Of a DNA stretch of 35,366 bases, positions 1 to 35,366 are shown in pieces. The notes beneath the pieces were generated by a model. That model was given only the letters and a program-made list of their open reading frames with translations, had not been told where the DNA came from and made no database searches. Made by a program: the position numbers and the translations under genes. The stretch's first letter is position 1. Every line of letters begins with the position of its first letter. The stretch comes from Bryobacterales bacterium (GTDB lineage Bacteria; Acidobacteriota; Terriglobia; Bryobacterales; Bryobacteraceae): the NCBI GenBank assembly GCA_009697505.1, contig SHUD01000024.1, forward strand, positions 1-35,366, written 5' to 3'.

Positions 1-128
1 AGCAACTGCTCCGCGCTGCGAAAGCCAGATCGCTGGACACTCTCGAACAGGCCGTCGCCCAAGCCCTGGCCGCCGTTACTCCCCAAAACGCACAAGCCTG
101 CTTCCGCCACTGCGGCTATGGTTCATGA
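1..128 (+). CDS. IS630-type transposase, C-terminal end (gene starts before the window)
   Basis: Reading from base 3, an open frame runs off the left edge and ends at TGA 126-128. Its last residues, NAQACFRHCGYGS, match the typical C-terminal tail of IS630/Tc1-like transposases ('NAQACFRHCGY'). Only 41 residues are visible, so the DDE catalytic residues and the state of the element cannot be judged. The lytic transglycosylase starts about 65 bases downstream, so the right end of the insertion sequence should lie between 129 and 192. I could not identify a terminal inverted repeat because the left end is outside the window. The family call is recognition from the tail only. Confidence 0.7.
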   Translation, partial: QLLRAAKARSLDTLEQAVAQALAAVTPQNAQACFRHCGYGS

Positions 129-192
129 ATACTCTGAAACTGGTCTAGCTCCACGCTTCGCGTATTTCGCGCGTCTGAGTTGGTAACGGTAC

Positions 193-834
193 GTGACCAG
201 GCTATCTCTCAGTTTTTGTCTGTCGGTTGGCTGCGCGGCTCCGCTGATCGGCGGAGAATACGCGGTTCTATCCACGGGCTTTCGCATTCCCGCCGAGCGG
301 CATGAAGTCGCGGATGGCGTAGTCCGCTTGTACTTGAAGAACGGCGTGACGGAATTGCCCGTCGCCGCGGTAGCGCGCTTCGAAGCCGACGATTACGTGG
401 CTCCTCCCGCCGCGCCCGCGCCGCCCAGGGTGGACCCGCCGCTTCCGGCATCCGACGCCCGGACCCTAATCCAGGAAGCCGCGGTCCGCACCGGCCTACC
501 GCTAGCTTTGGTCGAGAGCGTGGCGCGCGTCGAGTCCGGGCTGCGCCCGGAAGCCGTTTCTTCAAAAGGCGCGCTCGGCGTCATGCAGTTGATGCCCGCC
601 ACGGCGAAGGCGCTGGACGCCGATCCGCGCGATCCCGCGCAGAACATCGACGCCGGCGCGCGGCTGTTACGCGAGCTGCTCATCAAGTACGACGGCGACG
701 TGGTCAAGGCGCTCTCCGCCTATAACGCGGGCGCAGGGGCGGTGGACCGCTACCGGGGCATGCCTCCGTACGCGGAGACGCGGAGCTACGTGGATAAGGT
801 GATCCGGACCTACGTGAAAGCGGGCGGCAAGTAG
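193..834 (+). CDS. Secreted lytic transglycosylase (SLT domain)
   Basis: A predicted periplasmic peptidoglycan lytic transglycosylase that cleaves the MurNAc-GlcNAc bond to give 1,6-anhydromuropeptides. The start is GTG, followed by a short hydrophobic signal-like segment (residues 3-20). A small N-terminal region and a Pro/Ala-rich linker (about 70-87) precede the SLT domain (about 90-205). The domain carries the family hallmarks: catalytic Glu114 in VESG, the SSKGALGVMQLMPATA block (123-138) and the LSAYNAGAGAV block (174-184). At 213 residues it is a compact single-domain member. It stands alone on the plus strand just downstream of a transposase end, so its native upstream region may have been replaced by the insertion. 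The family assignment is secure; the physiological role is inferred. Confidence 0.9.
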   Translation: MTRLSLSFCLSVGCAAPLIGGEYAVLSTGFRIPAERHEVADGVVRLYLKNGVTELPVAAVARFEADDYVAPPAAPAPPRVDPPLPASDARTLIQEAAVRTGLPLALVESVARVESGLRPEAVSSKGALGVMQLMPATAKALDADPRDPAQNIDAGARLLRELLIKYDGDVVKALSAYNAGAGAVDRYRGMPPYAETRSYVDKVIRTYVKAGGK

Positions 835-846
835 ATTTCTCCATAA

Positions 847-871
847 TTCGTGTCACTATTTCTGACACGAA
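847..871. promoter_or_regulatory. Perfect palindrome, probable TetR operator
   Basis: Two perfect 9-base arms, TTCGTGTCA (847-855) and TGACACGAA (863-871), are separated by 7 bases. The palindrome ends three bases before the ATG at 875 that would begin the TetR gene. This geometry is that of a TetR-family homodimer operator, and its position over the translation-initiation region predicts tight autorepression of the regulator and the downstream glycosyltransferase. Binding is inferred, not shown. Confidence 0.75.
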
Positions 872-874
872 GCC

Positions 875-1484
875 ATGAAGACTGCGGCCAAACGAGCGTA
901 CCGCCAGGAAGCGCGCGCAACAAAGCGAAGCCACCGCCGGGAAAATCATCACGGCAACGGTCCGCTTGGCACGTTCCGTCCGCCGCGTGTCCGCGGTCAC
1001 GCTGGAGGATATCGCCCGCGAGGCGGGCCTTACGGTACGGACCATTCTCCGCCGGTTCGGGTCGCGCGATGGAGTCCTGGAGTCCGCGTTTGTGCAGCTA
1101 CGCCAGGACATCGACGCCGCGCGCCCGGCCACGCCCCCAGGCGGCATCGAAGCCGCATTGAGCGCTTTACTGGAACACTACGAGGCAATTGGCGACCTCA
1201 ATATCCGCGCCCTGGAGGAAGAAGATCAACTGCCATCTCTACAGGCCTTATTGGAAATAGCCCGCGGCGTGCATCGCGGCTGGCTCCGGCACATTTTTGG
1301 GCCGCATCTGGCAGTTCTCAGTCCCGCGGAGCGGGAGCAGCGGATTACAGCGCTCTACGCGGCCACCGACGTTTACTTGTGGAAACTGCTGCGGCGGGAT
1401 CTGCAGCTAAGCCGGAAGGAAACTGCCGCCACGTTCCTCCGGCTGGTGCATGGCGTACTGGAGACAAGAAGGGAGGACGCATGA
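875..1484 (+). CDS. TetR/AcrR family transcriptional regulator, probably frameshifted near the start
   Basis: The frame ending at 1484 encodes a classic TetR N-terminal helix-turn-helix (VTLEDIAREAGLTVRTILRRFGSRDGVLESAF) plus an all-helical ligand-binding domain. The first usual start codon in that frame is TTG 966, which would remove helix 1. Frame-consistent TetR sequence (residues reading SEATAGKIITATVRLARSV) extends upstream to a stop at 876-878, with only a CTG at 882 available. The well-placed ATG 875, right behind the palindrome, is in another frame (MKTAAKRAYRQEARA). Joining the two frames at the GCGCGCGC run (911-918) gives an ordinary TetR start. So the gene carries a one-base indel, or a sequence error there, or uses CTG. 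It overlaps the glycosyltransferase by ATGA, consistent with a regulator-target pair. Confidence 0.75.
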
Positions 1485-2363
1485 AACGATTCTTGTTCCC
1501 TCATTGGGAAGGGGGAGGCAATACTCCTCCGATGTTGAGTGTGGTCCGGAGGCTGGTAGCTCGGGGCCACCAAGTGAGGATTCTAGCCGACCCGTGCAAT
1601 CAGGAGGAAGCGGAAGCCGCGGGCGCCTCGTTTTCATCCTGGACCCGCGGATACCGGCGATTGGATAAGTCCTGGGAGAGCGACCCGCTGAAGGACTGGG
1701 AAGTGAGCTCGCCTCTGGCGGTCATCGCCCGCCTGCGAGACCGCCTCTTCTTCGGCCCGTCCTTGGCCTATGCCGGGGACGTTCGCGACGAGTTGCGCCG
1801 CTTTCCCGCGGACGTGATCGTGCCCAGCGAAATGCTCTTCGGCGCAATGGCGGCGGCCGAGGCGGCTGGGGTTCCTTGCGTTGGTTTGGCAGCGAACATC
1901 TGCCTCTTCCCACTCCCTGGAGTTCCTCCGTTCGGGCCGGGATTTCTGCCGGCGAGAAACATGTTTGAACGTCTGCGGGACAGCGCGGTCCGCAGTCTGA
2001 CGCGGCGTGAGTTTGGCAAAGGGGCGCCGGTGTTTAACGCGACGCGGCGCGCGCTGGGGCTCGCTCCTCTTCAACATCCCTTGGATCAACTGGAGCGGCT
2101 GACACGTCTGTTGGTGCTGACCAGCCCGGCGTTCGACTTCCCGGCGGCGCCGTTGCCCGCTCACGTCGTCTACGCCGGCTCCGAAAGCGGAGGCGAAGGC
2201 GATCAGACGGGCAGTGCAGACTCTCCTGCAAGATGCGCGCTACCGGAATCAGGCGCGTGGCCTAGGCCGGCGGATTGCGGAAGACGCCCGCAACTCCCAG
2301 GCGGTGCGCGTCTTGGAAGAAGCCGCCCGCGATTCGGAGGCTGAACTCGCCCGCTCAGCGTGA
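1481..2363 (+). pseudogene. UGT/MGT-family glycosyltransferase with internal deletion and frameshift
   Basis: Starts at ATG 1481, overlapping the TetR stop, behind a strong GGGAGG site at 1471-1476. The N-terminal about 235 residues (KRFLFPHWEGGGNTPPMLS, then VRRLVARGHQVRILAD) form the acceptor-binding half of a GT1/MGT glycosyltransferase. Just after the PAHVVYAGS segment (about 2180) the frame loses homology. In the frame offset by one, from about 2187 to TGA 2363, the sequence reads AIRRAVQTLLQDARY followed by RGLGRRI and ends VLEEAARD...ARSA. That is the C-terminal helix region of the same family. Roughly 130 residues, including the HGG/nucleotide-sugar binding motif, are missing. The product cannot be a functional GT1 enzyme; a natural deletion is the simplest reading. 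Confidence 0.8.
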
Positions 2364-2384
2364 GGTGGGCACGCGAACGCTGGC

Positions 2385-2855
2385 TCAAGGCTTCGGCAGT
2401 TCGGAAACGTGGTGGGCGACCATCTGCCAGCGCCCGTCCATTTTCATGTAGACATCACTGAAGAGCCGGGGCGCGTCGAAGCGCTTCCCTTTGTAATCCA
2501 GCACCGAAGTGCTATGCCCGGACACCACCGCCGTGTTCCCGAACAGCTTCACTGTCACGCTGTCATGCGCGAACGAGATGAAATGCAGACCGTCGGAAAG
2601 AAAATCCGCGATCACATGGGTTCTATCGAGACGATCTCCGCGCGCGATCCAGGTAAGCTGATCGGCGAGCACCTTCTCCATGCCCGCCCGGTCTTTCGCC
2701 TTGCGGGCTTCGTCGAACTGGTCGCTGGCTTTCAACACTTCGGCTTCTAGGACCCCGGCCTTCACGGCTTCGCCGGAAAACTTGGGCTTGCTTTGCGCGG
2801 CAACCAAGCCAGCCAAAAGGAGGAAGCAAACTACAGACTTGAATTTCATCTTCAT
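2385..2855 (-). CDS. Secreted NTF2-like (DUF4440/SnoaL-type) protein
   Basis: 156 residues with a clear Sec signal peptide (FKSVVCFLLLAGLVAAQ), so probably periplasmic. The mature part has the cone-fold pattern of NTF2-like proteins of the DUF4440 type: an N-terminal helix, 'EKVLADQLTWIARGDRLDRTHVIADFL', then beta strands including NTAVVSGHSTSV and a C-terminal DGRWQMVAHHVSELP strand. Such proteins serve as small enzymes or ligand-binding folds, and no catalytic set can be assigned here. Its ATG overlaps the stop of the next minus-strand gene by ATGA. By position on the minus strand the oxidase stop lies at 2852, so the two genes are one transcription unit, with the oxidase upstream. Confidence 0.8.
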   Translation of the reverse strand: MKMKFKSVVCFLLLAGLVAAQSKPKFSGEAVKAGVLEAEVLKASDQFDEARKAKDRAGMEKVLADQLTWIARGDRLDRTHVIADFLSDGLHFISFAHDSVTVKLFGNTAVVSGHSTSVLDYKGKRFDAPRLFSDVYMKMDGRWQMVAHHVSELPKP

Positions 2856-4051
2856 AGTCTAGACCCGTTCTTGAGCACGGAAGCGCGGGTGATGGAGGCG
2901 ACGGTGGGCGTGCCGCATTGGCGCATGGTCAACGTCAATTCCGCGCGCAGAATGTCGAGCACCCGCTCGACGCCCTCCTGGCCGAACGAGGAGAGTCCGT
3001 AGATATACGCACGGCCGATGCCGACGCCTTTGGCGCCTATCGCCAGGGCTTTGTAAACATCCGACCCGCGGCGGAATCCGCCGTCAACGAAGACCGGGAA
3101 CTGCGGTCCGACAGCGTCAATCACTTCGGGAAGAACATCAATGGTGCCGCGGCCGGTCTCGGTGGCGCGTCCGCCATGGTTGGACACAATCACGCCGTCG
3201 GCGCCATGTTCGCGGGCAAGCTTGGCGTCTTCCCCGGTGTCGATCCCTTTGAGCACCAGCTTCATCTTGGTCATCTTCTTCAGCCGGTCCACGTAGGCCC
3301 ACGTAGCCTGCGGTGGATTGATGGTGCCCGCGAGTCCGGCCAGCATGGGCTTGCCCGCATTATCCGCCGGATTCGCGCCCGCCTTGGGCGAGTGCATGTG
3401 ACACGACAGGCAATCGCGGTTGTCCAAGCGCGTGAAGCGCGTGGCGGTCTCCGTATTGCGGCCAGCAAGAAGGTCGATGGTCCAGGCCAGCACGGGGCAT
3501 CCCGCGGCTTCGACGCGCTTCACCAGTTTTTCCGTCTCATCCCAGGTGAGCGGCATGTAGAGCTGGAACCAGGGCGGCGTGCCGAGGGCTTTGGAAACTT
3601 CCTCGACCGGAGTCGAACTGGCGGTCGAGAGCATCTGCATGGCTCTTTTCGCTTTCGCCGCGCGGGCCGTCGCGACTTCGCCGTCGCGATTGAACGCCTT
3701 CTGGCTGCCGACAGCGCTCACATAGATCGGCATGTCCCACGTGGTGCCGAACACTTGAGTCTTGAGATCGGCCTGGCTCACGTCAACCAGACGGCGGGCG
3801 CGCAGTTGGTAGTGCTCGAACGCCTGGCGGTTCATGCGCAGCGTCACGTCATCATCCACCCCGGTGGCCATGTAACCCCAGTGCGCGGGCGGAAGCACTT
3901 TGCGGGCGAGCGGCTCGAAGTCCATGACGTTGATGGCGTCTTTCGCGCTGGCAATCACACCCGAGGCGTCTTGCCCCCAAGCTTGCGTGAGTAGAGGACT
4001 GGCGGCCAAAAAGCGCAGAAATTCGCGGCGGGCGTGGAAATTGGGGGTCAT
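2852..4051 (-). CDS. Tat-exported FMN-dependent alpha-hydroxy-acid oxidase/dehydrogenase with a CxxCH motif
   Basis: 399 residues of the lactate/glycolate oxidase family (FMN TIM barrel oxidising 2-hydroxy acids to 2-oxo acids). Recognisable active-site elements are Tyr60, QLY at 163-165, TID at 191-193, Lys268 in LKGI, and His292 and Arg295 in SNHGGR. The FMN phosphate region follows (VDGGFRRGSDVYKALAIGAKGVGIGRAY). The N-terminus has a twin-arginine leader (Arg8-Arg9, then EFLRFLAASPLL), implying export of a folded flavoprotein. Unusually, loop 4 (about 196-240) carries CLSCH at 214-218, the form of a covalent c-heme site. No cytochrome b5 domain precedes the barrel, unlike flavocytochrome b2. 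Substrate is unknown. It is translationally coupled to the NTF2-like gene. Confidence 0.88.
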   Translation of the reverse strand: MTPNFHARREFLRFLAASPLLTQAWGQDASGVIASAKDAINVMDFEPLARKVLPPAHWGYMATGVDDDVTLRMNRQAFEHYQLRARRLVDVSQADLKTQVFGTTWDMPIYVSAVGSQKAFNRDGEVATARAAKAKRAMQMLSTASSTPVEEVSKALGTPPWFQLYMPLTWDETEKLVKRVEAAGCPVLAWTIDLLAGRNTETATRFTRLDNRDCLSCHMHSPKAGANPADNAGKPMLAGLAGTINPPQATWAYVDRLKKMTKMKLVLKGIDTGEDAKLAREHGADGVIVSNHGGRATETGRGTIDVLPEVIDAVGPQFPVFVDGGFRRGSDVYKALAIGAKGVGIGRAYIYGLSSFGQEGVERVLDILRAELTLTMRQCGTPTVASITRASVLKNGSRL

Positions 4052-4096
4052 GGTTCGCTATTTTACCACCGCGTCCGCTACCATCGTGAGTAGGAA

Positions 4097-5116
4097 ATGC
4101 GCCCCCCCGAATCCCGTTATTCGCGCCAGATCCGCTTCGCTCCCTTGGGCGAGCAAGGCCAGGCTAACATCCGCGCCGCCCGCGTGGCCATCGTCGGCTG
4201 CGGAGCCCTGGGAACCGTGCAGGCGGAAGCCATGGCTCGCGCCGGCGTGGGACGCCTGCGGCTGATCGACCGGGATTTTGTCGAGTGGTCCAACCTCCAG
4301 CGCCAGTTCTTATTCGACGAGGCCGACGCCGCGGAAGCGCTGCCCAAGGCCGTCGCGGCCGCCCGCCGTCTGGCCAAAGTAAACTCCGAAGTGGAGATCG
4401 AGCCCATGGTGGCCGATCTAACGCCTGCCAGCGCCCCGGATCTGTTCGAGGATATCGACCTGATCCTGGATGGCACTGACAACTTCGAAACGCGGTTCCT
4501 GATCAACGACGCCGCCGTGTCCGCCGGTATTCCCTGGATTTACGGGGCCGCCGTCGGAAGCTACGGCATCAAGCTGCCGATTGTTCCCGGTATGACGGCC
4601 TGCCTGCGCTGCGTCTACCCGGAGCCGCCGCGGGGTGCGCAGCCCACGTGCGAAACCGAAGGCGTGCTGGCTGCGGTGACGGCTACGATTGCCGCGCTAC
4701 AGGCCGGCGACGCCCTGAAGATGCTGGCGCTGGGAACAGATTCCGTCGTCGCGCGCCTGACCACGGTGGACGTGTGGACCGGCGCGATCCGGCAATTGGC
4801 GCCGCCTCCTCGCGATCCTGACTGCCCCTGTTGCGTGCGCCGCGAGTTCGTGCACTTGAACGGCTCCCGGCGGGCGCCCATCAGTTTATGTGGACGAAAT
4901 GCCGTGCAGATTCACGAGCGGTCGCGGCCGGTGGACCTGCCGGAGCTGGCCCAGCGTCTTTCCGCGGTGGCGCCCGTGCGCTCCAACGAATTCGCGTTGC
5001 GCGTCGTCATCGATCCCTATGAATTGACGGTGTTCGCGGATGGCCGCGCCATCATCAAAGGCACGCAAGACGCCGGCGTAGCGCGTAGCCTGTACGCCCG
5101 GTATATAGGCGCGTAG
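4097..5116 (+). CDS. ThiF/MoeB/HesA-family adenylyltransferase (E1-like)
   Basis: 339 residues. It probably adenylates the C-terminal Gly-Gly of a ubiquitin-like sulfur carrier (ThiS or MoaD type) in thiamine, molybdopterin or related sulfur transfer. Visible are RYSRQIRF at the N-terminus, the Rossmann GCGALG motif (34-39), IDRDFVEWSNLQRQ (57-70), DGTDNFETR (125-133), zinc ligands Cys169/Cys172 and Cys243/Cys246, and a Cys185 at the position of the catalytic cysteine (TCETEGV). A C-terminal segment of about 90 residues (250-339) lacks a rhodanese CxxGxR active site, so it is not a MoeZ-type fusion. The ATG at 4097 follows GTAGGA. It is divergent from the oxidase with a 45-base gap. No carrier protein gene lies nearby, so the pathway is unresolved. 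Confidence 0.88.
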   Translation: MRPPESRYSRQIRFAPLGEQGQANIRAARVAIVGCGALGTVQAEAMARAGVGRLRLIDRDFVEWSNLQRQFLFDEADAAEALPKAVAAARRLAKVNSEVEIEPMVADLTPASAPDLFEDIDLILDGTDNFETRFLINDAAVSAGIPWIYGAAVGSYGIKLPIVPGMTACLRCVYPEPPRGAQPTCETEGVLAAVTATIAALQAGDALKMLALGTDSVVARLTTVDVWTGAIRQLAPPPRDPDCPCCVRREFVHLNGSRRAPISLCGRNAVQIHERSRPVDLPELAQRLSAVAPVRSNEFALRVVIDPYELTVFADGRAIIKGTQDAGVARSLYARYIGA

Positions 5117-5164
5117 GGATTTTCGTACAGCAGCCGTTTTTTGTTCTCCGTCGATAATTGCTTG

Positions 5165-8100
5165 ATGCGATTTTTCGTCGGGCTCTTTCTGTTGACCACT
5201 GCACCCGCGTTTGCGATCCCCACGTTTTTTATTGAAGAATCACGGTCGCGGTACATCGTTGAGAGTCCTGCGATGCGAGCGGTGTTCACTCGGGAAGGAA
5301 TTCTGTTTCACACCGGCGATGGCCCGATTCAGGTTCGCTTTCGCGGCGCGAAGGCACGGGATGTTCGCGGCAGTGATCCCAGCGGACACGCAAATTTTCT
5401 AATGGGGCCAGATCCACGCGCGTGGCGGACCGGATTGCCGGTCTTCGGAGAGATTCTGTATCGCGGACTTTATCCCGGCATTGACGCGGCGTACGCGGGC
5501 AAAGACGGCCATCTCAAGTCAGAGTTCCGCGTCGCACCCGGGGCCGACCCGCGCCAGATCCGGCTGGAATACTCCGTGGATCTTGCGATCGACGATGGCG
5601 GCAATCTGCATGCCGGGGAGTTGTTGGAGCAGGCCCCGGAGATTTATCAAGACACGCCACGGGGTCGCGTCAGCATTAGGGGGCGGTATCGCCTGCTGGA
5701 TGCCCGAACGGTAGGTTTCGCTATCGAGAGGTACGACACGCGTTTCCCGTTGGTCATCGATCCGGTCATCTCTTATGCGACCTATTTGGGGGGAACCGGA
5801 TTCGGAGCGGTCACCGGAGTCGCCGTCGATAGCGCCGGCAATCTCTACGCGACCGGCTGGACGGAAGCGCTGGATTTCCCGATTGTGGGTGCCGCGCAGG
5901 CCATCAACCGGGGCGGCGTCGATGCCTTCATCGTCAAAATGAACCCGGCGGGCAACGCGCTGGTTTACGCGACTTATATCGGCGGCGGCGGTGAAGACAA
6001 GGGCGCGGCCATTGCGGTGGACGCAAGTAACCAGGCCTACGTGACGGGCTCGACGGCATCCAACAATTTTCCGCTGGCGGCGGCCATCCGCACGACGCTG
6101 GGCGGCTCCAAGACGGCGTTCGCTCTACAGCTGAATGCCGTGGGAAACACGCTGTTGTACAGCACCTATCTGGGCGGCACGAACTACGAAGTGGGAACCG
6201 CGATTGCGGTGGATGGCTCCGGCAACGCTTACATCGCGGGCGATACGCAATCGGCGAATTTCCCGGTGCAGACCGCCGCGCAATGGACGCTGGGCGGGGG
6301 CACGGATGCCTTCGTCACGAAACTCACCGCGGCCGGCGCGCTAGGCTTCAGCACCTACCTGGGTGGCGCGGGCAATGAACACGCGGGCGGCGTCGCGGTG
6401 GATACCGGCGGCAATGTATATGTAACCGGCGGAACCTACTCGGCGAACTTTCCCGTACTGGGGGCGATGCAGGCGGCAAACGCGGGCAACCAGGACGTAT
6501 TTGTTACCAAGTTGCGCGCCTCCGACACCCAGATTCTGTACAGCACGTATCTGGGCGGCAGTGGGGTTGCTACTCCGGAGCAAGCCAATGCCATCAAAGT
6601 GGACGCGAACGGCAACGCCTACATTGCCGGGGTAACGAACTCGGCCAATTTTCCCGTGACGGCAGGTGTGTACCAATCGGCGCTCAATGGGCCTTCCGAC
6701 GCATTTGCCGCGCGGCTGAATGCAGCGGGCAACGCACTCGTGTTCAGCACTTACCTGGGAGGCATAGGCCCGGAGTGGGCGGCGGGAATCGGTATCGATA
6801 GCAGCGGCAGCGCCTACGTATCCGGCTACACGTCGTCGGTCGATTTTCCGCTTGCGGGCGCGGTGCAAGCCACCTACAGCGGGTTGCAAGACGCATTCGT
6901 CTCCAAGCTGAACTCCGCGGGCAATACGCTGGGATTTTCAACCTTCTACGGCGGCAGCGGAGCGGATTCCGCCAACGCGCTGGCGGTGGATGCCAACGGC
7001 AACATGTACGTGGGCGGGCAGACTTCATCGCTGAATCTGCCTCTTACGGGACCGATTCAATCGTCAAACAATGGTGGCGGCATCGGATGGCTGGCCCGCT
7101 TGGGTGTCACCACGGTACCGGCGCAACTGCCGTCCGTGGTTTCGGTAACCCCTTCCTCGGGAAGCGGGAATGCTCCCGTATTCGTCGCGACATATGCGGA
7201 CAGCGGGGGCGCGGCGGCGCTGACCACGGTGTCTCTTTTGGTCGGCACTGGCGCGTCAACAACGTTTGCCTGCTACGTCACCTACAATCAGGCGGCGAAC
7301 GTGTTCACGCTGGCCAACGATGACCCGGCAAGCGGCTCGCAGAGCGTAGTGCCGGGCGGCAGCACGGCGCAGAACAGCCAGTGCACCTTGACCGGCGCCG
7401 GCAGCTCGGTGAGCGTATCGGGCAATAACCTGACGTTGAACCTTGCGCTGACATTCCTGCCGCCCTTCGCCGGCGCCAAGACGGTGTACCAGTATGCAGC
7501 CGATGCGGGGACGAACACCGGGTGGATCGCCCAGGGCTCATGGACCGTGACCATTCCTCCCTCGCAGCCTTCCGCGGACACCGTATCCCCGAATTTCGCC
7601 ACCGGCTCCAGCCAGACGTTCACCTTCGTGTTTTCCGATTCGCAGAGCGCTGCCAACCTCACCGGTCTGGCCATGCTGTTTTCCAGTTCGCTGAGCTTTA
7701 CCAACGCCTGTGAAATCGTGGTCGATCGCGTCGCGGGCACCGTGGCGCTGTTATGGGATAGCGCGGCCGGATCGGATTCCCGGCTGATGAATTCCCCGAC
7801 CCTCCTGCAAAACAGCCAGTGCAAAGCAGGAGCCTCTTCGATCACGGTTTCCGGTCTATCACAAATTTTCACGGTCGCCGTCACGTTCAAAACCAGTTTC
7901 GGAGGCCCCCGCAACATCTACATGTATGGAGCGAGCGCGGCGGCGAACACGGGATGGGTTCAGCGCGGGACGTTCACGGTGTCCATCGGGGGCTTGCCGC
8001 AGGCCACTTCGGTGGTGCCGGCTTCCGGCTCGGGCCCCGGGCAGCGGTTCAGCTTCACCGTGACCGATCCGGCGGGCGCCGGCTTCCTCCAGGGGCTGGC

Positions 8101-8854
8101 GGTGCTGTTTGCGACGTCGTTGAATACCGCGAACGCTTGCAGTCTAGTCTACGACCGGACGGTGAACACGGTGTCGCTAGCCTATGACAACCCCGCCAAC
8201 GGAGCCACGCCGTTGGTGGCGGGATCGAACTCGGTGGCGACCAACTCGCAATGCACGCTGCGCGCGTTGAACACGGCGCTGGTGATCGGGACCAGCACCA
8301 TCGTGGTTACCATGGACTTGGGTTTTAACGCCGCCTGGTTCGGCGCCAAGAACGTGTACCTGCTGGCGTCGGAGGGCCCGGTCAATTCCGGTTGGGTCAC
8401 GGTGGGGAGTTGGACCGTCACCGGTGGCGCTGCCACGGCCGATTCCGTTTCGCCCGCCGCGGGATCGGGCACGTCGCCGAGTTTCACCTTCACGGTGAGC
8501 GACTCCGCGATCGAGAGTAACATCAGCGGCATCTCCATGCTGTTCGCCGTGGGCGCGCCCTCGGCGACGGCCAACGCCTGCTATCTGGTCTACAACCGCG
8601 GGGCTGCCACCATCGGATTGTATAACGATGCGGCCACGGTACTGAACAACAAACCGGTCGGCTCCTCGGCGATATTGCAAAACACACAATGCGCGGTGGG
8701 CTACACCGTGGTGACGTCGTCGGGAACTTCTGTAGCCTTGACCGTCAACTTGGTGTTCAACACGTTTAGCGGAGCTAAAACCGTCTACCTGCAGGCCCAT
8801 GAACCCAATGCGAGTTCCGGCTGGGTACAGCGCGGAAGCTGGACCGTGCCCTGA
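5165..8854 (+). CDS. Secreted SBBP-repeat beta-propeller protein with four C-terminal Cys-paired modules
   Basis: About 1229 residues from ATG 5165, preferred over the TTG at 5141 because it directly starts a good signal peptide (MRFFVGLFLLTTAPAFA). Residues about 20-200 form the domain usually found before SBBP repeats (DUF7948-like; ends PLVIDPVI). Residues about 202-640 contain seven SBBP repeats of the form (Y/F)STYLGG...AVD..GN.Y..G, enough for one seven-bladed propeller. Residues about 657-1229 contain four copies of a roughly 140-residue module. Each begins with a T(S)VSP..GSG segment and carries one Cys in a NAC..(V/I).(Y/D) strand, a second in NSQC/NTQC, and a GAK.VY...NSGW...GSWTV ending. 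It is likely extracellular or surface exposed. Function is unknown; adhesion or ligand binding is a guess. Confidence 0.85.
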   Translation: MRFFVGLFLLTTAPAFAIPTFFIEESRSRYIVESPAMRAVFTREGILFHTGDGPIQVRFRGAKARDVRGSDPSGHANFLMGPDPRAWRTGLPVFGEILYRGLYPGIDAAYAGKDGHLKSEFRVAPGADPRQIRLEYSVDLAIDDGGNLHAGELLEQAPEIYQDTPRGRVSIRGRYRLLDARTVGFAIERYDTRFPLVIDPVISYATYLGGTGFGAVTGVAVDSAGNLYATGWTEALDFPIVGAAQAINRGGVDAFIVKMNPAGNALVYATYIGGGGEDKGAAIAVDASNQAYVTGSTASNNFPLAAAIRTTLGGSKTAFALQLNAVGNTLLYSTYLGGTNYEVGTAIAVDGSGNAYIAGDTQSANFPVQTAAQWTLGGGTDAFVTKLTAAGALGFSTYLGGAGNEHAGGVAVDTGGNVYVTGGTYSANFPVLGAMQAANAGNQDVFVTKLRASDTQILYSTYLGGSGVATPEQANAIKVDANGNAYIAGVTNSANFPVTAGVYQSALNGPSDAFAARLNAAGNALVFSTYLGGIGPEWAAGIGIDSSGSAYVSGYTSSVDFPLAGAVQATYSGLQDAFVSKLNSAGNTLGFSTFYGGSGADSANALAVDANGNMYVGGQTSSLNLPLTGPIQSSNNGGGIGWLARLGVTTVPAQLPSVVSVTPSSGSGNAPVFVATYADSGGAAALTTVSLLVGTGASTTFACYVTYNQAANVFTLANDDPASGSQSVVPGGSTAQNSQCTLTGAGSSVSVSGNNLTLNLALTFLPPFAGAKTVYQYAADAGTNTGWIAQGSWTVTIPPSQPSADTVSPNFATGSSQTFTFVFSDSQSAANLTGLAMLFSSSLSFTNACEIVVDRVAGTVALLWDSAAGSDSRLMNSPTLLQNSQCKAGASSITVSGLSQIFTVAVTFKTSFGGPRNIYMYGASAAANTGWVQRGTFTVSIGGLPQATSVVPASGSGPGQRFSFTVTDPAGAGFLQGLAVLFATSLNTANACSLVYDRTVNTVSLAYDNPANGATPLVAGSNSVATNSQCTLRALNTALVIGTSTIVVTMDLGFNAAWFGAKNVYLLASEGPVNSGWVTVGSWTVTGGAATADSVSPAAGSGTSPSFTFTVSDSAIESNISGISMLFAVGAPSATANACYLVYNRGAATIGLYNDAATVLNNKPVGSSAILQNTQCAVGYTVVTSSGTSVALTVNLVFNTFSGAKTVYLQAHEPNASSGWVQRGSWTVP

Positions 8855-8891
8855 CGGCGCCGTGGCCCTGGCACAATGCCATGATGGAGGC

Positions 8892-9158
8892 ATGTCCGTC
8901 TACGAAGATCGCAAAGACGCCCTGGAAGAGTTTGAATTCCGGATGGGTCTGGAGCGCGGCCGGCTGGCGGTCACGCTGGACTTGCTGACCGACGCCCTGG
9001 TGCTGGTGGGCCAGCACGGCGTCTATTGCCAGAGTGCGCGCCAACCCGGCAAGCCGGTGATGGACATTCAGATGATCAGCCAATGCCTGACCGGCGCCAA
9101 GGAACTGGTGGCCAGCGTCATGACGGAACTACGGGCCAAGAAATCAAAAGCCCTGTAG
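8892..9158 (+). CDS. Small hypothetical protein
   Basis: The 88-residue product from ATG 8892 (MSVYEDRKDALEEFEFRMG) follows the SBBP gene by 37 bases. The longer upstream extension of this frame begins inside the SBBP gene and is not credible. The protein is probably mostly helical (ALEEFEFRMGLERGRLAVTLDLL and a C-terminal AKELVASVMTELRAKKSKAL). It has two cysteines, no signal peptide and no membrane segment. I do not recognise a family. It overlaps the convergent MBL gene by 15 bases. A real gene is likely because its composition is even and it fills the gap, but the evidence is modest. Confidence 0.55.
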   Translation: MSVYEDRKDALEEFEFRMGLERGRLAVTLDLLTDALVLVGQHGVYCQSARQPGKPVMDIQMISQCLTGAKELVASVMTELRAKKSKAL

Positions 9159-9776
9159 GAACGGATTGCGTTCCTTCTCGCGGCCGATGGTGGTATTGGG
9201 CCCGTGTCCGGGAACCACGATGGTTTCCTCGGGCAGGGGCAGCAGCTTGTCTTCAATCGAGCGCAGAATCTGGCGCGAGTCACCCCCCGGCAGATCGGTG
9301 CGGCCAATGCTGTCGCGAAACAGCGTGTCGCCCGCGATGAGCTTGTTCTCTGAAGGAATCCAGACCGACGTGCTGCCTTGCGTGTGCCCCGGCGTGTGCA
9401 GCATGTGGAACTCCGCCGGGCCCAGCTTCAGGGTGTCGCTGTCGCGGATGGCGGTGTCGATCTCGGTCCGCGAAGGCGGTTCCACGCCCAGCCACGCGGC
9501 CTGCATGTCCATCTGATTGTAGAGTTCCCGATCGTTGGCGTTCATCAGGACCGGCGCGCCGGTGAGCGCCTTAAGCTTGGCCGCGCCTCCGATGTGATCG
9601 ATATGAGCGTGCGTGATCACGATGGCGGTGACACGCAGCGCGTGCTTTTCGAGAACCGCCACAATCTCAGCGATGTCGTCGCCGGGATCGACGACAATGG
9701 CTTCCCGCGATTGTTCATCGCCGAAGATCGAACAATTGCATTGCAGGAGACCAACAGGAAGGATTTCGTGAATCAA
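9144..9776 (-). CDS. MBL-fold metallo-hydrolase (glyoxalase II-like)
   Basis: A cytoplasmic metallo-beta-lactamase-fold hydrolase, most like small glyoxalase II/YcbL-type thioesterases. From TTG 9776 it has 210 residues and starts IHEILPVGLLQCNC, which matches the usual family N-terminus. Longer starts to 9947 lie inside the divergent ygfZ and read nothing family-like. Metal-site motifs: THAHIDHIGG (His56, His58, Asp60, His61), HTPGHTQGS, IAGDTLFRDSIGRTDLPGGD, and VVPGHGPNTTIGREKERNPF at the C-terminus. A TATAAT lies about 19 bases upstream of the TTG. The substrate is unknown. The overlap with the small plus-strand gene at 9144-9158 is convergent. Confidence 0.88.
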   Translation of the reverse strand: MIHEILPVGLLQCNCSIFGDEQSREAIVVDPGDDIAEIVAVLEKHALRVTAIVITHAHIDHIGGAAKLKALTGAPVLMNANDRELYNQMDMQAAWLGVEPPSRTEIDTAIRDSDTLKLGPAEFHMLHTPGHTQGSTSVWIPSENKLIAGDTLFRDSIGRTDLPGGDSRQILRSIEDKLLPLPEETIVVPGHGPNTTIGREKERNPFLQGF

Positions 9777-9794
9777 AAGCTGTGCCCTGGCGTC

Positions 9795-9800
9795 ATTATA
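9795..9800 (-). promoter_or_regulatory. Candidate -10 box for the MBL hydrolase gene
   Basis: On the minus strand these bases read exactly TATAAT, 18 bases before the TTG start at 9776. Transcription would begin near 9788, giving a leader of about 12 bases. No convincing -35 hexamer lies at the proper distance, so this is only a candidate. It sits in the 34-base divergent gap shared with ygfZ. Confidence 0.35.
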
Positions 9801-9810
9801 CAGTAGGGGT

Positions 9811-10764
9811 ATGGATCCAACCGGCAGCACAGGGTATTGGGGATTGCGCGACACTGCCGCGTGGATCGACCTATCGGCGCGCGGCAAGATCCGCATGACC
9901 GGCGAGGACCGCGTGCGCCTGCTGCACGCCATGACCACGCAGAACATTCAACAAATGGCGCCCGGCACCGGTGGCTATACGTTTTTCCTGAACGCGCAGG
10001 GGCGCATCCTGGGCGACGCTCATGTGTTCTGCTTCGAAGATGCGCTCCTGCTCGACACGGAGCCTGAAACGCGCGCGAAACTTTACGGGCACATCGACCG
10101 CTATATCATCGCCGACGACGTGACGCTGGAGGATGCGACGGACCGCATTGCCACCATCGCCATCGAAGGACCGGCGGCTGCCGCCGTGTTGCCGGCGCTC
10201 GGAGCGCCGCTGCCGGAACCGGAATATACAACCGCTCCCTGGAGCACGCGGACGGTCGCCCGCATAAGTTCCACCGGTGCGGGCGGATACTTTGTGTTCC
10301 TGCCCGCCGAGGAAAAGGCCGGGTTCACCGCGGCGCTCCTCGGTGCCGGTATACCCGAAGCCACGCCTGGCGACGCACGTGCTGTACGTATCGAAAACGG
10401 CCTCCCGCGTTATGGCGAGGAGATCACGGAGCGCTACCTGGTGCAGGAAACCGGGCAACTGCGGGCCGTGAATTTCGCCAAGGGCTGTTACCTGGGCCAG
10501 GAAATTGTCGAGCGCGTGCGCAGCCAGGCCCAGATTCACCGCGCACTACACCGTTTGGAAATCGAGGCAGCCACGCCTCCGGACGCCGGAGCGAAGTTGA
10601 CCAAAGGAGACGCGCCAGCCGGTGAAATCGCCAGCGCGGCGTATTCACCCGCTCTTGAAAAAGTAGTTGCGCTGGCCTATGTACGGATTCCGTTTGCCGA
10701 GCCCGGAACCGAGCTGTTGGCCGGCGGCGCCTCAGCGCGCATCGTTAGGGAACGCGCCTCTTAA
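9811..10764 (+). CDS. ygfZ: YgfZ/GcvT-like folate-binding protein
   Basis: 317 residues of the YgfZ/IBA57 family: tetrahydrofolate-binding proteins related to GcvT that support assembly or repair of certain Fe-S enzymes and tRNA modification (MiaB). The diagnostic motif KGCYLGQEIVERV begins at Lys224, with the conserved Cys226. Upstream are LSARGKIRMTGEDRVRLLHAMTTQNI (21-46) and GGYTFFLNAQGRILGDAHVF (54-73), typical of the family. A cytoplasmic protein of ordinary length. ATG 9811 follows TAGGGG. It is divergent from the MBL hydrolase. Its stop overlaps the convergent stop of the next gene by four bases. Confidence 0.92.
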   Translation: MDPTGSTGYWGLRDTAAWIDLSARGKIRMTGEDRVRLLHAMTTQNIQQMAPGTGGYTFFLNAQGRILGDAHVFCFEDALLLDTEPETRAKLYGHIDRYIIADDVTLEDATDRIATIAIEGPAAAAVLPALGAPLPEPEYTTAPWSTRTVARISSTGAGGYFVFLPAEEKAGFTAALLGAGIPEATPGDARAVRIENGLPRYGEEITERYLVQETGQLRAVNFAKGCYLGQEIVERVRSQAQIHRALHRLEIEAATPPDAGAKLTKGDAPAGEIASAAYSPALEKVVALAYVRIPFAEPGTELLAGGASARIVRERAS

Positions 10765-11363
10765 TTCACCGGAAACACAAACGTTTCCCCCGCCGCGTTC
10801 ACGATCAGCCGCCCTGTACCCAACGGCTTTCCGCGATTGGGATAGAACACGGCGCCGTCCGTCGATTCCCCGGGCGCGAGTTTCGTGGTGACCAGAGCGA
10901 TGGCGGAAGCCGCGGCGGCGGCTTTCAACCGGTTCGATCCGAACTCCGCAAAAGCATTCTGGCGGCGGGCTTCATAGCCGTTGGTTGAATGAATCTGCGC
11001 GTTGTTATAGAGACTCGCTTCGTAGGCCGCCACCAGCTTAATCACATCGCCGCGCGTGGCCTTGTCGATCAGCGTCTTCACCACGGTGCGGGCAGGCAAA
11101 GCTTGCACTTTGTCGCCATCGGATTTCTCAAACGTGCAATCCTCGGGGCGGACCGTCCAGGAGATCGGAGCGCCGTTGGAAACGGCCATCTGCAAAATCG
11201 CGTAATCGCGAATTTGTGTCGAAAGCACCGAGAACATGACCGTGATCCCGTTGCGCGTCATGGCTTTGTATTTGAGCCCGCCGGACTCGAAGTCGATGAT
11301 CTGCTGCGCGCGGGCGGCGAGCGCCACCACCGCCATCAGCATCCATACGCGCCACAGTTTCAC
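10761..11363 (-). CDS. Secreted hypothetical protein
   Basis: About 200 residues with a signal peptide (LWRVWMLMAVVALAARAQQ). I prefer GTG 11363 (VKLWRVW) because the signal starts there and a GGA lies just upstream; ATG 11387 would add eight polar residues. The mature protein has a single Cys in SWTVRPEDCTFEKSDG and a beta-rich C-terminal half (LAPGESTDGAVFYPN and LGTGRLIVNAAGETFVFPVN) that looks like an immunoglobulin-like or DUF-type exported domain. I recognise no named family. It lies 34 bases downstream of the next minus-strand secreted hypothetical (11422-12213), so the two could be co-transcribed. Confidence 0.7.
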   Translation of the reverse strand: MKLWRVWMLMAVVALAARAQQIIDFESGGLKYKAMTRNGITVMFSVLSTQIRDYAILQMAVSNGAPISWTVRPEDCTFEKSDGDKVQALPARTVVKTLIDKATRGDVIKLVAAYEASLYNNAQIHSTNGYEARRQNAFAEFGSNRLKAAAAASAIALVTTKLAPGESTDGAVFYPNRGKPLGTGRLIVNAAGETFVFPVN

Positions 11364-11421
11364 GTTTCCATAATATGACGGCGACATGACGGAGTGGAAT
11401 ATGCTGAACGGATTTTAAGAT

Positions 11422-12213
11422 TTACGGCTGCTCGGGAGTCGTCGCGATGGAACCGCCCAGGCCGGCGTAGGTCTCTTTGACGGTCACCACCTTGTCTTTG
11501 ACAAACGTGACGAACGTGACGCGACCGGGGGGCTCTCCGTAAATCCAATCTTCGTATTCGGCGCCCTCTTTGGTCTCCCGATTCTTGCTCACGGGGCGGC
11601 CGATAGCCAGCATGACCTGGTCCCGGTTCATGCCAACCGTGGCTTTCTTGGCTTTGATGGCTTCCTTGATGGGTTCCGGGAGCGTCTCGAAATAGTTCTC
11701 GTTGGCGCTCTCTTTATCGAAATCGAGAATGGGCAGCAGCAACTTCTTGATGTCGGCGGAAGATACCTGGCCAATGGGGCCGCCAAACGTCAACGCAACC
11801 ACGGTCCCGCCGGAAGCATTGGTGCCGCCCTGGCTGATGGGATTGGTCGCGTTGCCCATGCCGACCTGGATGTGGTCGTACCACTTGCGGCCGCTGCCGC
11901 CCCCGCCGTTGAGTTCCAGGACGATGCGGTCTTTGTCGATATCGACGTGCGTCACCTGGATGATATCGCCGACGCGACCGGCTGGCCCGCGCTCCTTGGC
12001 GGCTTCGGCCCACTTGGCTTTGTCCCAGGCGCCGTCGCTGGAAACCTCCAGAATTTTCTTGGAACGCGGCAGCAGGACTTTGACTTTCGCGTATTCGGCC
12101 ATCAGGCCGCGTATGATTTCAATCTTCTGATCGTCGGTGAGTTTCTTGGTGTCGGCGCGCAGCGAGGCCGTTGCCAGCAGAACCGCCATCAGGAGAGCGG
12201 AAAACCGTGCCAT
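11422..12213 (-). CDS. Secreted protein with an OmlA/SmpA-like C-terminal segment
   Basis: About 263 residues starting ATG 12213 (GTG 12216 is possible), preceded by GAGGTGAG. A signal peptide is followed by a charged helical region (KKLTDDQKIEIIRGLMAEYAKV). A central part has a Gly-rich loop (LNGGGGSGRKWYDHIQVG) and strand-rich sequence. The C-terminal part, AKKATVGMNRDQVMLAIGRP then EYEDWIYGEPPGRVTFV, resembles the BamE/SmpA-OmlA fold, in which a helix-helix 'G.....V...lG.P' precedes beta strands. This resemblance is by eye. The protein should be periplasmic; there is no lipobox cysteine. Function is unknown. A duplicated 13-base element containing the ribosome-binding region precedes it. 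Confidence 0.7.
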   Translation of the reverse strand: MARFSALLMAVLLATASLRADTKKLTDDQKIEIIRGLMAEYAKVKVLLPRSKKILEVSSDGAWDKAKWAEAAKERGPAGRVGDIIQVTHVDIDKDRIVLELNGGGGSGRKWYDHIQVGMGNATNPISQGGTNASGGTVVALTFGGPIGQVSSADIKKLLLPILDFDKESANENYFETLPEPIKEAIKAKKATVGMNRDQVMLAIGRPVSKNRETKEGAEYEDWIYGEPPGRVTFVTFVKDKVVTVKETYAGLGGSIATTPEQP

Positions 12214-12216
12214 CAC

Positions 12217-12245
12217 TCACCTCGCCTACTCGTCACCTCGCCTAC
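12217..12245. repeat. Tandem 13-base repeat over the ribosome-binding region of the secreted gene
   Basis: TCACCTCGCCTAC occurs at 12217-12229 and again at 12233-12245, a 16-base period. On the minus strand each copy reads GTAGGCGAGGTGA and contains a Shine-Dalgarno-like GAGGTGA, so the ribosome-binding sequence in front of the 11422-12213 gene is duplicated. A replication-slippage origin is likely. Confidence 0.7.
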
Positions 12246-12247
12246 CA

Positions 12248-13084
12248 TTACCTATCAGGCGCGCCCGGAACCACACGATACAACAAAACGAACAGCGCCG
12301 CCACGGTCAGCGTCGTAAACAGGCTGCCTTCCAGCCCATACGCTCCGCCGCTCCACAGGCCGCCTACGCTCCAGCGCAGCCTGTATCCGGTCATCCCCAT
12401 TGTAAACCCGCTCAGGTTGACCCCCAGGAAAGGCATGGCCGCGTTCCAGCCGAAATGCAGTCCAATCGGCAACCAGAGCGCCTGTGTGCGGAGAAAAGCG
12501 CACCCCAAGAGCACTCCCCAACCGATGGTGTTGAAGATCGCCAGACCCGTGACGCCCGGGTTACCGGTATGCGCCCATCCGAAGAGAACCCCCACTGGCA
12601 GCACGGTGGCAAAGGCGCCCAGGTTGCGGGCCAGGGCCTGAAAACCGTAGCCGTGGAACAGCAGTTCTTCGCCCACGGCTCCGAACAACAACACCACCAA
12701 GAGGAAGGGGATGTTGGCCCACAAGCGCTCCAGGCCGGGGACGACGTCGAAGGCTGCCATGCGGAGGGCCAGCGCCACGCTGACAATCAATGCCGCTCCG
12801 CCGGCGCCCCCCGCCAGCCCGTATGCCAGATCCCGGCCAGAGCCGGCCAGCCAGCCCATCCCGCAGTCGGCCGCCTTGCCGTTCTCCCAACCGCGAACCA
12901 CAACCAGATTGGCCACGGCGGCGGTCATGAACGTGGATAGCGCGGAAACCATCAGCAGATTTCCGAGCGGGTCGAGGAATATCGGGAACACCAACCGCCC
13001 CACCACCGCGAGCGCGATAAACACGCTCACTCGCACCAAAAAACGCAGTTGGTCCGGATTGAATTTCGCGCGCGCGGCTTTCAA
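12248..13084 (-). CDS. CPBP-family intramembrane metalloprotease (CAAX/Abi type)
   Basis: 278 residues with about six to eight hydrophobic segments, predicted in the inner membrane. It carries the CPBP/Abi (Rce1-like) glutamic protease pattern: EE at 139-140 (GEELLFHG), FGWAH with His172, and LHFGWN with His210 and Asn214. The first motif is usually EExxxR; here position 144 is His instead of Arg. The substrate is unknown; the family includes prenyl-protein and bacteriocin-immunity or maturation proteases. The start overlaps the stop of the membrane gene upstream (13081-13656) by four bases, so the two are translationally coupled and may act together. Confidence 0.85.
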   Translation of the reverse strand: MKAARAKFNPDQLRFLVRVSVFIALAVVGRLVFPIFLDPLGNLLMVSALSTFMTAAVANLVVVRGWENGKAADCGMGWLAGSGRDLAYGLAGGAGGAALIVSVALALRMAAFDVVPGLERLWANIPFLLVVLLFGAVGEELLFHGYGFQALARNLGAFATVLPVGVLFGWAHTGNPGVTGLAIFNTIGWGVLLGCAFLRTQALWLPIGLHFGWNAAMPFLGVNLSGFTMGMTGYRLRWSVGGLWSGGAYGLEGSLFTTLTVAALFVLLYRVVPGAPDR

Positions 13085-13656
13085 TGCGGGTGTACCTCGC
13101 GGTACAGCAGATAAACCAGCGCGCCCGAAATCACGATGCTAAGGCCGGTTCCGGCAAGCCCCGCTTCCGGAAGGCGCGCGGAATGGAGCCAAAATTCCAG
13201 CAGCAGGAAGAACAACAGGGCACGAGTCCCCAGGCGCGCCCTACCGGCGGAAAAACGCAGCGTCATCCATCCAGCCAAAAGGGTCATGGCGGCGGTGGCG
13301 GCAATTCCGAGCAGCCCGGATTCCGCCAGGATATCCAACTCCGGCAAGCGCGGTCTCCCGCGGCGGCCGAAATTGATGGTGACGGTCCCGAGCATGAGCA
13401 TCAGAAGCGCCAGACCCTCCCCGTAGCCGGCGGCCAGGCCGACCCGCCGGAAAACTTCCTTCATCGACTGCGGACGGCTCTTGGCAAACGCGTCCACGGC
13501 GGCAGGAGCAGAAAAGATGAGGCCCATGCAAGCGTACGCTGAGACCATAACCGGGTCCAGGAAACCGATTCCCCTGCGATACGGGAGCAAGATTCCGAAA
13601 ATAGCCACCAGCACGACATGTAGGAGTAATATGGGCAGAAAGGGCACCGTCAACAC
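13081..13656 (-). CDS. Integral membrane protein, partner of the CPBP protease
   Basis: 191 residues with about five hydrophobic segments (starting PFLPILLLHVVLVAIFGILL, then SAYACMGLIFSAPAAVDAFA, GEGLALLMLMLGTVTI and ATAAMTLLAGWMTLRF). Polar loops lie between the segments. I recognise no catalytic motif or named family. It is the first gene of a two-gene minus-strand unit and overlaps the CPBP gene by ATGA-type coupling, so a shared role at the membrane is inferred. Its start at 13656 faces the PilZ gene across about 160 bases of non-coding sequence. Confidence 0.7.
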   Translation of the reverse strand: MLTVPFLPILLLHVVLVAIFGILLPYRRGIGFLDPVMVSAYACMGLIFSAPAAVDAFAKSRPQSMKEVFRRVGLAAGYGEGLALLMLMLGTVTINFGRRGRPRLPELDILAESGLLGIAATAAMTLLAGWMTLRFSAGRARLGTRALLFFLLLEFWLHSARLPEAGLAGTGLSIVISGALVYLLYREVHPH

Positions 13657-13709
13657 ATGTTACCAGCGACATCAGAAGCATAGCCGGAGTTGGACGCGGA
13701 TCTCGGCGC

Positions 13710-13724
13710 TTGGCCTAGTGCCAA
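13710..13724. promoter_or_regulatory. Inverted repeat in the divergent region before the PilZ gene
   Basis: TTGGC (13710-13714) and GCCAA (13720-13724) are separated by five bases, within the longest gene-free stretch of the window (13657-13814). The arms are short, so it may be chance. A dyad in a divergent promoter region could be a regulator site. I see no other clear element in this gap apart from a TATAGT at 13744. Confidence 0.25.
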
Positions 13725-13814
13725 AATCGGGAAAGGGCTAAGTATAGTTTGCCTAGGGTGTTGGCGCTAAATAATTTGCGGGCTCTGGACGATAAATGGG
13801 CAGGACAAAAAACA

Positions 13815-14192
13815 GTGTCAATCATGGATAGACGGGTTGAACCCCGATTGCTTTGCGCGGACCTGGTTGACGTGCAATGGAAAGACCAAGCCGGCCGCAC
13901 GCGCCGCAGCGTTGCCAACCTGGAAGATATTTCCCTGTCGGGAGCGTGCCTTCAAGTCGACCAGCCGGTCGCACTCGGCACGAAGTACAAGATTAACTAC
14001 CCGAAGGGGATTCTCAACGGCAAAGTGAAGTATTGTGTATTCCGGGAAATCGGCTACTTCCTGGGCATCGAGTTTGAACCCGGAACCCGCTGGTCCAAGG
14101 AAGACTTTCAACCCCAGCACATGTTGGATCCCCGCAGGCTCGCCAATCGCGCGGCCAGCAACAAGGAACGCGCGCCCGAATCCGCCGCTTGA
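13815..14192 (+). CDS. PilZ domain protein
   Basis: About 125 residues, essentially a single PilZ domain, a c-di-GMP binding fold. The binding signature is intact: the RRVEPR box near the N-terminus (RxxxR) and DISLSGACL (DxSxxG) after a beta strand, followed by further strands ending in YFLGIEFEP. I prefer GTG 13815 because AGGA lies nine bases upstream; ATG 13824 three codons later is equally usable. The longer TTG extension to 13749 adds non-family sequence. The partner is unknown; no flagellar, pilus or cellulose gene is adjacent. It ends one base before the convergent M20 stub. Confidence 0.88.
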   Translation: MSIMDRRVEPRLLCADLVDVQWKDQAGRTRRSVANLEDISLSGACLQVDQPVALGTKYKINYPKGILNGKVKYCVFREIGYFLGIEFEPGTRWSKEDFQPQHMLDPRRLANRAASNKERAPESAA

Positions 14193-14193
14193 T

Positions 14194-14370
14194 TCACGTC
14201 GGCTTGATTACCCACTGGCTGCCACCTGAGCCGTCAGGCGTGGCGGTATCGATCTGGATCAAGGCACGCAGATGCTGCGTGACTTCTGTCTTGGGCTTCT
14301 CCCAATTGATCGCCGGAACCTGAGCCACGAGGGTGGCTGCCAGCAAGAACAATACGCCGGTTGGTTTCAT
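14194..14370 (-). pseudogene. Truncated third copy of the M20 peptidase gene (N-terminal stub)
   Basis: A 58-residue open frame from ATG 14370 to TGA 14194-14196. Residues 1-42 align without gaps to the start of the adjacent M20 peptidase, with 23 of 42 identical by my count. Shared blocks are LxAxTL.AQVPA, W.K and RAL.QIDT, covering the signal peptide and first helix. After QIDT the sequence diverges (ATPDGSGGSQWVIKPT) and stops. Everything that carries the catalytic metal site is absent. Its ATG overlaps the TGA of the upstream full-length copy (ATGA), the same coupling seen between the two complete copies. It is a remnant of a former third tandem paralogue, cut off next to the PilZ gene; a secreted peptide product is possible but unlikely to be an enzyme. 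Confidence 0.8.
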
Positions 14371-15761
14371 TTCTTCACCGCGATTTCTGTCGTCACGTTC
14401 CAGCTGAATTCCACAAACTTGTAGAGCGACGATTCACGCAGCCTCTCGACATCGCTGTGGGCGCCGTAGTTGGTGCGGTCTTCCGCCGTCATCGCGGGGC
14501 CAATCCCGTAACTCTGAATCCCCTTCGCTCGCAACTGCGCCATGTCGGTGGAACCGGTGGACATCGTCGGCAATACAACCGAGCCCGGGTACATCCGCTT
14601 GCTCACTTGTTCGAGCACGCGATACATCTCGGTATCCAGCCGCGAGGACGGCGCCACCGGGCGCGAGTTACCGGTAGCTTCAACGCGGACCGAAGGATCG
14701 CCGATCACGCGCCGCATCTCTTCAAAGAACTGGTTGGGATCCTCGTCGGGAATCGCGCGAATATCCAGCGTGGCTTCGGCCTCCGAAGGAATCACGTTCA
14801 TCCGGAAGCCGGCTTTCAGAATGGTGGGCACCACTGAGGTTCGCAGCATCGAGTAATGCCCGGGCTCGTTCTCGGCCAAGTAATCCTGGATGGCCGCGGT
14901 GCGCTGCGGGTCGAGCAAGCCGGTGTAGCGCGCGGCTTTCTCGGGCGGGCTGATGCTGGCCAGCTTCTCGAAATACGTCCGCGTGGTGTCGTTCAGGCGC
15001 ATGGGAGTCTCCCACGTGCCGACCTTCTGCACCGCAGCCGAGAGATGCACCAAGGCGTTATCCCGGCGCGGGACCGAACCATGCCCGGAAGGTCCGTTGA
15101 CCACCAGACGAACGCGGCGCGGGGTTTTCTCCGTCGTCTGAATATTGACGGAGAGCACCTTGCCGTTTTCGAGCGTCGCCCCGCCGCCTTCGGTCAAGGC
15201 GAACTCCGCGTTGATCTCATCGAAGTGTTCATCCAGCATGAAATTGACGCCCACTCCGGCGGGATCGGCTTCCTCGCCCGGCTCGGCGTAGAAAATCACG
15301 TCGCGGTCGAGCGGCGCGCCGCTCCGTTTCAGCAGCAGAAAGACCATCAGGTTGGCGGCGAGCTTGTCTTTATCGTCCACGGTTCCTCGGCCCCATACGT
15401 AACCGTCTTTGATGACCGCGCCAAATGGATCGACGGGCCATTTTTCGCGCTGCACGCCGACCACGTCGCTGTGCGCCATCAGCAGAACCGGCCGCTTGCT
15501 GCCGTTGCCCTTGAGCCGCGCGACGATATTGGCGCGGGTGGGGTCCTTGGCGAAGACCTTCGAGGGAATCCCTTCGGCGTCGAGAACTTTTTTCAGGTAC
15601 TCGACGACTTTGGTCTCGTTGCCCGGCGGCGAACTGGTGTCGATTTGAACCAGCGCACGGTAATGCCGGAGGATCTCGGCGTTCTGCTTGGCCCAATCGA
15701 CCGCCGGGACCTGGGCGGCGAGAGTCGATGCCAAGACAACAAGTAGGCTGAACTGTTTCAT
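14367..15761 (-). CDS. Secreted M20-family metallopeptidase, copy 2
   Basis: 464 residues with a Sec signal peptide (FSLLVVLASTLAAQ). An M20/M28-type zinc peptidase, dipeptidase or deacylase fold. The dinuclear metal and catalytic residues are all in place: MAHSDV (His97, Asp99), WGRGTVDDKD (Asp129), the GEE pair (Glu163/Glu164), and a C-terminal HSDVERL. NGPSGHGSVP belongs to the dimerisation/lid domain, about 220-330. It is probably a periplasmic carboxypeptidase or dipeptidase; the substrate is unknown. It is strongly similar along its whole length to the upstream copy, shares stop-start ATGA overlaps with both neighbours, and is the middle gene of a tandem array. Confidence 0.9.
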   Translation of the reverse strand: MKQFSLLVVLASTLAAQVPAVDWAKQNAEILRHYRALVQIDTSSPPGNETKVVEYLKKVLDAEGIPSKVFAKDPTRANIVARLKGNGSKRPVLLMAHSDVVGVQREKWPVDPFGAVIKDGYVWGRGTVDDKDKLAANLMVFLLLKRSGAPLDRDVIFYAEPGEEADPAGVGVNFMLDEHFDEINAEFALTEGGGATLENGKVLSVNIQTTEKTPRRVRLVVNGPSGHGSVPRRDNALVHLSAAVQKVGTWETPMRLNDTTRTYFEKLASISPPEKAARYTGLLDPQRTAAIQDYLAENEPGHYSMLRTSVVPTILKAGFRMNVIPSEAEATLDIRAIPDEDPNQFFEEMRRVIGDPSVRVEATGNSRPVAPSSRLDTEMYRVLEQVSKRMYPGSVVLPTMSTGSTDMAQLRAKGIQSYGIGPAMTAEDRTNYGAHSDVERLRESSLYKFVEFSWNVTTEIAVKK

Positions 15762-17182
15762 TTCTGAATCACTACTTTCTTCATCGCGACCTCCGCAACT
15801 GCATCCCAGGTGAACTCTACAAACTTGTACAACGAAGTCTCGGGCAGCCGCTCCACGTCGCTGTGCGGCCCGTAATTGGTCTGATCGTCCAGCGTTAGCG
15901 CCGGCCCGATGCCGTAGGACTGAACGCCTTTGGCGCGCAGCAGAGCCATGTCGGTCGCGGCCGTCATCATTCCGGGAAGAACCGCGGCGCCGGGATAGAC
16001 GCGCTTGCCGGCCTGCTCCAAAGCACGATACATATCCGTGTCCAGTCTCGACGGAGGCGCATCGGGACGCGTGAGCGGCAGCGGGACTACTTTGACGTCA
16101 GGATCACCAATCACGCGGCCCAGCTCGGCAAAGAATGCGGGCACGTCTTCATCGGGAAGCGAGCGGATATCCACGGTTGCCTCGGCCATCGACGGAATTA
16201 CGTTGGGGCCGACGCCCGCCTGCAACATAGTAGGCACCACCGATGTGTGCAACATCGAATAGTGCACGGGCTCATTCTTTGCGAGATACCGTTGGATTTC
16301 AACCGAGCGCTGCGGGTCCAGAAGACCGTTATAGCGTGCGGCTTTCTCGGGCGGGCTGATGCTGGCCAGCTTTTCGAAATAGGTCCGCGTCGTGTCATTG
16401 AGACGCATGGGCGTTTCCCACGTGCCGACTTTGCTGACAGCCGCGCTGAGATGCACAAGCGCGTTGTCCAGACGCGGGACGGAACCGTGTCCCGACGTTC
16501 CGTTCGCCACCAGACGGATGCGGCGCGGGACCTTCTCCGTGGTCGTAATCTGAACGGTGACAACGCGCCCGTTCTCAATGGTCGCGCCGGGGATGCCCTC
16601 GGTAATCGCGAACTCCGCGTCGATCGCATCGAAGTGCTGCTCCACCATGAAGCGGATACCCACGCCCGTGGTGTCGGCTTCCTCGCCGGACTCGGCCAGA
16701 AAGATGACATCGCGATCGAGCGGAACGCCGGAGCGCTTCAGCAACAGAAAGCTCATCAGCACGGCCACCAGCTTGTCCTTGTCGTCAGTGGTGCCGCGCC
16801 CCCAGATGTAGCCGTCTTGCATCACCGCGCCGAACGGGTCCACCGGCCACTTCTCGCGCTGCACGCGGACGACGTCGGTGTGCGCGAGAATCAGCAGCGG
16901 CCGCTTGCTGGCGTTGCCCTTCAGGCGAGCCACCAGGTTGGGCCGGTTGGGATCGAGAGCAAAAGTCTGCGTGGGGATGCCTTCGGCTTCGATGACCTTC
17001 TTGAGGTACTCGACGGCTTTGATTTCATTGCCCGGCGGATTGCTGGTGTCGATCTGGATCAGCGCCCGGAAATGCCGCAGGATTTCAGCTTGCTGCTTTC
17101 CCCAATCCACGGCCGGTGTCTGGGCCATGGCGAGAGAGCAGCTCAACAGACCCGGGATCAACAGTTTCAGACTGGCATTCAT
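15758..17182 (-). CDS. Secreted M20-family metallopeptidase, copy 1
   Basis: 474 residues from ATG 17182, which begins a signal peptide (NASLKLLIPGLLSCSLAMAQ). The longer open frame reaching 17548 runs into the divergent exosortase gene and is rejected. M20 metal-site motifs are intact: LAHTDVV, WGRGTTDDKDK, AESGEEAD, NGTSGHGSVP and PHSDVERLPETSLYKFVEF. The same architecture as copy 2, from which it differs mostly in the signal peptide and surface positions, so tandem duplication is clear. It is the first gene of a three-gene coupled minus-strand unit and is divergent from the exosortase gene with only 42 bases between. Confidence 0.9.
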   Translation of the reverse strand: MNASLKLLIPGLLSCSLAMAQTPAVDWGKQQAEILRHFRALIQIDTSNPPGNEIKAVEYLKKVIEAEGIPTQTFALDPNRPNLVARLKGNASKRPLLILAHTDVVRVQREKWPVDPFGAVMQDGYIWGRGTTDDKDKLVAVLMSFLLLKRSGVPLDRDVIFLAESGEEADTTGVGIRFMVEQHFDAIDAEFAITEGIPGATIENGRVVTVQITTTEKVPRRIRLVANGTSGHGSVPRLDNALVHLSAAVSKVGTWETPMRLNDTTRTYFEKLASISPPEKAARYNGLLDPQRSVEIQRYLAKNEPVHYSMLHTSVVPTMLQAGVGPNVIPSMAEATVDIRSLPDEDVPAFFAELGRVIGDPDVKVVPLPLTRPDAPPSRLDTDMYRALEQAGKRVYPGAAVLPGMMTAATDMALLRAKGVQSYGIGPALTLDDQTNYGPHSDVERLPETSLYKFVEFTWDAVAEVAMKKVVIQK

Positions 17183-17224
17183 GGGCGGCGTTCCTATTTC
17201 ATAACATATACTGGGAATGGTTTT

Positions 17225-18118
17225 ATGGCTTCGGCAGTAGACCAGCTTCCTGACCGTCCGCAAGAGACGCAGGCGCGCCAGATCCCGTGGCCGGCCTTGC
17301 TTTGGTTCGGAGTCCTTCTCGCCGCGGCGTTTTTCCCGGTTCTGAAACATTTGGTCGAGCAGTGGAACGTGGACGAGGACGTGGGTCACGGCTACTTTTT
17401 CCCGTTGGTGGCCGGGTTTATCGCCTGGCAACGGCGCGATGAACTGCTGGCGATCGAATGCAAGCCCGCGTGGTGGGGTCTGGGCGTGATGGCCTGGGCA
17501 GCGCTGCAGGGCTGGGTGGGGGCGCTGGGAGCGGAACTGTTCCTGCAACGGACCGCGTTTCTGATCGCGCTGGCCGGATTGCTTCTGGTTGTCGGTGGCA
17601 CGCGATTGGTGCTTGCGCTGGCGTTTCCCTTGCTGCTGCTGCCGTTTATGATCCCGCTGCCGGCGGTGCTCTACAACCAGATCACGTTCCCGCTACAGTT
17701 ATTCGCCAGCCAAGTGGCCGAAGTTTGCCTGGGATTGGTCGGCATTCCCGTGCTGCGCGACGGGAACGTGCTGGAGTTGGCCAGCCAGAAATTGAGCGTC
17801 GTCGAAGCGTGCAGCGACATCCGCAGCCTGCTCTCGCTGTCGTTTTTGTCGCTGGTGTAAGCCTATTTCTTCGATCAGAAGGTATGGATGCGCGGGGTAC
17901 TTTTGCTCGCGACAATCCCGGTGGCCATCATCGCCAATTCCGGCCGCGTCACGCTCACCGGCATCCTGAGCGAGATCAATACCGAATGGGCGCAGGGATT
18001 TTTCCATAGCCTGGAGGGATGGATTATCTTCGCCATCGCCTTGGTGCTATTGGGAGGCCTGCACGTGCTGATCAACCGTTTCGCCGGCAAGAACGCGGAG
18101 GAGCCGGGCGTTGTTTAA
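17225..18118 (+). pseudogene. Exosortase (archaeosortase/exosortase family) interrupted by one in-frame TAA
   Basis: A multi-pass inner-membrane cysteine transpeptidase that would sort PEP-CTERM-type proteins. Codons 1-211 carry the hallmark EACSDIRSL with catalytic Cys196. Codon 212 is TAA (17858-17860). The same frame then continues without a gap, AYFFDQKVWMRG... to TAA 18116-18118, and holds the other two catalytic residues, Arg241 in NSGRVTLTG and His261 in FFHSLEGW. Family members normally have Tyr or another aliphatic/aromatic residue where the stop stands (SLV-x-AYFF), so a single TAY to TAA change explains it. An internal ATG at 17888, behind AGAAGG, could restart a 76-residue C-terminal piece. 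It overlaps EpsI by eight bases. Activity is doubtful unless the stop is an error or the halves assemble. Confidence 0.88.
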
Positions 18119-18758
18119 ATTCCTGAATTCCCGCGCCACGCTCGCCGCCAGCGCACTGATCCTGCTGCAAGGCGCGCTGACGTATTCCGCGATCCGGCCC
18201 GAGTCCGTTCCTTCCTCCCGGCCTTTATCTCAACTGCCGGGCATGCTGGGCTCGTGGAAACTGGTGGAGGAAGGCTTGGTGGACGCGGAAACCCGAGGCA
18301 TCCTGAATGCCGATGACCTGTTGAACCGGATCTATGCCGACGGGCGCACGGGCGCCAGCTTGTTTATTGCCGCGTTCCGCTCCCAACGAGACGGCAAGGC
18401 GCCGCATTCGCCGAAGAACTGCCTGCCCGGAAACGGTTGGACGCCGATGACATCGGAGGAAATCGCCTTGGATGTGGGCGGCCCGGCGCCGATCCAGGTA
18501 AACCGTTATGTGGTGGCGCACGGTGATGAGCGGAGCCTGGTGCTGTACTGGTATCAATCGCGGAATCGCACCGTCGCCAACGAATACGCGGCCAAGTTCT
18601 GGGTGGTGGTGGACGCCCTGCGCCTGAATCGCACCGACACGGCGCTGGTGCGCGTGATCGTGCCCATTGCCAACCGCGATGAGCAGGCGGCCAACCGCGC
18701 CGCCAGCGATTTCGCGCGAGCTCTTTACGGCAGATTGCGGGAATACTTACCGGCCTAA
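18111..18758 (+). CDS. epsI: Exosortase-associated EpsI family protein (DUF3485)
   Basis: 215 residues from TTG 18111, overlapping the end of the exosortase frame. One N-terminal membrane anchor (about 8-27) is followed by a periplasmic domain. The family signature HSPKNCLPG (His99 to Gly107) followed by NGW is present, as are LGSWK near residue 47 and VLYWYQSRNR. EpsI proteins are found fused to or next to exosortases in exopolysaccharide/PEP-CTERM loci, although their chemistry is not settled. The intact state of this gene beside a broken exosortase argues that the exosortase lesion is recent or a sequence error. No PEP-CTERM substrate or exopolysaccharide gene occurs in the window. Confidence 0.88.
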   Translation: MFKFLNSRATLAASALILLQGALTYSAIRPESVPSSRPLSQLPGMLGSWKLVEEGLVDAETRGILNADDLLNRIYADGRTGASLFIAAFRSQRDGKAPHSPKNCLPGNGWTPMTSEEIALDVGGPAPIQVNRYVVAHGDERSLVLYWYQSRNRTVANEYAAKFWVVVDALRLNRTDTALVRVIVPIANRDEQAANRAASDFARALYGRLREYLPA

Positions 18759-18761
18759 AAT

Positions 18762-20162
18762 ATGTACTTCCAACAGTTCTACCTGACCTGTCTGGCGCAC
18801 GCCTCCTACATGCTGGGATCGGAGGGCGTGGCTTGCGTCGTGGATCCGCAGCGCGACGTGAATCTTTACCTGGAAGAAGCGGAAGCGCGCGGGCTCAAGA
18901 TTCAACACATTATCGAGACCCACCTGCATGCCGATTTCGTGAGCGGGCATGTGGAGCTGGCGGCGCGCACCGGAGCCAAGATCTACCTGGGCGCGGCCAC
19001 GCCTTCGCCGATTCCGCACGCCGCCGTGCACGATGGCGACGAGGTTCAATTGGGCCGCGTGAAGCTGCGCTTCTTGGAAACTCCAGGACACACCGTGGAA
19101 AGCATCTCCATCGTGGTGACCGATCTGGATCGTGGCGACAAGCCCTGGGCGGTGCTCACCGGCGACACGTTGTTTATCGGCGACGTGGGGCGGCCGGATT
19201 TGTCGGGCGATAAGACGCCACAGGAGCTCGCGGCCATGCTGTATGACAGCCTGCATCAGAAGCTACTGCCGCTGGGAGACGACGTGGAAGTCTACCCGGC
19301 GCACGGAGCTGGATCGCTGTGTGGCAAGCAGATGCGGCCGGAAAAGCAATCGACCATCGGCAAGGAGAAAGAACTGAACTACGCGGTGCGTGCCGCAAGC
19401 AAAGAGGAATTCGTCCGCCTGCTCACGGCGGAAATGCCCGAACGGCCCACCTACTTTGCCCAGGATGCCGAACTCAACCGCATCGGGGCGATCCCGCTTG
19501 AGTTCCTGCTGCCCATGGAAGCGCTGACGCCCGAGCAAGTGCTGGAGGGCCAGCGCGCCGGCGCGGCCGTACTGGATACGCGGCCGGCGATGCAGTTTGG
19601 ATCGGGACACGTTCCCGGGGCCATCAATATTCCATTGGGAGGACAGTTCGCGGGCTCGGCGGGAACGCTGGTGAAACTGGATAGCGACATCATCATCGTC
19701 GCCGAAGAGCAAGCCGCCGTCGAGGAATCGCGCATGCGCCTGGCCCGTGTCGGCTTTGAGAGCGTCGGCGGCTACCTGGACGGCGGAATGCTGCGTTGGG
19801 CCGAAGAGAATCGTCCCGCCGCGCAGATCATGCAAATTTCCGCCGGGGAATTGAGCCGCTCACTGGCCGAGGAGCCCGGTTCCATCCAGATCGTGGACGT
19901 GCGCCGGAAGCCGGAGTGGGATCAGGGCCACATTCCGGGAGCACTGCATAAGCCTCTCGATAAGGCCGCCGGCATGTTAGGCGATCTGGACCGCACTAAG
20001 CCCATTGTGGTGCACTGCAAGGGCGGCTATCGCAGTGCTATCGCGTGCAGCCTCATCCAACGGGCTGGATTCGAGAATGTAACAAATCTCATCGGCGGCC
20101 TGGATGCTTGGCAGAGCCTCGGTTCGCCGGTAGAAGCCACCAACTCAGCGGCAAAGTCCTAG
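18762..20162 (+). CDS. MBL-fold persulfide dioxygenase fused to two rhodanese domains
   Basis: 466 residues. The N-terminal 1-250 is an ETHE1-like persulfide dioxygenase: THLHAD (53-58), His110 in TPGHT, TGDTLFIGDVGRPDL (133-147) and YPAHGAGSLCG with His181. It would oxidise glutathione or low-molecular-weight persulfide to sulfite. Rhodanese domain 1 (about 255-350) has lost its active-site cysteine loop (IIIVAEEQ where HCxxGxR is expected). Rhodanese domain 2 (about 357-455) keeps it, Cys419 in HCKGGYRSA. The same MBL-Rhd-Rhd layout occurs in bacterial sulfide detoxification proteins. It starts three bases after EpsI, so it is probably read through from that unit, although a functional link to exosortase is not evident. 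Confidence 0.92.
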   Translation: MYFQQFYLTCLAHASYMLGSEGVACVVDPQRDVNLYLEEAEARGLKIQHIIETHLHADFVSGHVELAARTGAKIYLGAATPSPIPHAAVHDGDEVQLGRVKLRFLETPGHTVESISIVVTDLDRGDKPWAVLTGDTLFIGDVGRPDLSGDKTPQELAAMLYDSLHQKLLPLGDDVEVYPAHGAGSLCGKQMRPEKQSTIGKEKELNYAVRAASKEEFVRLLTAEMPERPTYFAQDAELNRIGAIPLEFLLPMEALTPEQVLEGQRAGAAVLDTRPAMQFGSGHVPGAINIPLGGQFAGSAGTLVKLDSDIIIVAEEQAAVEESRMRLARVGFESVGGYLDGGMLRWAEENRPAAQIMQISAGELSRSLAEEPGSIQIVDVRRKPEWDQGHIPGALHKPLDKAAGMLGDLDRTKPIVVHCKGGYRSAIACSLIQRAGFENVTNLIGGLDAWQSLGSPVEATNSAAKS

Positions 20163-20177
20163 GACTCTCCGGCCCGT

Positions 20178-20193
20178 CCGGTACCATTACCGG
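20178..20193 (+). terminator. Short hairpin after the persulfide dioxygenase gene
   Basis: CCGGTA (20178-20183) and TACCGG (20188-20193) form a 6-base-pair stem with a 4-base loop, 15 bases past the stop and followed by TTTAT. The U tract is short, so it is a weak terminator candidate separating this gene from the histidine kinase. Confidence 0.35.
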
Positions 20194-20260
20194 TTTATCT
20201 CCCGTACCTTGTGAGTCTTGCGCCTAGCCCCCAGACTAGTGACAAGGACTTTTGTCTTCA

Positions 20261-21880
20261 ATGGAGCGCATGGACCTCGAACAGTGGAGCGCAAGGGACG
20301 TCGCACGCCTGCTCGCGCTGGTCGAGAATGAGCGCCGCTATTACCAGGACCTGGTTGCGGAGCTGCCCGTGGCGCTGGCGGTTCTGGCGGGAGACCGCTC
20401 GGTCGTTTCCAGCAACCGCGCGTTCCGGCAACTCCTGGGATTGCGCATGGAAGATCTGCGCGGGAAGACCATCGAACAGGTCGTGCCGTCCGATGTTCTG
20501 ATCGAGAAGATCCGCGATCTCGCGGTGAACGGTGTTGCGCAGCCGGCGTTTCCGCTGCCCTTCCGTGACAAGACGCTGGGCATCTCCATTCTGGCCTTGC
20601 GGAGAGGAGCCGATGAGACCGAGACCCTGGTCGTGGCCCATGACGTCACCGGCGTCCGCGCGGAGCGCAGTGCGGTCATGGACGCCATCACAGCGCCTTC
20701 CGCGCAGCGCAAACAACTGGAGCGGCAATGGATCACCGCCGAACGGAATGCGGCGTTGCGCGGACTTTGTGGGCACCTGGCGCACGACCTGAATAATCCG
20801 TTGATGCTCATTACCGGATACGCGGAAGAGTTGCTGAGCGGGCTGGAGGCGAACGATCCCCGGCGCGCCGACGCGGAACAGATCCTGGCCGCGACTCAGC
20901 GCGTGAGCAACATCACGGAACAGTTGCTGCAATTCACGCGCAAGCACGCAAACGCGCCGCAGCCCGTTGAACTCTCCGCCCTGCTCTCCGGCTTGCAGGA
21001 CAAGATTGCCCGCACCGCGGGGAAAGGCGTCGCCGTGGAACTGACGCCTCCGGCTCCGCTGTGGGCTACCTGCGATCCGGCACAGTTGGAGGAAATCCTG
21101 CTGGCTCTGGCGTTCCCTCTGCGCGAAGGTGCGCGGGAGCGGACCCGTTTGCGTATCGCCTGTGAACCCGCCCATGTCCTGGAACAGGCGGACGATGGCG
21201 GTCTCTTGCCCGCGGGCGCTTACGCGCGGATTGTCATGCAGGATAACGGCGTGGGCGTCGACCCGGACCAGCGGCGCGCGATGTTCGAAGCCGTGTTGAT
21301 GAAAGACGTGACGGCGAAAGTTACGGAGCAGACAGCCGCCGCCGGAATCACCCGCGCTTACGCGATCGTCAGGGAGTGGGGCGGCGACATCACGTTTGAG
21401 AGCGAACCTTCCCGGGGTTCGGCCTTCCAAATGTATCTGCCCCTCGCGAAGCCGGCAGCGGCGGCGTCTCCACAGCGTTCGCCGCGAGGCGCTGGCCGGG
21501 GCGCCGCGGCGCCACGCGAAACCATTCTAGTCGTCGACGACGAGCCGGGAATCCGCGGCTTAGTGGTCAAAATTTTGCGCCGTGAACGATACCAGGTACT
21601 GGAAGCAGGCAGCGCGGCGGAGGCGGTGACGGTGGCCGTCAACCACGGGACACCGATCCAGATGCTGGTCACCGACGTGATAATGCCGGGCCGCGGCGGG
21701 CGCGAGTTGGCGGAACAGTTCCGCGAAACCATGCCCAATCTCAAGGTGCTCTACATGTCCGGATTTACCGGCGACGAGTTCGCGCGCACGGGCGAGTTCC
21801 CGCGCGGCTCCCGCTTCCTGCAGAAACCGTTCACGCTGGACGCCTTGGTCAGCATGGTGCGGGAACTGCTCGATAGCTAA
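20261..21880 (+). CDS. Hybrid sensor histidine kinase/response regulator with PAS domain and degenerate ATP site
   Basis: About 539 residues from ATG 20261; TTG 20252 and ATG 20270 are alternatives. Order: helical lead, PAS domain (about 30-130), HisKA with phospho-acceptor His175 in HLAHDLNNPL, an HATPase_c-like region (about 250-400), a Pro/Arg-rich linker, and a C-terminal receiver. The receiver looks intact (VVDDEP acidic pair, Asp in VTDVIMPG, Lys in LQKPF). The ATPase region keeps the G1 box (DNGVGVD). It lacks the N-box asparagine (LLALAFPLREGA where LxNLxxNAxDA is expected) and has TAAAGI instead of the GxGLGL of the G2 box. No transmembrane segment is seen, so it is cytoplasmic. It may be a weak kinase, a phosphatase or a scaffold; this is inference. 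Confidence 0.88.
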   Translation: MERMDLEQWSARDVARLLALVENERRYYQDLVAELPVALAVLAGDRSVVSSNRAFRQLLGLRMEDLRGKTIEQVVPSDVLIEKIRDLAVNGVAQPAFPLPFRDKTLGISILALRRGADETETLVVAHDVTGVRAERSAVMDAITAPSAQRKQLERQWITAERNAALRGLCGHLAHDLNNPLMLITGYAEELLSGLEANDPRRADAEQILAATQRVSNITEQLLQFTRKHANAPQPVELSALLSGLQDKIARTAGKGVAVELTPPAPLWATCDPAQLEEILLALAFPLREGARERTRLRIACEPAHVLEQADDGGLLPAGAYARIVMQDNGVGVDPDQRRAMFEAVLMKDVTAKVTEQTAAAGITRAYAIVREWGGDITFESEPSRGSAFQMYLPLAKPAAAASPQRSPRGAGRGAAAPRETILVVDDEPGIRGLVVKILRRERYQVLEAGSAAEAVTVAVNHGTPIQMLVTDVIMPGRGGRELAEQFRETMPNLKVLYMSGFTGDEFARTGEFPRGSRFLQKPFTLDALVSMVRELLDS

Positions 21881-21885
21881 TTCAC

Positions 21886-22182
21886 TTACTGAATGGAAGA
21901 CGGCGCTTTCGGCTCCAGCGTGATTTCCCCGAAGGTCGATTCGTACTGGGAAATATTCTGGTTCAGAACATTGGCCAGCGCCTTGGCCTGCTGCGGACTC
22001 AAATACACACCCTGATAGTTGTGAATGGTGACCGCATCGGGAGCCGACTGATTATTCATGGTGCCAAAGAGCAAAAAGAAATCCCACAGGCTCACCCGCA
22101 CCTGCACGCTATTGGCGTAATGTTCACGGTAATCGGACGTATTCACGAGCTGGATCTTGGTTTGCGGCGGCTGCGGCGTCAT
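21886..22182 (-). CDS. DUF3467 family protein
   Basis: 98 residues. The pattern (IQLVNTSDYREHYANSVQVRVS, then WDFFLLFG, then QGVYLSPQQAKALANVLNQNISQYESTFG) matches DUF3467: small proteins with a strand-rich start, an FxLxFG segment and a C-terminal 'sPqqaKaL..iL..Ni..YE..FG' helix. Function is unknown across the family. It lies six bases downstream of the S9 peptidase gene, so it is probably the last gene of the minus-strand speA-S9-DUF3467 unit. It converges on the histidine kinase with five bases between. Confidence 0.82.
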   Translation of the reverse strand: MTPQPPQTKIQLVNTSDYREHYANSVQVRVSLWDFFLLFGTMNNQSAPDAVTIHNYQGVYLSPQQAKALANVLNQNISQYESTFGEITLEPKAPSSIQ

Positions 22183-22188
22183 ATGGGT

Positions 22189-24261
22189 TCAGGATAGCGG
22201 ACTTGCGCGAACACTTCCTTCAATGCCCAAAACGCCCAACAGAAACGCGTAATTGAAAGCGATTTCCTTGAGGTATTCGTAGCGGCCGGACGCCCCGAAG
22301 TGGCCCGCTTCAAGGTTCGTCTTAAGCAGCAGGGGCCGCTTGTCTTTTTTCATGGTGCGCAGCTTGGCGGTCCACTTGGCGGGCTCCCAGTAGGACACGC
22401 GTGGGTCGTTCAGACCGGCGGTGATCAGGATCGCGGGATATTCTTGGGCAGCCACATTCTCGTAGGGCGCGTAAGACTTCATGTAGTGGTAAAAATCGGG
22501 CTCCTGCGGATTTCCAAACTCTTCGTATTCGCCCACGGTCAACGGAAGCGACGCGTCCAGCGCGGTATTGAGAGAATCGACAAACGGCACGCGCGTCACG
22601 ACGGCCGCGAACAGGTCCGGGCGCATGTTGATGACCGCGCCCATCAGAAGTCCGCCGGCGCTGCCTCCTGTAATCGCCAGCCGGCCGGGTGACGTGTAAC
22701 GCAGTTCAACGAGGCGCTCGGCGGCGGCAATAAAATCCGTAAACGTATTCTTCTTCTTGAGCAGGCGTCCGTCTTCGTGCCAAGGCTTACCCATGTCCAT
22801 GCCTCCGCGGATATGCGCGATGGCATAGGCAAAGCCGCGGTTAATCAGGCTGAGCACATTCGAACTGAACGCCGGATCGCTGCTGAGGCCATAGGAACCG
22901 TAACCGTAAAGCAGCAGCGGCGCGCGGCCGTCACGGACGAAGCGCTTCTTGTAGACGATCGAGACCGGCACTTCCACGCCATCCGGCGCAACAGCAAAGA
23001 TGCGCTCGGATTGATAGAGCGCTGGATCATAGCCGCCCAGGACTTCCTGCCGTTTCTTCAGCTCACGCTCGCACGTCGCCATGTTGTAGTCGTAGACCGA
23101 TTCCGGCGTGACCAACGAAGTGTAGTGGAAGCGCAGCAGCTTGGTGTTGAACTCGGCGTTGGGCCCGAGCCCGGCCGTGTAGGTAGGCTCCGGAAACTCG
23201 ACCCGGTGCGCTCCGCCGCCGCGGAAATCGCGGATCCAGATTTGCGTGAGGCCGCCTTGCCGTTCCTCGGTCACCAGGTAATCCTGGAACGCCGCAACGT
23301 TCTCTACTGTGACGCCATCGCGCGCGGGGATGATTTCCTTCCAATTCGGCTTGGATGGATCGGCGACCGGAGCTTCCACCACGCGAAATCCCTTAGCGGC
23401 ATCATTGGTGCGGATAAAGAATGATGCGCCGCGATGCGTGACGTCATATTCCGTCCCGAATACGCGCGGCAACAGCACGCGGAATTCACCGTGAGGCTCA
23501 CTCTTACTCAGGAAGCGGACCTCCGAGGTCAGCGAACTGTTGATGTTGATGAAGACGTAGGCGCGGCTGCGGGTGCTGGATAGCTCCACCGTGAAGCGCT
23601 CGTCCGGCTCATGGTAGACCAACGGATTTTTCGCAACGCCGAGCGTATGGCGGAACACCTTGTACGGCCGCAGGGCTTCATCGAGAACCGTATAGAAAAA
23701 CGCCGCGTTGTCGCTGGCCCATTCGAGCGAATAGTAGGTGTTCGGAATTTCATCGGGCAACAACTCACCGGTGTCCAGGTTCTTCACCCGGATGGTGTAC
23801 ATTTCGTTGCCGTCAAAATCCACCGAGTAGGCCAATAGCCTGTGATTGGGACTGGCGATGAAGTTACCGATGCGGAAGTAGCCGTGCCCCTCGGCAAGCG
23901 CATTGCCGTCGACCAGCACTTGTTCGGGGGCCTCCAACGACCCTTGCTTGCGGCAATGAATCGGGTAAGGCTTGCCTTCTTCCGTCCGCGTGTAATAGAA
24001 AAACTCGTCGCGCTTGACCGGAGCGCTCACGTCGGTTTGCTTGATCCGGCCCAGCATCTCGCCATAGAGCTTGGTTCGCAGCGGCACGCCCGCCTTCATC
24101 ATTTCTTCGGCGTAGGCATTCTCCGCGCGAAGGTAGGCAAGAGTATCCGGATGATCCCGGTCGCGCAGCCAGAAATAGTTGTCGACGCGCGTGTCGCCGT
24201 GAACCGTGGTGACGTGCGGAATGATTTTCGCGGCCGGCGGAGAGCCCGGATTCGTGCTCAC
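22189..24261 (-). CDS. S9 family prolyl oligopeptidase (oligopeptidase B-like)
   Basis: 690 residues: an N-terminal arm and beta-propeller (about 1-420) capping a C-terminal alpha/beta-hydrolase domain. The catalytic triad is visible: Ser534 in GGSAGG, Asp619 in LNDPRV and His654 in AGHFG. The N-terminal DNYFWLRDR is typical of the family, as is HIRGGMDMGKPWHEDGRLLKKKNTF. The PtrB subfamily cleaves after basic residues; specificity here is inferred. There is no signal peptide, so it is likely cytoplasmic. The GTG start at 24261 lies inside a three-fold GCTCACT repeat that also covers the speA stop 25 bases upstream, so the two genes are close enough for co-transcription. Confidence 0.92.
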   Translation of the reverse strand: MSTNPGSPPAAKIIPHVTTVHGDTRVDNYFWLRDRDHPDTLAYLRAENAYAEEMMKAGVPLRTKLYGEMLGRIKQTDVSAPVKRDEFFYYTRTEEGKPYPIHCRKQGSLEAPEQVLVDGNALAEGHGYFRIGNFIASPNHRLLAYSVDFDGNEMYTIRVKNLDTGELLPDEIPNTYYSLEWASDNAAFFYTVLDEALRPYKVFRHTLGVAKNPLVYHEPDERFTVELSSTRSRAYVFININSSLTSEVRFLSKSEPHGEFRVLLPRVFGTEYDVTHRGASFFIRTNDAAKGFRVVEAPVADPSKPNWKEIIPARDGVTVENVAAFQDYLVTEERQGGLTQIWIRDFRGGGAHRVEFPEPTYTAGLGPNAEFNTKLLRFHYTSLVTPESVYDYNMATCERELKKRQEVLGGYDPALYQSERIFAVAPDGVEVPVSIVYKKRFVRDGRAPLLLYGYGSYGLSSDPAFSSNVLSLINRGFAYAIAHIRGGMDMGKPWHEDGRLLKKKNTFTDFIAAAERLVELRYTSPGRLAITGGSAGGLLMGAVINMRPDLFAAVVTRVPFVDSLNTALDASLPLTVGEYEEFGNPQEPDFYHYMKSYAPYENVAAQEYPAILITAGLNDPRVSYWEPAKWTAKLRTMKKDKRPLLLKTNLEAGHFGASGRYEYLKEIAFNYAFLLGVLGIEGSVRASPLS

Positions 24262-24290
24262 TGTCCACGGCTCACTATTCCGGGCTCACT
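24256..24290. repeat. Three GCTCACT copies at exact 14-base spacing between speA and the S9 gene
   Basis: GCTCACT occurs at 24256, 24270 and 24284. On the minus strand each copy reads AGTGAGC. The first on that strand contains the speA stop (TGA) and the last supplies the GTG start of the S9 peptidase. A tandem duplication of a 14-base unit is the simplest origin. Confidence 0.65.
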
Positions 24291-26223
24291 GTTCCAGGTA
24301 CGTGTACCCGTTCAGGCCGTCCTCGTAGAAACGCAGCAGCAGGCCGGATTCCTCGTAGCCAATGCGCCCTTCGCGCACGGCGATTTCCACGTCGCGGCGG
24401 AACTGCTCGGCGAGAGTGGTGGACTTGAACTGCACGTAATCCAGCACCTCGCGCACCGTATCGCCACGAATGAGAGCGTCGATGACGACCGCGCCCTTGC
24501 CGTCGAGCGTGACGTGAACCGCGTTGGTGTCGCCGAACAGGTTATGCAAGTCGCCGAGGATTTCCTGATATGCGCCAACCAGGAACGTAGCGAGAATATA
24601 CGGCTCGCCGTTGAAGGTGTGCAGCGGCAGAGTCTTCTTGACATCGCGGCGGTCGATGAACTGATCCACCTTGCCGTCGGAATCGCAGGATATGTCACCC
24701 AAAATGCCGTGATGCGATGGCTCCTCGTTCAGCCGGTGGATCGGCATGATGGGGAACAACTGCTTCACCGCCCAGCTATCCGGCATGCTCTGGAACAGCG
24801 AGAAGTTGCAGAAATAGGTATCCGAGAGCAGCGAATTCAGGCCTTCGAGCTCTTCCGGCGACTCGCCCAGATCCTTGGTCATTTTCTGAATCCGGCGGCA
24901 GATTACCCAATAAATGCTTTCGGCCCAACTGCGCTGCTGCAAAGGCAGGTAGCCCAGACTGAACAGGTTCAGCGCTGAATCCAGCGCCTGCTGCGCGTCG
25001 TGAAAACTTTCCAGCAGATTCTTGCTGCTCAAGCCGCGTAGCGTGTCTTTCAAATCCAGCAGCGGCTGCTCGACGTCGTCGCCAAAATCCGGCAGCGTTT
25101 CTTCCTCGCCGAATCCGGTTACACCCAGGACGTTAAACACCAGCACGCTGTGATACGCCACCACCGCGCGTCCGCTTTCCGAAACAATCATCGGATGCGG
25201 CACTTCCGCTTCGTCGCACACGCTCTGAATGTGATAGACGATATCGTTGGCGTATTCCTGCAGCGTATAGTTCACGCTTGATTCAAAATCGGTCTGCGAG
25301 CCGTCGTAGTCGATCCCCAACCCGCCGCCGACATCCAGGTAATTAAGTCCGGCGCCGGCGCGCCGCATTTCCACATAAGCCCGCGCGGCCTCGATCACCG
25401 CGCCCTTGATCTGGCGGATATTGGTGATCTGGCTGCCCAGGTGGAAGTGCATCAACTGAAGGCAATCTTCCATGCCCAGCGCTTTCAACTGGTCCAGCGC
25501 CCGCAGCGCCTCGGTAACGGTGAGCCCGAATTTCGAACGGTAGCCGCCGGAGGACTTCCAGCGGCCCGAGCCGCGGCTGGCCAGCTTAATACGCAAGCCG
25601 ATGACCGGACGCACGCCCACGCGCGCGGAGTGTTTCAGAATCAGGTCTAGCTCCGTGTATTTTTCGACCACGGGGATGATCTGGCGGCCGATCTTGCGCG
25701 CCAGCATGACCATCTCGATGTATTCGTCGTCCTTGAAGCCGTTGCAGATGATGGGCGTTTCGTTGTCGGCGATGGCCATCACGGCCAGCAGCTCCGGCTT
25801 GGAGCCGGCCTCCAGACCGAACTTGTAGGGCTTGCCGTACTCGAAGACCTCTTCCACCACCTGGCGCTGCTGATTGACCTTGATGGGATACACGCAGCAG
25901 TAGCCGGACTTGTAATTGTGCTCCGTGATGGCGTTCTGAAAGGCCTGGTACATTTCACCCAGGCGGTGCTTCAGAATTTCGCCGAAACGGATCAGGATGG
26001 GCAGCGAGATGCCGCGCAACTGGAGGTTATCCACCAGTTCCTTGAGATCGATGAAGCGCGTGGGGTCCTTGTCGGGATGCACGCATACGTGCCCGTTCGA
26101 TCCCACCGAGAAATAACCCTTGCCCCACCTGGCGACGTCGTAAAGTTCCGCTGCCTCGGCGATCGACCAGCGGTCGGCGGGCTCCCGTACCGGCGCGGTC
26201 TCATTGGATCTTACAGTGGCCAT
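24286..26223 (-). CDS. speA: Biosynthetic arginine decarboxylase
   Basis: 645 residues, the normal length for SpeA, which converts arginine to agmatine as the first step of the agmatine route to putrescine. It is a PLP enzyme of the alanine-racemase-like fold (group IV decarboxylase). The PLP lysine is Lys115 in YPIKVNQQRQV. Other hallmarks are the N-terminal WSIAEAAELYDVARWGKGYFSV, FGLEAGSKPEL, HFHLGSQI, DVGGGLGIDYDGS, and the C-terminal FCNFSLFQSMPDSWAVKQLFPI followed by GDISCDSDGKVDQFID with the active-site Cys. Cytoplasmic. It is the first gene of a minus-strand group with the S9 peptidase and DUF3467. No agmatine-processing gene is in the window. Confidence 0.96.
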   Translation of the reverse strand: MATVRSNETAPVREPADRWSIAEAAELYDVARWGKGYFSVGSNGHVCVHPDKDPTRFIDLKELVDNLQLRGISLPILIRFGEILKHRLGEMYQAFQNAITEHNYKSGYCCVYPIKVNQQRQVVEEVFEYGKPYKFGLEAGSKPELLAVMAIADNETPIICNGFKDDEYIEMVMLARKIGRQIIPVVEKYTELDLILKHSARVGVRPVIGLRIKLASRGSGRWKSSGGYRSKFGLTVTEALRALDQLKALGMEDCLQLMHFHLGSQITNIRQIKGAVIEAARAYVEMRRAGAGLNYLDVGGGLGIDYDGSQTDFESSVNYTLQEYANDIVYHIQSVCDEAEVPHPMIVSESGRAVVAYHSVLVFNVLGVTGFGEEETLPDFGDDVEQPLLDLKDTLRGLSSKNLLESFHDAQQALDSALNLFSLGYLPLQQRSWAESIYWVICRRIQKMTKDLGESPEELEGLNSLLSDTYFCNFSLFQSMPDSWAVKQLFPIMPIHRLNEEPSHHGILGDISCDSDGKVDQFIDRRDVKKTLPLHTFNGEPYILATFLVGAYQEILGDLHNLFGDTNAVHVTLDGKGAVVIDALIRGDTVREVLDYVQFKSTTLAEQFRRDVEIAVREGRIGYEESGLLLRFYEDGLNGYTYLEQ

Positions 26224-26341
26224 GAAACTTCAGTGTCGTTCGATTTCGCCCGCGCCGCAAGTGAATAATTTGTTAGGGATGCCACGGGAACGGATATCCT
26301 TGCCCAGGGCATCATGGTATCCTGGCTAGGTAGACCTCTGT

Positions 26342-26417
26342 GGGCGGCTAGCTCAGTTGGGAGAGCACCGCGTTCGCAATGCGGGGGTCGGGGGTTCAAA
26401 TCCCCCGCCGTCCACCA
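26342..26417 (+). tRNA. tRNA-Ala (anticodon CGC)
   Basis: A full 76-base cloverleaf. Acceptor GGGCGGC pairs with GCCGTCC and includes the G3-U70 wobble that identifies alanine tRNA. The D arm is GCTC/GAGC. The anticodon stem CCGCG/TGCGG carries loop TTCGCAA, anticodon CGC reading GCG. The T arm is GGGGG/CCCCC with loop TTCAAAT. The 3' ACCA is encoded. It stands alone on the plus strand and faces the VOC gene, which ends 18 bases away. I found no repeat of its 3' end elsewhere in the window, so no integrated element is evident. Confidence 0.97.
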
Positions 26418-26434
26418 TCTCTTTTGGTCTACTT

Positions 26435-26920
26435 CTACTTTTTCGGATTCAACTGAAGGTTGTATCCGTCCGGGTCCTTCACGTGGACGCCGCCTTCTTT
26501 GGGGTTCAGCGGTTCCGGAGTGTAGCCCAGGCGTTTGATGGCATCCGCGATCGCGGGCTTGTCTTTCAACTCGGTGGCGAGGCCGATGTGATCCATCACG
26601 CCGCGCGGCTTGCCGCTGGCCGCGCTGCGCGCGACGATTACCGTGTTCCCCGTGGACAGGCGGCACTGCCTCTTGCCGTCGTCCCCGTCAACCTTCAGCC
26701 CCAAGAGCTTCGAATAGAAATCGCGGGTCTTGGCGTAATCCGCAACAGTATAAGAGATGTGATCGAGCTTGGAAACCGGAATCGGCGATTCCGCGGCAAT
26801 ACCCACTTGAGCCCCCACCGAGCCGGCGCCGGCGGCCACGGCAAGGCTGCGCACCAGTTGACGCCGGTTGATCTTTCCCGCTTCAAAATTCCGCAGCAAA
26901 CTTTCAATCAGGTTTTCCAT
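26435..26920 (-). CDS. Exported VOC-fold protein (glyoxalase/bleomycin-resistance superfamily), copy 1
   Basis: 161 residues. A conserved leader (LLRNFEAGKINRRQLVRSLAVAAGAG) has a twin-arginine core (Arg19-Arg20) followed by a weakly hydrophobic stretch, suggesting Tat export. The mature part is one VOC half-set: DHISYTVADYAKTRDFYSKLLGLKV (53-77) and VMDHIGLATEL (109-118), ending VHVKDPDGYNLQLNP. Candidate metal ligands are His54 and His111. The position normally held by a Glu after DPDG is Gln156, so metal binding may be altered. It starts two bases after the ankyrin gene and is a paralogue of 32236-32751. Enzyme activity and substrate are unknown. Confidence 0.82.
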   Translation of the reverse strand: MENLIESLLRNFEAGKINRRQLVRSLAVAAGAGSVGAQVGIAAESPIPVSKLDHISYTVADYAKTRDFYSKLLGLKVDGDDGKRQCRLSTGNTVIVARSAASGKPRGVMDHIGLATELKDKPAIADAIKRLGYTPEPLNPKEGGVHVKDPDGYNLQLNPKK

Positions 26921-26922
26921 GG

Positions 26923-28425
26923 TTAGAGCTTTTCCCTTCTTTTGCGGGCCACGGTCAGATCCTGCTCTTCGGTCTCGGTAGAGACGCCGGCCTTTTTCAT
27001 GATGTCGATAAAGTACTCGGCCACGGCGGGGACTCTCTGGCGGACTTTGTCTTCGTAAAAGACGCCCTCGGCGATGCGCAACGGGGTGAATCCGGCCGTG
27101 TCTTTTTGATTCCAGACTTCCATCTTCGCGCCGTGCTCGTAGAGGTACTTGGCCACCGCAGGAACCTGCTTCAGAGCCACCGCGTGCATGATGGTTTCGC
27201 CGTTCTTGTCGACGGAATTGACGTCGCCGCCCAGTTCCATCGCCACCTTCACGGCATCCAGCACTTCGGCTTCGGTCCCCGCGTCTTCGCCGGGAGAATG
27301 CGTCCCCAGGCCAGCGGCCACCAAGATCGGCGTGCTGCCGTCGTTATTCGGCATCAAAGGATCGGCCCCCAGCTCAGCCAGCGCCCGCATCAGCGGCGCA
27401 TCGGCGGTTCTGGCCGCCATCAGAAACGGCGTCGCACCGGCCATATGAATGTCGGTGGGACCGAAGCGGGCGGACTTGGTCATCTTGGCGTTGAAGTTGG
27501 CTCCTTTCGCCTTCATCTTCTTCAGAAACTCCAGGCTGCTCAGGTTGCCCGAACCCTGCGGAGCCGGCTGATTCGTGCCCGTCCCCGGCTTGTGGATCCA
27601 CGTGAGTTCGTGCAGCGCCGTCCAACCCTGATCGGCGGCGTTGGGATCCGCGCCGGCGTCCAGCAGCATCGCTGCGAGTTCGTAGTGGGCGTTGTGGACC
27701 GCCAGCACCAGGGCGCTGCTGCCCCAGCCTGGAGTACGCCGGGAATTCGGCAGCCACTTTTCATTGGCATCGCCACCGGTCTTGAGCAGTGTCTTGACCA
27801 CATCCACCCGGCCCTCGCGGACCGCAAACAAGAGCGGAGTAAAACCGTCGGTACGAATATGGGTGTCCGCGCCGCGTTCGATGAGCTCCGCCACCACCGC
27901 GGCATTGCCCTCGGCCGCCGCCCACATCAGAGCGGTCTGCCCCTGGCGGGGCTCCTTGGCGTTGACGTTGGCCCCGTGGGTCAGCAGCACTTTCACGGCG
28001 TCCAGCTTGCCGGTGCGCGCCGCGGTCATCAACGCGGTTTCGCCCTCGCCGAACACAGTGTTGGCATCGGCCCCGGCTTTGAGCAGCGCCTCGATAATCG
28101 CCGCGTTGCCGTTCTCGCAGGCCACCGAAATCGGAGTAATGCCGTAGCGGTTGGCCGCCTTAGCGTTAGCGCCCTTGCCTAACAGGAGCTTGGCGGTCTC
28201 CACGTCATCGCGACGGACCGCCCAATGCAGCGCCGTGGTTCCATCCAACTCGGCGGCGTTGACGTCGGCGTTCTGCGCCAAAAGCGCGCGCGTGGACACC
28301 TTGTCGGAATTCTTCACGGCTTCGACCAGCTTGCTGGAGGCCGCAGCCGCGCCGAGATTCGCGGCCAGCAGGAATACCGCAGCCGAACATATGCTCAAAC
28401 GGGTGCTCAAACCATTCCGGTGCAT
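26923..28425 (-). CDS. Secreted ankyrin-repeat protein
   Basis: 500 residues with a signal peptide (LSICSAAVFLLAANLGAAAA), so ankyrin repeats in the periplasm or outside the cell. About nine to ten repeats span residues 30-470, for example DGTTALHWAVRRDDVETAKLLLGKGA, EGETALMTAARTGKLDAVKVLL, GQTALMWAAAEGNAAVVAELI and DGFTPLLFAVREGRVDVVKTLL. A non-repeat insertion lies at about 270-310, around the HKPGTGTNQPAPQGSGNLSS segment. The C-terminus is basic (ARKRREKL). It is probably a protein-interaction scaffold for its neighbours. ATG 28425 follows AAGGAG. It lies 40 bases after the DUF1552 gene and two bases before the VOC gene, in one minus-strand unit. Confidence 0.9.
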   Translation of the reverse strand: MHRNGLSTRLSICSAAVFLLAANLGAAAASSKLVEAVKNSDKVSTRALLAQNADVNAAELDGTTALHWAVRRDDVETAKLLLGKGANAKAANRYGITPISVACENGNAAIIEALLKAGADANTVFGEGETALMTAARTGKLDAVKVLLTHGANVNAKEPRQGQTALMWAAAEGNAAVVAELIERGADTHIRTDGFTPLLFAVREGRVDVVKTLLKTGGDANEKWLPNSRRTPGWGSSALVLAVHNAHYELAAMLLDAGADPNAADQGWTALHELTWIHKPGTGTNQPAPQGSGNLSSLEFLKKMKAKGANFNAKMTKSARFGPTDIHMAGATPFLMAARTADAPLMRALAELGADPLMPNNDGSTPILVAAGLGTHSPGEDAGTEAEVLDAVKVAMELGGDVNSVDKNGETIMHAVALKQVPAVAKYLYEHGAKMEVWNQKDTAGFTPLRIAEGVFYEDKVRQRVPAVAEYFIDIMKKAGVSTETEEQDLTVARKRREKL

Positions 28426-28465
28426 GGTGATCTCCTTGATCGTGCTTCCGTACCTGTGAGGCTCC

Positions 28466-29794
28466 CTAGGCTACCGAAGGAACTTCACTAACCGTGCCAG
28501 TGCTATCGGCGAAACTTTCCTGATGCACGCCCACGCGGTCGAGGAGGGTCAGGTGCAGGTTGGCCAGAGGAGCCGGCTGCGCGTTCTTGATATGCAGCGC
28601 GCCCTTCCCCTTGGCCCGGCCGCCCGCGACCAGGATCGGCAGGTTGATGTGGTTGTGCACGTCCGGATCGCCCATGCCGCTGCCATAGAGCACCAGCGAG
28701 TGATCCAACAGGGATCCGTCGCCGTCCTTGGTGGATTTCAGTTTGTCCAGCAAGTAGGCGTACAGCGAAATATGGACCGCATTGATCTTGGCCAGCTTCT
28801 CCAGCTTCTCGGGGTTGTTGGTGTGGTGCGAAGTGGGGTGATGCGCTTCGGGCACGCCAACTTCCGGGTACGTGCGCGTGCTGGTCTCGCGCGCCAGTTG
28901 CAGCGTGAAGACGCGCGTTACATCGGCGCGCATCGCCAGAATCTGTAAGTCGAACATCAGTTTCGCGTGGTCGGCATAAACCGCAGGCACGCCCAGGGGA
29001 CGGTCCAGATCCGGCATGGCGTTTTGCGCGGCCTTGGCTTCGGCGGTCTGGATGCGGCGCTCGAGCTCGCGGACGGTATCCATGTATTCGGAAACCTTGG
29101 AGCGGTCGGAGGCGCCCAGCTCTCTCTGGAGACGGCTCATGTCTTCATTGACCCAATCCAGAATGCTGCCGCTCTTGCGCAGCGCGGCCTGCTGATCGGC
29201 GGCGGTTCCGCCATCGCCAAACAGGCGTTCAAACACCACGCGCGGATTAGCTTCGGCCTGCAACGGCGTCGTCGGCGAAGACCAGGACAGGTTGTTCTGG
29301 TACACGCAAGCGTAGCCGTTATCGCAGCTTCCCACCGGCGCCAGCAGATCCATCGCCATTTCGAGCGACGGCAGCTTGGTGTCCTGGCCCAGATGCTTGG
29401 CGGCGATCTGGTCGACGGTAGTCGCCAGGAAATAGTCGCTGCCTTCGGTCATCTTGGCCTTGGAGGCGCTCAGGAACGACGCATTCGCGGTGGCATGGTT
29501 CCCCGGCGAATACCCGTTCTTTAATTCATAATTGCTGCCCACAATGAGTTGATCCGCGAACGGCGTGAGCGCGTTGAGCGTCGGCGTCAGCTCGGCCAGG
29601 CGCCCGGATCCGGCCGTTGGGAACCACTGCTTTTGGTTGCAGCCCATCGGGATGTAGATGAACCCCAATCTCCGCGCCGGGGGGGCGGCGGCGGTCAGGG
29701 ACGGAGCCATGGCATCCAGAAACGGCAGCGCCAGGGTGACCCCCATGCCCCGCAGGAAGGTTCTACGCGGTAAAGCTTTCTTGGTGATGATCAT
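28466..29794 (-). CDS. Tat-exported DUF1552 protein
   Basis: 442 residues. It has a textbook twin-arginine leader: PRRTFLRGMGVTLALPFLDAM (Arg10-Arg11). After the leader come LGFIYIPMGCNQKQWFP, a central region with SPTTPLQAEANPRVVFERLFGDG, and a C-terminal LVLYGSGMGDPDVHNHINLPILVAGG block. These identify the DUF1552 family, which has a sulfatase/phosphatase-like look (conserved NH.N and GS.M.D) but no demonstrated activity. Its start overlaps the stop of the DUF1592 gene (ATGA), a pairing recurrent in Acidobacteria, Planctomycetes and Verrucomicrobia. Tat export implies folding, perhaps with a cofactor, before secretion. Confidence 0.9.
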   Translation of the reverse strand: MIITKKALPRRTFLRGMGVTLALPFLDAMAPSLTAAAPPARRLGFIYIPMGCNQKQWFPTAGSGRLAELTPTLNALTPFADQLIVGSNYELKNGYSPGNHATANASFLSASKAKMTEGSDYFLATTVDQIAAKHLGQDTKLPSLEMAMDLLAPVGSCDNGYACVYQNNLSWSSPTTPLQAEANPRVVFERLFGDGGTAADQQAALRKSGSILDWVNEDMSRLQRELGASDRSKVSEYMDTVRELERRIQTAEAKAAQNAMPDLDRPLGVPAVYADHAKLMFDLQILAMRADVTRVFTLQLARETSTRTYPEVGVPEAHHPTSHHTNNPEKLEKLAKINAVHISLYAYLLDKLKSTKDGDGSLLDHSLVLYGSGMGDPDVHNHINLPILVAGGRAKGKGALHIKNAQPAPLANLHLTLLDRVGVHQESFADSTGTVSEVPSVA

Positions 29795-32130
29795 TTGGAT
29801 CTCCTCATTTGAAATGGCGCGCTGTTCACGACTCCCAGAATCAGCGACGAAAAACGGTAATCATTCTTGCTGGCATCGCGCACGATCTTGCGAATCGCGG
29901 CTTGATCGTACGCTTCCAGACCCCTGCCAGTGGCATAGGTCAGCAATTTCTCGGTGGTGGTGCCGACAAACATTTCCGGACGGCTGGTCAAGGCCGCCTT
30001 CAGCCCCGGCTGTCCCTTAAATTCCACGCCGTCCGGCAGGTTGCCGGTGGAATCGATCGCGTTGCCGCCCTCACCCACGCGGTAGCGGCCGACGGCGTCG
30101 TAATTTTCCAGCGAAAATCCGATCGGGTCCATCAGTTTGTGGCAGCCCATGCAGGCCGGATTCGACCGGTGCGCGGCCATGCGTTCACGCATCGAGAGAA
30201 CCTTGCCCTGGGTCTGATCCTTCAGCGGAGGAACGTTTGGCGGCGGCGGAGGCGGCGGCGTCCCCAGAATATTCGTCAGAATCCACTTGCCGCGAATCAC
30301 CACCGAAGTGCGGTCGGCGTAAGAAGTCACGGCCAGGATGCTCCCCTGCCCCAGCAGACCTCCGCGCGGGTCGTCCTTGTCGAAGGTGACACGCCGGAAC
30401 TGGCTGCCGTAGATATTGGGAATCCCGTAGTGTTTAGCCAGCCGTTCGTTGACGAAAGTGTAGTTGGCCGTCAGCAGGTCCATCAGGCTGCGGTCTTCGC
30501 GCATCACGCTTTCAAAGAACAGCTCGGTTTCGCGCCGGAAGGACTGCCGCAGGTTGTCGTCGAAATCCGGGAAGTTCCTCGGATCCGGAGTGGTCGAAGC
30601 CAGATTGCGCAAATACAGCCACTGATCGGCAAAGTTGTTCACCATCGCCTCGGAGCGCTTATCCGCCAGCAAGCGCCGCGCCTGCCGTTCGAGCGTCGCC
30701 GGGTCCTTCAGCTTACCCGCAATCGCGAGATCCAGCAGTTGATCGTCAGGGATGCTGCTCCACAGGAAGAAGGACAGCCGCGAGGCAAGTTCCACGTCGC
30801 TTAAACGATAGGGCGTATTGGGGGCGACGCCGGCCGGATCCCGTTCAATGCGGAACAGGAATTCCGGGCTCACCAGGAGGGCCTGCAGCGCGGTTTCAAT
30901 GCCCGCTTCAAACCCATCGCTCTTCGCACTGCGGAAAAACTTCAGCGGAGACTGGATGTCCGCTTCCGTCGCCGGACGCCGGTAGGCGCGCTTGGCCAGG
31001 GCAGCGAAGATCTTCTTGGCGCAAGGTTCTTCGTCGGCGGCATTGGCCGGCTTGCACACGAAAATTTTGTCCCGGCTCGGCGTGGAAGTCGCTCCGCTGG
31101 TTCCGTACGGCCCGGTCACGGAAACCGAGAACAAGGCGGGCGAAATCCGGGGATGGCGGTCCATGTTGAAGTGCGCCTGGGAGGGCTGCCGTTCGCTGGT
31201 CTGCAGCAACGTCGGCTTCTTCACGAAAGTCACTTCAATCGAGTGCGGCCCCGCCTTGATCGGAATCCGCACGTTGAGATCGTTGTCGAACAGTTGGTGG
31301 CCCTTGGCGTATTGTCCGTTCTCTGGGGGCTCCATCGTGAATAGCTTCACGCGCTCGCCGTCCATGGCCACTTCCAACTGCTGGGTCTCGGTCATGCCTT
31401 CCACGTGCTCATTGCGGTCCCGGCTGATGCGGAGTTGGATCACATACTCGGCATCCACCGGGAAGGTGTAGTTCACCACGCCGCCGCCGCGTGTCCCTAG
31501 CGGAAGCTCGTCAAAGTGCTGTTCCTGCGTCAAATCGGCGGGCAGCATGATGGTATCGCCGCCGGGAGCCTTAATCGGCCTTCCCACCGCCAGCCGGCTG
31601 ATCTTCTGGGCCGCGCTCATATAGCGTTCCAGCAGCGTCGACGACAGGCCGCCGACCGTAACATTGTCGAATCCGAAGCTGGAATCGTCGCGCGGCAGCA
31701 TGGCGGAAATATCCACGTCGAGCGCCAGCAAATCGCGTATGGCGTTCTTGTATTCGGTCCGGTTCATGCGCCGGAAAGTATCCGTGCGGCCTGGATCCGG
31801 ATGCGCCGCGACCATGCGGTCGAGCGAGGTTTCCAGATACGAGACCAAGGTTTTGTACTTGGTTTCATCGGGTCGCGGCAGTCCCGCGGGCGGCATATAG
31901 CGCGCGCGGACTTTGCGCAACACCTTTTCCCAGAGCTCCGGATCGGTCGCTACGTTATCTACATTGGATGCGGTGAGGTCCAGACCGGCGACCTTCGCCT
32001 TATCGTTATGGCAGCCAAGACAATATTGATTGATGAGTGCTTTTTGGGGCGAAGCGGTTTGGGCCAACACGGGGACGGCCAGAAGGCCGCCGAGGGCGTA
32101 AAACAAATACAAGGCCGAATATCTTACCAT
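29791..32130 (-). CDS. Exported cytochrome c / DUF1587-DUF1595-DUF1592-DUF1588-DUF1585 protein
   Basis: 779 residues with a signal peptide (ALYLFYALGGLLAVPVLAQ). A planctomycete-type cytochrome c domain comes first, with heme motif CLGCH at 37-41. Then follow DUF1587 (about 113-180, DTFRRMNRTEYKNAIRDLLAL), a carbohydrate-binding-like stretch (about 200-320), DUF1595, DUF1592 (LSDVELASRLSFFLWSSIPDD) and DUF1588, which starts near RRVTFDKDDPRGGLLGQGSIL and carries a second CMGCH at 660-664. DUF1585 closes the protein. It is probably a periplasmic multiheme or heme-linked redox enzyme of unknown substrate. It overlaps the DUF1552 gene by ATGA. A promoter (32160-32188) and a hairpinned ribosome site precede ATG 32130. 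Confidence 0.9.
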   Translation of the reverse strand: MVRYSALYLFYALGGLLAVPVLAQTASPQKALINQYCLGCHNDKAKVAGLDLTASNVDNVATDPELWEKVLRKVRARYMPPAGLPRPDETKYKTLVSYLETSLDRMVAAHPDPGRTDTFRRMNRTEYKNAIRDLLALDVDISAMLPRDDSSFGFDNVTVGGLSSTLLERYMSAAQKISRLAVGRPIKAPGGDTIMLPADLTQEQHFDELPLGTRGGGVVNYTFPVDAEYVIQLRISRDRNEHVEGMTETQQLEVAMDGERVKLFTMEPPENGQYAKGHQLFDNDLNVRIPIKAGPHSIEVTFVKKPTLLQTSERQPSQAHFNMDRHPRISPALFSVSVTGPYGTSGATSTPSRDKIFVCKPANAADEEPCAKKIFAALAKRAYRRPATEADIQSPLKFFRSAKSDGFEAGIETALQALLVSPEFLFRIERDPAGVAPNTPYRLSDVELASRLSFFLWSSIPDDQLLDLAIAGKLKDPATLERQARRLLADKRSEAMVNNFADQWLYLRNLASTTPDPRNFPDFDDNLRQSFRRETELFFESVMREDRSLMDLLTANYTFVNERLAKHYGIPNIYGSQFRRVTFDKDDPRGGLLGQGSILAVTSYADRTSVVIRGKWILTNILGTPPPPPPPNVPPLKDQTQGKVLSMRERMAAHRSNPACMGCHKLMDPIGFSLENYDAVGRYRVGEGGNAIDSTGNLPDGVEFKGQPGLKAALTSRPEMFVGTTTEKLLTYATGRGLEAYDQAAIRKIVRDASKNDYRFSSLILGVVNSAPFQMRRSK

Positions 32131-32133
32131 AAC

Positions 32134-32146
32134 ACTCCTAAGGAGT
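32134..32146 (-). promoter_or_regulatory. Hairpin covering the ribosome-binding site of the DUF1592 gene
   Basis: On the minus strand ACTCC, a three-base loop and GGAGT form a short perfect stem whose 3' arm is the Shine-Dalgarno GGAG, four bases before ATG 32130. It could damp translation initiation. Five base pairs are weak, so chance is possible. Confidence 0.3.
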
Positions 32147-32159
32147 TAAGTACGCTTAA

Positions 32160-32188
32160 ACAGTAATCCACGGGGAAACCAAAGTCAA
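32160..32188 (-). promoter_or_regulatory. Sigma-70-like promoter of the DUF1592-DUF1552-ankyrin-VOC unit
   Basis: On the minus strand the -35 box TTGACT (32188-32183) and the -10 box TACTGT (32165-32160) are separated by exactly 17 bases. The -35 matches five of six consensus bases; the -10 keeps the key T1, A2 and T6. Transcription would start near 32153, about 23 bases before ATG 32130. Confidence 0.5.
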
Positions 32189-32235
32189 GGGTACTTTGGC
32201 CATCCCGCAAAGAGCCGCAAGTCCTAGCGGGACAA

Positions 32236-32751
32236 CTACTTTTTGGGGAGCAGCGTCACGTGAAATCCGTCCGGATCGATGAACTGAACACCGCCTTCCA
32301 CCTTCTTGGCGTTCACTTCCGGAGGATGGTTTATACCGTGTTCCACTTGGATGCCCCGGTGCTTGGCCGCGGCCAGGATCTGATCCTTGGTGGCGTCTAT
32401 GTTGTAGGCGATATGGTCGATCATGGGCGTCTTGCGGGTGCGCTCGTCTTCGCCCGGCTGGAGCGTGATTCCCACCTCGCCCACGGTGAGCCGGCACTTG
32501 ATTCCGGTGTCACCCGAAACCTTGACGCCCATCAGGCCGGCGTAGAAGTCGCGGGTTTTGGGGAAATGAGAGACCCGGTAGGATATGTGGTTAATGGAGA
32601 GGGTCTTGAGCGTGCCCTCGTCGGCGCCGGCGGCCGGCGCGGCGCCCATGGCCACGGCCCCCGCGGCTACCGTCAGGCTGCGGGCCAGTTCCCGCCGGTT
32701 GATCTTGCCCGCCTCAAATTTCTGTAGCAGGTCGTATACGATGTGTTCCAT
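32236..32751 (-). CDS. Exported VOC-fold protein, copy 2
   Basis: 171 residues, a paralogue of the 26435-26920 protein. Leaders align residue by residue (22 of 32 identical by my count; shared block FEAGKINRR with Arg19-Arg20, then an alanine-rich hydrophobic stretch), suggesting Tat export. The VOC part has INHISYRVSHFPKTRDFYAGLMGVKV and MIDHIAYNIDAT, ending QFIDPDGFHVTLLP. Candidate metal ligands are His55 and His113; the usual final Glu is Thr166. A good GAGGAGGG site precedes ATG 32751. It lies 105 bases upstream of the DUF1592 gene, separated by that gene's own promoter, so it may be transcribed separately or read through. Function is unknown. Confidence 0.82.
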   Translation of the reverse strand: MEHIVYDLLQKFEAGKINRRELARSLTVAAGAVAMGAAPAAGADEGTLKTLSINHISYRVSHFPKTRDFYAGLMGVKVSGDTGIKCRLTVGEVGITLQPGEDERTRKTPMIDHIAYNIDATKDQILAAAKHRGIQVEHGINHPPEVNAKKVEGGVQFIDPDGFHVTLLPKK

Positions 32752-32904
32752 TTCAGGCCCTCCTCAGGACTGCCTAGCTTCACAAATAATATCCGGCCGG
32801 ACGAAAATCAGGCTAGTTTAAAGCCGCACTCGCTGTCAACTGATCTATCGCTGAGTGATCCGGCCCCGACCTGTCCAGCCCAGCGCTGATTTGCCCAACC
32901 CTCA

Positions 32905-35366
32905 TCAGAAAAGCAGCCGCAATCCGAACTGGATTTGGCGGGAAGTATTCAGGGTCGGGAACGCGGGAGTCCCAATATTCGGATTGAGCACACCGGTCGA
33001 TTGGAAAATGGTAAAGGTCTGTGGCGTCAGATTGGTGTTGTTGAAGATGTTGAACATTTCGATGCGCAACTGCGCCTTGATGCGCTCGCCCCATACGTTC
33101 TGGTTCTTGAAGACCGAAAAGTCCACGTTCGGAACACCGGCATGCGGAAGACGTCGCGTCCCAGGTTGCCCAGGACACCGGGGGCGGTGAACTGGAAACA
33201 TTCCGTCTTGACGTAGCGTGCGATGTTGCCGGTGGTGGGATCCGAGCAGCCCGGATTCGCCGCCAGCCAGTCCGGCCGTTGTCCGCCCTGCGCCGCCGCG
33301 ACGATTGTGCTTCCGGTGCGGGCCTGATCGCCGGCGATCTTCAAATTAAACAGACCGCCGTTTTGCAGCGTATAGATCCCGCCCAACTGCCACCCGCCCA
33401 GAATCGTATTGGCAATTGCGCTGGATTTGACGGCGGCGAAGACCGGGACATCGTATTGGAAGTTCAGTACCATGTTGTGCGTCAGATCGAAGTCGGAACG
33501 GCCGCGGTTGCACCGTTCACAGTAAGCCCACGGGCCGCCGATGCTGTTCAGGCTTTCGTTGTCGGCGATGGCGGCCGTGCCGTTGTCGATGCTCTTGGAA
33601 TACGTGTAAGCGATCTGGTAGCTCAAACCCCTCATGGGACGCTGCACCAGGTTCGTCTGCAAGGAGTGATACGCGGAGTGGCCCCTCCAGTCCAGACTCC
33701 GGATCTGCCCGAAGAAGGGAGTGGTTTTTTGAATCGCCTGCCCCGCCGCCGGGACGGGGAGGACGTAGTGATTGTTGATAAACTGAACCCGCTCCGGAGC
33801 CACCTGGTTGTTGTCGTAGATCGAATTGGCCAGGTGCACTCCCACCGAGCCGATGTACCCCACCGTCAGCGCCAGGCTCCGGTTCAACTGGCGCTGGATG
33901 TTGAAGTTCCACTGGGCCTTGTAGGACCGGTGGGGGGTGAATTCGGTGTGGATCGCCTGGGAGGTCGCAGGAGTCAACAATTGGAACACGTTATTCGGGA
34001 AATGAACCCCGGTCACCAGCGGTGCGTCGATCGTTCCTTGCAAGTAATAGGGAGCCGTGCGCGGGAACAGGAAGACGAACAGGTACGGCAGAGGGATGAT
34101 ATCGAACATCCCGACTCCGCCCCGGATCGCCGTCTTGCCATCCTTGAATGGATCCTAGGCGAAGCCGATGCGCGGCGCGAAGTTTTTAGACGTCGGATTG
34201 TTGTAGAAAGGATCGCCGGTGGTGACGGTCCGGTCGTTCAGACCGCGAAGATTGCCAATTTTTCCTTGCACCTCCTTGATCACCGTGTCCATTTCATAGC
34301 ACACCCCCAGGTTGATGGTGAGATTGGGAAGAATCCGGAAATCGTCCTGGAAGTAGCCGGCCACGATCGAATTCCTCTGCCCGCGCACCGTATCCGTGCC
34401 CGGGAATTGCGAGCTGAACTGCTGCGGAACATTGGTCAGGAGGTTCCGTATCGAGCCGAACGTCCACAACCCGATCGGGCGGTTGCGCTCGTCCAGGTTG
34501 GACTGGACGCGTTCGAAGGCGAAGCCCACGCGTATGCTGTGGCGGCCCTTGGTCCAGGACAGATCGTCGTAAAACTGCGGCGCGGTGTGGCCAAATAAGT
34601 TATAGCCGGCGGCGCCGACGCCGCCCCACAATGCGCCGTTGCCCAATCCACCCACCTGAATCTGGCCGGGATTGATCCCCGGACGGAAGCCCAAAGACTT
34701 GTCGGTCAACAGCGGATTGAACGGCTGGCCGTCAATCTCGTTGCCAGCCCAGGTGCGCGTTACGCCGGCGCGCGTGTTGTTGATGAGGGTGGGCGAAAAA
34801 AGGTGCTGGAAGGTAAGGAGCCCGTTCTGTCTGCGTGAGGGCGCCACGCGGAGGATCCAGCCGTATTGATCCGGCGCGCTCACGTTCGTGTCGTCAAAGG
34901 AATAACTCACATTAAAAGTGGTGTTGGACGAAAAGTAGTGGTCCAACTTGGCGATGACGTACTTCTCGTCCCCCAGACGGACCGACGGCTGCAGGAACTT
35001 GCCGGCATCACCGTTCACCGGCCCATTCGGATTGGGCCACAGCGGCAGAAACGGTTTAACGCGATCACTCACGTTGACCTGCGAGGTGGACGTGCAAACG
35101 CCATTGACGATAGGGGACCCGGCATTACACAGAATGCCGTTACGGGCGTTCGCCGAGATCGTATCGATTGAAGTGGACTGGCCTTTCATCTCCGTCAACG
35201 CTTCATAATTGCCGAACAAAAATGTCTTATCTTTTTTGACCGGCCCGCCCAGCGCGCCACCGTATTGATGCCGGTGGAAGGGTGCGATATCTTTCGCGTC
35301 GAAAAAGTTGCGGGCGTCGAGCGCGCTGTTGCGGTGGAAATAGTAGGCGCTGCCGTGAATTTCATT
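32905..35366 (-). pseudogene. Oar-like TonB-dependent receptor, broken by an in-frame TAG and a frameshift (5' end outside window)
   Basis: The minus-strand reading starts outside the window within the plug domain (NEIHGSAYYFHRNSALDARNFFD) and continues as an outer-membrane barrel typical of Acidobacteria Oar-like receptors. First lesion: TAG at 34155-34157 inside RIGFA-stop-DPFKDGKTAIRGG. The frame is unchanged on both sides and the family normally has Trp or Tyr there. Second lesion: one base missing at about 33136-33140. The frame ending in CFQFTAPGVLGNLGRDVFRMP passes to another frame reading VPNVDFSVFKNQNVWGERIK, and ends with a typical barrel C-terminus (FGLRLLF, TAA at 32905-32907). 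As written it cannot make a complete barrel. Both lesions are single-base and so could be sequencing or assembly errors. The N-terminal carboxypeptidase-like region is beyond the window. Confidence 0.85.

Follow-up and report, generated by a model that had tools for sequence, protein, structure and literature searches.

Exosortases of the EpsH family are membrane enzymes thought to cut and transfer PEP-CTERM proteins. Six residues are reported as perfectly conserved in the family, the Gly of a Cys-Xaa-Gly motif among them, according to the excerpted text of Haft et al. (2006, PMC1569441), and excerpts on the distantly related archaeosortase ArtA give Cys173, Arg214 and Arg253 as critical by mutagenesis (PMC9263693). 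The same excerpts of Haft et al. (2006, PMC1569441) list two PEP-CTERM occurrences and no EpsH for Chlorobium tepidum, and among 'Ferrovum' strains only some are described, in the excerpted source, as possessing a PEP-CTERM/exosortase system (PMC4886054). Within the titles and opening lines of abstracts of the literature on exosortase pseudogenes, we found no published report of the case described here. We found no literature that brings together at least three of exosortase, PEP-CTERM, loss of function and premature stop, and none that combines PEP-CTERM, exosortase and Acidobacteria.

We studied a window of 35,366 nucleotides, which is a whole contig (SHUD01000024.1; C59 of the genome G000) of a Bryobacterales bacterium, whose genome comprises 2.56 Mb in 87 contigs and is estimated to be 65% complete and 2.4% contaminated. 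The locus resembles that of an EpsH-family exosortase (PF09721, TIGR02602) with EpsI (TIGR02914) in showing the family on both sides of an in-frame stop, in the order of the Cys, Arg and His motifs and in having EpsI directly downstream, and it differs in that the frame is cut at codon 212 and the Gly of Cys-Xaa-Gly is changed to Asp. The top NCBIfam model by E-value, for both exosortase pieces and for EpsI, is the XrtD or VPLPA-type exosortase (TIGR04152), which has a cut-off of 400 bits; scored separately, the pieces in the window reach 131.2 and 72.2 bits and EpsI 155 bits, and in contrast to that type the EpsI of the window is a separate gene. The exosortase E/VPEID-CTERM system (TIGR04162) resembles the second exosortase locus of the genome, which stands behind a VPEID-tailed peptide, but what is seen here is just a frameshifted remnant without the Cys part. 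The degenerate system of Chlorobium tepidum, as excerpted, is similar in that few PEP-CTERM proteins are left without a working EpsH; there EpsH is absent, whereas two decaying copies are still visible in the genome of the window.

The most likely explanation, in our view, is that this EpsH-family exosortase gene has recently become a pseudogene, with a real lesion in a decaying gene. The assembled frame is cut at codon 212, and because the TAA cuts it there, the plain product lacks the Arg and the His; the invariant Gly beside the Cys is replaced.

Structure of the interrupted locus

By translation, one frame of 298 codons (17225–18118) holds a single internal TAA at codon 212 (17858–17860) and closes with its normal terminal TAA at 18116–18118, which confirms what the original prediction had read from the letters. 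Residues 1–211 match PF09721 with an E-value of 1.1e-44 and the stretch after the stop with 2.8e-15, at consecutive profile positions, and the whole frame, read through the one TAA, scores 219.9 bits (cut-off 25.7) across profile positions 2–250 of 254. Because the homology lies on either side of the stop and in one frame, a chance match is excluded. The features of the locus, with their basis in brackets, are:

17225–17857, + strand: N-terminal part of the exosortase, 211 codons, with the catalytic Cys196 at 17810–17812 (translation, PF09721)
17399–17401, + strand: codon 59, Phe; Val in 36 of 36 aligned relatives (alignment)
17816–17818, + strand: codon 198, Asp; the Gly of the Cys-Xaa-Gly motif in 36 of 36 relatives (alignment, PMC1569441 as excerpted)
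17858–17860, + strand: codon 212, in-frame TAA; Tyr in 35 of 36 relatives, Phe in 1 of 36 (translation, alignment)
17861–18118, + strand: continuation of the frame, with Asn238, Arg241 (17945–17947), His261 (18005–18007), Gly265 and the normal stop (translation, PF09721, alignment)
17888–18118, + strand: open reading frame of 76 aa from an internal ATG, with AGAAGG at 17877–17882; judged a by-product of the coding sequence
17894–17896, + strand: codon 224, Gly; Trp in 20 of 20 congeners and 28 of 36 relatives (alignment)
18111–18758, + strand: EpsI, open frame (TIGR02914, PF11984)

The start of EpsI is a mechanically chosen TTG and, if it is right, the EpsI and exosortase frames overlap by 8 bases. 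The EpsI frame is open and scores 129.5 bits against TIGR02914 (cut-off 42.8), in agreement with the earlier view that this gene is intact. An open reading frame of 537 aa with a GTG start (16247–17860), tried as one enclosing the exosortase frame, was rejected: its upstream part runs opposite a minus-strand ORF for an M20 peptidase, listed at 15758–17548 with an in-frame ATG at 17182. Genes for M20 peptidases stand in tandem, three in G002, the closest relative introduced below, and two in the window (window 14193–14364 versus L055 9874–11260), and about 1.39 kb of the M20 region of G002 has no counterpart at the corresponding place of the window.

Measured against the features that define the EpsH family, the DNA frame contains the invariant Cys196, Arg241 and His261, the same residues being found in all 36 relatives, and the Cys lies before the stop and the Arg and His after it, just as first noted. 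PEP-CTERM proteins are also present in the genome. The chain is interrupted by the TAA at codon 212, and the Gly of Cys-Xaa-Gly is lost, the window reading Cys-Ser-Asp (Asp198) where every one of the 36 relatives has Gly. Five of the six perfectly conserved residues are retained and Gly198 is the one lost, while no departure at any of the six is seen among the relatives (0/36). The active-site motif is hit independently of the stop, and Asp198 would inactivate the enzyme. A Foldseek search against solved structures gave no match at E ≤0.001, and a sequence search against them gave none up to E 1.

Comparison with relatives

Matches were obtained in 38 of 61 genomes searched, the window's own and 60 relatives, and public genome contigs contributed 16 loci. 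Of 45 loci in all, 29 from the 61-genome search and the 16 public ones, we retained 36 distinct relatives for the alignment. Of 22 further genomes that belong to the genus, 20 entered the genus alignment. Left out were G005, where the gene is split across two contigs, and G016, where it is a contig-edge fragment; the C-terminal part in G005 has ordinary residues at positions 198, 212 and 224. Judged by the exosortase protein, the closest relative is G002, with 87% identity over residues 1–211.

From the matched start, the frame is free of stops in 35 of the 36 relatives, the exception (L016, of the genome G001) having a TAG of its own elsewhere. The interruption is a disabling lesion relative to intact orthologues, which favors a pseudogene. 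The original prediction had asked for relatives to be compared at codon 212, and none of the 36 has a stop at that position, Tyr being the rule and a single Phe the exception.

The window carries private changes at four columns where all 20 congeners agree: V59F, G198D, the stop at Y212 and W224G. The earlier observation of good conservation on either side of the stop holds in that both parts match PF09721, but it overlooked G198D, W224G and V59F at columns invariant among congeners. Four of the seven private residues of the window fall on genus-invariant columns versus 23 of 235 for the 20 congeners (one-sided Fisher P value 0.0035, or 0.018 without the stop), in a test that was devised once the changes were known and whose rows share ancestry. 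In absolute numbers, the four changes of the window are not extreme: L020 and L021 have open frames and show five and four such changes, out of 25 and 34 private residues in total versus seven in the window, and that these open frames match the window in the absolute count speaks against a pseudogene. Over all 36 relatives, the window has two changes at invariant columns (V59F and G198D) and the others have from 0 to 4.

Constraint and age of the lesion

Compared with the G002 orthologue, dN/dS is 0.076 before the stop and 0.109 after it, within the range of eight neighboring genes (0.047–0.21). For most of the time that has passed since the lineages of the window and G002 parted, then, selection acted on both sides, and the lesion would be young. 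The polarized counts over the whole gene, 8 nonsynonymous to 7 synonymous changes in the window and 13 to 24 in G002, are tilted no more than weakly, which counts against a pseudogene. When we simulated unconstrained drift starting from the G002 gene, the combination of three missense changes at invariant columns and one stop was likeliest at 16 substitutions (1.8%) among the values tried. The best fit was near 1–2%, and beyond 30 substitutions (3.4%) so few lesions became unlikely, the probability of at most three missense changes and at most one stop being 0.06 at 30 substitutions. As this drift is small in comparison with the synonymous divergence of 0.44–0.85 between the genome of the window and G002 in these genes, the loss of constraint would be recent. 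The preferred reading of the original prediction, a recent nonsense mutation, is supported.

Second exosortase and PEP-CTERM substrates

It had been suggested that the strain could not process PEP-CTERM-type proteins unless a second exosortase existed. One does exist, of the XrtE type, but it is a remnant with a deletion and a frameshift, in a genome that is 65% complete. PF09721 has one further match in the genome, weak and below the cut-off (C29:9257–9391), and this is the exosortase part of an XrtE-type gene (TIGR04162) whose second part is CAAX-protease-like. At G000:C29:8965–10055 (L064 4966–6056), a short open peptide with a VPEID tail, presumably the one known as VPEID-CTERM, precedes the remnant. 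The region is collinear with G002:C15, where the frame is open and has 574 residues from stop to stop. In the remnant, about 1.03 kb is missing, removing residues 1–297 including the motif Cys, a frameshift separates residues 392 and 393, and close to the end the CAAX part has lost ten residues. The genome of the window, about a third of which is unseen, shows no full counterpart of another XrtE that G002 carries at C126. A further candidate for another XrtE, G000:C62, was rejected as a CAAX-type protein with an 84% counterpart at G002:C78. Judged by sequence, both exosortases visible in the genome are broken.

A search for PEP-CTERM tails, also proposed in the original prediction, found three tailed proteins. 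Two tails exceed the Pfam cut-off, which is exceeded in none of 14 control genomes, and three exceed that of TIGR02595, as do tails in 2 of the 14 controls. At E-values up to 0.05, three are counted here, seven in G002 and none in the controls (0/14), and the 23 genomes of the genus have between 2 and 26. Among these 23, the genome of the window has the weakest best E-value (0.0015), but in a genome of 65% completeness a shortage of tails, three compared with 2–26 in the genus, can hardly be read as a sign of loss. None of the three tails looks damaged. For one of the proteins, G002 has a 71% counterpart that ends in the same type of tail, and a second is plainly, by eye, the same protein as one in G002. 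Intact tails are expected with a recent loss, and also if some exosortase still works. The three retained tails could mean that sorting continues, and at 65% completeness an intact exosortase may be absent from the assembly; both points count against a pseudogene.

If the locus is a pseudogene, the gene would have been under normal constraint until recently, when selection was lost and a handful of changes gathered. The present-day chain would consist of 211 residues and be inactive, and the remaining PEP-CTERM proteins would stay uncut in the inner membrane, since the sole other exosortase found is also wrecked.

Alternative explanations

The original prediction had placed a base error on a par with a nonsense mutation: the TAA would then be a mistake of the assembly, through a wrong base or a consensus of mixed strains, and the gene would be intact in the organism. 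One wrong base would be enough in a frame that is otherwise open and constrained, the genome is 65% complete and in 87 contigs, and G198D, the stop and W224G fall within 27 codons, as a poorly covered patch would give. However, the other private changes at invariant columns, three in number and one of them in Cys-Xaa-Gly, would need separate errors, V59F lying 139 codons before G198D, and the second exosortase of the genome has been wrecked independently. Five neighboring genes have 52 polarized nonsynonymous changes in the window versus 51 in G002, and the other genuine window genes with a counterpart on the G002 contig have no in-frame stops. That count covers in-frame stops in 36 mechanically listed ORFs of the G002 contig, from which the exosortase itself is missing because a greedy filter retained other ORFs there. 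Of these ORFs, 27 match the window and three of the 27 show an in-frame stop: the first, to judge from its position, runs opposite the end of the exosortase, the second is antisense to a gene of the metallo-beta-lactamase fold, and the third extends two codons beyond the window gene's own stop. A second nonsense gene at 9204–9806 (+) was likewise considered and rejected, being antisense to the metallo-beta-lactamase-fold gene at 9144–9947 (–), which has its PF00753 match in the minus frame; differences from G002 in this region concentrate at the third codon position of the minus strand. Overall, we regard a base error as unlikely. Much less probable still is readthrough or recoding with the TAA read as an amino acid. 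It would fit the conserved sequence continuing in frame but leaves G198D unexplained, and since the in-frame stops of other exosortases (G001, G027 and G053) lie at other places and are TAG, no conserved recoding site is evident.

A working enzyme could also be formed by two chains, one of 211 residues with the Cys and one of 76 residues started from the ATG at 17888, a two-piece protein that the original prediction had called conceivable. The ATG is present as described behind the AGAAGG, which ends 5 bases before it and is missing from the closest relative G002; the motif residues of the second piece are retained, the EpsI downstream is open, and both pieces show purifying selection relative to G002. 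On the other hand, the first chain is damaged in its motif, Cys-Xaa-Gly reading Cys-Ser-Asp, and a stop at the position of codon 212 is seen in no relative (0/36). AGAAGG before a Met codon also occurs in two of the 36 relatives (L020 and L051), where the frame runs on. The codon at 17888 is ATG in 27 of the 36 and the AGAAGG is formed by the codons preceding it; the AGAAGG-ATG restart is not special. In an AlphaFold2 model of the G002-type protein (mean pLDDT 81.6, 15 sequences), the stop falls inside a helix of residues 197–216 that starts directly after the Cys, and the restart codon 222 falls inside a helix of residues 220–251. A restart there would omit residues 212–221, which in the model finish the first of these helices and form the turn into the second. 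With the motif Gly lost and the break predicted within a helix, a two-chain exosortase appears very improbable. The same small chance attaches to its more ambitious form, a natural two-chain enzyme in which a Cys-Ser-Asp chain and a separately started Arg/His chain would come together again in the membrane as an enzyme of changed activity or substrate range.

Consequences of a probable pseudogene

The young pseudogene that we favor looks like an ordinary case of the loss of a sorting system in a soil bacterium, with an ordinary explanation. If it is real, both visible exosortases are broken while PEP-CTERM-like sorting tails persist; such a loss in nature would point to a lineage that can do without the sorting system, and would provide a roughly dated starting point for following the decay of orphaned PEP-CTERM tails. 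For annotation, a family-level statement of "exosortase present" would be wrong for this genome.

Other interrupted exosortases

In-frame stops were also seen in exosortases elsewhere. The orthologue of G001 (L016, L038 and L058) has its TAG at a column with Tyr in the relatives L012 and L014. As G001 shows 21 PEP-CTERM matches and its exosortase lacks private changes at columns invariant in the genus, this TAG could be either very recent or an error. An orthologue in G027 (L103 540–1331), outside the set of 36 and not among the loci of the 61-genome search, has one in-frame TAG, as does a paralogue in G053 (L101 1319–2149). By comparison, EpsI showed no in-frame stop in any of the 32 relatives with a match (0/32), 4 of the 36 loci giving no EpsI match. 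Cases this few cannot support a claim that loss is commoner among exosortases than among other genes. Finally, the exosortase on the contig L043 (CALQCC020000014.1), a record titled Bordetella parapertussis, appears identical to that of G014 (L012), which belongs to the same genus as the window, and the record is probably a mislabelled bin.
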